Source: an uncultured Tateyamaria sp.
Lineage (GTDB): Bacteria; Pseudomonadota; Alphaproteobacteria; Rhodobacterales; Rhodobacteraceae
Length of the DNA: 64,000 nucleotides
Reading direction: 5' to 3'
Assembly: GCF_947504105.1 (NCBI RefSeq)
Contig: NZ_CANNGP010000019.1
Coordinates: forward strand, 1 to 64,000
A program made the translations under genes and the position numbers. Position 1 is the stretch's first letter; each line of letters opens with the position of its first letter. A model generated the notes under the pieces. It did no database searches and was not told the origin of the DNA. It saw only the letters and a program-made list of their open reading frames with translations. This document shows positions 1-64,000 of the stretch, piece after piece.

Positions 1-74
1 GTTTCTTCATTCTGGATCGTCACTTTCATCATGCGATCCACCTTAACGACCGGTCCGAAATTCCGCGACCACCT

Positions 75-275
75 CTGGATGTGCTGCGGAAACTGCGCGA
101 TGACGGGATGACGATGGTGCTGGCGACGCACGAAATGGCCTTTGCCCGCGAGGTCGCGGATCGGGTGGTCTTCATGGATCAGGGCGTCGTGGCGGAGGAA
201 GGTGCGCCGGGCAGGATTTTCTCCGCCCCAGAAAGAGAGCGGACGCGGCAGTTTCTGGCGAGTGTGTTGCGGTAG
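75..275 (+). pseudogene. Remnant of a polar amino-acid ABC transporter ATPase (C-terminal end only)
   Basis: The frame reads [20 protein letters not shown] and then an [12 protein letters not shown]-like stretch, which is the region around and after the switch histidine (H-loop, ATHEM) of GlnQ/HisP-type ATPases, and it ends normally with a stop. The part that should precede it (Walker A, the LSGGQ signature and the Walker B segment ending in LFDEPTSALDPE) is absent: the in-frame bases 3-74 encode unrelated sequence and neither other plus frame supplies it. So this is a decayed or recombined C-terminal fragment, unable to bind ATP by itself. No transporter permease or binding protein is nearby. 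A sequencing or assembly junction near base 74 is a possible alternative. Confidence 0.7.
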
Positions 276-367
276 GCGTATCTTGGTGCCGGAGGTCTGG
301 TTTGAGCCCAAGTCCGACATGCACTAACTTGATGAGTGAGACAGTTCAGCCGCAGTTTTTGGGCTGT

Positions 368-922
368 TCAGGCCGCGCATTCCCGCCATTCATAGCCTTC
401 AATGGCTGATGAGAAGAGCATTGCTCTGTCCTCATCATCAGTGCCGCCCGACGATGTCGCTATCTTGTGCGACAACAGTTTGCCGATGCAGAAAGATACA
501 GATACCCCCTCATCCAATCGAAGGACATCAAGTGGCACAAAGCCATCAGCGGTTGCGTCAGCAACTCTTTTGTCCAGCCAACTGATCGATCTGTCTTTGG
601 CGTCAACCCAGGAAATCGTCGTGATACGCTTGGTGTCGGTGAATTTGGCGCCCATGACCCAGCATCTTTTGACATCAGCTTCAACTTTGACCGTCACTAA
701 ACCGGCGTCGCTATTGACTTCCCCGTAAGAGATCGCGGGATACTTTTCGTCGCGAACATAGGTTGTCAGTTCTTCAATTGTGGGGTCGTCGAGCACATAC
801 GCCTCACACAGCTCGAACAATCGTTCCAATGGCACCGCATTTTTGGCGGCTGAAGACGCATAGTTACCTATTGTGGCAAATGCGACCGCTGCGAAATAGA
901 CAATGATTTTCGATCTGCTCAT
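368..922 (-). CDS. Putative secreted protein of unknown function
   Basis: A 184-aa protein that I do not recognise. The N-terminus (residues 1-25) has basic residues followed by a hydrophobic stretch IIVYFAAVAFATIG and small residues, consistent with a Sec signal peptide, so it is probably periplasmic. The mature part is acidic and has three cysteines (one in ELCEAY, one in KRCWVM, one in FCIGKLL) plus one near the C-terminus (WRECAA), which could form disulphides. The Shine-Dalgarno sequence is weak. The local base composition is less GC-rich than the core genes downstream, and the neighbours (an ABC ATPase remnant and a VOC protein) give no functional hint. It may be accessory DNA. Confidence 0.55.
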   Translation of the reverse strand: MSRSKIIVYFAAVAFATIGNYASSAAKNAVPLERLFELCEAYVLDDPTIEELTTYVRDEKYPAISYGEVNSDAGLVTVKVEADVKRCWVMGAKFTDTKRITTISWVDAKDRSISWLDKRVADATADGFVPLDVLRLDEGVSVSFCIGKLLSHKIATSSGGTDDEDRAMLFSSAIEGYEWRECAA

Positions 923-1041
923 ACAGGAAGCAATCGCACAGTGTTGATCATTAGAAAAGCGCTCGCCCTTTGGTGGACAACCGCTTTGAGCCCGGAGCCA
1001 CTGATGCTGCGAGCTGCACGAATGTCAGCAATCGTTTGGTT

Positions 1042-1458
1042 TCAATTGTCGCGCCCAGGTTCGTCTGGATTGTCGCAGAACAAAGCAACCTTGTTTCCGT
1101 GAGGATCGCGAAGATAACCAACGTAGAAATGAGATCCGTATGAAGCACGAAAGCCCGGCTGACCCTCGTCAGCCCCACCAGCAGCAAGGGCTGCCGCGTG
1201 AAGTTCGCGAACTTGGATTTGACTGCTTGCCTCAAATGCCACCATGCAACCGTTGCCAGCCGATGTAGGACCGCCGTCGAAAGGAGATTTTACGTAGAAA
1301 TCGGGCGAGGTCGGTTTGTGACCTGGTTGTGCCGGTGGGATGTAGCTCAAGTCTCCATGGTACTTTTCGAGGCTATAGCCGAGGGCCAGTAGGAAGGCAG
1401 AATAGAAGCGTTCTGCGCTTACCATGTCATCTGCGCCGACCGTGACATAGGCAATCAT
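1042..1458 (-). CDS. VOC (glyoxalase/bleomycin resistance/dioxygenase) superfamily protein
   Basis: A 138-aa single-domain protein starting MIAYVTVGADDMVSAERFYS, the typical opening beta strand and helix of a VOC module. The second half ends with FYVGYLRDPHGNKVALFCDN, the usual final strand with the DPxGN turn. Such proteins use the paired beta-alpha-beta-beta-beta fold to bind a metal and small molecules, as lyases, isomerases, dioxygenases or binding proteins; the substrate cannot be told. The start at 1458 is preferred over an upstream ATG because a GAGGAG motif lies 8 bases before it. It is transcribed alone as far as can be seen. Confidence 0.8.
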   Translation of the reverse strand: MIAYVTVGADDMVSAERFYSAFLLALGYSLEKYHGDLSYIPPAQPGHKPTSPDFYVKSPFDGGPTSAGNGCMVAFEASSQIQVRELHAAALAAGGADEGQPGFRASYGSHFYVGYLRDPHGNKVALFCDNPDEPGRDN

Positions 1459-2061
1459 CAAACATACTCCTCTATGCAAAACTTGGACCGCTGTTCGTTA
1501 GTAGGCCAGCACTGACCCATTGTCACCGCTCTCGAAGCCGAACTTCGCGCAACCGCAGCGAATTGGAGTTTCGTCCCGCAGTGCGGGCACAGAACGATAT
1601 GGACTTGGGGTTCGGCTTAAATCGTTCAAAGGGCTCCCGCCTGTTTTCCAAGGATTCAGCAGCCAAGTCAAAAAGTCGCGACACGCCTTACGTACCGACA
1701 GTGCAGCACCACATGATCCTTGATGTCGGCGGCACGCTGACGACCACTTCGAGCAAGCGCCGGGAAAGAGGACGCAGCGCTGCGGCATCGCAGTCTTATA
1801 GCGCATCAGCCACGCGACCGTCGCATCATACACGCACCGTGCCAACACGGGCAACGTAACAGTGTTGTGTGCACGTGTCTTACACAAAGCTCGGGACAAC
1901 CGCCTGCCTTCGACATGCATATTACGCCCCGACCGGTCAAAATCCGTGAAACAATACACTCGGCAGGTCAACCTTTTGATGCAGAACGACTTTCACAGAC
2001 CGGCAAACATCCCGTTACGTGATCGTATGGCGTGTCCTCGCGGGGACAAAGTACGGCGCCG
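1459..2061. other. About 600 bp without a convincing gene
   Basis: This stretch between the VOC gene and the DUF2256 gene has open frames on both strands (for example 1498-1971 on the minus strand), but their products are Cys/Arg/Ser-rich, match no family I know and lack good ribosome binding sites. I see no RNA gene, tandem repeat or mobile-element end. It may be degraded accessory DNA like the truncated ATPase to its left. Confidence 0.5.
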
Positions 2062-2220
2062 CTACTGCTGCGCCTTCCACTTGGCCTCTCGCCTGCATCG
2101 GTCCGAGCAGTATTTCACCTCGTCCCAGACCTTTTCCCACTTCTTCCGCCAACTAAACGGACGCTGGCATACCCGGCATATTTTCTCGGGCAAATCCACC
2201 TTCTTCCGCATCCGCCCCAT
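2062..2220 (-). CDS. DUF2256 domain protein (small Cys-rich protein next to photolyase)
   Basis: A 52-aa protein (MGRMRKKVDLPEKICRVCQR followed by PFSWRKKWEKVWDEVKYCSD). It has the DUF2256/COG4338 pattern: a CxxCxRPFxWRKKW motif followed by VKYCSDRCR, giving two Cys pairs (CRVC and CSDRC) that look like a small zinc-binding site. Its function is unknown. DUF2256 genes are often found beside photolyase/cryptochrome genes. Here the start codon overlaps the photolyase stop by one base (TGATG), which implies translational coupling. Basic and aromatic residues would suit nucleic acid binding, but that is inference. Confidence 0.85.
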   Translation of the reverse strand: MGRMRKKVDLPEKICRVCQRPFSWRKKWEKVWDEVKYCSDRCRREAKWKAQQ

Positions 2221-3746
2221 CAGAAATCAAACCCAATCTGGCGGCTGTCATTGGCGGGGGATGCCCCTGCCTTGCCCCGCTTTGGACTTCGGTCATCGAC
2301 AAAATGGCCCTCGCTGTCCTTGCGGCTGGCATGCTTGTGCACCACCCGCCTGGCTTCCTCGCGAAACGCTCCGCCACGTCGCACGGCCCAAACCCGTTCC
2401 CGCGCTTGCCGGGCCGCATTCGGAACGTCCACGACGGGTGCAGGATAGGCTTTGCCCAGCAATTCCCCCGCCCCCTCCCATGTCCATGGCTCTTGCAGAT
2501 AGGTGTCGGGCACCGAAGCCAGTTCGGGGCACCATTTCCTTGTAAAGACACCCGTTGGGTCCTGATCCTTCCCCTGCTTGACCGGATTGTAGATGCGGAC
2601 AGTGTTCATTCCGGTCGTACCCGATTGCATCTGGCTTTGCGGCCAATGGATCCCGGGCTCGAAATCCGTGAATTGTCGTGCCAGGTGCAGCCCGGTCACC
2701 CGCCAATCCAGCCACAAATGATAGGACGCGACGGCCATCAGCATCGATCGCATCCGAAAGTTCATCCAGCCGGTGGCCGCAAGATACCGCATGCAGGCAT
2801 CAACGAATGGAATACCCGTTTCGCCCTTTTCCCATGCCGCCAGCCGTTGGGTATCCGGGACCTTGGGACGCACATCTTCATAGGCCGAATGCAGGCAGCG
2901 GTGTTCCAACGCCGGTTCATCCTCGAGCTTCTGCATGAAATGATCCCGCCACGCGAGCCGCGCCTGAAAGGACTTGAGCGATCCGCCCCACCCTTCCCGG
3001 GTGCCCTTCACCTCGCGCTGCCGGGCGGCCGCGGCCTGGGACGCCTCCCGCTCCGACAAGCACCCGAAGGCCAGATAGGGCGACAGCCGTGAACAGGACC
3101 ATTCACCCGTCACGGGCGAAGACATGTCCTTGCGATAGGTTTGTCCGCGTTCGGTCAAGAACGAACCCAAAAGGGATAATGCCATCTGCCGCCCACCCCG
3201 CTGGCGTTCAGGACAATAATCGTCAGACATCGGACGCGGCACCTCAGCCGACGCCAACAGCGGTCCCGTCAGCCCCACGGGGACACCAATCTGAGGTTGA
3301 CGCAGGAACGCATTTCGCTGCTTGGCCCAACCATCCCGCCCGTTCAGACGACGCACCACACCAGATTGCGCCAGTTCTTCCCACAAAACTCCATTGTCTT
3401 TACACCACGCCGCGACCTTGCGATCCCGGGCAAAGGTCCAGCCGCTGCCTGTTTCCTCGTGACTGATCACCGCGTCAAGTCCGACACCGGCGCGCAGATC
3501 CGCCAACACGTCCACGACACGCCCCATCCGGACCACCAGGGGTGCACCGAGGCGCGTCAAATCCTGCGCCAAATCCTCGACGCTCTCACGCACAAAATCA
3601 AATTGACGACCTGACACGTCGGGCTGTGCCCAATATTCCGGCTCGAACACATAAAGCGGAATGACATGCCCCCGCGCCGCCGCCTGTGCCAGCGCCGGAT
3701 GGTCTCTCACCCGCAAATCCCGTTTGAACCACACCACCGTTGTCAT
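2220..3746 (-). CDS. Photolyase/cryptochrome family flavoprotein
   Basis: A 508-aa protein. It opens with TTVVWFKRDLRVRDHPAL, the start of the N-terminal alpha/beta antenna domain of DNA photolyases, and has a C-terminal FAD-binding helical domain with WMNFRMRSMLM, HLWLDWR, and then QSGTTGMNTVRIYNPVKQG. It should repair UV-induced pyrimidine dimers using blue light, or act as a cryptochrome-type sensor. The motif around QSQMQSGTTGMN differs from E. coli PhrB (QWxASTG), so it belongs to another branch of the family and the substrate is uncertain. The start at 3746 is chosen because the antenna-domain motif begins there; upstream in-frame sequence is not conserved-looking. It is divergent from pepN and coupled to the DUF2256 gene. 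Confidence 0.88.
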   Translation of the reverse strand: MTTVVWFKRDLRVRDHPALAQAAARGHVIPLYVFEPEYWAQPDVSGRQFDFVRESVEDLAQDLTRLGAPLVVRMGRVVDVLADLRAGVGLDAVISHEETGSGWTFARDRKVAAWCKDNGVLWEELAQSGVVRRLNGRDGWAKQRNAFLRQPQIGVPVGLTGPLLASAEVPRPMSDDYCPERQRGGRQMALSLLGSFLTERGQTYRKDMSSPVTGEWSCSRLSPYLAFGCLSEREASQAAAARQREVKGTREGWGGSLKSFQARLAWRDHFMQKLEDEPALEHRCLHSAYEDVRPKVPDTQRLAAWEKGETGIPFVDACMRYLAATGWMNFRMRSMLMAVASYHLWLDWRVTGLHLARQFTDFEPGIHWPQSQMQSGTTGMNTVRIYNPVKQGKDQDPTGVFTRKWCPELASVPDTYLQEPWTWEGAGELLGKAYPAPVVDVPNAARQARERVWAVRRGGAFREEARRVVHKHASRKDSEGHFVDDRSPKRGKAGASPANDSRQIGFDF

Positions 3747-3857
3747 GAGTGCAAAGCTAGCAGTGAACACATCCTTGCCAACCCGCCCGCGACACTCTTG
3801 CCGCTGCCCGGCCATCGGCCTACCGTCCGCCCAACCCCGGACCACAAAGGCGACCCC

Positions 3858-6401
3858 ATGCGCGACGCAGCCCCTCAGACAATCTACCTCAAGGACTACA
3901 CCCCCTTTGGCTACAAAGTGGAAGAGGTGCACCTGACCTTTGATCTGGCCCCTTCGGCCACGCGCGTCACGTCACGCATCAAGTTTGCACCAAACGCCGC
4001 TGCGTCCGACAAGACCTTCTTTCTACATGGCGAAAACCTGTCCCTGATCTCCGCCAAGATCGACGGGGAACCGGTCAAACCCACTCTGACGGAAGAAGGG
4101 CTGACCTGCGACGTGCCCAATGTCCCCTTCACATGGGAAGCGGAGGTGCAGATTGACCCTGCGGCGAACACGGCGCTCGAGGGGCTGTACCTATCGAACG
4201 GAATGTACTGCACCCAGTGCGAGGCCGAAGGGTTCCGCAAGATCACCTATTACCCCGACCGGCCCGACGTAATGTCGACCTTCTCGGTCCGCATCAACGG
4301 ACCGCATCCAGTGCTTTTGTCAAATGGAAATCCGATAGCGTATGGTGAGGGGTGGGCCGAATGGCACGACCCTTGGCCCAAGCCAGCCTACCTGTTCGCG
4401 CTGGTTGCAGGCGAACTTGTTGCCCACCGCGACAGCTTTACCACGATGGAGGGACGCGCCGTCGACCTAGCCCTTTACGTTCGCCTCGGGGACGAAGGGA
4501 AATGTGCCTTTGGGATGCAGGCGTTAAAGGCCTCGATGAAATGGGACGAGGACATCTATGGCCGGGCCTATGATCTCGATGTCTTTAACATCGTGGCCGT
4601 GGACGATTTCAACATGGGCGCGATGGAGAACAAGGGGCTGAACATCTTCAACGCCGCGGCTGTCCTGGCCTCACCCGAGACATCCACCGACGGCAACTTC
4701 GAGCGGATCGAGGCAATCATCGCGCATGAATATTTCCACAACTGGACGGGCAACCGGATTACCTGCCGTGACTGGTTCCAGCTGTGTCTGAAAGAAGGAC
4801 CCACGGTCTTCCGCGACAGCCAATTCACCGCCGACATGCGGTCAGAACCGGTGAAACGCATCAGCGATGTGATCGACCTGCGCGCCCGCCAATTCCCCGA
4901 GGATCAGGGGCCGCTCGCCCACCCGGTACGGCCTGAAAGCTTTCAGGAGATCAATAACTTCTACACGGCCACCGTCTATGAAAAGGGAGCGGAGGTGATC
5001 CGCATGCTCAAGACGCTGGTGGGCGATGAAGGATATAAAAAGGCCCTCGACCTGTATTTCGACCGCCATGATGGCGATGCAGCGACGATCGAGGATTGGC
5101 TACAAGTCTTCGAGGATGCAACCGGGCGTGACCTGACCCAGTTCAAGCGCTGGTACGCGCAGGCCGGCACGCCGCATGTGGCGGTGTCAGAGAGCTTTGA
5201 CAACGGCACCTATACCCTCACCTTTGCACAGCATACGCCTGCGTCTTCAGCGACGCCCGATCCACAAGCCCAGGTCATACCCATTGCGGTCGGTCTGCTG
5301 GGTCGAAACGGGGATGAGGTGTTGCCGACGCAGGTGCTGGAGCTGACAAAGGACAAGCAAAGCTTCAGCTTTCCGGGGTTGGGCGCAAAACCAGTGCCGT
5401 CAATCCTGCGCGGTTTTTCGGCGCCGGTTGAACTGAACCATACACCAGACCATGCGTTCCTGTTGGCCCATGATACCGATCCCTTCAACCGGTGGGAGGC
5501 GGCGCGAAACCTGAGCAAGGCGTCACTTCTGGGTAACATCACGGATGGCACGGCACCGAACCAGGCCTGGCTCGACGGTGTCGCCAACCTGCTGACAGAC
5601 GAGACCCAGGATCCCGCCTATCGCGCGCTTTGCCTTGCCATGCCCGGTGCGTCGCAACTGGCGGCGGACTTGCACGAGGCAGGCATTACCCCCGACCCGG
5701 ATGCGATCTGGGATGCGGGCAAGGCACATCGCCGGGCCCTTGCCGCGAGATTGAGTGACGCATTGCCCGATCTGTTGGCGGCACATCAGGTGAACGCGCC
5801 CTATGCCCCCGACGCAGAGCAAACCGGTCACCGCACCATGGGCAACGCGGCCCTCGCCCTTTTGACGGAACTGGATGGCGGCAATGCCGCGCAGGGGCAG
5901 TTTGATACGGCGACAAACATGACCCAACAATTGGCGGCCCTTGCCTTTCTGACCCGAGCGGGACGCGGCGATGCGGCCCTTGCGCAGTTCGAAGCGCAGT
6001 GGAAACATGACCGTCTGGTGATGGATAAGTGGTTCGGCCTGCAGGTGATCGAGGCCAAGCCGGACGATGCCGCAGACACCGCCAAGGCCCTGACGAAACA
6101 TGCCGATTTCAACTGGAAGAACCCCAATCGTTTCCGCGCAACCTTGGGCAGCTTTGCCGCCCATCACGCGGGCTTCCATGCCAAGGACGGATCGGGCTAC
6201 ACCTTGCTGGCCGACTGGTTGATCAAGCTTGATCCGGTGAACCCGCAAACCACGGCCCGGATGTGCTCCGCCTTCCAGACGTGGCGCCGCTATGACGCCA
6301 TCCGTCAGTCAATGATCGGCAAGGAGCTTGAGCGCATTGCATCAACCCCCGACCTGAGCCGCGACACAACAGAGATGATCACGCGCATTCGGGAGGCCTG
6401 A
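3858..6401 (+). CDS. pepN: Aminopeptidase N (M1 family zinc metallopeptidase)
   Basis: An 847-aa cytosolic aminopeptidase that removes N-terminal residues from peptides late in protein turnover; E. coli PepN has 870 residues. The exopeptidase motif GAMENKGLNIFN lies near residues 255-265. The zinc site HEYFHNWTG starts at residue 290 and is followed by the third ligand in LCLKEG, giving HExxH-x18-E. The C-terminal half is the helical domain typical of the PepN subfamily. The start MRDAAPQTIYLKDYTPFGYK fits the family N-terminus; further upstream in-frame sequence runs into the divergent photolyase promoter. It is probably monocistronic, as a dispersed GC-rich repeat follows the stop. Confidence 0.96.
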   Translation: MRDAAPQTIYLKDYTPFGYKVEEVHLTFDLAPSATRVTSRIKFAPNAAASDKTFFLHGENLSLISAKIDGEPVKPTLTEEGLTCDVPNVPFTWEAEVQIDPAANTALEGLYLSNGMYCTQCEAEGFRKITYYPDRPDVMSTFSVRINGPHPVLLSNGNPIAYGEGWAEWHDPWPKPAYLFALVAGELVAHRDSFTTMEGRAVDLALYVRLGDEGKCAFGMQALKASMKWDEDIYGRAYDLDVFNIVAVDDFNMGAMENKGLNIFNAAAVLASPETSTDGNFERIEAIIAHEYFHNWTGNRITCRDWFQLCLKEGPTVFRDSQFTADMRSEPVKRISDVIDLRARQFPEDQGPLAHPVRPESFQEINNFYTATVYEKGAEVIRMLKTLVGDEGYKKALDLYFDRHDGDAATIEDWLQVFEDATGRDLTQFKRWYAQAGTPHVAVSESFDNGTYTLTFAQHTPASSATPDPQAQVIPIAVGLLGRNGDEVLPTQVLELTKDKQSFSFPGLGAKPVPSILRGFSAPVELNHTPDHAFLLAHDTDPFNRWEAARNLSKASLLGNITDGTAPNQAWLDGVANLLTDETQDPAYRALCLAMPGASQLAADLHEAGITPDPDAIWDAGKAHRRALAARLSDALPDLLAAHQVNAPYAPDAEQTGHRTMGNAALALLTELDGGNAAQGQFDTATNMTQQLAALAFLTRAGRGDAALAQFEAQWKHDRLVMDKWFGLQVIEAKPDDAADTAKALTKHADFNWKNPNRFRATLGSFAAHHAGFHAKDGSGYTLLADWLIKLDPVNPQTTARMCSAFQTWRRYDAIRQSMIGKELERIASTPDLSRDTTEMITRIREA

Positions 6402-6403
6402 TC

Positions 6404-6455
6404 CTCCTTCATCTTGCCAAGTAAACTTCGGGGGTCCGGGGGCAGAGCCTCCGGT
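6404..6455 (-). repeat. Dispersed intergenic repeat, copy 1
   Basis: Read on the minus strand it has the order GGAGGCTCTGCCCCCGGA, CCCCCGAAGT, then TTGGCAAGATGAAGG. A second copy in the same order and with similar sequence lies at 44091-44147 on the other strand. Similar GGGGGCTCTGCCCCC...CCCCGAGGTATTT elements are common between genes in Rhodobacteraceae. It can fold through GGGGG/CCCCC arms and may act in mRNA 3'-end formation. Confidence 0.6.
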
Positions 6456-6479
6456 CCTGCCTTCAAAACCGAGCCGACC

Positions 6480-6995
6480 ATGGACCTTTATGACGCAACG
6501 ATCCCACCTCTGAAACGGCTCACGGACGCCGTGCCGCGATTGCTGGCCTGTCTGGACGATCCAAAACAGCTTGAAGCACGGCTGGCCCCGGACGGCTTCA
6601 CCGCGGCCGGGCACTTTTGTGTGGCCTTGGGCTATGTCGCCCGTACAGTCATGCCCCTGATGGGGGACGAAGTGCCCGAGATGCCCATGGACACTGATCC
6701 GGGCGCAATCCTGGCGCTGGCGCATGACATGCGGTTCCTGCTGGATCAACTGGATCGCGCAGCCCTTGACGGGGCCGAGACGCGCAAGATCGACCATATC
6801 GCCGGAGAGGCCGCATTGGCGCAAACGGGCCGAGACTATGCGTTGCTGTATGCCCTGCCCAATGCACAGTTTCACCTGACCCTCGCCTATGCCACCGTGC
6901 GGATGGCAGGTGCGAAGGTGGGCAAAGGTGATCTGGACGGTTTCCACATCTATGGCGCCGGCACCACACTGGTATCCGATACCCCCTTGAACTGA
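6480..6995 (+). CDS. DUF1993 domain protein
   Basis: A 171-aa protein that fits the DUF1993 family: the opening MDLYDATIPPLKRLTDAVPR, a central ALGYVARTVMPLMGDEVPEM segment, and FHLTLAYATVRMAGAKVGKG near the end. The predicted all-helical fold resembles DinB-like four-helix bundles. The biochemical role is unknown. It begins just after the repeat element and is followed after 21 bases by an SDR gene, so the two may be cotranscribed with the next two genes. Confidence 0.7.
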   Translation: MDLYDATIPPLKRLTDAVPRLLACLDDPKQLEARLAPDGFTAAGHFCVALGYVARTVMPLMGDEVPEMPMDTDPGAILALAHDMRFLLDQLDRAALDGAETRKIDHIAGEAALAQTGRDYALLYALPNAQFHLTLAYATVRMAGAKVGKGDLDGFHIYGAGTTLVSDTPLN

Positions 6996-7016
6996 TTGAT
7001 TTCGAAAGGTTATTTC

Positions 7017-7760
7017 ATGTCCAAACGCCCCGTCTGCCTGATCACAGGCGCTTCTGCCGGTATCGGCGCGGCATGTGTCCGCCTTGGTGCGGCTGACTAC
7101 GATTTCGTCCTGACCTACCGGTCTGACCTGGATGGCGCGACCGCAGCCCAGACTGCCGTCGAGGCGGCGGGTGGCAGGGCAATCACAGTGCAGGGCGACG
7201 TGGCAGAACCGGCAGATATCGCCCGCATCTTTCAGGCGACCGACGATGCCTTTGGCCGTATCGATGTGTTGATCAACAATGCGGGCATCGTGGACCAGAC
7301 CGCCAAGCTGACCGACATAGACCATGCACGTCTGACCCGCATGATGAACGTCAACGTGATCGGTGCAATGATGGTCGCCAAAGAGGCCGTGATGCGGATG
7401 CAGGCGCAGGGCACGGGCGGCGTCATCATCAACGTCTCGTCCGCCGCCGCGCGGCTTGGCTCTGGCAACCAGTACATTGACTACGCTGCATCCAAGGCTG
7501 CGATCGACACCTTCACCAAGGGCCTGTCGGACGAGGTTGCCCCCGACGGCATCCGTGTTATGTCCGTCCGTCCCGGCCTGATCGACACCGAATTGCATGC
7601 CAAGGGCGGCGAGCCGGGCCGCGCGCAAAAACTGGCCCACATGGTCCCGATGCGTCGCGAAGGATCTGCCGAGGAAGTGGCCAGGGCGATCCTATGGCTC
7701 GCCTCCGACGCGGCCAGCTACGTCACAGGCTCGACCCTTGACGTGACGGGCGGGCGATGA
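7017..7760 (+). CDS. Short-chain dehydrogenase/reductase (SDR)
   Basis: A 247-aa classical SDR. The cofactor motif TGASAGIG is near residues 8-15, NNAG near 90, the catalytic Ser in INVSSAAAR, and the YxxxK motif in YIDYAASKAAIDTF. The end, YVTGSTLDVTGGR, is the standard C-terminus. Arg/Ser in LTYRSDLDGA after the second strand suggests NADP(H). The substrate is unknown; sugar or oxoacyl-type alcohols are usual for this group. The ATG at 7017 has GAAAGG upstream and is preferred to an in-frame TTG at 6996. The stop overlaps the next start (ATGA), so translation is coupled to a membrane protein. Confidence 0.9.
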   Translation: MSKRPVCLITGASAGIGAACVRLGAADYDFVLTYRSDLDGATAAQTAVEAAGGRAITVQGDVAEPADIARIFQATDDAFGRIDVLINNAGIVDQTAKLTDIDHARLTRMMNVNVIGAMMVAKEAVMRMQAQGTGGVIINVSSAAARLGSGNQYIDYAASKAAIDTFTKGLSDEVAPDGIRVMSVRPGLIDTELHAKGGEPGRAQKLAHMVPMRREGSAEEVARAILWLASDAASYVTGSTLDVTGGR

Positions 7761-8188
7761 CGCCTTACGAATATGAAACAACCGGGCGCAACCGGCGGAC
7801 GCTGGTGGCGCTGTTGGTCGTGTGGACGTTGATCCTGGCGGCCATCGTCCTTCTGGACGCGTCACTGATCCTGATGGCGCTGATCGCATTCTGCACAGCG
7901 CCCGCGCTCTACGACCTGATCTCCGGGCGCAGCGCGGGCCTTGCACTGGCGTCGAGCGGGCTAAGCTGGTTTGCCGGGCGGCGCACGGGAGAGATCGCTT
8001 GGGACAAGATCGACCATATCCGCCTCGACACGCGGCTCGACTTTTCCGTCCGGACCAGTGCGGTGCTGACATCGGGGCGCAAGGTCCGCGTCCCGCTCGA
8101 GGCGACCCCATCCGCCGACACGTTGGAAACCGTACTGACCGACCGTGGGATCACCGTGAAACGTCACCACTTCTCGCTACTGGGATGA
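7757..8188 (+). CDS. Small membrane protein with a PH-like C-terminal domain
   Basis: A 143-aa protein with two adjacent transmembrane helices (about residues 16-35 and 38-55). These are followed by a soluble region of alternating strands (GLSWFAGRRTGEIAWDKIDH, then RKVRVPLEATPSADTLETVL) that resembles bacterial PH-like domains found after paired membrane helices. The function is unknown. Both ends overlap their neighbours by 4 bases (ATGA), so it is translationally chained between the SDR and the lipoprotein hydrolase. Confidence 0.7.
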   Translation: MTPYEYETTGRNRRTLVALLVVWTLILAAIVLLDASLILMALIAFCTAPALYDLISGRSAGLALASSGLSWFAGRRTGEIAWDKIDHIRLDTRLDFSVRTSAVLTSGRKVRVPLEATPSADTLETVLTDRGITVKRHHFSLLG

Positions 8189-9084
8189 GGTGCTTCCGGG
8201 TCCTTGTCGCGAGCCTGTGGTTGACGGCCTGCGCCGCACAGCAGACCATACCACCCTCCGATCCCTTGCTCTACGACAGCAATGAGCTGGCACAGGCCGA
8301 CAGCGTCGTGATCGGCATTCCCGGTGCGCTGACGTCCGTCCGCGTGCTGCGCCCCATCGACCGGATGAAGACATCCAAGCGGGCCGTGGCTTACTTCCGC
8401 CTGCCCGGCTTTGACGGGCGCCCAAAAGAGGAAAGCATCATTCTGGACCGCGCCGCCGCCAGAATCGCACGCCTTGTACAGACCCACGATCTGAGACGTA
8501 TCGACCTCATCGGGCATTCCACCGGGGCCGTGATTGCACTGGAGGCGGCCAAGCACATCCGCGCAGCCTCTCCGAATGTCGACGTGCATGTCAGCGCCAT
8601 CTCGACCGCCCTGCCCGCTCCGCAACCTGTGCTTGCCGGTCTACGCGGTGCAGCAGGCACCGTCGCCGCAGCCGCCCGCGCGCGCAGCCTGAACCCGCGC
8701 AAAGTATGGCTCGAATACTACCGCCGCCTCGCTTACGGCCCCGATGTCGACACGCGCGCTGAAACGGTCGAGGCAGCAGATGCGCTGGTGGCAGCGAATG
8801 ACGACCGGATCGAGCTGCCCGAGAACGGGCTCTACCGACGTCACACCCGTGACCTTCGACGCTGGACAAACCCTGATCCAGACGCATTAAAAGGCGCGCA
8901 AATCACATTTTACCACGGGGCGGTCGACCCAGTCTTTCCGCCTTGGGCGACCCGGCGCTTCGTCGACACCCTGCCTGATGCGCGCGTGACCTTCATCGAC
9001 GGGCATGGTCACCTGATCCTGCTCACCTACCCGCAGGTCTGGGATCGCATCACGTCAACTCTGAACGAGCCTTCTTCTGACTGA
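8185..9084 (+). CDS. Alpha/beta-hydrolase lipoprotein
   Basis: A 299-aa protein. The N-terminus MRCFRVLVASLWLTACAAQQ is a short signal peptide with lipobox LTAC (Cys16), so it is likely a lipid-anchored periplasmic or outer-membrane enzyme. The hydrolase core has the nucleophile elbow GHSTGAVIAL (Ser), a candidate acid in FYHGAVDPVFPPW and the catalytic His in DGHGHLILL. It is probably an esterase or lipase-like enzyme; no substrate can be named. The start overlaps the preceding stop (ATGA), making it the last gene of a chain that begins with the SDR. GC-rich hairpins follow the stop. Confidence 0.8.
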   Translation: MRCFRVLVASLWLTACAAQQTIPPSDPLLYDSNELAQADSVVIGIPGALTSVRVLRPIDRMKTSKRAVAYFRLPGFDGRPKEESIILDRAAARIARLVQTHDLRRIDLIGHSTGAVIALEAAKHIRAASPNVDVHVSAISTALPAPQPVLAGLRGAAGTVAAAARARSLNPRKVWLEYYRRLAYGPDVDTRAETVEAADALVAANDDRIELPENGLYRRHTRDLRRWTNPDPDALKGAQITFYHGAVDPVFPPWATRRFVDTLPDARVTFIDGHGHLILLTYPQVWDRITSTLNEPSSD

Positions 9085-9098
9085 AAATACGACGGAGC

Positions 9099-9115
9099 GC
9101 GAGGCAGAGCCTCGC
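9099..9115. terminator. Short GC-rich hairpin after the hydrolase gene
   Basis: GCGAGGC and GCCTCGC form a perfect 7-bp stem with an AGA loop between two convergent genes. No T-tract follows on either strand, so termination is only a possibility. A second small stem (GATGC/GCATC) follows. Confidence 0.35.
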
Positions 9116-9175
9116 ACAAACGCAGCACCCGGAGGGGGATGCAAAGCATCGTGTGCGCCGCGCAGGGCGCGCAGT

Positions 9176-9844
9176 TCAATCAATGGCCGGGGGCGTTTTC
9201 GGTCGGGATACGGGCCGTACGGAATCCAATGGTGCGCAATAGCGTTGGCGCTTCAGCCAACCGGCCATGTCCGCCCGTTTGGCAGACGATCGCAGCGGCC
9301 CCCAATCAGCAGCCACGCCCTGCCCACCGCGGCCATAGATCACACCGTCCCGTGGTACGGTTGTCGCCATGATCCGCACGGCGCAACTGAGGTTTGCAGC
9401 CCCGTTTTTCAGCGCCTCACCCGTGCCCGCGTTACACCCGTAGCCGCGCGCCGTTGCAGGCAGGATCTGTAAAAGGCCGTACCACTTGCCGCCGCCGCCC
9501 ACGGCGCGGGGTTTGTAGGTGCTTTCGTACTTGGCCAGGGCCGACATAAACCCCAGCCAGAACGCGCGCCGGTCATCATCATTTGCAGACGGGTAGCGCG
9601 GACACCAATCCGCGATGTCTGCCGGAACCAGATCGACAAGCGACTGGCCATGCCCCTTGAGCGCAGACAGGGCAGCGCGGTTCCACAAGATATGACCCGG
9701 TTGGTGCGTCCATCGGGTGCGCGGCACGTCGCCCACGCGGGCGGGCGGGCGTATCCCGGCATCTGGGTTGCTGTCCTGCGCCTTGGACAGAATCGGTGTG
9801 CCAAGCACAGCCGCGACATCCAGCAATAAGCGCAAACGAAACAT
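9176..9844 (-). CDS. Lytic transglycosylase-like secreted protein
   Basis: A 222-aa protein with an N-terminal signal peptide (MFRLRLLLDVAAVLGTPILS). The catalytic part has AKYESTYKPRAV, where the Glu fits the single acid of SLT-domain lytic transglycosylases, then WYGLLQILPATARGYGC matching the GLxQIxPxTA motif. It should cleave peptidoglycan glycan strands in the periplasm. An extra feature is the Cys pair YGCNAGTG and LSCAVRI, plausibly a disulphide. The ATG at 9844 is chosen because the upstream alternative is a TTG. It is convergent with the hydrolase lipoprotein and divergent from the gene at 10079. Confidence 0.8.
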   Translation of the reverse strand: MFRLRLLLDVAAVLGTPILSKAQDSNPDAGIRPPARVGDVPRTRWTHQPGHILWNRAALSALKGHGQSLVDLVPADIADWCPRYPSANDDDRRAFWLGFMSALAKYESTYKPRAVGGGGKWYGLLQILPATARGYGCNAGTGEALKNGAANLSCAVRIMATTVPRDGVIYGRGGQGVAADWGPLRSSAKRADMAGWLKRQRYCAPLDSVRPVSRPKTPPAID

Positions 9845-10078
9845 GACGGCCAATATGCGCGGTTCGCGCCCGTCCTGTCCAGCCAGCGTTCAGGTCCAAA
9901 TCGTTAATCTGTGGCGCCGTCAGCAACAATCTGCACGCATGTCGGGCATTGATAAAACCGACGCGCGAGTTTCCAGAAAATGATCGCATACAAGGCGCGA
10001 ACATGTCCCGGCGTCGCCCCTTTTGTGTCCCATTTGGCATGCAGAATTGTGCATGTAGTTAGTAATGGGTACGTAACG

Positions 10079-11386
10079 ATGGCTTTTGCAGAACGCCTCA
10101 AGGCGCCATGGGTCCACATTCGCGGCAAGATCGCGAAACCGGCTCTCTCCATGGCCCATGATGGCGTTCTGCAGGTGGGACAAAGCACCCAGGATGCGTC
10201 CCCCACGCCTGCACCGTCCAAAACCGCGATACCGTTCGGGGAACTTTCGATCCCCTGCCCGGATCCAACTGCCGAAGAACGCGCCCGGGACACGCACCAG
10301 GCGCGGGGACTGAAACTGGCCCGTCTGGACGATTGGGGCCGGTTGACGGCCGAAATCACCCGCACCGACAAAGCTCGGCAAAAAACGCTGGGTGGCACAC
10401 CGGTTGCGGATCTGTTGGCGTATGGCGCGCGCGCTGATGTGGTCAGTGCGGCCGAGCACGCCCTTGTTTCTGGCCGTCCCGATCCGCAAGCGCCGCTGCT
10501 TGAAGGTATCGAAGCGCTGGAACGGGTGTTGGCCGAATATCCCGGTAAACCCGTGATCGCAACGATCGTGGCACAGGCTCACATGGATCTGGGTTGGGCA
10601 TGGCGCGGTACCGGTTGGTATGTCGAAGTGCCTGTGCGCAATCGCGAAGCTTTTGCAGCGCATTTCGACAGGGCGTCCGACATCCTGGCAGGGTTTGATG
10701 CGAAAGAATACGACTCTCCCATTCTGGCTGCGGCCCAATGCGCCCTGATCGCCGGGCGTGGCGGGTCGGCCCACGACGTGGTGTCACGCTACGAGACCTG
10801 GATCAATCTGGATCCCAGAAACCCCCGCGCCTTTCGCGGTATGGGCACCCATCTGCTGCCGCGTTGGCACGGCACGTACGAGCGTTTGGAGCTTGAAGCA
10901 CGCCGCGCCGCTGGTCACACTTTTGATCTGTGGGGGAGCGGGGCCTATGCTTGGGTCATGCTTGACGCCATTGCACAGGATATCAAAGCCTGTGCACGGC
11001 TTGATCTGGATTTCCTTCTGGATGGTCTGGACGACATTCTGGAGCGCAGCACGGATCAGCATACGGTCAACCTGATTGCGGCCTATTGCGCCAATACGAT
11101 GGGTGCTACCCCCACCGGCCACGACGAAGCCGACTATATCCGCATCCAGATTGCAGCGGTCGCTGACCAGATTGTGCGCCAACACCTGACCGAGTTGCAT
11201 CCGATGCTATGGGCTCATGCTGCATACGGCTTTGACAATGGGCTGCGTGTGCGCTGTGCGAACAGGTTCGCAGCATCCGGCCATGCTGACGCATTGCGCT
11301 ATCTGACCCAGCTGTTTCGCCGCGAATTGGCCTCTGGCAGGAGCGTGGTGTTCACCGAGGACGGTCCCGAGCTTCAGTCCGGCTGA
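10079..11386 (+). CDS. Conserved-looking protein of unknown function (helical, TPR-like)
   Basis: A 435-aa protein that I cannot assign. It has no signal peptide or membrane helix. It is rich in alanine and appears largely helical, with repeated helix-turn-helix segments (for example ALERVLAEYPGKPVIATIVA and WINLDPRNPRAFRGMGTHLL) that look like tetratricopeptide-type repeats. The start MAFAERLKAPWVH is preferred; an upstream in-frame ATG at 9980 would add a Cys/His-containing segment with no domain-like character. The gene stands alone on its strand, and its 3' end overlaps the convergent gene at 11374 by 13 bases. Confidence 0.65.
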   Translation: MAFAERLKAPWVHIRGKIAKPALSMAHDGVLQVGQSTQDASPTPAPSKTAIPFGELSIPCPDPTAEERARDTHQARGLKLARLDDWGRLTAEITRTDKARQKTLGGTPVADLLAYGARADVVSAAEHALVSGRPDPQAPLLEGIEALERVLAEYPGKPVIATIVAQAHMDLGWAWRGTGWYVEVPVRNREAFAAHFDRASDILAGFDAKEYDSPILAAAQCALIAGRGGSAHDVVSRYETWINLDPRNPRAFRGMGTHLLPRWHGTYERLELEARRAAGHTFDLWGSGAYAWVMLDAIAQDIKACARLDLDFLLDGLDDILERSTDQHTVNLIAAYCANTMGATPTGHDEADYIRIQIAAVADQIVRQHLTELHPMLWAHAAYGFDNGLRVRCANRFAASGHADALRYLTQLFRRELASGRSVVFTEDGPELQSG

Positions 11387-11862
11387 GCCCGCCGCACGGC
11401 GCCGGACAGCAGCGCTCGGGAATAGACTTTGTGCGCTCCGATCAGACTGTGAAACACCGGTCCAAGGGTCAGCTTCCCGGACTTGGTGCGCTGGGGGACA
11501 ACAACCGATCCAAACCGCAAGCACCCCTCTGTCGCCATGAGCCATGACATCGTACGCCCGGTCCGGTCGGCCATCAGCAGTTCGGTGTCGCTGCGGCCTG
11601 AGACCTGCCACATTGCAAACCTGTCTGCGATCCCCGCGGCCAACGCCGCGGCTTCGGCATCTGTTGAGGCTTGCCACGCCAGCAAACGCAAAACCAACCG
11701 CTCTGCCTGGAACAGCGGTTGAGTGTAGAACGCTCTTACGAAGGTTTCGAGCGACACCGGCGCCGCAACCGGCGTTTCAAAGCAATCGGTGTAATACGCC
11801 TCTTTTTCAGAAAAGGGCACGATCAATGTGCCGTGTGGCACCGGAATTTCATCGATTTTCAT
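11374..11862 (-). CDS. Uncharacterised protein, weak resemblance to DUF2867
   Basis: A 162-aa protein of unknown function. The pattern [20 protein letters not shown], then [17 protein letters not shown] and a C-terminal [16 protein letters not shown] recalls DUF2867 proteins, but the match is from memory and only approximate. The start is uncertain: [13 protein letters not shown] at 11862 or an upstream ATG at 11895; neither has a good Shine-Dalgarno sequence. The 3' end overlaps the convergent gene ending at 11386. Confidence 0.6.
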
Positions 11863-11981
11863 GGTGCCAGCTTGCACGGTGGGAGGCATCTGCAAAGACG
11901 CCGCATCGTCGCGCCCTCTTGCGAGCGCTGCAGCAGCGCATTACACCGCGCGATAGCCCCTTGATGCAGATCGGTGAGACC

Positions 11982-13496
11982 ATGCTTGACCTGACCTATG
12001 ACCTTCCCAAACCCAAAGTGATTTCCGGTGCCAAGCACGATTGGGAGCTGGTGATCGGGATGGAAGTGCACGCGCAGGTGTCATCCAACGCCAAGCTGTT
12101 TTCAGGTGCCTCGACCAAGTTCGGCGCCGAACCCAATTCCAACGTCGCCTTCGTGGATGCTGCCATGCCCGGCATGCTGCCCGTCATCAATGAGTATTGC
12201 GTGGAACAGGCAGTGCGCACCGGGCTGGGTCTGAAAGCCGAGATCAACCTGAATTCGGCTTTTGACCGCAAGAACTATTTCTACCCGGACCTGCCGCAGG
12301 GCTACCAGATTTCGCAGCTGTACCACCCCATCGTGGGTGAAGGTGAGGTGCTGGTCGAACTGGGTGACGGCACCGCGCGCATGGTGCGGATCGAACGCAT
12401 CCACATGGAACAGGACGCAGGCAAGTCGATCCACGACATGGACCCGAACATGTCCTTCGTGGATCTGAACCGCACCGGCGTTTGCCTGATGGAGATCGTC
12501 AGCCGCCCCGACATTCGCGGGCCGGAAGAGGCCGCCGCCTATATCGTCAAGCTGCGCCAGATCATGCGGTACTTGGGCACTTGCGACGGCAACATGCAGA
12601 ACGGCAACTTGCGGGCGGATGTGAACGTGTCGATCTGTCGCCCCGGCCAGTACGAAAAGTACCAGGAAACGCAAGATTTCAGCTATCTGGGCACGCGCTG
12701 CGAGATCAAGAACATGAACTCGCAGCGCTTTATTCAGCAGGCGATTGACGTCGAGGCGCGGCGTCAGATTGCGATTGTCGAGGCCGGAGGTTCCGTCGAT
12801 CAGGAAACACGCCTTTATGACCCGGACAAGGGCGAAACGCGGTCGATGCGGTCGAAGGAAGAAGCGCATGATTATCGCTATTTCCCAGACCCCGATCTGC
12901 TGCCGCTTGAGATCGAACAGGCATGGGTGGATGACATCGCGGCCTCCCTGCCCGAGCTGCCCGATGCCAAGAAGACGCGCTTTATGGGCGACTTCGGCCT
13001 GACCGACTACGACGCATCCGTGCTGACTGCGGATGTGGACACAGCTGTCTATTTCGAGGCCGTGGCCGAGGGCCGCGACGGTAAACAGGCCGCAAACTGG
13101 ACGATCAACGAGTTGTTCGGCCGCCTGAAGCGCGATGACGACAAGGGCATCACCGACAGTCCCGTGTCCCCGACCCAGTTGGGCGGCATCATCGACCTGA
13201 TCGGCAAGGGCGACATCTCGGGCAAGATCGGCAAGGACCTGTTCGAGATCATCTATACCGAGGGCGGCGACCCGGCCGAGGTCGTCGAGGCCCGTGGCAT
13301 GAAACAGGTGACAGACACGGGCGCCATCGAAGCGGCCGTGGACGAGGTGATTGCTGCCAACCCCGCGCAGGTCGAAATGGCCAAGGCGAACCCGAAACTG
13401 GCGGGCTGGTTCGTAGGCCAGGTGATGAAGGCGACCGGCGGCAAGGCGAATCCAAAAGCCGTGAACGAGATCGTGGCCGGGAAACTCGGGCTGTAA
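11982..13496 (+). CDS. gatB: Aspartyl/glutamyl-tRNA(Asn/Gln) amidotransferase subunit B
   Basis: A 504-aa subunit of GatCAB, which converts Glu-tRNA(Gln) (and Asp-tRNA(Asn)) to the amide form. The catalytic cradle opens with [15 protein letters not shown] and [25 protein letters not shown] and [20 protein letters not shown] are family hallmarks, and [20 protein letters not shown] belongs to the same core. The C-terminal helical and YqeY-like tail domain ends [17 protein letters not shown]. The start [12 protein letters not shown] is typical of this family branch; an ATG 18 bases upstream is possible. gatA and gatC are not in the window, so the complex is encoded at split loci. Confidence 0.97.
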
Positions 13497-13532
13497 GCCG
13501 GTTTCACAGGAACAGTCAGCGCATGAACGCAG

Positions 13533-13554
13533 CACCCGGTCGAAAGTTCGGGTG
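13533..13554. terminator. Possible hairpin between convergent gatB and methyltransferase genes
   Basis: CACCCG and CGGGTG form a 6-bp GC-rich stem with a 10-base loop in the 76-bp gap between the two stop codons. It lacks a T-run on either side, so this is a weak call. Confidence 0.3.
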
Positions 13555-13572
13555 TTGGACAGGTTGCCGACC

Positions 13573-14751
13573 CTACTCCAAGAGACGCGAATAGTGCATT
13601 AGGCCAGCCCCGCAGAGGGCTATTTCAACCTTTGCCCAAACGGCATGGTTCGTTTGCGAATGCGCGATATCGGCGATCGAGCGGATCCCATCCACTTGCT
13701 GCAGCAATGGCGCGGCGTCAGCGGGGATATCGTAGTGAAACGCGGTGCCTGCCGTGTCGATGGTCAACCCCTGCCCGTTTGCCACATGGGCGGCAAGCCC
13801 AGAGGCATCCATGTCACGCAGATGCGGCACCGCGTCAGGCCGACCCAATGGTGGCGCGATGACCTGCCCCTTGGGTCGGGCATAAGCAATGTGGGTCTTG
13901 AAGGTGCCGCGCAGATCTTCGGCCAGCTGCATGTCGGCAATCGGGTCCAAATCACTTTCACCATCCAGCAGCGTAGTGGGATCATAAAGCATCACCTCGG
14001 GTGCTCCCGCATAGTCCAGACCGGACGTGTGCAATGCCTCGATCAGCGCCGTGATCGTGAACGGGCGATCCTGGCTGTGCAACAGCAGGTCATAGAACCC
14101 TGCATCTCCGCCTTTGTGATCCACAAGGCGCTGGTTACGTTTGAACGGATGGGCGCCGGGCAGACGGTCGAAGATGCGCTTGGCAGCTTTGAGTTGTTTC
14201 TCGGGCGGCTGGTCTTGCAACAGGGCGTTGAAGGCATCTTGCAACGGATAGACGCCCGACCGCCCATGCGGTGCATAGACCATCAGCCCCATACCACCGT
14301 CCGGTTTGAGTGCGTTCGCCAACGCGTTGAACCCGGCCTGCGGGTCCGGCAGATGGTGCAGCACGCCGCAGCAATCAATGTAGTCAAAGGGGGCGTGATC
14401 GCCCGCATCCAGCAGTGATCCCGTGACAAAGGTAATACCGCTCAACTTGCGCACACCTGCCCGCTTCTCTGCAATACGGCGCGCGGCCAGCGACAGGTCA
14501 AGATAGATGATGTCGTAGGGCCGCCCCGCATCCGTCAGTTTTTGCGCCAACTGGATCAGGGCGTCGCCCGTTCCGCCCCCCGCCACGAGCGCGCGCAGCG
14601 GCTGTGACCAGTCGCGCGCGCCACCCCATAGCCAGTGATCCATTTCAACCGGCAGCGAGGGCGAGCCGGTGATCAACCGCTTACGTTCGTCCGTTGGCTT
14701 GCGTTCGGGATAAGGGAACGCCTCGTACTGGGCGCGGACGGTATCGGTCAT
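13573..14751 (-). CDS. SAM-dependent methyltransferase with C-terminal extension
   Basis: A 392-aa protein. Residues around 10-30 (QYEAFPYPERKPTDE) form the YPYP-type lead found in some class I methyltransferases. The SAM-binding loop LVAGGGTGDALIQLA, acidic strand IIYLDLSLAARRIA and CCGVLHHLPDPQAGFNALAN give a clear Rossmann methyltransferase domain. The C-terminal third (GTAFHYDIPADAAPLLQQVD, then IRSIADIA) resembles a winged-helix or PqqD-like module. The methyl acceptor is unknown. The ATG at 14751 is used because the upstream alternative is TTG. It is divergent from the thioesterase gene, 89 bases apart. Confidence 0.8.
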   Translation of the reverse strand: MTDTVRAQYEAFPYPERKPTDERKRLITGSPSLPVEMDHWLWGGARDWSQPLRALVAGGGTGDALIQLAQKLTDAGRPYDIIYLDLSLAARRIAEKRAGVRKLSGITFVTGSLLDAGDHAPFDYIDCCGVLHHLPDPQAGFNALANALKPDGGMGLMVYAPHGRSGVYPLQDAFNALLQDQPPEKQLKAAKRIFDRLPGAHPFKRNQRLVDHKGGDAGFYDLLLHSQDRPFTITALIEALHTSGLDYAGAPEVMLYDPTTLLDGESDLDPIADMQLAEDLRGTFKTHIAYARPKGQVIAPPLGRPDAVPHLRDMDASGLAAHVANGQGLTIDTAGTAFHYDIPADAAPLLQQVDGIRSIADIAHSQTNHAVWAKVEIALCGAGLMHYSRLLE

Positions 14752-14840
14752 GTCGTATCCACTCAAAGAATGGTTTGAGCTTTACCACCCTTGGCCGCGC
14801 ATGCAATCCGGGGTGGACTGGACAAGGGACAGGAGATCAG

Positions 14841-15314
14841 ATGCAGACCCCGTTTCAATCGACCGTGATGACGGTCAAACCAGAGTGGATCGACTTCAAT
14901 GGCCATCTGAACATGGCCTATTACGGCGTGCTGTTCGATATGGGCGCGGACCAGATGTTCGCCCATTTTGGCTTTGGTCGCGATTACCAGTCGCGCACCG
15001 GCAACACGACCTATGCCGCCGAGTTTCATGTGCGCTATCTGCATGAGCTGCATGTGAATGATCGTGTGATCGTCAGCTATCACCTTGTGGATCATGACGA
15101 AAAGCGGCTGCATTCCTTTCAGGAGTTGCGCCATGCGGACGGCTGGCTGGCCGCGACGGGCGAAACGATGACATTGCATGTAGACCAGTCCGGCCCCCGC
15201 GTGGCACCGATGCCGGAAGATGTGCTGGGACGCGTTGCAACCATTGCCCGGGCCCATGCGGCTCTGCCAAAGCCGAAAGGCGTTCATGCCAACATCGGTA
15301 TCCGCCGCAACTGA
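14841..15314 (+). CDS. Hotdog-fold acyl-CoA thioesterase family protein
   Basis: A 157-aa single hotdog domain. The segment PEWIDFNGHLNMAYYGVLFD carries the 4HBT-type active-site pattern (Asp/Asn-Gly-His-xNxxxY), followed by FHVRYLHELHVNDRVIVSYH. It should hydrolyse a CoA thioester. The family includes betainyl-CoA thioesterases of carnitine degradation, but no carnitine genes are near, so the substrate is open. An AGGAGA motif precedes the ATG by 5 bases. It is probably cotranscribed with the DUF4177 gene 66 bases downstream. Confidence 0.85.
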   Translation: MQTPFQSTVMTVKPEWIDFNGHLNMAYYGVLFDMGADQMFAHFGFGRDYQSRTGNTTYAAEFHVRYLHELHVNDRVIVSYHLVDHDEKRLHSFQELRHADGWLAATGETMTLHVDQSGPRVAPMPEDVLGRVATIARAHAALPKPKGVHANIGIRRN

Positions 15315-15380
15315 GCCAAGGGCTTTCCACTTTGTCCTGCGCCGGATATATCCGCGCCAAACATGACAGAGGGACAGATC

Positions 15381-15857
15381 ATGCCAGGTTGGGAATACAA
15401 GGTCGTACCCGCCCCCATCAAAGGCCTGAAAAGCAAGGGTGTCAAAGGTCCAGAAGCACGGTTTGCTCATGCCCTTGAGCTGATGATGAATGACATGGGC
15501 GGTGATGGCTGGGAGTTTCTGCGCGCCGAAACGCTCCCTTCGACCGAACGGTCGCGCCTGACCGGCACCAAGACGGAATGGCGCAACCTTCTGGTCTTTC
15601 GTCGCACGGTCAGCGATCCGATGGATGCATTCGAACCCGAATTGCTGCCGCCCCCGGCGGACGCCCCGGAAATGGATGAAGCTTCGGCAGACGCGTCGTC
15701 CGATAGCAGCGAAACGGACGCGACATTTTCGCCTGGCGAAGGCGCCACGCAGATGGCCGCTGACAATGGTGTTGAAGAAACAAGCCCGGTGTCCGGTATG
15801 ACGACATCACTCAAGAATCTTGCAACACAACGCAAGAGTGCGGACCTGAAGGACTAG
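15381..15857 (+). CDS. DUF4177-like protein with acidic tail
   Basis: A 158-aa protein. The N-terminal 70 residues (WEYKVVPAPIKG, GGDGWEFLRAETLP, NLLVFRR) match the small DUF4177 fold, a compact beta-alpha-beta unit of unknown function. The rest is low-complexity, rich in Asp, Glu, Ser and Ala, and probably disordered. GAGGGAC lies 5 bases upstream of the ATG at 15381; an ATG 18 bases earlier is less well placed. The stop is 7 bases from the convergent bolA-like gene. Confidence 0.75.
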   Translation: MPGWEYKVVPAPIKGLKSKGVKGPEARFAHALELMMNDMGGDGWEFLRAETLPSTERSRLTGTKTEWRNLLVFRRTVSDPMDAFEPELLPPPADAPEMDEASADASSDSSETDATFSPGEGATQMAADNGVEETSPVSGMTTSLKNLATQRKSADLKD

Positions 15858-15864
15858 AACCGGT

Positions 15865-16134
15865 TCAGACGTCCAGATCCAGTGCCAATGCGTGGATGCG
15901 ACCGATCAACTCCGGCCCGAGGGCGGCATGTACTGCACGGTGGCGCGCGACCCGGTTTTTTCCTTCAAAATCAGCGCTACGCAGCATGACATTAAAGTGG
16001 CTTTGACCCGCAGCCGGCGCCCCGGCATGCCCTGCATGGCTGGCGCTGTCATCGACCACGACGATATCGCGTGGGCTGAACGCGACGCTCAGCTTGTCTT
16101 CAATTTCTTGCCGAACCGTCATTTTACCTGACAT
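15865..16134 (-). CDS. BolA family protein
   Basis: An 89-aa protein with the BolA pattern: IEDKLSVAFSPRDIVVVDDS, the SHAGHAG motif, SHFNVMLRSADFEGKNRVAR and a HRAVHAALG segment. BolA proteins pair with monothiol glutaredoxins to handle [2Fe-2S] clusters, and can affect cell shape and stress responses. The His in SHFNV and the conserved RHRAVH are present. The start could also be an in-frame ATG at 16122. It is divergent from the J-domain gene, with 76 bases between them. Confidence 0.92.
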   Translation of the reverse strand: MSGKMTVRQEIEDKLSVAFSPRDIVVVDDSASHAGHAGAPAAGQSHFNVMLRSADFEGKNRVARHRAVHAALGPELIGRIHALALDLDV

Positions 16135-16210
16135 TTTTTTCCCACACCCCCTTCAATCTCTCCGCTCAGACTCTAAACTTGTGGGCCTGAGTCGGAAAGG
16201 ACCCCTTCCC

Positions 16211-16837
16211 ATGCCTAAGCCTGATCCCTTTGGTTTCGATATGTCCGTGTCTTCTGCGAAGAAGAAAAATCCGCGCGGACGCCGGGGTATGTCCGGCGCG
16301 TCAGAGACATCGACGCGCGTTTGCGACCATGATGGATGCCAAGAAGCAGGCAAGTTTCGCGCACCCAAGGCGCCAGACGTGCTGGATGATTTCTTCTGGT
16401 TCTGCCAGCAGCACGTGCGCGAGTACAACACCAAGTGGAACTTCTTTGACGGCACGACCGAGGCCGAGATCAACGCCCAGCAGTCCAAGGACAAGGTGTG
16501 GGAACGCCAGACCAAGCCCATGGGCGACCCCGAGGCACGTGCATGGGCACGCTTGGGCATCGAGGACCCGCACCAGGTGCTCGGCAAAAACGCGACGCAG
16601 AACCCCGGTCGTGGCGGCTCGGCCGCATCAAGGCGCCTTCCGCCCACCGAAAAGCGCGCAATCGAGATTTTGGAAGCCAAAGCTGACGCCACCAAAGCCG
16701 AAGTGCGCAAGGCCTACAAGGCGCTGATCAAGGTGCTACACCCCGACATGAACGGCGGGGATCGCAGCCAGGAAGAGCAGCTTCAGGAGGTTGTCTGGGC
16801 TTGGGATCAGATCAAGGACAGCCGGAATTTCAAATAG
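16211..16837 (+). CDS. J-domain (DnaJ-like) protein with N-terminal Cys/His motif
   Basis: A 208-aa protein whose J domain is at the C-terminus (about residues 150-208): ILEAKADATKAEVRKAYKAL, then LHPDMNGGD with the HPD motif that stimulates DnaK ATPase. The N-terminal half has CDHDGCQEAG and WFCQQHVREYN, a C-x4-C...C-x2-H arrangement that could bind zinc. It is not a full DnaJ, since the G/F-rich region and CxxCxGxG repeats are missing, so it is probably a specialised Hsp70 partner. The last 8 bases overlap the convergent membrane-protein gene. Confidence 0.88.
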   Translation: MPKPDPFGFDMSVSSAKKKNPRGRRGMSGASETSTRVCDHDGCQEAGKFRAPKAPDVLDDFFWFCQQHVREYNTKWNFFDGTTEAEINAQQSKDKVWERQTKPMGDPEARAWARLGIEDPHQVLGKNATQNPGRGGSAASRRLPPTEKRAIEILEAKADATKAEVRKAYKALIKVLHPDMNGGDRSQEEQLQEVVWAWDQIKDSRNFK

Positions 16838-17303
16838 ATACCTGCCTTTCCGTACGCAACACTACATGAACCAGAGCCGCCGACAGCACCCAGACGGCGG
16901 CGACGACCCAACTGGTGGTGATGCCATCGCCGACGGCCAAAAGACCCAGGGGAGCTGCCTCCCTCATGGCCGTGACGAAACCACCGGCCACGCCGTAACG
17001 CATATCGGCCACTGACAGGCCGAACGGCACCGCAGCGATGGCCGCCCCTAGTGCGGTGGCGACCGGCCATGCCAAGATGCAGATCACCACGCCTATCAAC
17101 CCGCTGCGGCCCAAGGCGCTGGCCAGGATGGCGCCTGCGCAAGCCGCACCAAAAACAGCTGTCAAAGTCAGGAGCCATGTTGGTGGCAGAAAGCGCGCCA
17201 AATCGCCGCCCCACAGGCTCATGGCTTGCGCTGTTGCGCCGCCGCCTATGCCGGTCAGGATGGCGCTGTGCAGTCGAATGGAGGGGTTGATAAAGCATGT
17301 CAC
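16830..17303 (-). CDS. Four-helix membrane protein of unknown function
   Basis: A 157-aa protein with about four transmembrane segments (LLTLTAVFGAACAGAILASA, GVVICILAWPVATALGAAIA, and two more towards the end). It starts VTCFINPSIRLHSAILTGIG from a GTG, which is supported by AAGGAAA 8 bases upstream; longer in-frame sequence towards cobS is the antisense of real genes. Its family is not recognised. It is convergent with the J-domain gene and divergent from cobS, which starts 189 bases away. Confidence 0.65.
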   Translation of the reverse strand: MTCFINPSIRLHSAILTGIGGGATAQAMSLWGGDLARFLPPTWLLTLTAVFGAACAGAILASALGRSGLIGVVICILAWPVATALGAAIAAVPFGLSVADMRYGVAGGFVTAMREAAPLGLLAVGDGITTSWVVAAVWVLSAALVHVVLRTERQVSI

Positions 17304-17492
17304 GATCAGATTTCCTTTGTTGACGATCCCAATGTGACCAAGACTTGTGCAGAGACTGATCTGTCGCTTGTGCAGGTCTTGCGCAATTTCCGAGGCGACC
17401 GCCCCCTTCCCCTTGCCCTTTCCGGCTATATGTTGCACCACGATCAGCGCGCCCATCCGGGGCGCGTTTTCTATGCTTAAGGACAATTTGAG

Positions 17493-18479
17493 ATGGCGGA
17501 CGGTGGAATGGATATCAACGCAAAACCAACCGAGGAAATCTCGGTCCGTGAAGTGTTCGGCATTGATACGGACATGGTGGTCAAAGGTTTTGCAGACCGG
17601 ACAGAACGCGTGCCCGAGTTGGACAGCACCTACAAGTTTGATCCCGACACCACGCTGGCGATCCTTGCAGGCTTTTCCCACAACCGGCGCGTGATGATCC
17701 AAGGCTATCACGGGACGGGCAAGTCAACGCATATCGAACAGGTGGCGTCGCGTCTGAACTGGCCTGCGGTGCGTGTGAACCTCGACAGCCACATTTCCCG
17801 GATCGACCTGATCGGCAAGGATGCCATCAAGTTGAAAGACGGCAAGCAAGTCACTGATTTCCAAGAAGGTATCTTGCCTTGGGCCTTGCGCAACCCAACC
17901 GCCATCGTATTCGACGAATACGACGCGGGCCGCGCCGACGTGATGTTCGTCATTCAGCGCGTTCTGGAGGTTGACGGCAAGCTGACGCTTCTGGACCAGA
18001 ACCAGGTGATCAACCCGCACCCCTATTTCCGCATCTTTGCGACAGCCAACACGGTCGGTCTGGGCGACACAACCGGCCTCTATCACGGCACGCAGCAGAT
18101 CAACCAAGGCCAGATGGACCGCTGGTCGCTGGTGGCGACGCTGAACTACCTGTCGATCGATGCTGAGACGGCGATCGTTCTGGCAAAGAACCCGCACTAC
18201 AACACGGCAGAGGGCCGCAAAACGGTCAAGCAGATGGTGACCGTCGCTGACCTGACCCGCACCGCTTTTATGAACGGCGACTTGTCGACCGTGATGTCGC
18301 CTCGGACGGTCATCTCCTGGGCACAGAACGCCGAAATTTTCCGCAACGTAGGCTATGCATTCCGCCTGTCCTTCCTGAACAAATGCGATGAGTTGGAGCG
18401 GCAGACAGTGGCCGAGTTCTATCAGCGTCTGTTCGACGAGGAATTGCCGGAAAGTGCGGCGAGTGTGAGCTTGGGATGA
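17493..18479 (+). CDS. cobS: Aerobic cobaltochelatase subunit CobS
   Basis: A 328-aa MoxR-like AAA+ ATPase that with CobT forms the chaperone-like ring driving cobalt insertion by CobN into hydrogenobyrinic acid a,c-diamide (aerobic B12 pathway). Walker A is [12 protein letters not shown] (about residue 70), Walker [17 protein letters not shown], and sensor residues lie in [20 protein letters not shown]. The length matches CobS of Pseudomonas denitrificans (332 aa). The start [18 protein letters not shown] has only a weak upstream AATTTGAG. It overlaps the next gene by 4 bases (ATGA) and is likely cotranscribed through to cobT. Confidence 0.97.
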
Positions 18480-18778
18480 GGTCGGTGCAGATTGCAGCTG
18501 TTGCTTGTGTTACAACGCTAGCGCCACCTGCTCATGCCATCACAGCGCTTGGTTGGATTGAGAGTTGCATAGCCCTCTATGAGACCGCCGAAACCACCGA
18601 CAAGGATCTCGCCGCTTCGTACAAAAACAGCGCAGACTTGCTTGGAAAGGCTGCACTCGGACTCCGCTCAGAATATGGCGCTGGAATCGTTTCTTTGCTC
18701 ACTGTTCCATCGGAACCAATGACGGAGCCAGAGACTGTCACGGACTGTGCCACAGCGTTGTCTGGGCGGGGACCGTAA
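18476..18778 (+). CDS. Small secreted protein between cobS and cobT
   Basis: A 100-aa protein of unknown family. Residues 1-22 form a Sec signal peptide ([19 protein letters not shown] with an AHA cleavage site), so it is likely periplasmic. The mature part has two Cys (ESCIALYE and VTDCATAL), possibly a disulphide. It overlaps cobS by 4 bases and is followed 2 bases later by the racemase-fold gene, so it is inside the cob transcription unit. A periplasmic product in a cobalt-insertion operon is unexplained. Confidence 0.6.
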
Positions 18779-18780
18779 CG

Positions 18781-19482
18781 ATGCACATCGGTCTGATCGG
18801 TGGGATTGGTCCGGCCGCGACCATTTCGTATTACCAGCGCTTGACCGATGCCATGCGTGCGCTGGCTGCACCTTTGGAACTGACCATCGTCAATACCGAA
18901 GCCTCGACCTTGTTAGCTAACAATTTAGCCGGGGATACGGCGGCGCAGGCGTGGATTTACGCTGGCCTCATCGAACGGCTGAAGGCGGCCGGTGCCGAGT
19001 GCGCGGCCATCACGTCGCTGGGCGGACATTTCTGTTTTGACGAGACTGTTGCGCTGTCAACATTGCCTTTGGTCAGCGCGGTAAGCCCACTTGATGCATT
19101 CTTTGCCGCGAATGGCTTTGGAACGGTGGGATTGCTTGGAACGGGCGTCGTCATGTGTACGCAGTTGTATGGCCAGCTTGAACGCACCAAGGCCGTTACG
19201 CCGCAAGATATCGACGGAGTTGGAACGGCCTACACCGACATGGCCTTGGCTGGTGCCTGCACAGACGAGCAACGCGCCTTTTTCACCGAAGAAGGGCGCA
19301 AACTGGTCAATGCGGGGGCACAAGCTGTTGTGTTGGCTGGCACCGATCTCAACCTTGCTTTTGATGGGCGCGACGTGGGCTATGAAGTCATCGACGCGCT
19401 TGATATCCATGTGGATGTGCTGGTTGCCCTCGCGACCGGGCGCGCCACCCTGTCTGACCATTCCGTAGGCGGTTCTGCATGA
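18781..19482 (+). CDS. Aspartate/glutamate racemase-fold protein lacking the catalytic cysteines
   Basis: A 233-aa protein with the Asp/Glu/hydantoin racemase fold. It opens [20 protein letters not shown], like aspartate racemases (GxxGGxGPxAT). The two catalytic Cys are missing: where the family has a CNTAH-type motif it reads TSLGGHF (Ser79), and where it has a GCTE-type motif it reads LAGTDLNL (Gly187). Cys85 lies in the sequence HFC but is not at the usual position. So it is unlikely to be a normal two-base racemase and may have another enzymatic or binding role. It overlaps cobT by 4 bases (ATGA). Confidence 0.8.
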
Positions 19483-21356
19483 GCACCCAAAACGACAACC
19501 CCGCCGATCCGTTCAAAAAGGCCCTCGCCGAGGCCACCAAGGTCATGGCGAATGATCCTGAGTTGAACGTCTCTTACTCTGTCGATCCGGCGGGTGTGTC
19601 GGGCGATTCCATGCGCTTGCCACAGGTTTCCCGTCGTATGACCCGTGAAGAGGTGTTGCTGGCCCGTGGGACTGCCGATGCTTTGGCCTTGCACCGCCGC
19701 TATCACAATGGGCAGACCCACGCCCGGTATTCACCTCAGGGCGAGATGGCACGCGATCTATACGAAGCCATGGAAACTGCCCGATGCGAGGCGATGGGTG
19801 CGCGGGACATGCCGGGCACTGCAGGAAACATTGATGCCAAGATTACCAATGAAGCCCTGCGCAAAGGCTATGACCAGTGCAAGCAGGCCTCTGACGTGCC
19901 GCTTGCTGCCGCTGCGGGCTATCTGGTGCGTCATCTGGCGACCGGGCGTGATCTGCCCGCCGGTGCCGAAAACGCGATGGAGCTGTGGCGCGGGTTCATT
20001 GAGGATCAGGCCGGTGGGACGCTGGAAAATCTCGACAACATCCTCGACGATCAGGCCGCTTTTGCGAAATTCGCGCGGCAGGTGATCACCGATCTGGGCT
20101 ATGGCGATCAGCTGGGGGATGACCCCGACCAGCTCGACGACGATATGGAAGACGAGGCCGAGGAAGGCCAGGAAGAGGATCAGGAACCCGACAGCACCGG
20201 CCAGGACGATCAGGACGAGGAAAACGCCGAAGGCACGCCTGAAAGCTCGCAGGACGAGACGCAGGATGCGTCAGAGGCCCAGGTCTCCATGGATGACATG
20301 GCCGATCAGGAGATGGGAGAAGAGGCGGAAATGCCCGAGGGTGAGGCCCCGCTTGAGCCCCCCGCTCCGCAGCCCGTGTCCGAGGCTGATCCGGACTATC
20401 AGGTCTATCTGGATGCCCATGACGAGGAGATCGGGGCCGAGGACCTGGCCGAACCGGTCGAGTTGGAGCGGCTGCGTGCCTATCTGGATCAGCAATTGGA
20501 GCCTTTGAAGGGCGCCGTGAGCCGTCTGGCCAACAAGTTGCAGCGGCGTTTGCAGGCGCAACAGAACCGCAGTTGGGAGTTCGACCGCGAGGAGGGGATT
20601 CTGGACGCCGGGCGTCTGGCGCGCGTGGTGGCGAACCCGACGACGCCGCTGTCCTTCAAGGTCGAGAAGGACACCGAGTTCCGCGACACCGTCGTGACCT
20701 TGCTGTTGGACAACTCAGGCTCCATGCGTGGGCGTCCGATTTCGATTGCGGCCATCTGTGCCGACGTTCTGGCGCGCACGCTTGAGCGGTGCAATGTGAA
20801 GGTTGAGATCCTAGGCTTCACCACCCGTGCGTGGAAAGGCGGGTTGGCCCGCGAGGCGTGGTTGAACGATGGACGTCCGAGCCAACCGGGGCGGCTGAAT
20901 GATCTGCGCCACACCATCTATAAATCCGCCGACGCGCCATGGCGGCGGACGCGGCCCAATCTTGGGCTGATGATGAAGGAAGGGTTGCTCAAGGAAAACA
21001 TCGATGGTGAGGCGCTGGAATGGGCGCATCGCCGGATGGTAAACCGTCCCGAAGCGCGCAAGATCCTGATGGTGATTTCCGATGGGGCCCCTGTTGACGA
21101 CAGCACCCTGTCCGTGAACCCGGCCAACTATCTGGAGAAACACCTGCGCGATGTGATCGCAATGGTGGAGCGCAAAAGGGCTGTGGAACTGTTGGCCATC
21201 GGGATCGGGCACGATGTAACCCGGTACTATGACCGCGCGGTAACCATCACGGATGTGGAACAGCTGGCAGGCGCCATGACAGAGCAATTGGCAGCCCTGT
21301 TTGACAGTGACCCGAGGGCGCGGGCGCGCGTCATGGGCATGCGACGCGCCAGCTGA
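19479..21356 (+). CDS. cobT: Aerobic cobaltochelatase subunit CobT
   Basis: A 625-aa partner of CobS. The N-terminal region is followed by a long acidic segment (about residues 210-320, rich in Asp, Glu and Gln) and a C-terminal von Willebrand A domain with the MIDAS motif [15 protein letters not shown] and [15 protein letters not shown]. The acidic linker and VWA domain are typical of CobT and resemble BchD of magnesium chelatase. It forms a two-tiered ring with CobS. It is translationally coupled to the racemase-fold gene by an ATGA overlap. CobN is not in the window. Confidence 0.97.
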
Positions 21357-21402
21357 GATCGGCCCTTCGGGGAGAGTTTATCGGGCAAGATGAAGGTGGA
21401 TC

Positions 21403-23193
21403 ATGTTTCAGAGCTTTGAAGTTACCGCACGCCCTGAACAAGGTCCTCCCCGGCTGGCGGCCCTGCGTGCTGAGCTGGAGGTCGAGGAGCTGGACGGGTT
21501 TCTGGTCCCCCGTGCCGACGCGCATCAGGGCGAGTATGTCTCGGCCCGGGACGAGCGTCTGGCATGGTTGACCGGCTTTACCGGATCAGCTGGATTTTGT
21601 GCAGTACTGCGCGATGTTGCCGGTGTATTCATCGACGGGCGCTATCGTACGCAAGTGAAGGCACAGGTGGCCGATGTCTACACACCGGTGCCATGGCCCG
21701 AAATCTCGCTGGCCGAATGGCTGAAGGAACAGATGCCCAACGGTGGCCGTGTCGGTTTCGATCCTTGGCTGCACACCTCGGGACAGATCGAGAAGGCCGA
21801 AAACCGTTTGAAAGGCAGCGGTATCGCATTGGTGCAATGCGCCAACCTCGTCGACCGGGTGTGGAAAGAGCAACCGGGACCGGCAGCGGAACCGGCCAAG
21901 GCGCACCCGCTTGAATTCGCAGGGGAAAGTCATCGTGAAAAGCGCGCAAGGCTTGCCGAGGCGTTGACAAAGGCCGGTGCTGCATCTGCCGTCATCACGT
22001 TGCCCGACAGCTTGTGCTGGTTGTTGAATATCCGTGGCTCAGACATCCCGCGCAATCCGATTGCACAAGGTTTTGCAGTGCTGCACGCATCAGGCGCCGT
22101 GGATCTGTTTATGGACCCAACCAAGCTGAGCGAGGTTCAGGACCATCTTGGCGACGATGTGATGTGTCATGTTCCAGCCGCGTTTCTGGATGCACTATCT
22201 GGGCTGGAAGGTACTGTTCTTCTCGATAAGTCCTCGGTTCCGGTGATCGTGGCCGACGTCATCGGTGACCGAGTGCAGTGGGGGGATGACCCCTGCGCCC
22301 TACCCAAGGCCTGCAAGAACGCCGCCGAGATCGCGGGGACGGCAGAAGCGCATTTGCGTGACGGGGCCGCTATCGTCGAATTGTTGGCGTGGTTGGATCG
22401 CCAACAGCCCGGGTCGGTGCAAGAGACGCAGGTCGTCACCCAGCTTGAGACTTTTCGCCGTCGGGACAATGCCCTGCAGGATATCAGTTTCGAAACCATC
22501 GCTGGCACGGGGCCAAACGGTGCCATCATGCACTACCGCGTCACGGAAGAGACGGACCGCACGCTCGAAGACGGCCAGTTGATCGTTCTGGACAGCGGTG
22601 GGCAATACCTTGATGGAACGACGGACATCACGCGAACCATTCCCATCGGTACCCCACCCGAAGAGGCGCGCGCTGCCTTTACCCGCGTCTTGCTGGGCAT
22701 GATCGGGATGTCGCGGCTGATCTGGCCGGTTGGACTGGCGGGACGGGATATCGAGGCAATCGGTCGTGCACCTTTGTGGTACGCGCACCAGGATTTTGAT
22801 CATGGGCTGGGCCATGGTGTCGGTGCTTATCTGTCGGTCCATGAGGGGCCGCAGCGGCTGAGCCGTTTAAGCACGGTGCCGCTGAAACCCGGCATGATCC
22901 TGTCGAATGAGCCGGGGTACTACCGCGAAGGCGGCTTCGGCATCCGTATCGAAAACCTGATCGTTGTGCAGAAGGCCGAGTGCCCACCCGGCGGCGATGC
23001 ACATCGCGAGATGCTGAGCTGGCGTACACTGACCTTTGCACCCATTGATCGCCGACTGATCATTGCAGACATGTTGGACGCGACGTCACGCGCGTGGCTG
23101 AACGCCTATCACGCTGAAACACTTGATAAAATTGGCCCACGCGTCTCGGATGATGCGCGCGAATGGCTGATGCAGGCCTGCGCACCGCTGTAA
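21403..23193 (+). CDS. Xaa-Pro aminopeptidase (M24 family)
   Basis: A 596-aa enzyme that removes N-terminal residues preceding proline. There are two creatinase-like N-terminal domains (DGFLVPRADAHQGEYV, RLAWLTGFTGSAGF) and a C-terminal pita-bread domain. The metal ligands are visible in VLDSGGQYLDGTTDITRT (two Asp), HGVGAYLSVHEGPQ (His), LSNEPGYYREGGFGIRIENL (Glu, Glu). The three-domain length is that of the eukaryotic-like cytosolic aminopeptidase P group. It starts 46 bases after cobT and may be read from the same transcript, though it has no link to B12. Confidence 0.94.
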   Translation: MFQSFEVTARPEQGPPRLAALRAELEVEELDGFLVPRADAHQGEYVSARDERLAWLTGFTGSAGFCAVLRDVAGVFIDGRYRTQVKAQVADVYTPVPWPEISLAEWLKEQMPNGGRVGFDPWLHTSGQIEKAENRLKGSGIALVQCANLVDRVWKEQPGPAAEPAKAHPLEFAGESHREKRARLAEALTKAGAASAVITLPDSLCWLLNIRGSDIPRNPIAQGFAVLHASGAVDLFMDPTKLSEVQDHLGDDVMCHVPAAFLDALSGLEGTVLLDKSSVPVIVADVIGDRVQWGDDPCALPKACKNAAEIAGTAEAHLRDGAAIVELLAWLDRQQPGSVQETQVVTQLETFRRRDNALQDISFETIAGTGPNGAIMHYRVTEETDRTLEDGQLIVLDSGGQYLDGTTDITRTIPIGTPPEEARAAFTRVLLGMIGMSRLIWPVGLAGRDIEAIGRAPLWYAHQDFDHGLGHGVGAYLSVHEGPQRLSRLSTVPLKPGMILSNEPGYYREGGFGIRIENLIVVQKAECPPGGDAHREMLSWRTLTFAPIDRRLIIADMLDATSRAWLNAYHAETLDKIGPRVSDDAREWLMQACAPL

Positions 23194-23268
23194 GTCTGGC
23201 CCACGTTTCATTCATCTGTTACACCGGCCCTTCATCACTGCAAAACACTCACGACAGGAGGCTCAGGC

Positions 23269-23613
23269 ATGGCTGATCACATCACGATCCGCAAAGCACC
23301 CGGCACATGGACGGTACGTGCAGGGGGCGCGGTTCTGGGCGAAAGCAGCAATGCGCTGGAGCTGAGCGAGGGTGACTATCCTGCCGTCATCTATTTCCCG
23401 CGCAACGACATCGCCATGGCCTTTCTTGATCGCACGGACAAGGCCAGCCATTGCCCACACAAGGGCGACGCCAACTACTTTTCAGTGGTGACAAAATCAC
23501 AGACATTGGCCAATGCCGTCTGGACATATGAGGACCCGAAGAACCCTGTCGCCCGCGTCAAGGATCATCTTGCCTTCTATGTGGGTGATGGGATCACTGT
23601 CGAGCAGATCTGA
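23269..23613 (+). CDS. DUF427 domain protein
   Basis: A 114-aa single DUF427 domain. It shows RKAPGTWTVRAGGAVLGES, YPAVIYFPRNDIAMAFLDRT, the SHCPHKGDANYF motif (Cys and His) and VWTYEDPKNPVARVKDHLAF near the end. The family has a beta-sandwich fold and no established function. An AGGAGG motif precedes the ATG by 9 bases. The stop is 1 base from the stop of the convergent CLC gene. Confidence 0.92.
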   Translation: MADHITIRKAPGTWTVRAGGAVLGESSNALELSEGDYPAVIYFPRNDIAMAFLDRTDKASHCPHKGDANYFSVVTKSQTLANAVWTYEDPKNPVARVKDHLAFYVGDGITVEQI

Positions 23614-23614
23614 T

Positions 23615-25303
23615 CTAGCTGTGCTCTTCGGCTGCTGTGGCGGCAAGGGCGCGGTTATAGGCTTTGAGAGCATCGACATGGAACAACGCGCCGCGCAGTT
23701 CGGGGGCCGCGTTTTCGCCCGTCAGCGTGACCACGGGAACGAAGGGTACCATCGTACGATCAAAGATCGGTAGCGCAGCTTCGAGCGTGGCGTTTTCATC
23801 TACATATATCCCCTCGGTGATCATCTCCCAGCAGCGTGCTTCATCCGCCATGCGGGGATCGTCAGGCTTGCGCATAACCGACCCCACCCGGAACATCGCC
23901 AACAGATAGGCTTGCGGTCCGGCGGCGAGATGCACATTTCGTCGTTCAAGCTGGGTCAGGAAAAAGGACCGGTCCACCAGGCGGGATGACAGTGCGGTTG
24001 ACATCGACACCGCCACCATCACTGCAAGCCCGGTTTGCCAGTCGCCCGTCAATTCGAACACGATCAGCGTAGTAGAGATCGGAGCGCCCAGCACGGCCGC
24101 GGCCACCGCGCCCATTCCAGCCAACGCATACAATGTGACGGACCCCGAGACATCCGGGAAGATGCTTGTCGCCACCAAACCAAAGCTGAGCCCCGTCAGC
24201 GCCCCAATCATCAGCGAGGGGGAAAAGACACCGCCCCCCATGCGCCCGGCCATGGTGATCGCAACCGCCGCAGTCTTCATTACGATAAACACCATGACTT
24301 CGTTGAGGGCCAATTGCCCAGTCAGAGCCATGGACGTGGTTTCGTACCCAACCCCGATGATGTGGGGGTAGAAGATCGCCATACCTCCCAACAACGCGCC
24401 TGCCATCGTCGGGCGCAGCCAGCGGGGCAACTCGGTGCGCTGTTGAAATTGAGAGGCCATGTCATCCGTCCAGAAAATGGACCGCATCAACACGACGGCC
24501 ACGAGACCGCACATCAGACCCAGCAGCAGGAAGGCTGGCAGCTCTCGATAGAACACAAGTTCATTGGTGTCCGGCAGCCGGAATTCGGTCACGTCGCCAA
24601 ATTCAAGCCGGTTGATGACTGTGCCTGCAACCGACGCGATGACGATGGGGGCAAAAGCGTGCACGGCAAAGTGGCGCAAGACCACCTCGAGTGCAAAGAG
24701 GGCCCCTGCAATGGGCGCGTTGAAGCTGGCAGAGACGGCTGCCGCCACCGCACAACCAAGCAGGTCGCGCCCGGTCACCCCGTCCGCCTTGATCCAGCGG
24801 CACACCTTGGTCGATATGACCGCGGCGATGTGCACCACCGGTCCCTCTCGGCCCGTCGAGCCGCCTGTGGACAGGGTGATAAAGCTGGCGAAGGCTGAGG
24901 CCACCCCGGCCCGCGTGCTCACGCGACCGTCTCTCAGGGCAGCCCCTTCGATCACGTCGGCAACGCTGCGGGCAACCCCGTCGCGGGTGAAGTTATGCAG
25001 GATCAGGCCGGTGATGAGTCCGCCAACGATCGGAATGATCAGAATCCAGTACCATGGCAAGGAGGATGCAAAACTGTGCAGGTATTGCACATCCTCCGTG
25101 CCGTATAGAAATGCCTGAAGCGCCTCGATCCCCTTACGGAAGAGCAACGCGGCGAACCCCGCGGCGATCCCGATCGCGAGCGCGATGAACCAGAACTGGA
25201 CCTGGCTGGGACCGCGGTGGCGCAGCACGTGCCAACCATCCTTGCACGCGGTCGCCGCGTGAGCGAATTGCTGGGACAGAACAGATCGGTTGGGAGCGGA
25301 CAT
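23615..25303 (-). CDS. CLC-type chloride channel with C-terminal CBS region
   Basis: A 562-aa membrane protein of the CLC family with about ten or more helices. The selectivity and gating motif GGSTGREGPVVH has the gating Glu153, and GGGVFSPSLMIGA is the helix-N motif. At the position of the internal proton glutamate (Glu203 of E. coli ClcA) the sequence FNAPIAGALFALEVVLRHF has Val207. Val is the residue found in CLC channels, so passive chloride conduction is predicted rather than H+/Cl- exchange. The C-terminal 100 residues resemble a CBS pair. The first helix lacks a perfect GSGIP motif (FTRDGVARSVADV instead). It is probably monocistronic. Confidence 0.92.
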   Translation of the reverse strand: MSAPNRSVLSQQFAHAATACKDGWHVLRHRGPSQVQFWFIALAIGIAAGFAALLFRKGIEALQAFLYGTEDVQYLHSFASSLPWYWILIIPIVGGLITGLILHNFTRDGVARSVADVIEGAALRDGRVSTRAGVASAFASFITLSTGGSTGREGPVVHIAAVISTKVCRWIKADGVTGRDLLGCAVAAAVSASFNAPIAGALFALEVVLRHFAVHAFAPIVIASVAGTVINRLEFGDVTEFRLPDTNELVFYRELPAFLLLGLMCGLVAVVLMRSIFWTDDMASQFQQRTELPRWLRPTMAGALLGGMAIFYPHIIGVGYETTSMALTGQLALNEVMVFIVMKTAAVAITMAGRMGGGVFSPSLMIGALTGLSFGLVATSIFPDVSGSVTLYALAGMGAVAAAVLGAPISTTLIVFELTGDWQTGLAVMVAVSMSTALSSRLVDRSFFLTQLERRNVHLAAGPQAYLLAMFRVGSVMRKPDDPRMADEARCWEMITEGIYVDENATLEAALPIFDRTMVPFVPVVTLTGENAAPELRGALFHVDALKAYNRALAATAAEEHS

Positions 25304-25399
25304 GAGGTCGGGCTACAATGATACTTGACCCTTCGAGGGTTACGCCCTTTGCTGCGCCTGCGAAAGCCCCCGCGATGTCACAGAGCGAAGACTGTGGCC

Positions 25400-27049
25400 C
25401 TAACCGCTCAGCAAGGCGCGGGCGGCGCCGCGCGCTTCGTCGGTGATGGTGTCACCCGCTAGCATACGCGCGATCTCGTCCACCCGCTCTGGCGCGGCAA
25501 GCGGTACGACTTGCGAGGTAGTCATGCCTTGCGACACTTGCTTTTCCACACGCCAATGATGGGCACCAAGGGCGGCGACTTGGGGCGAGTGGGTGACGAC
25601 CAGCACTTGACCTGTCTCGGCAATCTGGCTGAGCCTGCGGCCCACAGCATCAGCGGTCGCTCCGCCCACCCCGCGGTCAATCTCGTCAAAGATCATGGTC
25701 AGGCCGGACTGTTCGCGCGTCAGGCACACCTTGAGCGCCAGAAGAAAGCGGCTGAGTTCGCCACCAGAGGCAATCTTGTTCAGGGGGCCAGACGGTGCCC
25801 CGGGGTTCGTTGCAACGGTAAAGGCCACTGAATCGCTGCCTTCCGGCCCGGGTTCATCAGCCGTGATCTGGGTTTCGAAAACCGCCCGCTCCATCTTGAG
25901 CGGGGCCAGTTCCACCATCACGGCTTTGTCCAGTGCCTTGGCCGATTTGCGACGCGCCGCACCAAGCTTTTCAGAGGCCGTGTCGTAGGCTGCTTCAGCC
26001 TCGGCCACAACGGATCGCAAGCGCCCCAGATCGGCATCGCCTGCATCCAGCGCGGACAGCTTTTCGCGCAGCCCTGCCGCAAAGGTGGCCAGATCATCCG
26101 GGGCGACATCATGCTTGCGCGCAAGACCGCGAATAGCAAACAGCCGTTCTTCAGCATCCTCAAGCTCGGTTGGATTGAAGGTCAGATGATCCAATGCCGA
26201 TACGATACCGTCGGTCGCCTCGTCCAATTCGACCATCGCACGCGCCAGGGCTGCAAGTGGTGCATCAAGTTGCCCTTCGGCCTTGTCCGCCACCCCGTCA
26301 AGCCAACGGATCGCATCACTCATGGCCCCTTCGGCGCCGTCGTGACCCAGGATCTGATGCGCACGTTGCACATCTTCGCGAATACGTTCGGCCCCCTGCA
26401 TCAGACGGCGGCGGGTGTCGAGGTCGGCTTCCTCGCCCGGCTGTGGGTCAAGCGCATCCAGTTCAGCCACCGCATGGCGCAGAAACTCTTCCTCGTCGCG
26501 GATCGCGGCCATTGCCGCTTCGGCCTCGGCCATTGCCTTGCGCGCCTGCCCCATCGCCCGCCACGCCTTGCGTGTCTTGCCTCGCGCAGCTTCGAGGCCT
26601 GCAAATTCATCAAGGATCGCGCGGTGGCCACGCGGGTTCAGCAAGCCACGGTCGTCATGTTGGCCATGCAATTCGATCAGCGTGTCGGACAATGCGCGCA
26701 ACACCTCGCCCGAACAGCGGCGATCATTGACCCAGGCCGTCTTGCGCCCGTCCGCCGTGTTCACGCGGCGCAGGATCAATTCGTCATCCGCGGGCAGCCC
26801 CGCTTCGTCCAGTACCGCGCGTGCCGGATGATGATGGGGCAGATCAAACCAGGCCGTCACTTCGCCCTGGGCCGCTCCCTGACGCACCAGATCGGCGCGC
26901 CCGCGCCATCCCAGCACAAAGCCAAGGCTGTCGAGCAGGATGGATTTGCCCGCACCGGTTTCGCCAGTGAGCACGTTAAGGCCCGGCTGGAACTGCAATT
27001 CCAACCGGTCAATGATCAGCATGTCGGAAATATCCAACCCGCGCAGCAT
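25400..27049 (-). CDS. recN: DNA repair protein RecN
   Basis: A 549-aa SMC-like ATPase for double-strand break repair. Walker A is GETGAGKSILLDSLGFVLGW near residue 30. Two coiled-coil arms fill the middle. The C-terminal head has SGGELSRFLLALKVCL (signature) and MIFDEIDRGVGGATADAVGR (Walker B/D-loop). The length equals E. coli RecN (553 aa). The ATG at 27049 has GAGGG 7 bases upstream. It follows bamD by 40 bases and is probably in the same transcript. Confidence 0.97.
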   Translation of the reverse strand: MLRGLDISDMLIIDRLELQFQPGLNVLTGETGAGKSILLDSLGFVLGWRGRADLVRQGAAQGEVTAWFDLPHHHPARAVLDEAGLPADDELILRRVNTADGRKTAWVNDRRCSGEVLRALSDTLIELHGQHDDRGLLNPRGHRAILDEFAGLEAARGKTRKAWRAMGQARKAMAEAEAAMAAIRDEEEFLRHAVAELDALDPQPGEEADLDTRRRLMQGAERIREDVQRAHQILGHDGAEGAMSDAIRWLDGVADKAEGQLDAPLAALARAMVELDEATDGIVSALDHLTFNPTELEDAEERLFAIRGLARKHDVAPDDLATFAAGLREKLSALDAGDADLGRLRSVVAEAEAAYDTASEKLGAARRKSAKALDKAVMVELAPLKMERAVFETQITADEPGPEGSDSVAFTVATNPGAPSGPLNKIASGGELSRFLLALKVCLTREQSGLTMIFDEIDRGVGGATADAVGRRLSQIAETGQVLVVTHSPQVAALGAHHWRVEKQVSQGMTTSQVVPLAAPERVDEIARMLAGDTITDEARGAARALLSG

Positions 27050-27089
27050 CAACAGACCCTCACTAAGGGCGGCAAACCCCGCCTTTTGA

Positions 27090-27959
27090 TCAGAGCCACC
27101 GGCCCCTGATCATCTGCCGATAGATTTGCGACAGCCAGTTGTTGCCACGCGCGTTCGGTTCAAGACCCTGCCCCGTCAGCAGGTTAAAGCTGTCCTGATA
27201 CCATTCGGTAGATTGGAAGTTGTATCCAAGGATCGCGCCCGCCGTCTGCGCCTCGTCCGTGAGGCCGAGCGACAGATACGCTTCGACCAGACGGTGCAAC
27301 GCTTCAGGCGTGTGACTTGTGGTCTGGAAATCCTCGACCACCACACGGAAGCGGTTGATCGCCGCCGAAAAGTTGTCGCGGCGCAGGTAGTAGCGCCCAA
27401 TTTCCATTTCCTTGCCCGCCAGATGGTCGAAGGCCAGGTCGAATTTCAGGATCGATGATCTGGCGTATTCGCTGTCGGGATAACGTTCAATGACCTCGCG
27501 CAGCGATTGCAGCGCCTGAAAGGTCAGGCCCTGATCGCGGCCCACTTCGTCGATCTGATCGTAGTAGCTGAGTGCCAGAAGGTACTGGGCATAGGCCGCA
27601 TCGTCATCATCCGGGTAGAAATCGATGAAACGTTGCGCCGCTGACCTGCTGTTCGGATAGTCCTTGTCCCGGTGATGGGCAAAGGCCTGCATGATCAGTG
27701 CACGACGTGCCCAGTCCGAATAGGGATAAAGCCGTTCGATTTCCGAGAAGTAGAAGGCCGCTTCCGGCAGTTCGCCCTGTTCAAGCTCAAACTCGCCCCG
27801 CTCAAAGATCTGCTCGGCGGTGAAGTTCTCAAGCGGCACTTCCTGACGGTTAAAGAAACCGCCCGTGGTTGGCCGCCCATTGCTGTTGCCGCAAGCCGCA
27901 ACAAAGGCTGTGATCGTCACAACAGCTGCCAGTCGCGTGATGGATTTTCCGCGGATCAT
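27090..27959 (-). CDS. bamD: Outer membrane assembly lipoprotein BamD
   Basis: A 289-aa TPR lipoprotein of the BAM complex, which inserts beta-barrel proteins into the outer membrane. The signal peptide ends in lipobox FVAAC (Cys23). TPR units follow: IFERGEFELEQGELPEAAFY, FIDFYPDDDDAAYAQYLLAL, REVIERYPDSEYARSSILKF, the usual BamD pattern. The AGGG just before the ATG is too close to be ideal, but the GGGGGTGG further up is well spaced. It lies downstream of lpxC, so two outer-membrane biogenesis genes sit together. Confidence 0.96.
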   Translation of the reverse strand: MIRGKSITRLAAVVTITAFVAACGNSNGRPTTGGFFNRQEVPLENFTAEQIFERGEFELEQGELPEAAFYFSEIERLYPYSDWARRALIMQAFAHHRDKDYPNSRSAAQRFIDFYPDDDDAAYAQYLLALSYYDQIDEVGRDQGLTFQALQSLREVIERYPDSEYARSSILKFDLAFDHLAGKEMEIGRYYLRRDNFSAAINRFRVVVEDFQTTSHTPEALHRLVEAYLSLGLTDEAQTAGAILGYNFQSTEWYQDSFNLLTGQGLEPNARGNNWLSQIYRQMIRGRWL

Positions 27960-28066
27960 CCCTTGCCACCCCCAAGATGCTCAACACCGCCCATTTCAGG
28001 CTGTTTGCCCGTCTCTAGCACAAAGTTTCGGAAGGATGAAATGACGATTTATCCGTATGATGCGGA

Positions 28067-28990
28067 TCAGGCAACTTCGGGGATTTCATCCCAGACCAGA
28101 CCCGATCCCGGCAGCCTTGCCGTCATCTCTGGATCGCATGTCACCATGCGTACGGCATCGGGTGTCGCGAACAGTTCGCGCAGCAATTGATTGGTCAGCG
28201 TATGCCCCGCACGCGTGCCGGTGTAGTGGCCGATTATCGGCGCACCCGCCAGCGCCAGGTCGCCAAGTGCGTCCAGCATCTTGTGGCGTACAGGCTCATC
28301 CGAGTGGCGCAGGCCACCGGGGCTGGATACACGATCACCGTCAAAGACCACCGCGTTCACGCCGGGGGCGCCGCCGAGGGCCAAACCATTTGCCTGCATC
28401 TGCTTCACATCATCTTGGCGGCAGAACGTGCGGCTGTCGCTCAACTCGCGTGCGAAGCTGCCATTGGACATGTTCAACGACTTGGATTGGCGACCAATGG
28501 CGGTGTCGGCAAAATCAATATGGAAGTCGATCCGCACCACGTCCGAAGGCGCAATGGTTGCTGTCGCGTCCCCCTGAGTGGCGGTTACCGCTTTCAGCAC
28601 CTCGAAAGCCCGCACACGCGCTGGCAGACGGCGCAGGCCACGCCGCATGATGCCGCGGACAAATGGCAATGCAGAACCGTCAACGATTGGTACTTCGGGT
28701 CCGTCAATCTCGATCAGCGCGTTGTGCACACCGCAGCCCGCGATAGCGGCCATGATATGTTCGACCGTACCAACCGATACGCCCGCTTCGTTGACAAGTG
28801 TCGTACATAAGGGGGACTGGTGAACCACGTCATAGCGGGCCGGGACCAATGCGTCGCGGTCCGTGATGTCAGTGCGTCGAAACCAGATACCATGCTCTGC
28901 CATGGCGGGACGGATGGTCAAACGCGCAGGTTTTCCGGAATGCAGCCCGCATCCGGTAAACACCACTGGTCCTTTGACGGTCGTTTGCAC
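28067..28990 (-). CDS. lpxC: UDP-3-O-acyl-N-acetylglucosamine deacetylase
   Basis: A 307-aa zinc enzyme that makes the committed step of lipid A synthesis. The start VQTTVKGPVVFTGCGLHSGK matches LpxC (305 aa in E. coli). Zinc ligands are seen in TVEHIMAAIAGCGVHNALIE and in RHKMLDALGDLALAG (His and Asp), with the catalytic His in GHYTGTRAGHTLTN. The start is a GTG at 28990 with GGTGG 5 bases upstream; another in-frame GTG lies at 28999. As in E. coli, it sits right after ftsZ, but a terminator separates the two here. Confidence 0.96.
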   Translation of the reverse strand: MQTTVKGPVVFTGCGLHSGKPARLTIRPAMAEHGIWFRRTDITDRDALVPARYDVVHQSPLCTTLVNEAGVSVGTVEHIMAAIAGCGVHNALIEIDGPEVPIVDGSALPFVRGIMRRGLRRLPARVRAFEVLKAVTATQGDATATIAPSDVVRIDFHIDFADTAIGRQSKSLNMSNGSFARELSDSRTFCRQDDVKQMQANGLALGGAPGVNAVVFDGDRVSSPGGLRHSDEPVRHKMLDALGDLALAGAPIIGHYTGTRAGHTLTNQLLRELFATPDAVRMVTCDPEMTARLPGSGLVWDEIPEVA

Positions 28991-29131
28991 GGGGTCCACC
29001 CATTACAGTTTCATGACATGGCCAGAGCTAAGGTGATGGACGCCAACACTCAACTCACTCTTTGCAACGGTCTGAAACATGGATGTAACAGGTGCGCAGC
29101 AATGCGCGCATGAGGTGGCAAATAGTTGTAA

Positions 29132-29167
29132 TCAAACAACAAAAAGGGCCGCCTGATGGCAGCCCTT
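29132..29167 (-). terminator. Rho-independent terminator after ftsZ
   Basis: On the minus strand AAGGGC...GCCCTT with an inner GCC/GGC forms a hairpin with a 4-base loop and one mismatch, followed by TTTTTGTTGTTTG. It lies 22 bases past the ftsZ stop, closing the division cluster before lpxC. Confidence 0.85.
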
Positions 29168-29188
29168 ATGCTGGTTTGTGACCAGAAT

Positions 29189-30832
29189 TCAGTTCGCTTG
29201 ACGCCTCAGGAAGGCCGGAATTTCAATCCGTTCCTGGTCCGGATCAACAGCTTCCGCCGGCCGTGGCGCGGGCGCTGGGGCTGCTCCGTTTCCTTGAACA
29301 GGGGGCTGCTGACGCGCTGGACGCTCCGGCGCCGCCGGGGCACCATCGGCCGTGCCCGTCATCCGATTGATGAGCGAGTTGATACCAAAGCGCGGCTTTT
29401 CACCCGGTGCAGCTGTCGGCTGCGCTGGTTGTTGCTGTGCCGCCGCGGCAGCAGCAGGTGCCGCCTTTTGTGTGGCGGCGCGCAAACGGGCCAGCGCTTC
29501 GGGCGACGGGGTGCCGGGTGCTGGCGCACGCGGCGCAACGAATTCCTCTGCAGGAGTGATTTCAGGGTCGGGTTTCGGTTCGAACGCGGCCACCTGTGGC
29601 TGATAAGCCGGGGGCGGCAGGTCATCTTGCGCCACAGCAGGCGCTTCATCCGCAAAGATGTCTTCGGCCATGTCCTGTGCGGCAACCTGTTGAACGTCCA
29701 TCTCCTGGAACAATGTTGGCTCTTCCGCTGCGGCAGCAATCGGGGCTGGCGCAGGTTCTGGCATAGGCTCTGCTGTCGGAGCAGGCGCAGTCTCATCCGA
29801 CATGATCGGCTGGCTGAGCGGTGCCGCCATGGAGCGGCGCGGCACAGGGATTTCGCTGTTTACGTCGGACGCGTCGATGCCTGTCGCGACCACGCTCACG
29901 CGCATGTTGCCTTCCATCGCTGTGTCGAGGGTCGAACCGACGATGATGTTCGCATCTGGATCGACCTCTTCGCGAATGCGGTTGGCCGCTTCGTCCAGTT
30001 CGAACAGGGTCAGGTCGTGTGCGCCGGTGATGTTGATCAGAACACCCTTCGCGCCACGGAGCGAGATTTCGTCCAGCAGCGGGTTCGCGATGGCCTTCTC
30101 GGCGGCCTGGATTGCGCGATCTTCGCCATCAGCCTCGCCCGTACCCATCATGGCTTTGCCCATCTCGTCCATCACGGCGCGCACGTCCGCGAAGTCGAGG
30201 TTGATCAGGCCCGGACGCACCATCAGGTCAGTCACGCCCTTAACACCTTGATAAAGCACGTCATCAGCCATGCTGAACGCTTCGGTAAAGGTCGTTTTCT
30301 CGTTCGCCAGACGGAACAGGTTCTGGTTCGGAATGATAATCAGCGTATCGACCATCTTTTGCAGCGATTCAACGCCGTCCTCGGCCTGACGCATCCGCTT
30401 GGCGCCTTCGAACTGAAAAGGCTTGGTCACGACGCCGACGGTCAGAACACCCAGTTCGCGGGCGGCCTGTGCGATGATCGGCGCGGCCCCAGTGCCGGTG
30501 CCGCCGCCCATACCGGCGGTGATAAAGCACATGTGCGCGCCAGCCAGGTGATCAACGATCTGCTCAATTGATTCTTCGGCTGCCGCAGCCCCTACGGAGG
30601 CGCGCGCGCCTGCCCCAAGGCCCTCAGTCACCTTGATGCCCAACTGGACCCGGTTGGTCGCGGCGGACTGTTGCAGCGCCTGCGCATCGGTGTTGGCAAC
30701 GACGAATTCGACGCCATCCAGTTGTTTTTCAATCATGTTATTGACGGCGTTGCCACCAGCACCACCAACACCAAAGACGGTGATGCGGGGTTTCAGCTCG
30801 TCATGTCCGGGCATGGAGAGGTTGAGGGTCAT
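29189..30832 (-). CDS. ftsZ: Cell division protein FtsZ
   Basis: A 547-aa tubulin-like GTPase that polymerises into the Z-ring. GTPase motifs: [14 protein letters not shown], the tubulin signature [15 protein letters not shown], and [11 protein letters not shown] (T7 loop). After the conserved core (about 320 residues) comes a long Pro/Ala/Gln-rich linker of about 200 residues, as usual in alphaproteobacteria. It ends with [14 protein letters not shown], the C-terminal peptide that binds FtsA and other anchors. The start [20 protein letters not shown] is used; in-frame sequence upstream is not FtsZ-like. It has a 350-bp upstream gap that probably carries its own promoter. Confidence 0.98.
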
Positions 30833-31183
30833 AGGTCGGGTCCGCCTGTCTGGTTTGCCGCATTCGCGGGTGTTTTTGTGCCTAAATCCTCGCAATCTTA
30901 GCGATTCAACGCCCCAACGTCACCCACAAATCGCAGTTTCACCGCAAAATATGGCCATATTCGAATGATGATCCGCAAAATTTCGCCGAAACATGCACAT
31001 GTTGGGTCTCAAAGCGGCAATGACACAAGCAACACAACGGCGCGCGCCGCGAGGGCGTGCAAAGAACGGGTTTGGGTGCAAACTGCTCGGTCTGCCATGT
31101 GTTGCGGCCTGCCATGTGCCGCGCGCCTCTTTCGGGCGTTGGACGCAGGGTGGTCCATAACGCCCTGACAATCAAGCGATTCC
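30833..31183. other. Intergenic region upstream of ftsZ
   Basis: About 350 bp with no credible gene, presumably holding an ftsZ promoter and a long leader. A perfect inverted repeat AACATG-CA-CATGTT lies at 30990-31003, and a CTGCCATGTG direct repeat occurs twice near 31094 and 31112. I cannot define -35/-10 boxes with confidence. Confidence 0.5.
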
Positions 31184-31609
31184 CTAGCTCAGCGGCACCT
31201 CCGGACACCCCAGATCCTGATCGTTGAACCGCGCCAATTGGCTTTGCCCAAAGCTACGCCCCAGACCAAAGACCATAAGAGTCCCCTCTGTGTCGTAAGG
31301 CACCCAGCACACCGGTTCGGTCTGATCTAGATCACGGTAAAGGAAGCAGACCTGCCCGTCGGGCGTCGTGATTTCACCATATACGCATCTGTTTTCGCGA
31401 CCGCGCCAAACGGAGAGCCGTGGGGATAGGAACTGCTCGACGCCAACCAGATTGCCTCGGCTGCGATCATAGAACGAAACTGTTTTACCCGTGACCCTTG
31501 CCAGAAACTCTTCGGGGGCGATCCGCTGTTGGGCCGTGCCCGGTTGCCCAAACAGCACCGCCAGCACAATCGCGAATAGGCGGTCGCCTACCAGTTGTCG
31601 CGGAACCAT
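31184..31609 (-). CDS. Putative secreted protein overlapping the end of ftsA
   Basis: A 141-aa protein of unknown function between ftsA and ftsZ. It starts MVPRQLVGDRLFAIVLAVLF with a hydrophobic signal sequence ending in GTAQQ. The mature part reads like a small beta-rich domain: GKTVSFYDRSRGNLVGVEQF, SVWRGRENRCVYGEITTPDG, QVCFLYRDLDQTEPVCWVPY. Three Cys suggest disulphides in the periplasm. The first 22 bases overlap the 3' end of ftsA in another frame. It sits in the division cluster, but a role there is only suggested by position. Confidence 0.7.
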   Translation of the reverse strand: MVPRQLVGDRLFAIVLAVLFGQPGTAQQRIAPEEFLARVTGKTVSFYDRSRGNLVGVEQFLSPRLSVWRGRENRCVYGEITTPDGQVCFLYRDLDQTEPVCWVPYDTEGTLMVFGLGRSFGQSQLARFNDQDLGCPEVPLS

Positions 31610-32922
31610 TTGACCGCGCGCCGCAGACTGCGCGCGGGATAGCGATCCGCGGGGATATCGAAATCCCACCATTCGTCCTGCGGATGGGCCGCAAACAGGG
31701 CCAGACCGACAGCCGACGCAAAGCCGGGCCCGGTCGCCGCCTGCGGCAAACCGTGAACACGCAGAGGCCGGCCCAGACGCACCTGCTGGCCCAGGATTTT
31801 AGAGGCGAGACCGTCAAGGCCGGGGATCTGGCTACCGCCGCCGGTCAACACAATCTGTTGGCTGGGAAGGTGATCAAACCCGGCAGCGTCCAAACGGGCG
31901 CGTACCTCTTCCAGAATCTCTTCCACACGGGGGCGCATGATTCCAATCAGTTCAGCCCGAGACGCCGTGCGGCGGTCATGTTCGTAGTCGCCTGTATCAC
32001 CACCGATTTCGATCATTTCGCGGTCATCCATACCGGTGGCATGCACGCCGCCATAGAACGTCTTGATCCGTTCGGCATTGGCCATAGGCACTTGCAACCC
32101 CATGGAAATGTCGCTGGTCACGTGGTCACCGCCCATGCGCACCGCATCACCGTAGATCATGTGTTTCTTGATAAAGATCGACACGCCAGTCGACCCACCA
32201 CCCAGATCGATACAGGCGGAGCCAAGTTCTTGCTCATCCTCCACGAGTGCGGCGATCCCGGACGCGTAGGACGATGAGGCAATACCCGCCAGTTCCAGAT
32301 CACAGCGCTTGATGCAATGCGCCAAGTGCTGCACGGCAGAAGCATCGACAGTCAGCATGTGTAGATCGACCGCCAATTCATTGCCCAACTGACCGCGCGG
32401 ATCAGACAGGCCCGAGCGGTGATCAAGCGCGAAGTTCACAGGCTGCGCATGCAGCACCTCGCGTCCTTCCCCATAGTCCGGCACATCGCAGCGCGACAGC
32501 ACGCGCGCCACATCCTGTTCAGAGACGACACCGCCCTCAAGGTCCAGCCGCGCATCAAGGCCGTAGCTGCGCGGTTCAGCCCCCGCAAAACATGCGATCA
32601 CGTGATCCACGCGGATACCGGCCATCTTCTGTGCAGCCTGCAACGCAGTGCGAATGGCACGCTCGGTTTCCTGCATGGCGCAGATCTCACCAAAGCGCAC
32701 CCCACGCGACCGGGTTGTCGCAGCACCGATGACTCGAAAGCCGGATTGCCCGGCAAGCGAGCCGATCTCACCCTCTTCGCCCAGTTGGTTCGTGCCGTCA
32801 AAGCGCAGAACCAGGCACGCAATTTTCGAGCTGCCGACATCAAGGATCGCAACGACACCCCGCTGCATCGCGATCTTGCGCATGTTACGCATGCTGCGCT
32901 GGCTGGCATAAAGGTCGGTCAT
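31588..32922 (-). CDS. ftsA: Cell division protein FtsA
   Basis: A 444-aa actin-like ATPase that tethers FtsZ to the membrane. Phosphate-1 motif VVAILDVGSSKIACLVLRFD, phosphate-2 SACIDLGGGSTGVSIF and adenosine motif IVLTGGGSQIPGLDGLA are all present. The SHS2 (1C) domain covers about residues 90-180. The C-terminal end carries WWDFDIPADRYPARSLRRAV and a short basic/aromatic tail that should act as the membrane-targeting helix. The start MTDLYASQRSMRNMRKIAMQ fits alphaproteobacterial FtsA. It begins 5 bases after the ftsQ stop. Confidence 0.97.
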   Translation of the reverse strand: MTDLYASQRSMRNMRKIAMQRGVVAILDVGSSKIACLVLRFDGTNQLGEEGEIGSLAGQSGFRVIGAATTRSRGVRFGEICAMQETERAIRTALQAAQKMAGIRVDHVIACFAGAEPRSYGLDARLDLEGGVVSEQDVARVLSRCDVPDYGEGREVLHAQPVNFALDHRSGLSDPRGQLGNELAVDLHMLTVDASAVQHLAHCIKRCDLELAGIASSSYASGIAALVEDEQELGSACIDLGGGSTGVSIFIKKHMIYGDAVRMGGDHVTSDISMGLQVPMANAERIKTFYGGVHATGMDDREMIEIGGDTGDYEHDRRTASRAELIGIMRPRVEEILEEVRARLDAAGFDHLPSQQIVLTGGGSQIPGLDGLASKILGQQVRLGRPLRVHGLPQAATGPGFASAVGLALFAAHPQDEWWDFDIPADRYPARSLRRAVKWFRDNW

Positions 32923-32927
32923 CACTA

Positions 32928-33794
32928 CTACTCGGTCCCCGGGGTCAACTGTCTGATACGCCGCCATTCGGCGGTGGAATTGTCTGTCATGCGCACGGTC
33001 GGGCGATCCTCCAAACGCAGGTCGATGCGGGCGATGTCGCGCTTCAACACCTCGTCCACACCATCAAGGGCAATCACCCGCTCCAGCGCCTGCACCGCAC
33101 CGTCTGCGGGCAGCATGATGCGTTGGTTGCGGTCCAAAACGACGTCCCAACGCCGGTCACCCAGGCGGACAAGCCCGCGCATCCGATCACCAAGCGGTGC
33201 GCCCGCTGCGATCAGCTTCATGGCCTCATCCACGTGGCTCGCGGCCCCCTCCCCCGCGATCACGGGCAGATCGGGACGCAGCCCCCGCCGCGCAACCGAA
33301 CGTACAAGAGCGCCTGCCTCATCAATCAGGGTCAGACCTTCGGGCCGTCGCCAGATGGCAATGGGGACACGGGGCGTTATATCAACTTGCAAGACGCCGC
33401 CCGGGCGGATCCGCACAGAGGCTTCCTTGACCGGAGGCATCTCAAGCACCGTGGCACGGATTGCCGCCGGATCGAGGTCAAAGGACGAGATTGGGAAATC
33501 GAGCGGGACAGCCGTGCGTATGCTCTCGGACAGCTTTGTGTCCGCGCCATCAATGGCCATCAGGTTCACCATGAACTCAGGGCGCTGTTCGATGCTTGCG
33601 CGCGCTTCAGCAACCGTGGCGCGGATGGCGGCCTGCGTATCGGGGTTCGACAGCCACCACGTGGCAGCACCAAATGACAGGACAAACGGCACGCCCGCGC
33701 GCAGCATCAGCCGGATACCGGGCGTCAGCATCAAGCGCTGCATGCGCCATGACCAGCGTGAAGGAGCGGGATCCGAGCGCCTTACCGGTTGCAT
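32928..33794 (-). CDS. ftsQ: Cell division protein FtsQ
   Basis: A 288-aa bitopic protein of the FtsQLB complex. It has a basic cytoplasmic tail ([20 protein letters not shown]), one membrane helix (about residues 34-52) and a periplasmic POTRA domain ([40 protein letters not shown]). The FtsQ core follows, ending near [14 protein letters not shown]. The start overlaps the ddl stop by 13 bases, pointing to coupled translation. The order ddl-ftsQ-ftsA-ftsZ is as in E. coli. Confidence 0.95.
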
Positions 33795-34702
33795 GAGGCA
33801 TCCTCCACCATCCAGGCGCACAGCTCGCCAAAGGACATGCCCGCGGCCTGCGCCTGTTCAGGCGTGAGCGAGGTCGGCGTCATGCCGGGTTGCGTGTTGG
33901 TTTCCAGCAGAATCAGGCCATCGGCGCCCTTGCTCTCGTCCCAGCGGAAATCAGTGCGCGTGACGCCTCGGCACCCAAGTGCAACATGGGCGCGCAAAGC
34001 ATAGTCTTCGCACAATTCGTAAATTTGGGTCGGCATATCCGCAGGGATCACGTGGCGGGAACCGCCGGGTTTGTACTTTGCGTCATAGTCATACCAGCCA
34101 ACGGTGATGATGTCGGTCACACCCAGCGGGCGATCCCCCATCACTGTCGTGGTCAGTTCGCGCCCATGCGCAAATGCTTCGACCATGACTTCTTCTGGCA
34201 TCTCATCGCCCAGACGCGGCGGACTATTGGCGCCCTCGTTGACCAGGTAAATACCAACGCTCGACCCTTCATTGTTGGGCTTCACCACGTAGGGCACCGG
34301 CATGACATGATCGGCCATCACATCGACTTTCGACCGGATGACACTGTCGACAACCGGCAGACCCGCCGCACGGTACACATCCTTGGTGCGCTGCTTGTCC
34401 ATGGCAAGGGCCGAGGCCAGCACACCTGAATGAGAATACGGGATACCCAGCCATTCGAGTATGCCTTGCACGCAACCATCTTCGCCCCAGCGGCCATGCA
34501 GGCAGTTCAGGACGGCATCAGGCGATATTGATTGTAAAACGGAAACAAGGTCGGGGCCGGCATCGACCTCAACCACATCATATTTCATGCCCCTCAGCGC
34601 GGCTGCGCAGGCCTGTCCCGTTGACAACGACACCTCGCGCTCAACCGAGGGGCCACCCATTAACACCGCCACTTTGGAACGTCTGCTCGACTGCCCCAAC
34701 AT
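33782..34702 (-). CDS. ddl: D-alanine--D-alanine ligase
   Basis: A 306-aa ATP-grasp ligase that makes the D-Ala-D-Ala end of the murein stem peptide; E. coli DdlB has 306 residues. Motifs: [19 protein letters not shown] at the N-terminus, [22 protein letters not shown]-binding [16 protein letters not shown] and the catalytic end [20 protein letters not shown] serine in GPSVEREVS matches the D-Ala site. It supplies the dipeptide for MurF, encoded in the same cluster. Confidence 0.97.
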
Positions 34703-34778
34703 GTGCCTCTAAGTCCCGGGGCCCTTTTGCGGACCCTCAATTTTTCGCCGAATTTCGGCCTGCCGTGCGCGTGAAATC

Positions 34779-35702
34779 CTAGATCGGATCACCAACCCGC
34801 ATGATTTCCCATTCTAGCGTGATGCCACTGGAATCGTAAACCTTTTTTCGCACCTCTTCGCCCAATCCCTCCAGATCGGCGGCGGTTGCCTGCCCGGTGT
34901 TGATCATAAAGTTGGAATGTTTCTCGCTCATCTGCGCGCCACCGCGTCGTGCGCCGCGCAGGCCCGCATCATCAATCACCTTCCACGCCTTGAGATCGTG
35001 CACGTCGTCGTCCTGCCCGGTGGACGAGAATCCGGCCGGGTTTCGGAACGTCGATCCGGCGCTGCGATCCTTGGTGGGTTGGGTTGCATCGCGTTTTGCC
35101 AATTGATCAGCCATGCGCCCATGCAGGGCGTTGGGGGCCCCCATTGGTCCCCGCAACGTCACATGGGTCAGCACAGCGCCTTCGGGCAAATCGCTTTGGC
35201 GATACTGGAAGTTCAGGTCGTCCGCTTCAAAGGTCCTGATTGTACCGTCCCGCAATACGACCCGCGCCTGGACAAAAACATCAGCCACATAGCTGCCGTA
35301 GCAGCCCGCGTTCATGCGCACGGCACCACCGATGGCTCCGGGGATGGTACGCAGAAAGGTCAGATCAACGCCCGCGTCCGCCGCCTTGCGGGCAACATGC
35401 GCATCAAGGGCCGCCGCCCCTGCCGTGACCGTGTCGCCGTCCACCTCGATGCCGTTGAAACCACGTCCCAGCCGGATCACCACGGCCCGCAGACCGCCAT
35501 CCCGCACGATCAGGTTGCTGCCCACACCCATGGGAAAGATCGGCACTGATGGGTCAAGGGCTGTCAGAAATGCGCTCAGGTCTGCGACATCGGCCGGTTG
35601 AAAAAACCAGTCTGCCGGACCGCCAACGCGCAACCAGGTCAGGCCGGACAAATCCCTGTTTGGGGTCAGAGTGCCGCGTACGGCTGGCAGATCATAACTC
35701 AT
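34779..35702 (-). CDS. murB: UDP-N-acetylenolpyruvoylglucosamine reductase
   Basis: A 307-aa FAD enzyme that reduces UDP-GlcNAc-enolpyruvate to UDP-MurNAc with NADPH. FAD-binding motifs: [60 protein letters not shown]. The proton-donor serine is in [10 protein letters not shown], and [12 protein letters not shown] precedes the C-terminal [18 protein letters not shown]. The short length and absence of the extra type I loop suggest type II MurB. It follows the small membrane-gene chain after 31 bases. Confidence 0.97.
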
Positions 35703-35733
35703 GCCGCTGCAATGCCGTCACGTTGACACGAGG

Positions 35734-36003
35734 TCAAGACGCCTTGGCATGACGCCGGATCAAGCCGCAAAACACTGCGCCGCCCAGCAGCCCGGAGGCC
35801 ATGGGCAGAGCAACCAGAAAGGTCGCCACAACCACCGCAAACCCGTCGCCCGGAAGCGTGCCGGGCGCCAGACTGACCCACAAGACCGTCGAAGCCAGCA
35901 GAATGAATACGGCTGCCAAACTGCGCAACATGAAACGCGAGGCCATCGACCATCCAGCGACAATACCCAAACCAAGCGCCGTAAGCGCAATTGCATACAT
36001 CAT
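35734..36003 (-). CDS. Small membrane protein (chain member 5, upstream of murB)
   Basis: An 89-aa protein with three predicted membrane helices (MYAIALTALGLGIVAGWSMA, LAAVFILLASTVLWVSLA, FAVVVATFLVALPMASGLLG) and a basic C-terminus (CGLIRRHAKAS). The family is unknown to me. The ATG at 36003 has a strong GGAGGG 7 bases upstream and overlaps the preceding DUF2484 stop by 4 bases (ATGA). It closes the five-gene chain between murC and murB. Confidence 0.75.
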   Translation of the reverse strand: MMYAIALTALGLGIVAGWSMASRFMLRSLAAVFILLASTVLWVSLAPGTLPGDGFAVVVATFLVALPMASGLLGGAVFCGLIRRHAKAS

Positions 36004-36248
36004 CGGATCACCCTCCGTTTGAGCCAGCGACTGAGGTAAATGACCGGCCACCTCAGGATACTCATTCCTGCAACCATGACGATCAACCCCAACCACGGAC
36101 CATGCTGCCACGTGACGTAGCCAATGATGGGAATACCAATCGCAATGAGCGCGTAGGCATTTGTCCAATGGTTGTCACGGCTTGGCATCATCGCAAGGAC
36201 GTTTGCCGCAACACCCCATAGGCACGCGAGTATCAGGGATAGGCTCAT
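36000..36248 (-). CDS. DUF2484 family membrane protein (first paralogue)
   Basis: An 82-aa protein with the DUF2484 pattern: MSLSLILACLWGVAANVLAM, PSRDNHWTNAYALIAIGIPI, YVTWQHGPWLGLIVMVAGMS, then LRWPVIYLSRWLKRR. It has three membrane helices and a basic tail. DUF2484 is largely a Rhodobacteraceae family found in this place in the dcw cluster; the function is unknown. It overlaps both neighbours by 4 bases. The gene just upstream is a second member, so the pair arose by duplication. Confidence 0.88.
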   Translation of the reverse strand: MSLSLILACLWGVAANVLAMMPSRDNHWTNAYALIAIGIPIIGYVTWQHGPWLGLIVMVAGMSILRWPVIYLSRWLKRRVIR

Positions 36249-36505
36249 GAGCGGAGCTCCGGCGGAAGTTGAGGGTTCTGACCGCGGGCCTTGGCCCAGA
36301 GATAGCGCAGTGGATTGCGGAACATTGATACAAAGGCCGCAAGCGCCAGAAGGCCGGCCCACCACGCCACTGAAACGCCGATCCAGAGGATCAGCAGCGG
36401 CGCCGCGATCAGCAGGGCGATACCCGGAAAATACTGATGGCGCATGGGCAGCATTGCGACAACCGTCGCGGCAAAGACCCACCCGATACACGCCCAGATC
36501 AACAT
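36245..36505 (-). CDS. DUF2484 family membrane protein (second paralogue)
   Basis: An 86-aa protein similar in layout to its neighbour: MLIWACIGWVFAATVVAMLP, MRHQYFPGIALLIAAPLLIL, a third helix VAWWAGLLALAAFVSMF, then RNPLRYLWAKARGQ. The shared pattern (short first helix, LP-x-R-xx-x, third helix, xxPxxYLxxxx) marks it as a DUF2484 paralogue, more diverged. The start overlaps the upstream stop by 1 base (TGATG) and its stop overlaps the next start by 4 bases. Confidence 0.82.
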   Translation of the reverse strand: MLIWACIGWVFAATVVAMLPMRHQYFPGIALLIAAPLLILWIGVSVAWWAGLLALAAFVSMFRNPLRYLWAKARGQNPQLPPELRS

Positions 36506-36735
36506 CAACCGCGCCCTCCAAACCGCTTGCCGAGGACCCACCCCAGCATCAACGCAAGTGCTGCGGGACCGGCAAAGAACAAAGGTGAGCCAGGCGCACT
36601 GACAAAGAGATTGTAAAGGCTCAGAACCAGGCAAAGGACAACCAGCGCCCCCAACACCATTGGCAGGTTACGCATGCGCAGCAGGATACCGACGGGCATC
36701 ATCAACAGCGCGAATATGATCGCAACTGTGGTCAT
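36505..36735 (-). CDS. Small membrane protein (chain member 2)
   Basis: A 76-aa protein with three short hydrophobic segments ([56 protein letters not shown]) and a basic end KRFGGRG. The family is not recognised. The start overlaps the preceding gene by 4 bases (ATGA). Confidence 0.7.
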   Translation of the reverse strand: MTTVAIIFALLMMPVGILLRMRNLPMVLGALVVLCLVLSLYNLFVSAPGSPLFFAGPAALALMLGWVLGKRFGGRG

Positions 36736-37024
36736 GCTGTCCTCATACCGTTCAGTAGAACAAACAGGACCATCGACACGGCAAACAACGCCAACACGCG
36801 AGCTGCCTTGGCCGCGATGCTGATGTCTGCAGTCAGCGTGGCCACGACGTAGGTGACGATGATGGGCACCGCCAAAAGGCTGACTGCAAGTCCAAACAGA
36901 ACAAATCCATGCTGCATCAGAGCCGTTGTTGCAAGCCCGATAGCCGCCGCGGCGACGGCAGTAACCCAGAACACCCCGGGGTACTGCCCACCTTTGACCT
37001 GCTCCCAAACCATGTGCATGGACG

Positions 37025-37028
<4 letters not shown>
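36732..37028 (-). CDS. Small membrane protein (chain member 1, follows murC)
   Basis: A 98-aa protein with three membrane segments ([59 protein letters not shown]). The start is taken as a GTG whose GTGA overlaps the murC stop, with AAGGGGG just upstream; an in-frame ATG at 37019 is the alternative. The family is unknown. It begins the chain of five overlapping small membrane genes. Confidence 0.68.
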
Positions 37029-38431
<1,403 letters not shown>

Positions 38432-38433
38432 TG

Positions 38434-39531
38434 TCAGACCCCTTTCTGGCTGAGGGTTTCGACCATATAGACAAGTTGTTCGGTGGCATCCGGTTTGCCA
38501 GCGCTCAGCGCGGCGTTGGCCATCTGCAACGCGCCGTGGGGATTGTCCAGTACAGCGTTGATCTGTTCCGCCACGTTTTCGATGCTCAATTGGCTTTCGG
38601 GGATCAGGATGGCCGCCCCCGCGTCCACCAGACCACGGGCGTTAGCCGTCTGCTCGTCCCGAATGGCTGCGGCCAATGGAACAAGGATTGAAGGCCGTCC
38701 GATGATCGAAATGTCAGCAACCGAAGACGCGCCGGAACGCGAAATGATCAACTGTGCCTCGGACATCCGGCGCGGGACATCGTGAAAGAACGGCTGCACA
38801 TCGGCATTGATGCCGCTTTCGGCATAAAACGCGCGCACGCGATCTTCATCCTCACCCCGGGCCTGATGGCTGACGCGGATGTTGCGCAACCGATCCATGG
38901 ACAGGCTGGCAATGGCAGGCGGGATGACGTCCGACAGGATGCGCGCGCCCTGGCTGCCACCGATGACCAGCACCTCCATCGGGTAGTCGCCGGGTGCAAT
39001 GTACCCGGCTCCGGCCCGCTCCAACACGGCCCCGCGCACCGGGTTGCCAACATAGGTGCCTTCGACACCCTCGGGCAATTCGGTTGGCCATGTGCCGCAG
39101 GCAACAGCATCCATCCGCTTGGCAAACAGCTGGTTCACGCGGCCCAGCACACCATTCTGCTCATGGATCATACGCGGGACGCGCAATATCGTGGCGGCCG
39201 CCAAGGCAGGAATGGTGGGATAGCCACCAAACCCCACGACAACAGCGGGACGGTCACGCAGCATCTTGATCTTGGCCGCCGCTATGCCCGCAGCAATACG
39301 AAACGGAACGGCAATCTTGGCCAGCACCCCGCCGCGCGAAAAGGTGGCCGAGGACACCTGTTCAATCTCGGTCGTATGCGGAAACCCACCGGTGTAGCGC
39401 GCGCCTCGTGCATCCGTGCTCAGCTTCACCCGCCAACCGCGCGCCAGCATCGCCTCGGCCAAAGCCTGGGCCGGGAACATGTGACCACCGGTGCCACCGG
39501 CTGCGATCAGAAGAAGCGGCTGTTGCGTCAT
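38434..39531 (-). CDS. murG: UDP-GlcNAc:lipid I N-acetylglucosaminyltransferase
   Basis: A 365-aa GT28 enzyme that turns lipid I into lipid II on the inner face of the membrane. The G-loop [20 protein letters not shown], the second G-loop [18 protein letters not shown] and [17 protein letters not shown] are in the N-terminal half; [17 protein letters not shown] and [20 protein letters not shown] are in the nucleotide-sugar half. It overlaps the ftsW stop by 4 bases (ATGA). Confidence 0.98.
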
Positions 39532-40691
39532 CGACGGCGCCCCAAAAGATCCGAAATCTCACCTTGCGGGCGGCTTCGGGTAAAGGCTAGCAGCATGCCG
39601 ACGGCAATGCCCGATGCGATCACGGACGATCCACCATAACTGACAAACGGAAGGGTCATGCCCTTGGCGGGCAACAGACGCACGGCAACGCCCATGTTGA
39701 TCATGGCCTGAACACCGAACATGCAAGCCAGCCCCGTGCCCGCAAGGCGGATAAACGGATCACGTTCGCGCACCAACCGCATCAGCGACCGCACCACGAT
39801 GCCGGTGTAAAGCGCGATGATGCACAACACGAGGATCAGGCCATATTCCTCGGCCGCGACAGCGATGATAAAATCGGTATGTGCGTCAGGAAGTGACCAT
39901 TTCACCTGCCCCTCACCAACACCAACACCAAAAAGCCCACCTTCCTGGATGGCGTTCGTTGCGTAGCCAAGCTGCGTGCGCGGATCGACATCAGGGCTCA
40001 GGAAGCCATCGATGCGGCGGGCAAAGTGCTCCGAATTGGAATAGGCGATGGTGCCCCCAAAAACGACCAACCCGGCCATGCCGACCAGAAGGATCATCGG
40101 CGCACCGGCCACGAAATACATGACCCCCCAGCCAAACAGGACAAGGCATGCCTGCCCAAAGTCAGGTTGCAACGCGAGCATCAGAACGATTGAGACACAC
40201 AGCGCAAAAGACCACGTGCGCCCCGGCGGGCCGTTCAATTCCTGGCTGGCGGCCAGCATCCATGCAGCGGCCACAACAAAGCCGGGCTTCAGAAACTCGG
40301 ACGGCTGAATACTGGCAAAGCCCATCGAATACCAACGCACCGCCCCTTTTCCAAAGTCGGTGCCGAAAAACGGCAACAACGCAAGCGCCACAAAGGAAAT
40401 CAGAAAACCCAGCACGGCCAGACGGCGGACCACAACGGGCGACATCATCGACGTGACAATCATCAGCATCAGTGCGACCGAGCCGAAAAAGGCCTGCCGG
40501 GCGACGTAGTGAAATGGAGGAAAACCGTTTTTCTCGGCCAGCGGCACAGAGGCCGCAAGCCCCAGCAGCAAGCCAATGGCGAACAGGAACAAAACACAAC
40601 TCAGCGACCACTTGTCGACCGTGCGCCACCATTTTGGAAGAATTGGTTCGCCGTCCCGCACCGGGACCGCGCCATAGACCATCTCAGTCAT
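39528..40691 (-). CDS. ftsW: SEDS glycosyltransferase FtsW
   Basis: A 387-aa polytopic protein with about ten membrane helices, the septal peptidoglycan polymerase that works with FtsI. SEDS landmarks: [56 protein letters not shown] and [20 protein letters not shown] near the C-terminus. The start [20 protein letters not shown] is used; a longer in-frame start would add a Cys/Arg-rich stretch. Because the upstream neighbour on this strand is a peroxiredoxin ending in a hairpin, ftsW-murG-murC probably has its own promoter between 40692 and 40775. Confidence 0.97.
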
Positions 40692-40775
40692 GATCTGCCG
40701 CCTTGCTACCTGTAACTGCCTCACGCCCCCGGTTGATCCAAGGTGCGCGCAATCACCATAGCGACAAATGGTCAG

Positions 40776-40803
40776 GCGGGCCAGCCTTTGTTTACTGGCC
40801 CGC
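40776..40803 (-). terminator. Strong hairpin after the peroxiredoxin gene
   Basis: GCGGGCCAG and CTGGCCCGC form a perfect 9-bp stem with a 10-base loop, 8 bases past the peroxiredoxin stop. The following minus-strand bases are not a T-run (CTGACCATTTG), so it may be an imperfect terminator or an mRNA 3'-end stabiliser. Confidence 0.55.
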
Positions 40804-40811
40804 AAGCAAGC

Positions 40812-41339
40812 TTATGCCGCTTTATGCGTCCCGCGGATCGGATAATCATTGCCACGCACAAAATTGAGACCGTTTAACACGCTCTGAAGGTCGGGACGCA
40901 GGAACGGTGCATTCGATACATCGACCATCTGGATCGCACCGTCACCGTTCACGACGAACAGGCCGGGCTCTGGAAATGGGCGGTCTGTTTCCTGCGCGCT
41001 GCGGGGGTCAGACACGTACACACCCAGCGCTTCCATCTGTGCCACGGTCAATCCATACCCCATGGCAACACTCAGCTCTTTCTCATCGACCATCGCTTGC
41101 GCCTTGTCCTGCGGATCACCCGACACGGCCACAACGTCGACACCCACCGCGTTGAAACTCGCTTCCAGCTCCTGCAACTGCGCGAGGTACTTTTTGCAAA
41201 GCGGACAATGCAAACCGCGATACACAATGACCAGTTGCCAATCATGCGCGCTCTGCGGCTCACCCAGGGTCAGCGTACCGCCGCCCAGTTTTGCGACATC
41301 AAGTTTCGGGAAAACGCTGCCTGCGGCCAAAGCTGTCAT
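40812..41339 (-). CDS. AhpC/TSA-type peroxiredoxin-like protein
   Basis: A 175-aa thioredoxin-fold protein. The active site LVIVYRGLHCPLCKKYLAQL has two Cys (CPLC) where peroxiredoxins have TxxC, as in redoxin-like members. VVAVSGDPQDKAQAMVDEKE and YVSDPRSAQETDRPFPEPGL complete the fold. It probably reduces peroxides or acts as a thiol oxidoreductase in the cytosol. It is divergent from the FAD oxidoreductase at 41446, with 106 bases between; both interrupt the dcw cluster. Confidence 0.85.
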   Translation of the reverse strand: MTALAAGSVFPKLDVAKLGGGTLTLGEPQSAHDWQLVIVYRGLHCPLCKKYLAQLQELEASFNAVGVDVVAVSGDPQDKAQAMVDEKELSVAMGYGLTVAQMEALGVYVSDPRSAQETDRPFPEPGLFVVNGDGAIQMVDVSNAPFLRPDLQSVLNGLNFVRGNDYPIRGTHKAA

Positions 41340-41445
41340 TTAGAATATCCTCATGTTTGTTGCACTTTCTTCGACCTAGGCAAGGCTGTGAGCCACACAA
41401 CCCCATCTGCTTGACCCTTTCTGTGCGATGCTGCACGGGGACGTC

Positions 41446-42612
41446 ATGGAATATGACACGCTTGTTATTGGGGCTGGGGCCGCAGGTATGATGTGCGCGG
41501 CCCACACCGGTGGGCGCGTGCTGCTGATCGACCATGCCAAGGCACCGGGAGAAAAGATCCGTATCTCGGGCGGCGGACGTTGCAACTTCACAAACCTTTA
41601 TTGCGATGCGCACGCTTTCATCAGCCAGAACCCGCATTTCGCCAAGTCCGCGCTGGCGCGTTACACCCAATGGGATTTCATCGATCTGGTGGATCGGCAC
41701 GGCATCTCGTGGCACGAAAAGACACTGGGCCAGCTGTTTTGCGACAATTCAGCCAAGGACATCATCGCGATGCTGCGTGGCCTCCTGCAGCAGTCTGGCG
41801 TTGAACTGTGTTTGCAAACAGCAGCCACCAACCTTGCCAAAAGCGACAGCGGTTTTGTCGCCACGCTAAGCGACAAACGGCAGATCACCACACGCAACGT
41901 TGTTATCGCCAGTGGCGGCAAATCCATCCCCAAGATGGGCGCCACCGGCTTTGCCTATGACATTGCTCGTCAATTCGGGCACCGCGTGACCGCGACCGAG
42001 CCTGCCCTTGTCCCCTTCACATTCCCCGACCGCCGCTTTGCCGACATTTCAGGTGTCGCATGCCCCGCCCGGGTCACGGCAAATGGCACCAGCTTTGATG
42101 AAGCCATGCTGTTCACCCATCGCGGTCTGTCCGGTCCGGCCATTCTGCAGGCCTCCAGCTACTGGCATGCGGGTCAGGACATCACTGTGCATCTGGCACC
42201 CGAGACGGACCTGACCACAATTCTCCGCGACAAACGGCAAACAGACGGAAAAAAAGCACTGACAACCGAACTGGCCCGCCACCTGCCCGCACGGCTTGTT
42301 GATCACCTCAGCACTCAGATGGATATGTCGGGGCGTCTGGGTGACATGTCAGACGCGCGGATCAAGGCACTGACCCACGACCTGCAAAACTGGCTTTTGA
42401 CGCCGGGCGGCACAGAGGGGTACCGCACAGCGGAAGTGACGCGGGGCGGGATCGACACGGACCAGATCAGCTCCAAAACCATGGAGTCGCAAACCACCCC
42501 CGGTCTGTTCTTTATCGGTGAAGCATTGGATGTCACCGGCTGGTTGGGCGGGTACAATTTCCAATGGGCCTGGTCATCGGCCATGGCGGCCGCACGCGCC
42601 ATCCAGAATTGA
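41446..42612 (+). CDS. HI0933/BaiN-like NAD(P)/FAD-dependent oxidoreductase
   Basis: A 388-aa flavoprotein. The FAD-binding motif DTLVIGAGAAGMMCAAH is at the N-terminus and KAPGEKIRISGGGRCNFTN is the family signature. The internal GKSIPKMGATGFAYDIARQF and the C-terminal TPGLFFIGEALDVTGWLGGY, then NFQWAWSSAMAAARAI are typical of HI0933-like proteins. The group includes flavoproteins of largely unknown substrate; BaiN works on bile acid intermediates. Upstream GGGGAC places the start at 41446. It is the only plus-strand gene inside the minus-strand dcw region. Confidence 0.92.
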   Translation: MEYDTLVIGAGAAGMMCAAHTGGRVLLIDHAKAPGEKIRISGGGRCNFTNLYCDAHAFISQNPHFAKSALARYTQWDFIDLVDRHGISWHEKTLGQLFCDNSAKDIIAMLRGLLQQSGVELCLQTAATNLAKSDSGFVATLSDKRQITTRNVVIASGGKSIPKMGATGFAYDIARQFGHRVTATEPALVPFTFPDRRFADISGVACPARVTANGTSFDEAMLFTHRGLSGPAILQASSYWHAGQDITVHLAPETDLTTILRDKRQTDGKKALTTELARHLPARLVDHLSTQMDMSGRLGDMSDARIKALTHDLQNWLLTPGGTEGYRTAEVTRGGIDTDQISSKTMESQTTPGLFFIGEALDVTGWLGGYNFQWAWSSAMAAARAIQN

Positions 42613-42682
42613 TCCGGGCCCGAAAGAAGCAGTAGGGCGCGCCCAAAATCAAAATGGAATGCGCCGCAGGCGCGCCTTTGGA

Positions 42683-44077
42683 TTACATTCGTTTCGTGAC
42701 TTCGGCGGCAAAGTCCTCGCCGCGGCGTTCAAAACTGTCATACTGATCGAAACTGGCCGCCGCCGGGGCAAGCAAGACCACGTCCCCGGCCTCGGCATCC
42801 TCCATGGCAGCCGCAACAGCGGCCGACATGCTGCCACAAACCTGCGTCTCGACATTCAGTTGCATTGCGAACTGTGCCGCTTCACGGCCAATCACATAGG
42901 CTTTGCGCACACCAGATGCCGCATGATTGAGCGGGTCAAGCCCGCCCTCCTTCTGCAACCCACCGCAAATCCAACGGATGTTCTTGAACGCCGCCAGCGC
43001 CTTGGCCGCGCTGTCCACATTTGTGGCCTTGCTGTCGTTCACATACCTGACACCATCCGCCTCGGCGATGGTCTGGCTGCGATGCGGCAAGCCTGCAAAA
43101 CTGTGGAACGCCTGCTCGATCACCTTGGGGGCCACACCAACAGCGCGTGCGGCGGCATAGGCCGCACAGGCGTTCTGATGATTATGTGCACCGGGCAACC
43201 CTGCGACGTCGCGCAAATCAATCGACGCCACCTGCCGTCCTTTGCGGTACTCGGCCAGAAACCCCTTCTTGGCAAAGACCTGCCATCCCGGGCCGGTCAG
43301 CTTTTCGGCACCAGACACGCGGATCACGCGATCATCGCTTGGCCCTTCGCTGAGCTGTCCTGCAAGGGATCGCCCTTCATCCTCATCCACGCCGATGACG
43401 GCCCTGTCCGGGCCACCTTCGGCAAAAAGCCTGCGCTTGGCGGCAAAATATCCACCCATACCCGCATGCCGGTCCAGATGATCAGGCGACAGGTTGGTGA
43501 ACACGGCCACGTCCGGTGTCAGGCTGCGCGCCAGGTCGGTTTGGTAGCTCGACAGCTCCAGCACCACGATCTCTCCATCATGGGGCGGGTCGATATCCAA
43601 CACACCACGACCGATATTGCCCGCAAGCTGGCTGGGACGGCCCGCGACCTCCATGATGTGATGGATCAGGGCGCAGGTCGTCGATTTGCCGTTGGATCCG
43701 GTCACGGCAATCACACGCGGCACGGTGTCAAAGCGGTTCCACTCGGATGTGGCGAAGGACTGGAAGAACAGACCGATGTCATTGTCTACGGGCACACCGG
43801 CCGCCCAAGCCGCCGCAATCACCGGGTTCGGCCACGGATAAAGATGCGGAATGCCGGGGCTGACGATCAGGCGTGCAACATCGTCAAAAGCACCGCCTTT
43901 CTTGAGGTCGAGGCACGCAAACCCTTCGGTTTCAGCCTTGGCGCGGGCGTCCGGATTGTCGTCCCAGCAGATCGGTGTCGCCCCGCCCGCCTTCACCGCG
44001 CGCGCCGCAACAAGGCCTGAGCGTCCAAGCCCAAGAACCGCCACACGCGCACCGTTCAGACCCTGCACCGGGATCAT
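42683..44077 (-). CDS. murD: UDP-N-acetylmuramoylalanine--D-glutamate ligase
   Basis: A 464-aa Mur ligase that adds D-Glu. N-terminal domain [23 protein letters not shown] loop [40 protein letters not shown] and [20 protein letters not shown] in the centre; [20 protein letters not shown] near the C-terminal domain. It is 73 bases after the SDR stop, in a gap holding a dispersed repeat, which may weaken readthrough from mraY. Confidence 0.97.
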
Positions 44078-44090
44078 TGCGGTGCTCCTT

Positions 44091-44147
44091 GGGGGCTCTG
44101 CCCCCGGCCTGCGGCCTCCCCCGAGGTATTTTCAGCCAGAAGAAGGA
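44091..44147 (+). repeat. Dispersed intergenic repeat, copy 2
   Basis: It reads GGGGGCTCTGCCCCCGG, CCTGCGGCCTCCCCCGAG, then GTATTTTCAGCCAGAAGAAG. The same blocks in the same order occur at 6404-6455 on the other strand. It fills the gap between murD and the SDR gene. The GGGGGC...GCCCCC part folds into a hairpin. Confidence 0.65.
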
Positions 44148-44150
44148 TCA

Positions 44151-44807
44151 TCACCACGCCTTTTCCTGACGGTTGCGAAAGAACTTCCCGGTAACATCAG
44201 CAGGCGCGTCCAAGGCAAGCCAGATGCCTGTATCGGCGCCCTGCTCAGGCGTCCCCGGTGCAGCAGCCCCTCCCATGCGCGTATGCACCCAACCGGGGCA
44301 CATCGCGTTGACGGTCACTCCCGGCGGCAGATCGCGCGGCAGCGCAAAACTCAGTGCATTCAGCGCGGCTTTGGCAACACCGTATCCGCCGGGGCCTTCC
44401 ATGCCTTCGTCATAAGCGCCCCAACCAGAGCTCACGTTGATGATCCGCCCCTGCCCAGCCTGCTCCATATGTGGTAGACACAGAAGGATCAGTTCGAACG
44501 GTGCATGGAACATCACCTGCATGGAACGGCGCAAACCCTCGGGATGGCGCACCATGCTGTCCTCGATCAGAATGCCTGCGTTGTTGATCAGGATGTCTAC
44601 ACCACCAGCGGCCTCAATGGCCGGTGCAAAACTGGCGGCGTCTTCAAGATCAAGATGCACCCAGTCGCAGCCCAATTCGGTCGCGGCCTTTGCCCCGGCC
44701 TGCGCATCTCTTGCCCCAATCACAACGTCGCATCCCCGCGCCAGCAGGCCCTGCGCCATGGCATATCCGATCCCTCGGTTGCCGCCGGTGATCAGCGCAC
44801 GGGGCAT
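44151..44807 (-). CDS. SDR family oxidoreductase inserted between mraY and murD
   Basis: A 218-aa classical short-chain dehydrogenase. Cofactor motif ALITGGNRGIGYAMAQGLLA, DILINNAGILIEDSMVRHPE, Ser in RIINVSSGWGAY, and YGVAKAALNALS giving YxxxK. VNAMCPGWVHTRMGG follows. The substrate is unknown; similar proteins act on small carbonyls. Its ATG overlaps the mraY stop by 1 base (TAATG), so it is made with MraY, although SDR enzymes are not part of the usual dcw set. Confidence 0.9.
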   Translation of the reverse strand: MPRALITGGNRGIGYAMAQGLLARGCDVVIGARDAQAGAKAATELGCDWVHLDLEDAASFAPAIEAAGGVDILINNAGILIEDSMVRHPEGLRRSMQVMFHAPFELILLCLPHMEQAGQGRIINVSSGWGAYDEGMEGPGGYGVAKAALNALSFALPRDLPPGVTVNAMCPGWVHTRMGGAAAPGTPEQGADTGIWLALDAPADVTGKFFRNRQEKAW

Positions 44808-45889
44808 TACCGCACCTTCAACGTGGCAAGACCGATCATCGCGAGGATCAGGGAGATGATCCAGAACCGGATCACGATCTGCGGCTCGGCCCAGCCCTTT
44901 TTCTCATAGTGGTGATGGATCGGGGCCATCAGGAACACCCGCTTGCCGGTCCGTTTGAAGTAGAGGACCTGGATGATGACGCTCAGAGCTTCGACCACGA
45001 ACAAGCCACCTACGATGGCCAGAACCAATTCGTGTTTCGTCGCAACGGCGATCGCACCCAAAGCACCACCCAGCGCCAAAGACCCGGTGTCGCCCATGAA
45101 AACGGCCGCAGGCGGCGCATTGTACCACAAGAACCCCAACCCCCCGCCAAAAAGAGCAGAGGTAAAGATCAACAGCTCGCCCGTGCCGGGCACATAGTGC
45201 ACATCCAGATACTCGGTGAAATCAACGCGGCCCACAGCGTATGCAATGATACCCAGCGTCCCACCCGCGATCATCACCGGCATGATGGCCAGCCCGTCCA
45301 GCCCGTCCGTCAGGTTTACGGCATTTGCGGCGCCAACGATGACGATGATGGCAAACGGAATGAACAGTACACCCATATTGATCAGCGCATCCTTGAGTAC
45401 AGGCACGGCCAACTGGTTCTGCAGATCGTCCGGATGACTGATCGTCGCAAAATAGGCAGCAATGCCGGCAATCAAAAACCCAAGCAAAAGCCGTATCTTA
45501 CCGGGCACACCTGCCGTGGTTTGCTTGGACACCTTGGCATAATCATCGGCAAAACCGATCAAGGCGAACGCAAGCGTAACCCCAAGCACGATCCACATGA
45601 ACGGGTTGTCCCAGCGCGCCCATAACAGCGTTGAGGTCGCCAGCGCGCCAACAATCAACAGCCCGCCCATCGTTGGCGTCCCGGCCTTCGAAAAGTGCCC
45701 CTCGGGACCGTCATCGCGGATCGGCTGGCCCTTGCCCTGCTTGCGCCGCAACACCGCAATCAGCGGACGGCCAAACAGAAATCCAAAGACCAGGGCCGTC
45801 AGAAACGCGCCCCCGGCCCGAAAAGTGATATAGCGGAACAGGTTGAAAAAGTCCCCGCCATCCGAAAGTGCCGTCAACCAATAGAGCAT
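44807..45889 (-). CDS. mraY: Phospho-N-acetylmuramoyl-pentapeptide transferase
   Basis: A 360-aa integral membrane enzyme with about ten helices that makes lipid I from undecaprenyl phosphate and UDP-MurNAc-pentapeptide; E. coli MraY has 360 residues. Active-site motifs: [30 protein letters not shown] (Asp pair), [39 protein letters not shown] and [20 protein letters not shown]. It lies 12 bases after murF. Confidence 0.98.
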
Positions 45890-45901
45890 GCCTGCCTGTC
45901 C

Positions 45902-47350
45902 CTACGCATTATTTTGTGGGTCTTCGCCCTTAACCATCGGATGGCCCATTTTGCGGATCGCGTCAACGACCAGCGCCAGTTTCATGCTGAGCGAGCCCTT
46001 GACCAGCACCACGTCCCCGCTGTCCAGCCGACGCCGCACCTGTCCTGCCATCTCGTCCGACGTTTCGGTCCACTGGCCCTGCTTGTCCGCAGGCAACGCC
46101 TCGTGCAGGTGCTGCATCAACGGGCCAACGCAATGGATCACGTCGATGGCCGACACCGATTGCAATTCGGCAATCTCGGCATGCATTGCGGGGCCTTCAT
46201 CGCCCAATTCTTTCATGTCACCGACAAAGGCGATCCGCCGCCCCTTGCTGACGCGCCCGATGTCATGGGTCACTTCCGCTGCCGCCAACACCTCAAGTGC
46301 CGCGCCCATCGACGTCGGATTGGCGTTGTAGCTGTCATCGATCAGTTCAAGCGTCATATGCGTTTCAACCGGATCCAGCACGACAACCTCTCTCGCACCG
46401 CGCCCTTGGTAAGGCGACCACCGGCCCAGCGACTGCGCGGCAAGCGCCAGATCCGCGCCCAGCGCCTCGGCTGCGGCCAACGCACCCAAACCGTTCATGG
46501 CATAGTGCCTGCCCACCGCGCCGATCTTGAACAGCAGCGGAACATCATGCGCCTCGGCCTGCACCACGGTTGTATCGCGCTTTAGATCAACGGATTTCAA
46601 TTTGAAATCAAAGCCGTGTTCGCCAAAGCCAATGTCGCGGCGCTTGGCATCATGCGCCTTGGCCTGCAGGATCGCGGCTGTCGAACAATCATTGTTCAGC
46701 ACCGCTGCACCGCCATGCTCCAACCCATCAATGATCGATGCCTTCTCGACCGCGATCCCTTCGATATTCTCGAAGGCTTCCAGATGCGCAGCCGCCACGG
46801 TTGTAATCATTGCGACATGCGGGCGGGCCATCTTTGCCAAGGGCGCGATTTCGCCGGGATGGTTCATCCCGATCTCGATCACGGCATATTCCGTATCCTT
46901 GGGCATCCGCGCCAAGGTCAGCGGCACGCCCCAGTGATTGTTGTAACTGGCGACAGAGGCATGGGTGCGCCCCTGATCCGACAGGATCGCGCGCAGCATT
47001 TCCTTGGTCGAGGTTTTGCCAACCGATCCCGTGATCGCGACCACACGGGCCTCCGTGCGGGCACGCGCCGCAACACCCAGCGCCTCCAACCCCTGCAGAA
47101 CATCCTCGACGATCAGCAAAGGCGCGTCTTCGGCCACACCCTCCGGAACATGGGTCACAAGGGCTGCCGCGGCCCCTTTCTCAAGCGCTTGAGCAACAAA
47201 TTCGTGCCCATCCCGCGCCGCCTTCAGCGCCACAAACACATCACCGGGCTGCAAGGTCCGCGTATCGATCGAGACACCCGTGGCCGTCCAATCCGTCGTG
47301 GCCCGACCGCCCGTTGCGGCAACAGCCTCGGCTGAGGTCCAAAGCGTCAT
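45902..47350 (-). CDS. murF: UDP-N-acetylmuramoyl-tripeptide--D-alanyl-D-alanine ligase
   Basis: A 482-aa Mur ligase that adds the D-Ala-D-Ala dipeptide. Motifs: VSIDTRTLQPGDVFVALKAA, ATP loop VVAITGSVGKTSTKEMLRAI, then NNHWGVPLTLARMPKDTEYA, IEIGMNHPGEIAPLAKMARP and LELIDDSYNANPTSMGAALE, all specific for MurF. It overlaps the murE stop by 4 bases (ATGA). Confidence 0.98.
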   Translation of the reverse strand: MTLWTSAEAVAATGGRATTDWTATGVSIDTRTLQPGDVFVALKAARDGHEFVAQALEKGAAAALVTHVPEGVAEDAPLLIVEDVLQGLEALGVAARARTEARVVAITGSVGKTSTKEMLRAILSDQGRTHASVASYNNHWGVPLTLARMPKDTEYAVIEIGMNHPGEIAPLAKMARPHVAMITTVAAAHLEAFENIEGIAVEKASIIDGLEHGGAAVLNNDCSTAAILQAKAHDAKRRDIGFGEHGFDFKLKSVDLKRDTTVVQAEAHDVPLLFKIGAVGRHYAMNGLGALAAAEALGADLALAAQSLGRWSPYQGRGAREVVVLDPVETHMTLELIDDSYNANPTSMGAALEVLAAAEVTHDIGRVSKGRRIAFVGDMKELGDEGPAMHAEIAELQSVSAIDVIHCVGPLMQHLHEALPADKQGQWTETSDEMAGQVRRRLDSGDVVLVKGSLSMKLALVVDAIRKMGHPMVKGEDPQNNA

Positions 47351-48822
47351 GTCAATCGTCCTTCCAAGGCAGCCACTGCCACGCTGGCCTGTTCCACATC
47401 GTCAAAGGGCAACACATCATCGCCAACCACCTGGCCCGTCTCGTGCCCCTTGCCCGCAATCAAAAGCGCGTCACCCGGGCCAAGCGCATCCACAGCGCGC
47501 AAGATCGCCTCGGCCCGGTCGCCAACTTCAGTCGCGTCCGGACACCCTTCCATAACGGCGGTACGGATCAACGCGGGATCCTCGCTGCGCGGGTTGTCGT
47601 CAGTGACAAAAACGATATCCGCATTCTCGGCCGCGGCCTGCCCCATCAATGGGCGCTTACCCGCATCCCGATCACCACCCGCCCCGACAACAGCAATCAA
47701 CCGCCCCATCACATGGGGGCGCATGGCCTTGAGCGCGGTCGCCACCGCGTCAGGCGTGTGCGAGTAGTCCACGAACACCGCAGCGCCATTCTGCCGCGTT
47801 GCGGCCAATTGCATGCGGCCTCGCACTGTACCCAGATGCGGCAATGTCTCAAAGACCCGCGCAGGCTCAGCCCCGCAAGCAATGACCAAACCGCAGGCCA
47901 GCATGACATTGTCAGCCTGAAACCCCCCGATCAGGGGCAAACGCGCAGTATAGGCCCTGCCCCCGTATTCAAATCGCACATCCTGCCCCGTGGCGTCAAA
48001 ACGCTGTGCTGTCAGGCAAAGGTCACCGCCATCGCGACCAACGGCCAACACCTTTTGGCCGCGTGCGCGTGCAATGGCTGCCATATCCACACCACGCGCA
48101 TCATCCATGTTGATCACAGCCACCCCGTCCTCGGGCAGGACCCGGGCAAACAGACCGGCCTTGGCATCAAAATACGCCTCGAAAGTGTGATGATAATCCA
48201 GATGATCCTGGGTAAAATTCGTGAACCCGGCTGCTCGCAAAGTGACCCCGTCCAGCCTCCGCTGGTCAAGGCCATGAGACGACGCTTCCATCGCGGCATG
48301 GGTGATGCCATTGGCTTTCGCTTCGGCCAGGGTCCTGTGAAGCGTGATGGGTTCCGGCGTCGTATGGGCCAAGGGCGCGGTCCATGTGCCCTCGACACCC
48401 GTTGTGCCAAGGTTGACGGCGGGCAGCTCCATCTCGATCCAGATCTGGCGCACAAAGGTCGACACGGATGTCTTGCCATTGGTGCCGGTGATGGCAACCA
48501 TCACATCAGGCTGACCGCCGAACCACAGGGCGGCCGTGCGGCTCAGCGCCTCGCGCGGTGCATCGGTGACAACAACCGCCACGTCCTTCAACCAATCCGC
48601 GGCCAACGTCGCGCCCTCGGCATCCGTCAGAACAGCCGCTGCCCCCATGCGTACGGCATATTGAATGAACTCCGCTCCGTGCACGCGAGACCCGGGCATG
48701 GCCGCGAACAGGAACCCGTGCTTCACCTCGCGGCTGTCGACGGCAATGCCGGTGATGTCTGGATTGGCCCCACCGCGAGCGGTCAGGCCCAGCGATGAAA
48801 GTGATCGTGCCTGCGCGCCCAT
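47347..48822 (-). CDS. murE: UDP-MurNAc-L-Ala-D-Glu:meso-diaminopimelate ligase
   Basis: A 491-aa Mur ligase for the third stem residue. ITGIAVDSREVKHGFLFAAM, ATP loop MVAITGTNGKTSVSTFVRQI, MEASSHGLDQRRLDGVTLRA and FTNFTQDHLDYHHTFEAYFD are present. The substrate-choice motif reads DDNPRSEDPALIRT; DNPR is the meso-diaminopimelate signature, so the murein should be the Gram-negative A1-gamma type. It starts 17 bases after ftsI. Confidence 0.98.
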   Translation of the reverse strand: MGAQARSLSSLGLTARGGANPDITGIAVDSREVKHGFLFAAMPGSRVHGAEFIQYAVRMGAAAVLTDAEGATLAADWLKDVAVVVTDAPREALSRTAALWFGGQPDVMVAITGTNGKTSVSTFVRQIWIEMELPAVNLGTTGVEGTWTAPLAHTTPEPITLHRTLAEAKANGITHAAMEASSHGLDQRRLDGVTLRAAGFTNFTQDHLDYHHTFEAYFDAKAGLFARVLPEDGVAVINMDDARGVDMAAIARARGQKVLAVGRDGGDLCLTAQRFDATGQDVRFEYGGRAYTARLPLIGGFQADNVMLACGLVIACGAEPARVFETLPHLGTVRGRMQLAATRQNGAAVFVDYSHTPDAVATALKAMRPHVMGRLIAVVGAGGDRDAGKRPLMGQAAAENADIVFVTDDNPRSEDPALIRTAVMEGCPDATEVGDRAEAILRAVDALGPGDALLIAGKGHETGQVVGDDVLPFDDVEQASVAVAALEGRLT

Positions 48823-48839
48823 ATGGATGGCCTTTTGGC

Positions 48840-50627
48840 TCAGTTGCTGCTGGTCAGCGTTATATCAGCGAGCGTGACAGGTTCAACGCTTGGACGCAGG
48901 CCCAAAAGCGGCGCGATCCGGCCAATCATCTCCGCCGCTACGGGAACGGCGGTCCAGCCCGCCGTACGGCGTGGTTTGTCGCCGGAAGTCTCGACAGGTT
49001 CGTCCAGGGTAACCACCAGCACGTATTTCGGATCGTGGGCCGGGAACATGGTGGCAAAGGTGGCAATGACCTTGTCATCATAATACCCGCCACGCGGCTT
49101 CGGCTTGTCGGCGGTCCCGGTCTTGCCGCCGACGGCATACCCCGGCACCTCAGCCATGCTGGCAGTCCCATCCGTCACCACCTTGCGCAGCATCTCGCGT
49201 GCAGAGCGTGCTGCACCTTCGCTCATCACCCGGTCGCCCAGACGAGGGCCCTGCTGTTTGAGAATCGTGGGCTTCACCAGCCGCCCGCCGTTGGCAATGG
49301 CCGCATATCCAGCCGCAAGATGCATGGGCGAGGACGACAGCCCGTGGCCATAGCTCACCGTCACAGCGCTCAGTTCTGTCCAGCGTTTGGGCAAAAGCGG
49401 CTTACCGGTGCGCGCCTCGACAATCTCGAACTCCGTCGGCTCGAAGAAACCCAGTGACTTCAGGAACTGCTGCTGCCGCTCCGCACCAATCTGCAAGGCC
49501 ATGCGACCCGTGCCGCGGTTCGACGATTTCACAATGATATCTGCAACGCTCAGCTTGCCATAGTTCTTGTTGCGGAACTCACCGATGCGGAAACCACCTA
49601 CACGCATCGGCCCTGCCGTGTTGATGATGGTCGAGGGCGACACGAGCCCCAGATCGACGGCCTGCGCCGCCGTAAATATCTTGAACGCGGATCCAAGCTC
49701 ATACACGCCCTGCACCGATCGGTTGAACAAAGGGCTGTCAGACTGGTCACCGCTGGTCGCAGGCCGAGGCCGGTTGTTCGGATCGAAATGCGGCAACGAC
49801 ACGACCGAAATCACCTCGCCTGTCTTCACATCCATCAGGACCGATGTCGCACCCTTGGCGTTCATCAAGCGCATGCCACCATAGAGCACGCGTTCGGCTG
49901 CCGCCTGAACGGTCAAATCAAGTGACAGTTGCAGCGGCTTTTGCCCGTTTGCCGGATCGCGCAGGTAGTCATCAAAATGCTTTTCGACCCCGGCAACGCC
50001 AATGACTTCGGCGGCACTTACACCTTCTTTGCCAAAGCTCGCACCGCCCAGGACGTGTGCTGCCAACGATCCGTTTGGATACAGACGCATGTCACGGGGA
50101 CCAAACAACAGACCCGGATCACCGATTTCATGCACCTTCTGCATCTGCTCGGGGCTGATTTTCTTGCGGATCCAAAGGAACTTGCGCTTGCCGATAAAGT
50201 CTTTCAGCAGCTCCTCTTCCTTCAGATCGGGAAAGATCGCGGCCAATCCCTTGGCAGATGCCGCCGGGTCCACCATTTGTGGCGGCTGGGCATACAGCGC
50301 ATGGGTCTCAAAATTCGTGGCCAGCAAACGCCCGTTCCGGTCCACGATGTCCGCACGGGCCGCTGAAATGGCCGCCCCTTGGGCGCTCGCACGCGGTTCA
50401 ACCGGTTCGGACGTCGCCAGCACACCCATGCGTACAGCGACGGTCACGAAGGCGCAGAAAAAGAACAGGCCCAAAACCAGCAAACGCCCTTCGGCGCGCT
50501 GACGCGACCGGTCGCGCATTTCCTCGTGACGGGCACGCAGGTTTTCACGCTCGATCGCCTCGGTGCTTTCACCGGCAGCGCGTGCAGGCAGGATGCGGGC
50601 CAGAGGACGCAGGGGGGTACGGGTCAT
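48840..50627 (-). CDS. ftsI: Septal penicillin-binding protein 3 (FtsI)
   Basis: A 595-aa monofunctional class B transpeptidase. A cytoplasmic basic region precedes one membrane helix (RLLVLGLFFFCAFVTVAVRM, about residues 48-67). A pedestal domain follows (AARADIVDRNGRLLATNFET). Catalytic motifs: YELGSAFKIFTAAQA (SxxK nucleophile), VKSSNRGTGRMALQ (SxN) and YAVGGKTGTADKPK (KTG). It cross-links septal murein with FtsW. It overlaps the ftsL stop by 4 bases (ATGA). Confidence 0.97.
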   Translation of the reverse strand: MTRTPLRPLARILPARAAGESTEAIERENLRARHEEMRDRSRQRAEGRLLVLGLFFFCAFVTVAVRMGVLATSEPVEPRASAQGAAISAARADIVDRNGRLLATNFETHALYAQPPQMVDPAASAKGLAAIFPDLKEEELLKDFIGKRKFLWIRKKISPEQMQKVHEIGDPGLLFGPRDMRLYPNGSLAAHVLGGASFGKEGVSAAEVIGVAGVEKHFDDYLRDPANGQKPLQLSLDLTVQAAAERVLYGGMRLMNAKGATSVLMDVKTGEVISVVSLPHFDPNNRPRPATSGDQSDSPLFNRSVQGVYELGSAFKIFTAAQAVDLGLVSPSTIINTAGPMRVGGFRIGEFRNKNYGKLSVADIIVKSSNRGTGRMALQIGAERQQQFLKSLGFFEPTEFEIVEARTGKPLLPKRWTELSAVTVSYGHGLSSSPMHLAAGYAAIANGGRLVKPTILKQQGPRLGDRVMSEGAARSAREMLRKVVTDGTASMAEVPGYAVGGKTGTADKPKPRGGYYDDKVIATFATMFPAHDPKYVLVVTLDEPVETSGDKPRRTAGWTAVPVAAEMIGRIAPLLGLRPSVEPVTLADITLTSSN

Positions 50628-50980
50628 GGCTGCTCTCCGTCGCCAGGCAATTCACCAGACACTTCGACCGCATTGTCGATGATGAGCAGCGGAGGCGCGG
50701 GATACGCCACCTCGTCCACATGGCCAAACTGGTCGGGACGGAAAGGCAGCAGGCCCAGCCTGTCAAAGTTGATATCAGCCAGGTCACGCAACCGGTCCGG
50801 ACGGTTCAGATAGGCCCATTCAGCCTTCAGAACCGCAAGCCGCGAATGCGCTGTGCGAATGTCGTGATGCAACCTGTCCGTCTTGGACAGCGCCTCTTGC
50901 GTCGCGTAGTTCTCGCGGTAGGCCCAGAAGGCCAAGCCAATCACGGCCAACGTGGTAAAAATATACAAAACAGTGCGCAT
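50624..50980 (-). CDS. ftsL: Cell division protein FtsL
   Basis: A 118-aa bitopic protein. An N-terminal membrane helix ([20 protein letters not shown]) is followed by a periplasmic coiled coil (ALSKTDRLHHDIRTAHSRLA, VLKAEWAYLNRPDRLRDLAD), as in FtsL/FtsB-type proteins. The WAYLNRPDRL motif is typical of alphaproteobacterial FtsL. It should bind FtsQ and FtsB to activate FtsWI. The start overlaps the rsmH stop by 1 base (TGATG). Confidence 0.93.
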   Translation of the reverse strand: MRTVLYIFTTLAVIGLAFWAYRENYATQEALSKTDRLHHDIRTAHSRLAVLKAEWAYLNRPDRLRDLADINFDRLGLLPFRPDQFGHVDEVAYPAPPLLIIDNAVEVSGELPGDGEQP

Positions 50981-51942
50981 CAGATGGCCCCCCTGACCTG
51001 CGGCATACCAATACTCTTCGCGTCAATCTCTCCGGCGGGCGCATCTGTGCGCACCGCCACCCGCAGCTTGGCCGACCGGCTGCGCGGGTTCATGTCCAGC
51101 TCATCCCTGTCGGGTCCAATGGCCTTGCGGGTCTTCAATTCGAACTGCGCGGGTGCGGCCTCGACCTCGGGCGCGTAACGGTTGGGGTTGGCTTGCCGCC
51201 CGCCCCGCGCCGTCATGAAGCGTTTGACCATCCGGTCCTCGACCGAATGGAAGGTCACAACAGCCAGCTTGCCGCCGGGCTTCAATGCCCGCTCTGCGGC
51301 CATAAGCCCCTGATAGAGCTCGTCATATTCGTTGTTCACCGCAATGCGCAGCGCCTGAAAGCTTCGTGTGGCGGGATGCGATTGACCGGGCTTGGGACGG
51401 GGCAAGCATTTCTCGATCACGCCCACCAGCGCCATTGTCGTGGTGATCGGACGCGCCGTGATGATGGCCCGCGCAATACGGCGGCTCGCCCGCTCTTCTC
51501 CGTACTGAAACAGAATATCGGCCAGCACGCCTTCATCGGCTTCGTTCACGATATCCGCCGCCGACGGCCCATCCTGCGACATGCGCATGTCCAGCGGCCC
51601 GTCTTTCATGAAGGAAAAGCCGCGCTCAGCCTGATCCAGTTGCATTGAACTCACACCAAGGTCCAGCACAACGCCATCAAGGCTCTCACCGTACTGATCC
51701 AGCTTGGAAAACACACCGGGTTGCATCGTGATACGGTCGCCATAGGCATCCGCCCAACCGGCGGCCATCTCGAACGCAAGCGGATCGCGATCAACGGCGA
51801 TCACCCGATCCGCACCTGCCTCAAGCAAGGCGCGGGTGTAGCCCCCGGCGCCAAAGGTGCCATCAAGCCACGCGCCTTCAATCGGCGCACAGTGCTGCAG
51901 GATCGCGTCGATCAGAACCGGAATATGTGGCCCCCCAGCCAT
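50980..51942 (-). CDS. rsmH: 16S rRNA (cytosine1402-N4)-methyltransferase
   Basis: A 320-aa SAM enzyme (formerly MraW) that N4-methylates C1402 in the ribosomal P site. Motifs: [40 protein letters not shown] (SAM loop), [40 protein letters not shown] and [17 protein letters not shown]. It is 2 bases after mraZ and heads the enzyme part of the cluster. Confidence 0.98.
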
Positions 51943-51944
51943 TC

Positions 51945-52436
51945 CTACTCCATGTCCCCGTCAAGGTAGGCTGACGGGTCCAGATCCGGATCGAAACCGT
52001 CATCGTCCAGCGCCGCGATACTCTCGTCATAGGCGTCGGGCTGCCAGATCTCGAATGTATCGCCCGAGGAGACAAAGCGCGCCATGCCATCAAGGCCGAT
52101 CTTCTCGCGCAGCTTGGCGGGCAGCACGATGCGGCCCGTGTCGTCCACGACGGTTTCGATGGCCTGCGCGCTGTACAGCCGCTCCATCGCCTTCCGCTTG
52201 GCGGACCCTCGTGGGAATTTGGAAATCTTGGCGTCCACCTCGTCCATGGCTTCAATTGTGAAGCCTTCAAGGTAACCGCGGGTCGCGCCACCATAGACGA
52301 TGATCACGCGGGGCGGCAGGCCGTCAGTCCAGTCGGGGTCGCAGGCTTCGATCACACGACGAAACGAGGCCGGGATAGACACCCGCCCCTTTGCGTCCAC
52401 CTTGTGGTCGCTTTCGCCTCTGAACCTGCGTGCCAC
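51945..52436 (-). CDS. mraZ: Transcriptional regulator MraZ
   Basis: A 163-aa AbrB-like regulator, first gene of the dcw cluster. It holds two SpoVT/AbrB-type repeats with the DxxxR core: [20 protein letters not shown] and [20 protein letters not shown]. MraZ forms ring-shaped oligomers that bind repeated TGGG-type boxes and represses its own cluster in E. coli. A C-terminal acidic tail ([20 protein letters not shown]) is extra. Candidate TGGGA boxes lie about 345-530 bp upstream. Confidence 0.97.
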
Positions 52437-52557
52437 TGTTTGGCCCGTCCCTATTTCGTTTCCGCGCCCCCGCGCTTCAAATTCGTTCCCCAGTCACCTG
52501 CGCCCTCTTGCCGGGGCTTGTGTTTTCCACCGCCCCTCAAGGGGCAAGAAATGGAAA

Positions 52558-52593
52558 CGGCGGGTTGATCTGCTGCCACTGATCAACCCGCCG
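52558..52593 (-). promoter_or_regulatory. Perfect 13-bp stem-loop in the mraZ leader
   Basis: CGGCGGGTTGATC and GATCAACCCGCCG pair perfectly across a 10-base loop (TGCTGCCACT on the plus strand), about 120 bp upstream of mraZ. On the minus strand it is followed by GTTTCCATTTCTTG, not a clean T-run. It may be a terminator of an upstream transcript, an attenuator for the dcw operon, or part of an RNA. Confidence 0.55.
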
Positions 52594-52780
52594 CCCTCGT
52601 CCCGCCTCGCGGGATGTCCAGCTGCGCGCGCCACCTGGGGGGATGTCTGCTCGCTCACGCGCCGGATCTCTGGTCTGATGAAAGCGAGGTGCCTGTATGA
52701 AACCTGCTAGAGTTTTGTTTTTTGCTTGGGGTCGTTCGTTGCCCCGTGCTCGTTCTCATCTGATGTCATTAGGTATGACG

Positions 52781-52805
52781 TGGGAAAACATGGGAAGCAA
52801 TGGTT
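52781..52805. promoter_or_regulatory. Ten-bp-periodic TGGGA boxes (possible MraZ site)
   Basis: TGGGA occurs at 52781 and 52791 with a degenerate TGGTT at 52801, exactly 10 bp apart. Two more on the opposite strand (TCCCA at 52953 and 52963, read TGGGA on the mraZ coding strand) keep the same period. E. coli MraZ binds TGGG-type repeats with this spacing. The distance to mraZ is long, so the role is uncertain. Confidence 0.4.
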
Positions 52806-53185
52806 TTTTGAGGGTGGTAGGTGCAACAGCTTGCTTTTGCGCACGCTCAAAAACAACATATTGTGGCTAAACCGGCCAACCCTACGGACGATGATGGCAC
52901 TCTGCAAGAGACAGACACAACATGTAGTGCCGCAGAGGCCAGCGCTAGTTTTTCCCACAAATTCCCAAAAAAGTGCGCCGAGCGATATCAATACGCTCAT
53001 GTTCTTCTATTGTTCCAGATCTTTGGTGCAGAAATCAAACGACTTGATTCGAATCATGGTCGTTTTGACACTCTGCGCCCATGATTTCCCATATCACACA
53101 CCCGCCCCGCACTCAGTCCCATGAAATCCCTTGCGCCGACCGCACAGACGCGGCAACAGCATCCAAGATCAAGACAGGAGCACAC

Positions 53186-53959
53186 ATGTCCCACGCCGTC
53201 CGAATCTTCAGCCATGCTATTTCCATGGTGTTCCGCGACTTCTCCGCCACGGTGCGGGCCACGTCGGCGGGCATTCTTCTGATTGCAGTGGGGTCAGCGC
53301 TGTTGATTGCAGTCACCCCCGGGCTGTTAAGCGGTGTGACCACCCTACCTGATCCATTCGTCCCATCCAGCGACGCGGAAAGCGATATCAATTTCGCGCT
53401 GATCATCCCCGCCTTCCTCCTGATGGCGGTCGGATACCTGATGATGATCGCGGCCTGGCACCGCTTTGTTCTGCTCCCGCCCGAGCGGCGAGGCGAAGGG
53501 TTCACGCCAAGCGCCGGCATCGTGCTGGGCTATTTGGGTCGCAGCATCCTTCTGGGCCTTGTCCTCGGCCTGATCGCCATCCCGATCTTCATTCCCGTTG
53601 GCATCGTCGGAGCCGCCGCGGGCGAGGTCGTCGCGAGCCTTGTCGCCATCCCGTTGGTCGCGCTTTTAGGCTGGGTGTTCTTCCGGTGGAGCTTGATCCT
53701 CCCCGCCTGCACAATCGGGCACAAGATGAAGTTCAGCGAAAGCTGGGAGGCGTCCAGACCGCTGGCCGGCACGATCTTCGGGATCATGATCATCCTTGCG
53801 GTCTTCGATTTCGCCCTGAACACCGTCCTGTCGTCGATCCTGACGGACAACATCGTCAGCGGACTGATCTCTGTGATCGTGTCGTTGCTCTACGCCCTCG
53901 TCAGCGCCAGCATCCTCACCACCATCTACGGCATCGCCGTCGAAGGGCGTGACGTCTGA
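53186..53959 (+). CDS. Membrane protein of unknown function (about six helices)
   Basis: A 257-aa polytopic protein. Helices are seen at SAGILLIAVGSALLIAVTPG, FALIIPAFLLMAVGYLMMIA, SILLGLVLGLIAIPIFIPVG, LVAIPLVALLGWVFFRWSLI, GTIFGIMIILAVFDFALNTV and LISVIVSLLYALVSASILTT. The segment FFRWSLILPACTIGHKMKFS, then ESW, resembles the cytoplasmic loop of DUF975/glycerophosphoryl-like membrane proteins of unknown role. AGGAG lies 5 bases before the ATG. It ends head-on against the Mrp-type gene with no gap. Confidence 0.75.
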   Translation: MSHAVRIFSHAISMVFRDFSATVRATSAGILLIAVGSALLIAVTPGLLSGVTTLPDPFVPSSDAESDINFALIIPAFLLMAVGYLMMIAAWHRFVLLPPERRGEGFTPSAGIVLGYLGRSILLGLVLGLIAIPIFIPVGIVGAAAGEVVASLVAIPLVALLGWVFFRWSLILPACTIGHKMKFSESWEASRPLAGTIFGIMIILAVFDFALNTVLSSILTDNIVSGLISVIVSLLYALVSASILTTIYGIAVEGRDV

Positions 53960-55033
53960 TCACGCCATCCCGCCCTTGATGAGCCCCTCGGCAATGCGGG
54001 CATAGGCCTGCGCCATGGGGCCATCGCCCAACGCAACGGGCGTCCCCCCGTCCCCGGCCAGCCGGGTCTCAAGGTCGATGGGCAGCGCACCCAGCAGCGG
54101 CACACCCAGCTTGTCGGCCTCCGCCGCCACACCGCCCTGACCGAAAATCTGATGCTCTGATCCACAGTCGGGGCACACAAACATCGACATATTCTCGATC
54201 AGACCCAGCACCGGCGTCTTGAGCGTGGTGAACATGTCCAGCGCCTTGCGGGCGTCAATCAACGCAACGTCCTGCGGGGTGCTGACAACAATGGCCCCGG
54301 ACAGTTCGGACTTGGTGCACAAGGTCAGCTGTACGTCGCCAGTGCCGGGCGGCAGGTCGACAAGCAAAATGTCCAACTCGCCCCACTCCACCTGCCCCAG
54401 CATCTGCTGCAGCGCGCCCATCAGCATGGGGCCACGCCAAACGACGGCCTTACCCTCTTCCAACATGAACCCGATGGACATCAGGGTCACACCATGGGCG
54501 TGCAATGGAATGATGGTTTTGCCATCGGGCGAGGCCGGGCGCTTGTTCACTCCCATCATCCGGGGCTGGGACGGACCGTATATATCTGCATCCAGCAGCC
54601 CAACCTTGCGTCCCTGCTTGGCAAGCGCCACGGCCAGGTTCGACGACACGGTGGATTTGCCGACACCGCCCTTGCCGGATCCGATGGCAAGGATGCGTTT
54701 GACGCCTGTGGGCTTGGTGGGCCCCTCCTGAGGTTTCGGATGTCCCCCGATCTTCAGGCTTGGCGGGGCCGCGGCCTTCTTGGCAGGTCCATGTGCGGTC
54801 AATGCAACGCGCACATCGCCCACGGCCTCCAACGACCGGACGGCCGCCTCGGCAGCGGCACGCACGGGCTCCATTTGCGCCGCCAGTTCCGGGGTCGGGG
54901 CCTCGATCACAAACTGCACGGCATCGCCCTGCACCTGCACCGCTCGAATCAAATCACGGCTGATCAGATCACCACCGTCCGGCATTCCCACGCGCGTCAG
55001 CGCGTCCATAACATTTTGCTTCGTGACAGCCAT
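53960..55033 (-). CDS. Mrp/ApbC family Fe-S cluster carrier ATPase
   Basis: A 357-aa protein. An N-terminal MIP18/DUF59 domain (about residues 1-85) is joined by a Pro-rich linker to a P-loop ATPase with the deviant Walker A IGSGKGGVGKSTVSSNLAVA (about residue 118), DILLVDLPPGTGDVQLTLC and the CxxC pair FVCPDCGSEHQIFG. Such proteins carry and transfer [4Fe-4S] clusters as dimers. The start MAVTKQNVMDALTRVGMPDG is preferred to an in-frame ATG at 55072. Confidence 0.95.
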   Translation of the reverse strand: MAVTKQNVMDALTRVGMPDGGDLISRDLIRAVQVQGDAVQFVIEAPTPELAAQMEPVRAAAEAAVRSLEAVGDVRVALTAHGPAKKAAAPPSLKIGGHPKPQEGPTKPTGVKRILAIGSGKGGVGKSTVSSNLAVALAKQGRKVGLLDADIYGPSQPRMMGVNKRPASPDGKTIIPLHAHGVTLMSIGFMLEEGKAVVWRGPMLMGALQQMLGQVEWGELDILLVDLPPGTGDVQLTLCTKSELSGAIVVSTPQDVALIDARKALDMFTTLKTPVLGLIENMSMFVCPDCGSEHQIFGQGGVAAEADKLGVPLLGALPIDLETRLAGDGGTPVALGDGPMAQAYARIAEGLIKGGMA

Positions 55034-55196
55034 GCTCGATTTCCCCGCTTTATGGTGAAAGAAATGGCACAAATTTCCCGTCTTGCAAGAGCCCGTAAAC
55101 TGCTACGGCGCAAACGCCGCATCGTTGTGCACATTGCCCGACAATTCGACCGGAACCCCATGCAATTGCTGCATAGCAGCATTGAATTGGTGTGTA

Positions 55197-55224
55197 TTGT
55201 GCACCCGCAGCATTGGCTTATATT
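55197..55224 (+). promoter_or_regulatory. Candidate promoter of the DUF1127-hairpin operon
   Basis: TTGTGC (55197-55202) and TATATT (55219-55224) are 16 bp apart, about 33 bp upstream of the DUF1127 ATG. In Rhodobacter sphaeroides the matching operon is driven by the heat-shock sigma factors RpoHI/RpoHII; these boxes cannot tell RpoH from RpoD. A small hairpin TGCTGC-ATA-GCAGCA lies just upstream. Confidence 0.5.
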
Positions 55225-55256
55225 CAGGTCAACGAAACGAGCATGAGGCAAAGAAC

Positions 55257-55487
55257 ATGGCCTATTACAATGACGTAGCACGTCGCACCAACCTCGTCGA
55301 ACGTACCCTCGGCACGGTTGCCCGCGTGTTTGAAGCTGCTGCAGAGCGTCGCGCAAAACAGCGCATCTTCCGCAGCACATTTACCGAGCTGAACGCTCTG
55401 TCCAACCGCGAACTGGCCGATCTGGGTCTGCACCGGTCGGAACTGAAGCGCGTGGCTTGGGAATCCGCGAACGACGTCGCGGCGTAA
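55257..55487 (+). CDS. DUF1127 small protein (CcaF1-like)
   Basis: A 76-aa basic protein. The C-terminal half TELNALSNRELADLGLHRSE, then LKRVAW, is the DUF1127 motif (LxxLSxRxLxDxGLxRxxI/L). In Rhodobacter sphaeroides the DUF1127 protein CcaF1 (RSP_6037) binds RNA and is encoded just upstream of the CcsR sRNAs that it helps to mature. The same arrangement is seen here: the stop is followed after 17 bases by six CU-loop hairpins. GAGG lies 8 bases before the ATG. By analogy it should be a stress-induced RNA-binding protein. Confidence 0.9.
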   Translation: MAYYNDVARRTNLVERTLGTVARVFEAAAERRAKQRIFRSTFTELNALSNRELADLGLHRSELKRVAWESANDVAA

Positions 55488-55504
55488 ACAAGGAACACAC
55501 GGAT

Positions 55505-55537
55505 CAGATCGCCCCCTCCTCCTCCCTGGGGCATCTG
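55505..55537 (+). ncRNA. CCTCCTCCC-loop hairpin 1 (CcsR-like)
   Basis: Stem CAGAT/ATCTG plus GCCCC/GGGGC with one bulged C; the 12-base loop is CTCCTCCTCCCT. It is the first of six modules and probably one sRNA processed from the DUF1127 transcript. The loop matches the anti-Shine-Dalgarno sequence. Confidence 0.8.
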
Positions 55538-55543
55538 AAATTG

Positions 55544-55577
55544 GCGGCGGCGCCTTCCTCCTCCCTGGCGTCGCCGC
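55544..55577 (+). ncRNA. CCTCCTCCC-loop hairpin 2 (CcsR-like)
   Basis: GCGGCGGCGCC and GGCGTCGCCGC pair over 11 bp with one G-U wobble, exposing the 12-base loop TTCCTCCTCCCT. It follows hairpin 1 by six bases. Confidence 0.8.
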
Positions 55578-55594
55578 ACTTTAACACCGCAATA

Positions 55595-55635
55595 CATCGC
55601 ACTTTCGGTCTTCCTCCTCCCTGACCGACGCGATG
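55595..55635 (+). ncRNA. CCTCCTCCC-loop hairpin 3 (CcsR-like)
   Basis: TCGGTC/GACCGA next to the loop and CATCGC/GCGATG at the base, with a small internal loop between; the loop is TTCCTCCTCCCT, identical to hairpin 2, while the stem sequence is different. Confidence 0.8.
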
Positions 55636-55643
55636 TTGCAAGC

Positions 55644-55677
55644 GCGGCGGCATTCACCTCCTCCCGAATGTCGTCGC
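55644..55677 (+). ncRNA. CCTCCTCCC-loop hairpin 4 (CcsR-like)
   Basis: GCGGCGGCATTC pairs with GAATGTCGTCGC over 12 bp with two G-U wobbles; the 10-base loop is ACCTCCTCCC. A minor A-loop hairpin (GCACC/GGTGC, 55687-55702) separates it from hairpin 5. Confidence 0.8.
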
Positions 55678-55715
55678 ACGAATACCGCACCAAAAACGGT
55701 GCAGAGATTGTCAAA

Positions 55716-55739
55716 CCGGTCCTCCTCCTCCCTGACCGG
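55716..55739 (+). ncRNA. CCTCCTCCC-loop hairpin 5 (CcsR-like)
   Basis: CCGGTC and GACCGG form a 6-bp perfect stem around the 12-base loop CTCCTCCTCCCT, identical to the loop of hairpin 1. TGTCA/TGGCA may extend the stem. Confidence 0.8.
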
Positions 55740-55753
55740 ATGGCATGACGAAG

Positions 55754-55790
55754 GCGGCGGCCCCCTCCTCCCTGGGGCCGCCGCTTTTTT
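55754..55790 (+). terminator. Rho-independent terminator with the same CU-rich loop (hairpin 6)
   Basis: GCGGCGGCCCC and GGGGCCGCCGC form a perfect 11-bp stem with the 9-base loop CTCCTCCCT, followed by TTTTTT and then GTTTT. So the terminator itself carries the conserved loop motif and may end up as the 3' part of the last sRNA. Confidence 0.92.
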
Positions 55791-55820
55791 GTTTTCACAC
55801 CCAAGAAAATCATCCGGAGA

Positions 55821-55847
55821 TGTCACACACGCCCGACCGGCCACGTC
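55821..55847 (+). promoter_or_regulatory. ECF41-type promoter
   Basis: TGTCACA (55821-55827) and CGTC (55844-55847) are separated by exactly 16 bases. This is the promoter form described for ECF41 sigma factors, and an ECF41 gene is the third gene downstream. The first ATG is 31 bases past the -10 element. Autoregulation is therefore predicted. Confidence 0.85.
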
Positions 55848-55878
55848 ATCCTCATGACACTGGCAAGGATACAGTCGC

Positions 55879-56262
55879 ATGGTGCGTGTTCTCTGGATCG
55901 TAGGGATCTATTATTTGGCCTCGGGCGTCCTGATGTGGACGCAGCCGCAGTTCTGGTACGCCAACACCCCCGGTGTTGCAGCCATGGGTCCGTTCAACCT
56001 TCATTTCATCCGCGACATAGCACTGGTGCTTGGCGTCAGTGGGCTCGCCATCCTGCACGCCGCACGCACACGGTCACGCGATGTCCTGATTGTCGGGCTG
56101 GGCTGGCCCGCGCTGCACGCCCTCTATCACCTCGCGATATGGGCCAACCGCGGCTTTGCCTTTGACATGATCACCCTCGTCAACCTGTTGGGCATCCAGC
56201 TTCCGGTCTGGACAAGCCTTGCAATCGCTTTCTCAATGCAACCCAAGGAGCAAACCTCATGA
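55879..56262 (+). CDS. Small four-helix membrane protein in the ECF41 operon
   Basis: A 127-aa protein with about four membrane helices: VLWIVGIYYLASGVLMWTQP, FIRDIALVLGVSGLAILHAA, DVLIVGLGWPALHALYHLAI and a last one in LLGIQLPVWTSLAIAF. The layout is reminiscent of DoxX/DUF4345-like proteins, but the assignment is weak. It is the first gene after the ECF41 promoter and overlaps the next by 4 bases (ATGA). Confidence 0.75.
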   Translation: MVRVLWIVGIYYLASGVLMWTQPQFWYANTPGVAAMGPFNLHFIRDIALVLGVSGLAILHAARTRSRDVLIVGLGWPALHALYHLAIWANRGFAFDMITLVNLLGIQLPVWTSLAIAFSMQPKEQTS

Positions 56263-56807
56263 TCCGCGCATTTCTTCATTCCGGCGCCCGCCGCTTTGGC
56301 CAACAATTCAACTACAATACGCAATACATGCACGACTTGATCGACATCGACCCGCGCGCAGGTCTGCGCCTGACCCTGTTTCAAAAGGTCAGCGCCTATG
56401 CTGGTCCCAAATCCGCCCATCATGTTCGGATGGGGGCCATGGTCGGCTCCGCTGTCGAGGGCGATTGCGGACCCTGCGCGCAACTGACCGTCGACATGGC
56501 CCTGGCCTATGGCGCACGTGCGGCAGACATCCAGGCAAGCCTGAACGGCGCGCCCGATGCGGCAGGCGACTTCGGCCTCGGCTACCAGTTTGCCTGGGCC
56601 GCGATCCGGGGCGATGACACACTCGACGCACTGCGCGCCCGGATCGAAGCGACGCATGGTCCGCGCGCCGTTGTTGCAGCGTCCTTCGCCGCTGCATTCA
56701 CCCGCGCCTACCCCGTGCTCAAGCGCAGCATGGGCCACGGCAAACTGTGCCAACGGCTGGATGTGAACGGCACGTCCATCACGCTCACCCAACCGGTTGC
56801 TGCATGA
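56259..56807 (+). CDS. Carboxymuconolactone decarboxylase/AhpD-like protein
   Basis: A 182-aa helical protein. The motif GSAVEGDCGPCAQLTVDMAL has a CxxC pair in the setting E-xxx-CxxC-x9, as in AhpD-type members of the carboxymuconolactone decarboxylase family; these Cys support thiol peroxidase or disulphide activity. ECF41 sigma genes are typically next to such genes, which are their main regulon members. It overlaps both neighbours by 4 bases, so it is made in step with the sigma factor. Confidence 0.82.
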   Translation: MIRAFLHSGARRFGQQFNYNTQYMHDLIDIDPRAGLRLTLFQKVSAYAGPKSAHHVRMGAMVGSAVEGDCGPCAQLTVDMALAYGARAADIQASLNGAPDAAGDFGLGYQFAWAAIRGDDTLDALRARIEATHGPRAVVAASFAAAFTRAYPVLKRSMGHGKLCQRLDVNGTSITLTQPVAA

Positions 56808-57757
56808 CGTGGACCGACCAATTCGAAGCACAGCGGCCGATGCTCACGGCCCTGTGCTACCGCATGCTCGGCGAACGTGCCGCCGCCGAAGACGCGGTGC
56901 AGGACACGTGGTTCAAATGGGCGGCGGCGGATCATACAGCCATTCGGACGCCCGCCGCATGGCTGCGCACCGCTGCAACACGGGTTGCCATCGACAGCCT
57001 CCGGCGGGCCAAGACCCGGCGCAAATCCTATATGGGGCCATGGTTGCCCGAACCCCTGATCGTGGATGAAAACACGCCCGAAGACAGCTTTGCCCAGGCG
57101 CAGGACTGTGAACTGGCGCTGCTCTGGATGATGGACACGCTGCCCACCAGCGAACGCGCCGCCTTTGTCCTGCGCGAGGCGTTCGATGCATCCTATACCG
57201 ACATCGCCCAGACACTGGGCAAATCCGAAGCCGCCTGCCGCCAACTGGTCAGCCGCGCTCACCGTCGCGTCGCACAATCCTCCCCGGACCTGACACAACC
57301 AGCGGGCAAGCGGGCCGCGCAGATCAGCGGCTTTCTCGCCGCCATCGTCAGCAATGATCTCGACGCAGCAAAATCATATCTGGCCGAAGACGCCATCGCG
57401 ATCTCGGATGGCGGGGCCAAGGCTCGTGCGGCCCGCCGCCCGCTCATCGGCCCGGATGATATTGTTCTGGTCTCGCACGCGGTCACGCTGAAACATGCCG
57501 GCGTCCTCGTGCCCACACCGGTCACCGCAAATGGCCACCCCGCGCTGCTGATGACCGAAAACGGTCGGGCTGAAACACTGTTCACTGTGGCATTGAACAG
57601 TCAGGGCCAGATCTGCTGGATGTACACGATGCGCAACCCGGACAAGCTGCCAAACCTGATCGCGAACCGGGTCGGCGGGCGGGCGCCTTTGCGCCAGCAA
57701 ACAGAGCCGCCCGACGGCAAAGCTTTCAAAACAGTTAAGCCCTCCGCGCAAACGTAA
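56804..57757 (+). CDS. ECF41-type extracytoplasmic function sigma factor
   Basis: A 317-aa sigma factor. Region 2: LTALCYRMLGERAAAEDAVQ, then DTWFKW and TPAAWLRTAATRVAIDSLRR. Region 4: LPTSERAAFVLREAFDASYT, then DIAQTLGKSEAACRQLVSRA. It is followed by about 120 extra residues with a SnoaL/NTF2-like fold, carrying DGGAKARAARRPL, which matches the DGGGK motif of ECF41 proteins. In this group the C-terminal domain replaces an anti-sigma factor and tunes activity. No anti-sigma gene is present. The signal is unknown. Confidence 0.93.
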   Translation: MTWTDQFEAQRPMLTALCYRMLGERAAAEDAVQDTWFKWAAADHTAIRTPAAWLRTAATRVAIDSLRRAKTRRKSYMGPWLPEPLIVDENTPEDSFAQAQDCELALLWMMDTLPTSERAAFVLREAFDASYTDIAQTLGKSEAACRQLVSRAHRRVAQSSPDLTQPAGKRAAQISGFLAAIVSNDLDAAKSYLAEDAIAISDGGAKARAARRPLIGPDDIVLVSHAVTLKHAGVLVPTPVTANGHPALLMTENGRAETLFTVALNSQGQICWMYTMRNPDKLPNLIANRVGGRAPLRQQTEPPDGKAFKTVKPSAQT

Positions 57758-57802
57758 ACAACGGGCAAGAATGACCGGATCGTTAACGCGGTCCGGCCAA
57801 GC

Positions 57803-57911
57803 AAAACACGCAGTTTCGGCGCTAAAATGCGCAGTTTGGCAAAAACGCCACCAAAACACCGGGTTTTACAGGGATCAAAATGTGCAGTTTCCAGCAAAAA
57901 ACGCGCAGTTT
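57803..57911. repeat. Two pairs of 14-bp direct repeats (AAAAYRYGCAGTTT)
   Basis: Copies start at 57803, 57824, 57877 and 57898: AAAACACGCAGTTT, AAAATGCGCAGTTT, AAAATGTGCAGTTT and AAAACGCGCAGTTT. Within each pair the starts are 21 bp apart with a 7-bp spacer, close to two helical turns. A weaker copy AAAACACCGGGTTT lies at 57853. They sit between the convergent ends of the sigma-factor and uvrD genes, so a promoter role is not obvious. Confidence 0.75.
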
Positions 57912-57960
57912 ACCAGATGGAAAGGACCGCACGGCGCGTTAACCGCCCCGCCCCACGGCT

Positions 57961-60390
57961 CTAAAACGGAATGTCATCCGTGCCGGATATAAAGCGCGAA
58001 ACAACCTTCTTCGTGCCCGCCTTCTCGAATTCCACTTCCAGCTTGTCACCCTCGATACCGATGATGACGCCGTAACCGAACTTCTGGTGAAACACCCGCT
58101 CCCCCATGGTGAAAGCCGACACTGCATTCAGATCAATGACCGTGTTCCGGCTTTCCTTGGGTTGGCTCATGGGCCGCTCACCGGCCCGCGCCTGCAGCCG
58201 CTTCCAGCCGGGCGAGTTGTAGACATTCGCCTCCGCCGCTACCTGATGCAACCGCGACTCACCCCCCATATTTGGGGCTGCAGCACCAAAGCCACCCCCA
58301 TATAGGCCCGGTGGCGTCAGCACATCCACGTGATCCTCGGGCAGCTCATCAACAAATCGCGATGGCATAGACGATTGCCATTGCCCAAACACCCGCCGGT
58401 TGGCCGCAAAGGATATGGTGCAAACCTCTTCCGCACGGGTGATCCCGACATAGGCAAGACGGCGCTCTTCTTCGAGCCCCTTGATCCCACTTTCATCCAT
58501 CGACCGTTGCGACGGAAACAGCCCGTCTTCCCACCCCGGCAGGAACACTTGCGGGAATTCCAAACCCTTGGCAGCGTGCAGGGTCATGATCGAAACCTTG
58601 GCCTCGGCATCCTCGCTCGCGTTGTCCATGACCAGCGAAACATGCTCAAGAAACCCTTGCAAATTCTCAAAGGATTCAAGGGCTTTCACCAGCTCCTTCA
58701 AGTTCTCCAATCGGCCGGGCGCTTCGGGTGTCTTGTCATTCTGCCAATGGGCAGTGTAGCCGCTTTCGTCCAGAATGATCTCGGCCAATTCGATATGGCT
58801 CACCGGCGGTGGACCGTATTCGACACGCAGCGGCGCCACGCCCTCGTCAATCACAGAATCGTCCTGCGCCACTTCAATGCGCGGTCCCCGCAGCTTGGAA
58901 TTCCAGCGGGCGATCCCATCCACAAGCGCGCCCAATTCCTTGCCGCCCTTGCCCTTGATCAACCCCTGCTCAACGGCCAACCGCGCTCCTTCCACCAATG
59001 GCACACCATTGGCCCGCGCCGTGATCTGAATGGTTTGCTGCGCCTTGTCCCCCAAGCCGCGTTTGGGCGTGTTCACGATCCGCTCAAAGGCCAGATCATC
59101 ATCGGGCGACACGACAACCCGAAAATAGGCCATCGCATCCCGGATCTCCATCCGCTCATAAAAGCGCGGACCCCCAATGACGCGATAGGGCAATCCGATG
59201 GTCAGGAAGCGATCCTCGAACGCGCGCATCTGGTGCGAGGCGCGAACCAGAATGGCCATATCTTCCAATGACATAGGACGCGCACCTCGTGTGCCCTTTT
59301 GCGCCGCCTCAATCTCTTCCCCGATCCAGCGCGCCTCTTCCTCGCCGTCCCAGTGACCGATCAGGCGCACCTTCTCGCCCTCGTCCTTGTCCGTCCACAG
59401 CGTCTTGCCCAGACGGTTTTCGTTGCTGTCAATGACGCCAGAGGCCGCCGCCAGAATATGCGGGGTCGAGCGGTAGTTCTGTTCCAGCCGCACCACATGC
59501 GCGCCGGGAAAATCCTTTTCAAACCGCAGGATGTTGCCCACTTCGGCCCCACGCCAGCCATAGATCGACTGGTCGTCATCACCGACACAGCAGATGTTCT
59601 TGTGCCCCTGCGCCAACAGCCGCAGCCACAGGTACTGGGCGACGTTGGTATCCTGGTACTCGTCCACAAGGATGAACGCGAACCAGCGTTGATATTGTTG
59701 CAGAATATCCGGGTGGGCCTGAAAGATGGTGACCATATGCAAAAGCAGGTCGCCGAAGTCGCAGGCATTCAGCTCGACCAGACGACGCTGATACTGGGCA
59801 TAAAGATCAACGCCCTTGTGATTGTAGGCCCCCGCATCCGCGGCGGGCACTTTGTCAGGTGTCAGAGCGCGGTTCTTCCACCCGTCGATGATGCTGGCCA
59901 ACTGGCGCGCAGGCCAGCGCTTGTCATCGATATTGGCGGCCTGAACCAGCTGTTTCAAGAGGCGGATCTGATCGTCTGTGTCCAGAATGGTGAAGTTTGA
60001 CTTGAGCCCGGCGAGCTCGGCATGGCGGCGCAGCAGCTTCACGCAAATGGCGTGGAACGTACCCATCCACGGCATGCCCTCAATCGGCTGCCCCAGCATC
60101 TGGCCCACGCGATTTTTCATCTCGCGCGCAGCCTTGTTGGTAAAGGTGACAGCCAGAATTTCGTTCGGACGCGCCCGCCCTGTGTTCAACAGATGCACGA
60201 TCCGTGCGGTCAGCGCCCTGGTTTTGCCTGTACCCGCGCCCGCCAGCATAAGCACAGGGCCATCCAGCTTCTCGACCGCCGCGCGCTGCGCCGGGTTCAA
60301 ACCGTCCAGGTAAGGCTGCGGGCGCGCCGCCATGGCGCGTGCGGACAGAGAGGCCCCTTCAAAGGCGTCAAGATCATCAAAACTGCTCAT
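57961..60390 (-). CDS. uvrD: ATP-dependent DNA helicase UvrD/PcrA family
   Basis: An 809-aa superfamily 1A 3'-5' helicase. It opens with DGLNPAQRAAVEKLDGPVLM and the Walker A AGAGTGKTRALTARI; AVTFTNKAAREMKNRVGQM (motif Ia), FILVDEYQDTNVAQYLWLRL (motif II), CVGDDDQSIYGWRGAEVGN (motif III), VRLEQNYRSTPHILAAASG (motif IV) and IMTLHAAKGLEFPQVFLPGW (motif V) follow. The C-terminal KFGYGVIIGIEGDKLEVEFE tail is the UvrD/PcrA RNA-polymerase- and partner-binding Tudor-like element. It acts in nucleotide excision and mismatch repair. Confidence 0.96.
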   Translation of the reverse strand: MSSFDDLDAFEGASLSARAMAARPQPYLDGLNPAQRAAVEKLDGPVLMLAGAGTGKTRALTARIVHLLNTGRARPNEILAVTFTNKAAREMKNRVGQMLGQPIEGMPWMGTFHAICVKLLRRHAELAGLKSNFTILDTDDQIRLLKQLVQAANIDDKRWPARQLASIIDGWKNRALTPDKVPAADAGAYNHKGVDLYAQYQRRLVELNACDFGDLLLHMVTIFQAHPDILQQYQRWFAFILVDEYQDTNVAQYLWLRLLAQGHKNICCVGDDDQSIYGWRGAEVGNILRFEKDFPGAHVVRLEQNYRSTPHILAAASGVIDSNENRLGKTLWTDKDEGEKVRLIGHWDGEEEARWIGEEIEAAQKGTRGARPMSLEDMAILVRASHQMRAFEDRFLTIGLPYRVIGGPRFYERMEIRDAMAYFRVVVSPDDDLAFERIVNTPKRGLGDKAQQTIQITARANGVPLVEGARLAVEQGLIKGKGGKELGALVDGIARWNSKLRGPRIEVAQDDSVIDEGVAPLRVEYGPPPVSHIELAEIILDESGYTAHWQNDKTPEAPGRLENLKELVKALESFENLQGFLEHVSLVMDNASEDAEAKVSIMTLHAAKGLEFPQVFLPGWEDGLFPSQRSMDESGIKGLEEERRLAYVGITRAEEVCTISFAANRRVFGQWQSSMPSRFVDELPEDHVDVLTPPGLYGGGFGAAAPNMGGESRLHQVAAEANVYNSPGWKRLQARAGERPMSQPKESRNTVIDLNAVSAFTMGERVFHQKFGYGVIIGIEGDKLEVEFEKAGTKKVVSRFISGTDDIPF

Positions 60391-60500
60391 GCCACAATGT
60401 ATCGTGCCCGCACTCAAAGGAAAAGACTGATGTTCGCGCGATGTTCCATCGCCTTTTGCCCTTTCCAAAACCTTAGTTCACAGAGTCCAACAGGCAGAGC

Positions 60501-61694
60501 ATGCGTGAATTCAACGGCTTGCAGCGCCGCACCCCCATGTCCATAGTCGCGCGCATGGATCTGAACAGCCGCTATCCCGCCCTCAGCGACCTGCGCACCC
60601 GCGCACAACAGCGAATCCCGAAATTCGTTTGGGAGTATCTGGACAGCGGCACGGGCGACGAGGCCACGCGCCGCCGCAATCGCACAGCACTTGACCGTGT
60701 GGGGCTACTGCCGTCCATCCTACATGACGAATTCGACGCCGATCTTTCAACGACCCTTTTGGGACAGCAGCGCGCCCTGCCCTTTGGCATCGCCCCCGTC
60801 GGTATGTCGGGCCTCATGTGGCCCGATGCCGAACGCCATCTTGCCCAAGGGGCCGCACGCCTGAACATCCCTTACACCTTGTCGACGGTCGCAGCCGCAT
60901 CACCAGAAGATATCGCCCCGGTATTGGGCGAGGATGCGTGGTTCCAGATGTATCCACCACGGGACGAAGGCATTCGCAAGGACATGCTGGACCGCGCCCG
61001 CGCCGCCGGGTTCAAGACACTGGTGCTGACCGTCGATGTGCCCGTGGCGTCCCGGCGCGAACGGCAAACACGATCCGGCCTGACCAATCCGCCCCGCCTG
61101 ACCCCACGCCTGATGGCACAGGTTGCCATGCGGCCCGCATGGGCCATGGCGATGGCGCGCAAGGGAATGCCACACATGCGGATGCTGGATGCATACACGA
61201 CATCCGCAACCAAGAACCTGCCCGTCACGGCCCATGTCGGATACCTGCTGCGCACCTCGCCAGACTGGGACTACGTGTCGTGGTTGCGGGATGCATGGGG
61301 CGGGCCTTTCGTGGTCAAGGGCGTGATGCGCGGCACGGATGCCGAACGGCTCGAAGGGCTTGGCGTCGATGCCATCTGGGTCTCGAACCACGCCGGTCGG
61401 CAATTCGATGCCGCCCCCGCCACAATCGAAGTCCTGCCAGCGGTCCGACGCGCGACTCGCCTGCCGATCATCTTCGATAGCGGGATCGAGGGTGGATTGG
61501 ATATACTGCGGGCCATGGCATCGGGTGCGGATTTCGTCATGCTGGGCCGAGGTTGGCACTATGCACTGGCCGCCCTTGGCCCCGACGGGATCGATCATCT
61601 GACCCACATTCTGTCCGAAGACTTGAAGGCCAACATGGGGCAGCTTGGAGCGCGCGCACTTCAGGACCTGCCCAAACCGTTTTTGCACGGCTAG
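60501..61694 (+). CDS. FMN-dependent alpha-hydroxy-acid dehydrogenase/oxidase (LldD-like)
   Basis: A 397-aa TIM-barrel flavoprotein of the lactate/glycolate/mandelate family. RIPKFVWEYLDSGTGDEATR, LPFGIAPVGMSGLMWPDAER, PYTLSTVAAASPEDIAPVLG, VKGVMRGTDAERLEGLGVDA, WVSNHAGRQFDAAPATIEVL (catalytic His plus substrate Arg in NHAGRQ) and IIFDSGIEGGLDILRAMASG are diagnostic; PFTQY-type FMN residues appear as WFQMYPP. The actual acid is not known. The start at 60501 has AGGCAGAG upstream; MDLNSRYPALSDLR at 60555 is a good alternative. Confidence 0.9.
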   Translation: MREFNGLQRRTPMSIVARMDLNSRYPALSDLRTRAQQRIPKFVWEYLDSGTGDEATRRRNRTALDRVGLLPSILHDEFDADLSTTLLGQQRALPFGIAPVGMSGLMWPDAERHLAQGAARLNIPYTLSTVAAASPEDIAPVLGEDAWFQMYPPRDEGIRKDMLDRARAAGFKTLVLTVDVPVASRRERQTRSGLTNPPRLTPRLMAQVAMRPAWAMAMARKGMPHMRMLDAYTTSATKNLPVTAHVGYLLRTSPDWDYVSWLRDAWGGPFVVKGVMRGTDAERLEGLGVDAIWVSNHAGRQFDAAPATIEVLPAVRRATRLPIIFDSGIEGGLDILRAMASGADFVMLGRGWHYALAALGPDGIDHLTHILSEDLKANMGQLGARALQDLPKPFLHG

Positions 61695-61891
61695 AGCCTT
61701 CCAGCACAAGCCGACCTTCGGCAAAGTCCGCATGGCGTATTGGCAAACATCCAGGTCAGTGACCTGCCTCTTTTTACGTGACAATGCGAGTGCAATTTTT
61801 GTTCAAGCAAATGCCGACGATTAGGTCAGCTGCCCCATCGGCCGCGCCGGGCACCTTTTCTCCTGCAGGGCCATCTACCCACAACCACGTA

Positions 61892-61920
61892 TTGTTCGCG
61901 CCACGTAAACGTCATAGAGA
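61892..61920 (+). promoter_or_regulatory. Weak candidate promoter for pyruvate carboxylase
   Basis: TTGTTC and TAGAGA lie 17 bp apart, 40 bp upstream of the pyc ATG. The -10 element is a poor match, so this is tentative. The rest of the 265-bp gap shows nothing else recognisable. Confidence 0.3.
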
Positions 61921-61959
61921 ATGCCGCGACTGCAAAATACGGCCCCGGGGGGAACTTAC

Positions 61960-64000
61960 ATGCCCGACTTCAAGAAAATCCTCATCGCAAACCGGGGTGA
62001 GATCGCCATCCGCATCATGCGGGCCGCGAACGAGATGGGCAAAAAGACGGTCGCCGTCTTTGCCGAAGAGGACAAGTTGGGCCTGCACCGCTTCAAGGCG
62101 GACGAAGCCTACCGCATCGGCGAAGGCCTCGGCCCCGTCGCCGCTTACCTCAGCATTGACGAAATGATCCGCGTCGCCCGCGAAAGCGGCGCAGATGCCA
62201 TCCACCCCGGCTACGGCCTTCTATCGGAAAACCCGGACTTCGTAGATGCCTGCGAGAAAAACGGCATCACTTTCATCGGCCCAAAATCCGAAACCATGCG
62301 TGCCTTGGGCGACAAGGCCAGCGCCCGCCGCGTTGCAGTTGAGGCTGGTGTGCCCGTCATCCCTGCCACGGAAGTGCTGGGCGACGATATGGATGCCATT
62401 CGCAAAGAAGCCAAGGAGGTCGGCTATCCCCTGATGCTCAAGGCGTCCTGGGGTGGCGGTGGTCGTGGCATGCGCCCGATCTTTGGCGAGGAGGAGGTCG
62501 AAGAGAAGGTCCTTGAAGGGCGTCGCGAAGCCGAAGCTGCGTTCGGCAACGGCGAAGGCTACCTGGAAAAGATGATCACCCGCGCCCGCCACGTCGAGGT
62601 GCAGATTCTGGGCGACAAGCATGGCGGCATGTACCACCTGTTCGAACGCGACTGCTCGGTCCAGCGCCGCAACCAGAAGGTCGTCGAACGCGCACCCGCC
62701 CCCTATCTGACCGACGCCCAGCGCGACGAGATTTGCCAGCTCGGCTACAAGATCTGCAAGCACGTGAACTACGAATGCGCAGGCACTGTTGAGTTTCTGA
62801 TGGATATGGAAACCAGCAAATTCTACTTCATCGAAGTGAACCCCCGCGTGCAGGTCGAACACACCGTGACCGAGGAAGTCACCGGCATCGACATTGTCCG
62901 CGCCCAGATCCTGATTGCCGAAGGCAAGTCGATTGACGAAGCGACCGGTAAGGCCAGCCAAAAGGACATCGTCCTGACCGGACACGCGCTACAGACCCGC
63001 GTCACCACCGAGGACCCGCAAAACAACTTCATCCCCGACTACGGCCGCATCACAGCCTATCGCTCGGCCACGGGCATGGGCATTCGTCTGGACGGTGGCA
63101 CGGCCTATGCTGGCGGGGTCATCACCCGCTACTATGACAGCCTGCTGACCAAGGTGACGTCCAAAGGCCCGACGCCCGAGATCGCCATCGCCCGCATGGA
63201 CCGCGCCCTGCGCGAATTCCGCATCCGTGGCGTCAGCACCAATATCGCCTTTGTCGAGAACCTGCTGAAACACCCGACCTTCCTGTCGAATGAATACACC
63301 ACCAAGTTCATCGACGAGACACCTGAACTGTTCCAGTTCCCACGCCGCCGCGACCGCGGCACGAAAGTGCTGACTTACATCGCGGACATCACCGTGAACG
63401 GTCACCCCGAGGTCAAGGACCGCCCCCGCCCGCGTTCGGACATCAAGGATCCAAAGCCGCCTGCTGTGAAGGATGGTGGTCAGATGGGCACCCGAAACCT
63501 GTTGGAACAAAAGGGCCCACAGGCTGTCGCCGACTGGATGAAGGCACAACCACAGCTGCTGATTACTGATACAACCATGCGCGACGGGCACCAGTCGTTG
63601 CTGGCCACCCGGATGCGCAGCTATGATATGATCAAGGTAGCCCCGGCTTACGCCGCCAACCTGCCACAGTTGTTCTCGATGGAATGCTGGGGCGGCGCGA
63701 CGTTCGACGTGGCCTATCGCTTCCTGCAAGAATGCCCCTGGCAACGTCTGCGCGACCTCCGCAACCGAATGCCGAACCTGATGACCCAGATGCTTTTGCG
63801 CGGGGCCAATGGTGTCGGCTACACCAACTACCCCGACAACGTGGTGCAGGAGTTCGTGCGGGTGGCCGCAACAAGCGGCGTCGACGTCTTCCGTGTCTTC
63901 GACAGCCTGAACTGGGTCGAAAACATGCGCGTCGCCATGGATGCGGTCCAAGAGCAGAACAAAATCTGCGAAGGCACCATTTGCTACACCGGCGACATCA
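61960..64000 (+). CDS. pyc: Pyruvate carboxylase (5' part; continues past the window)
   Basis: The first 680 codons are present and open to the window edge. The biotin carboxylase domain starts FKKILIANRGEIAIRIMRAA, has the ATP-grasp loop KASWGGGGRGMRPIF, then VQRRNQKVVERAPAPYLTDA and FIEVNPRVQVEHTVTEEVTG. From about residue 535 the carboxyltransferase domain begins: LLITDTTMRDGHQSLLATRM with ECWGGATFDVAYRFLQECPW. The full protein is usually about 1,150 residues, so part of the carboxyltransferase, the tetramerisation and the biotinyl domains lie outside. It makes oxaloacetate from pyruvate (anaplerosis). GGGGGGAA precedes the ATG. Confidence 0.97.
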   Translation, partial: MPDFKKILIANRGEIAIRIMRAANEMGKKTVAVFAEEDKLGLHRFKADEAYRIGEGLGPVAAYLSIDEMIRVARESGADAIHPGYGLLSENPDFVDACEKNGITFIGPKSETMRALGDKASARRVAVEAGVPVIPATEVLGDDMDAIRKEAKEVGYPLMLKASWGGGGRGMRPIFGEEEVEEKVLEGRREAEAAFGNGEGYLEKMITRARHVEVQILGDKHGGMYHLFERDCSVQRRNQKVVERAPAPYLTDAQRDEICQLGYKICKHVNYECAGTVEFLMDMETSKFYFIEVNPRVQVEHTVTEEVTGIDIVRAQILIAEGKSIDEATGKASQKDIVLTGHALQTRVTTEDPQNNFIPDYGRITAYRSATGMGIRLDGGTAYAGGVITRYYDSLLTKVTSKGPTPEIAIARMDRALREFRIRGVSTNIAFVENLLKHPTFLSNEYTTKFIDETPELFQFPRRRDRGTKVLTYIADITVNGHPEVKDRPRPRSDIKDPKPPAVKDGGQMGTRNLLEQKGPQAVADWMKAQPQLLITDTTMRDGHQSLLATRMRSYDMIKVAPAYAANLPQLFSMECWGGATFDVAYRFLQECPWQRLRDLRNRMPNLMTQMLLRGANGVGYTNYPDNVVQEFVRVAATSGVDVFRVFDSLNWVENMRVAMDAVQEQNKICEGTICYTGDI

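Follow-up and report, generated by a model that had tools for sequence, protein, structure and literature searches.

Here, we show that six hairpins downstream of a short DUF1127 gene in Tateyamaria form an array that belongs to the already described CcsR family, in a predicted operon of the CcaF1-CcsR type (Table 1). The window, by which we mean the whole 64-kb stretch of DNA analysed, contains CCTCCTCCC six times when both strands are searched, always on the plus strand and all within 255 bp; 0.46 occurrences are expected, and six are reached in none of 100 shuffles. The region from 55488 to 55800 is predicted to fold with −138.8 kcal/mol (z = −7.2), a value likewise equalled by 0 of 100 shuffles. 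In the predicted fold the whole 9-mer is unpaired in five loops; in the sixth, that of the terminator hairpin, the first C of the 9-mer is paired and the loop reads CTCCTCCCT, just as a first-pass annotation of this DNA had written it. The same annotation had pointed to six hairpins sharing one loop after a DUF1127 gene, an arrangement that is indeed present and far beyond chance. The gene before the array is DUF1127 as claimed (PF06568, 39 bits against a cut-off of 23.3); it lies directly upstream on the same strand, its stop codon 31 bases from the first loop, and an iron-sulfur P-loop NTPase gene lies upstream of it on the opposite strand. Hairpin 6, which closes the array and is followed by a T run, is terminator-like, a feature shared with the CcaF1-CcsR operon. 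When the region was compared with plasmids, two records matched, in part only.

Table 1. Features of the array locus and its upstream region (window coordinates).
Feature	Position	Strand	Basis or remark
First TGCA-N6-GCAT box, LysR/LsrB-type	55161..55174	+	Distal to putative promoter; conserved in relatives
Match to Brucella VtlR-binding motif, 2 mismatches	55170..55184	-	Reverse complement; motif from PMC12595884
Putative promoter TTGTGC-N16-TATATT	55197..55224	+	By eye from alignment
Second TGCA-N6-GCAT box	55200..55213	+	Overlaps putative -35; conserved in relatives
DUF1127 gene, 76 aa	55257..55487	+	CcaF1-like by position and family
CcsR1-like unit 1 (hairpins 1 and 2)	55501..55582	+	RF02791, 54.2 bits, E 2.1e-12
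Hairpin 1, CCTCCTCCC at 55518	55504..55538	+	Motif search and fold
Hairpin 2, CCTCCTCCC at 55557	55544..55577	+	Motif search and fold
Hairpin 3 and outer helix, CCTCCTCCC at 55613	55589..55639	+	Motif search and fold
CcsR1-like unit 2 (hairpins 3 and 4)	55594..55682	+	RF02791, 29.4 bits, E 4.5e-5
Hairpin 4, CCTCCTCCC at 55657	55644..55677	+	Motif search and fold
Spacer hairpin without loop motif	55687..55702	+	Fold
CcsR1-like unit 3 (hairpins 5 and 6)	55706..55789	+	RF02791, 48.9 bits, E 7.8e-11
Hairpin 5 and outer helix, CCTCCTCCC at 55724	55709..55745	+	Motif search and fold
Hairpin 6, terminator-like, loop CTCCTCCCT inside motif at 55764	55750..55788	+	Sequence, motif search and fold

At Rfam gathering scores, the window gives no match. 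A sensitive search of 55100–55900 finds three tandem matches to RF02791, CcsR1, the full name of which is "Conserved CCUCCUCCC motif stress-induced RNA 1". Each match spans two hairpins, both with a CCUCCUCCC loop, and the array thus consists of three two-hairpin units. The predicted fold alternates: hairpins 1, 3 and 5 have a short inner stem plus an outer helix, and hairpins 2, 4 and 6 have long stems. The RF02791 E-values are significant, making homology to CcsR likely; all three matches score below the 65.3-bit gathering score at which a formal CcsR assignment would be made, and this counts against our overall account. A match to ar14 (RF02344) at 55637–55789 also stays below its gathering score (52.4 versus 58.8 bits). 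Together with the DUF1127 gene, the tandem matches support the CcaF1-CcsR layout proposed in the first-pass annotation, which had also supposed the array to be longer than that of Rhodobacter. The two-hairpin unit speaks against the latter claim: Rhodobacter RS0680a is itself described with two stem loops bearing CCUCCUCCC, alongside Sinorhizobium RNAs with three and four such hairpins (PMC3927594), and the three units here are probably fewer than the four, CcsR1-4, known from the literature on R. sphaeroides.

The loop is the constant part of these arrays. A DUF1127 protein scan of named genomes supplied relatives, of which the best 80 of at least 203 were taken, giving 81 loci with the window. 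In a search for hairpins that ignored loop sequence (stems of at least 8 pairs, loops of 6–16 bases), 347 were found, with the exact 9-mer in or beside the loop in 285; a further 26 are one base off, 13 two bases off and 23 more than that. With the last eight loop bases fixed, 463 loops in the 81 loci have 298 different 10-nt left arms. The claim of constant loops on free stems is thus confirmed, and the pattern that would have spoken against it, varying loops over fixed stems, is the opposite of what the 81 loci display. Loops number 0 to 16 per locus (median 6), and one (L086) of the two loci with none ends early at a contig edge. The two-hairpin period is also general. In 54 of 63 arrays with at least four loops, the mean odd spacing is smaller than the mean even spacing (medians 41 and 66), a pattern as strong in 0 of 2000 permutations, and the window spacings of 39, 56, 44, 67 and 40 agree with it; odd stems average 6.6 pairs and even stems 11.6 (302 loops, even-numbered arrays). 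Among the best 80 of at least 203 relatives, arrays are longest in Mesobaculum littorinae, with 16 loops, and in Antarcticimicrobium sediminis, with 15; loci L099 and L077 are the ones with 16 and 15 loops behind DUF1127. In several Sulfitobacter loci (L044, L046, L047 and others), the DUF1127 match is also preceded by loops, at a distance of about 230–370 bp; downstream of it, several loops are shortened to CCTCCC.

Among the same best 80 of at least 203, the closest named relatives are two loci of Tateyamaria, placed as a Roseobacteraceae genus (L029 and L030, 95% and 93% protein identity). We compared the window with six Tateyamaria loci that have six hairpins, leaving out those with four loops (L031, L032, L035, L036, L041); L040 was left out of the counts, its middle part being unaligned. 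A single loop of the 42 differs, the first loop of L038. Stem changes in this set are mostly one-sided, and three pairs have changed on both sides. In a fixed register, 42 of 378 cells are broken, in hairpins 1, 3 and 6; the register shifts in hairpin 6, which holds 30 of the 42. The earlier statement that stems vary with compensation is correct for the hairpins of the array compared with one another.

The tandem-loop pattern is present in 19 of 385 genomes sampled over the class and in 34 of 299 sampled over the phylum. In the latter sample, 10 of the 14 other genomes from the source organism's family have it, as do 12 of 13 genomes, mostly of 6–7 Mb, from one family that appears Rhizobiaceae-like. 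Several matches in other families resemble low-complexity sequence. The source genome itself has a second array, on the reverse strand of contig C72 (about 6900–7160; L005), with two exact loops and one degenerate loop, scoring 47.2 bits against ar14, below gathering. This array adjoins a phage-type integrase and a ParDE-type pair, and DUF1127 is absent from the contig: the three matches in the source genome are all on other contigs. A lone terminator-like hairpin with the array loop is found at C3:57717 (C3:57680-57760; L009, L420), downstream of NMT1-like and ANTAR-domain genes and before a further reading frame; a dyad, GCTGCA-N2-GCAGC, precedes it by about 150 bp. This hairpin was left out of the array counts.

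The upstream region is conserved as well. In 75 of 80 loci TGCA-N6-GCAT lies no more than 300 nt upstream, as opposed to 1 of 394 control windows drawn from these loci, and the published Brucella VtlR motif (PMC12595884) occurs upstream at three mismatches or fewer in 72 of 80, again versus 1 of 394; the 80 loci are kin, so that p-values for these comparisons overstate independence. Two TGCA-N6-GCAT boxes, usually 39–40 bp apart, are kept across many genera (L029–L108). The best VtlR-motif place in the window is the one in Table 1, and five others in the 64 kb have three mismatches. Neither short pattern serves alone as a mark of arrays: TGCA-N6-GCAT has 313 places in the genome (reversed, 64), eight of them in the window, and the dyad GCTGCA-N1-3-GCAGCA has 18 (reversed control, 4). 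TGCA-N6-GCAT is the form reported for LsrB at the NfeR1 promoter, and Sinorhizobium LsrB is reported to activate NfeR1 and AbcR1 (PMC10746234); Brucella VtlR is reported to activate three DUF1127 genes and AbcR2 (PMC12595884). Because box and motif are conserved and these regulators activate DUF1127 genes, AbcR and NfeR1, a VtlR/LsrB-type LysR regulator is likely the best candidate for the array promoter. Against LysR-type control, the promoter of the R. sphaeroides operon is reported as RpoHI/RpoHII (PMC10253847). Should the conserved LysR-type box act in this way, a CcaF1-CcsR operon of the Rhodobacter type would be tied to the regulon of VtlR/LsrB, which is known from Brucella, Agrobacterium and Sinorhizobium and takes in DUF1127 genes, AbcR and NfeR1.

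How, then, might the array act? The array, its family, the constancy of its loops and the conserved promoter box are observed here; published relatives are the source for induction by stress, processing with RNase E, the binding of RNA by CcaF1 and silencing by loops. On this basis, the most likely function is that of RNase E-processed sRNAs that would cover ribosome-binding sites. A single transcript would start upstream of the DUF1127 gene, end at the sixth hairpin, and be cut into three two-hairpin sRNAs, probably by RNase E with help from the DUF1127 protein; RNase E is reported to take part in cutting CcsR1-4 out of the ccaF1 transcript (PMC8625941, PMC7866481). The CCUCCUCCC loop of each sRNA may then pair with purine-rich ribosome-binding sites such as GGGAGGA, which is complementary to seven loop bases, and keep many mRNAs, plausibly ones for transport and carbon metabolism, from being translated, with the number of units presumably setting the dose. 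Control of transcription would likely fall to a LysR regulator of the VtlR/LsrB type, either by itself or jointly with a stress sigma factor. The first-pass annotation was right to liken the loops to the anti-Shine-Dalgarno end. NfeR1 loops are reported to silence ntrB at its translation start; the three loops are redundant on the target, and a mutant in all three fails (PMC10746234). Predicted targets of NfeR1 are said to include transporters, and CcsR RNAs are described as targeting flhR in R. sphaeroides (PMC8307010). We hold this account as a whole, a CcaF1-CcsR-type operon giving rise to processed sRNAs that block ribosome-binding sites, likely under VtlR/LsrB-type control, with good though not full confidence.

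Transporters are a plausible target class of the array. In the source genome, GGGAGGA stands before ATG at 111 places (reversed, 13) and AGGAGGA at 45 (reversed, 11); GGGAGGA counts inflated by the opposite strand of the arrays were left out. ORFs were read behind 90 of the 111 and all 45 places, and distinct ones of at least 80 aa were kept (75 and 27). Solute-binding proteins account for up to 26 of the 75 ORFs behind GGGAGGA, a sum over five Pfam families in which double counting is possible, and none is listed among the 27 behind AGGAGGA (p = 0.00016), where the matches listed cover 25 of 37 Pfam families and include three permeases of transporters. A crude signal-peptide rule gives 27 of 75 versus 4 of 27 (p = 0.051). 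In an array-less control genome, for which 30 of 148 GGGAGGA places were read and the matches listed cover 25 of 47 Pfam families, solute-binding proteins make up 5 to 6 of 26 ORFs; this is similar to the source genome (p = 0.33), and the bias thus cannot be ascribed to the array. The ratio of GGGAGGA to AGGAGGA before ATG ranks first among 76 genomes in the source genome. Median ratios are 1.53 in 10 array-bearing genomes of the same family, 1.41 in four without the pattern, 1.56 in the 12 Rhizobiaceae-like genomes and 1.15 in 49 others (p = 0.035, kinship ignored). These ratios separate array-bearing from array-less genomes weakly, and hint at most faintly at ribosome-binding sites tuned to the array.

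CsrB-type RNAs titrate protein through repeated loops, and the C-rich loops of the array could in principle do the same for the DUF1127 protein, Hfq or another pyrimidine-binding protein. Identical repeated loops, free stems and variable copy number fit such a sponge equally well, and both RNA binding by CcaF1 (PMC10253847) and an interaction of CcsR RNAs with Hfq (PMC8307010) have been described. However, the loop is complementary to ribosome-binding sites, the loops of NfeR1 are reported to silence their target, redundantly (PMC10746234), and copies without a DUF1127 gene exist, including that on C72; we consider titration unlikely. It is still less probable, and in our estimation a slim prospect, that the hairpins serve the DUF1127 mRNA only, by 3′ protection and termination, and do nothing in trans. 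A terminator-like last hairpin fits such a role, as does TTTT, which follows the last loop within 45 nt in 54 of 79 arrays, but stability needs no fixed loop sequence over so many stems, and action in trans is published for relatives (PMC10746234, PMC8307010). Chance or low-complexity sequence can be dismissed with near certainty: the 9-mer is not enriched over the source genome as a whole (it has 20 places, the reversed motif 27), but clustering, folding and conservation refute this origin, as does the failure of the reversed motif to yield a stemmed pair in any of 119 sets listed from viral contigs.

Hairpins related to those that we propose to block ribosome-binding sites also occur in phages, and these relatives, like the promoter box, go beyond what had been noted before; the window array itself is one more case of a described family. 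Among the matches listed, 39 of 116 sequence-strand sets from viral contigs are stemmed on every loop, versus 0 of 119 sets of the reversed motif. Copies belonging to a few phage groups make up many of the 39, and at least L130 resembles low-complexity coding sequence. A three-loop scan, complete in its listing, found 57 stretches, with 19 of 54 sets satisfying the stem filter used above. Stemmed CCTCCTCCC pairs or triples are seen in the IMG/VR loci L113, L188, L124, L119 and L128. At gathering scores, ar14 is passed by 3 of 14 viral loci scanned (L113, L188, L124), and genes near the hairpins of L188, L179, L142 and L128 match helicase, exonuclease and repressor families of PHROGs. TGCA-N6-GCAT lies within 400 nt upstream in 5 of 38 viral sets, four of which are one group with the box at −84 from the first loop; the VtlR motif is not convincing in the six viral loci scored (4 or 5 mismatches).

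Copies are found in named phages too. RHph_TM3_3_3 has two intact loops with stems (L417, 4001 and 4037), in a region that overlaps a hypothetical gene annotated on the opposite strand and whose Rfam matches are weak (ar14, 35.5 bits). RHph_N28_2 has one intact loop and phiLM21 altered loops only; in all three phages the loops lie some distance behind repressor genes. In the 7.7-kb pieces read of five named phages that carry a related helicase, RHph_TM3_3_14B, AP-16-3, NV1.1.1, RHph_X2_26 and 16-3, paired loops are absent; the AP-16-3 piece has one lone 9-mer, as has the piece read of phage Simon. At the DNA level, the named phages offer no match to the hairpin regions of L113 and L128. Among the matches listed in our literature search, which did not take in the founding description of the cuckoo family, there was no publication on the phage copies or on the Rhodobacterales box. 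We tentatively suggest, with more doubt than conviction, that the anti-Shine-Dalgarno hairpin is a mobile module, copies of which phages of alphaproteobacteria may use against translation of the host or of rivals, and that the arrays may be its amplified, DUF1127-linked form, controlled by VtlR/LsrB and graded in strength by copy number. Equally tentative is the part of this reading that concerns the phage copies themselves, as two- and three-hairpin forms in early or replication regions, boxed in one group 84 nt before the first loop. The phage copies raise the question of whether phages of these bacteria employ the type of ribosome-binding-site blocker that their host has itself.

The cuckoo RNA family and CIN1 loci were reportedly introduced by Reinkensmeier and Giegerich in 2015. 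The arrays described here show the hallmarks of that family, namely a constant loop, free stems and a variable number of modules. CIN1 is used as a label for short DUF1127 genes with CcsR-like sRNAs (PMC10253847), and this link to DUF1127 is common to the window locus and, within the group of cuckoo RNAs, CIN1, SmelA075 and SmelA099, to CIN1 (PMC3927594, PMC10253847). AbcR1 and AbcR2 resemble the array in their anti-Shine-Dalgarno motifs and, as proposed for it, in control by LsrB/VtlR and transporter targets (PMC10746234, PMC12595884), whereas their motifs are described as similar rather than identical (PMC10746234). The ar14 RNA, or NfeR1, of Sinorhizobium meliloti shares an identical loop, a TGCA-N6-GCAT box upstream and a sub-threshold RF02344 match here; it differs in having three hairpins and, going by the published description, no DUF1127 gene in its transcript, whereas the hairpins here come in pairs behind DUF1127. 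Among the closest counterparts is CcaF1-CcsR1-4 of Rhodobacter (Cereibacter) sphaeroides, in which a DUF1127 gene is likewise followed by two-hairpin RNAs with CCUCCUCCC loops. Four sRNAs are known there from the literature, compared with three units here that match below gathering, and the promoter reported there is of the RpoHI/RpoHII kind (PMC10253847), whereas the array described here has a VtlR/LsrB-like box.
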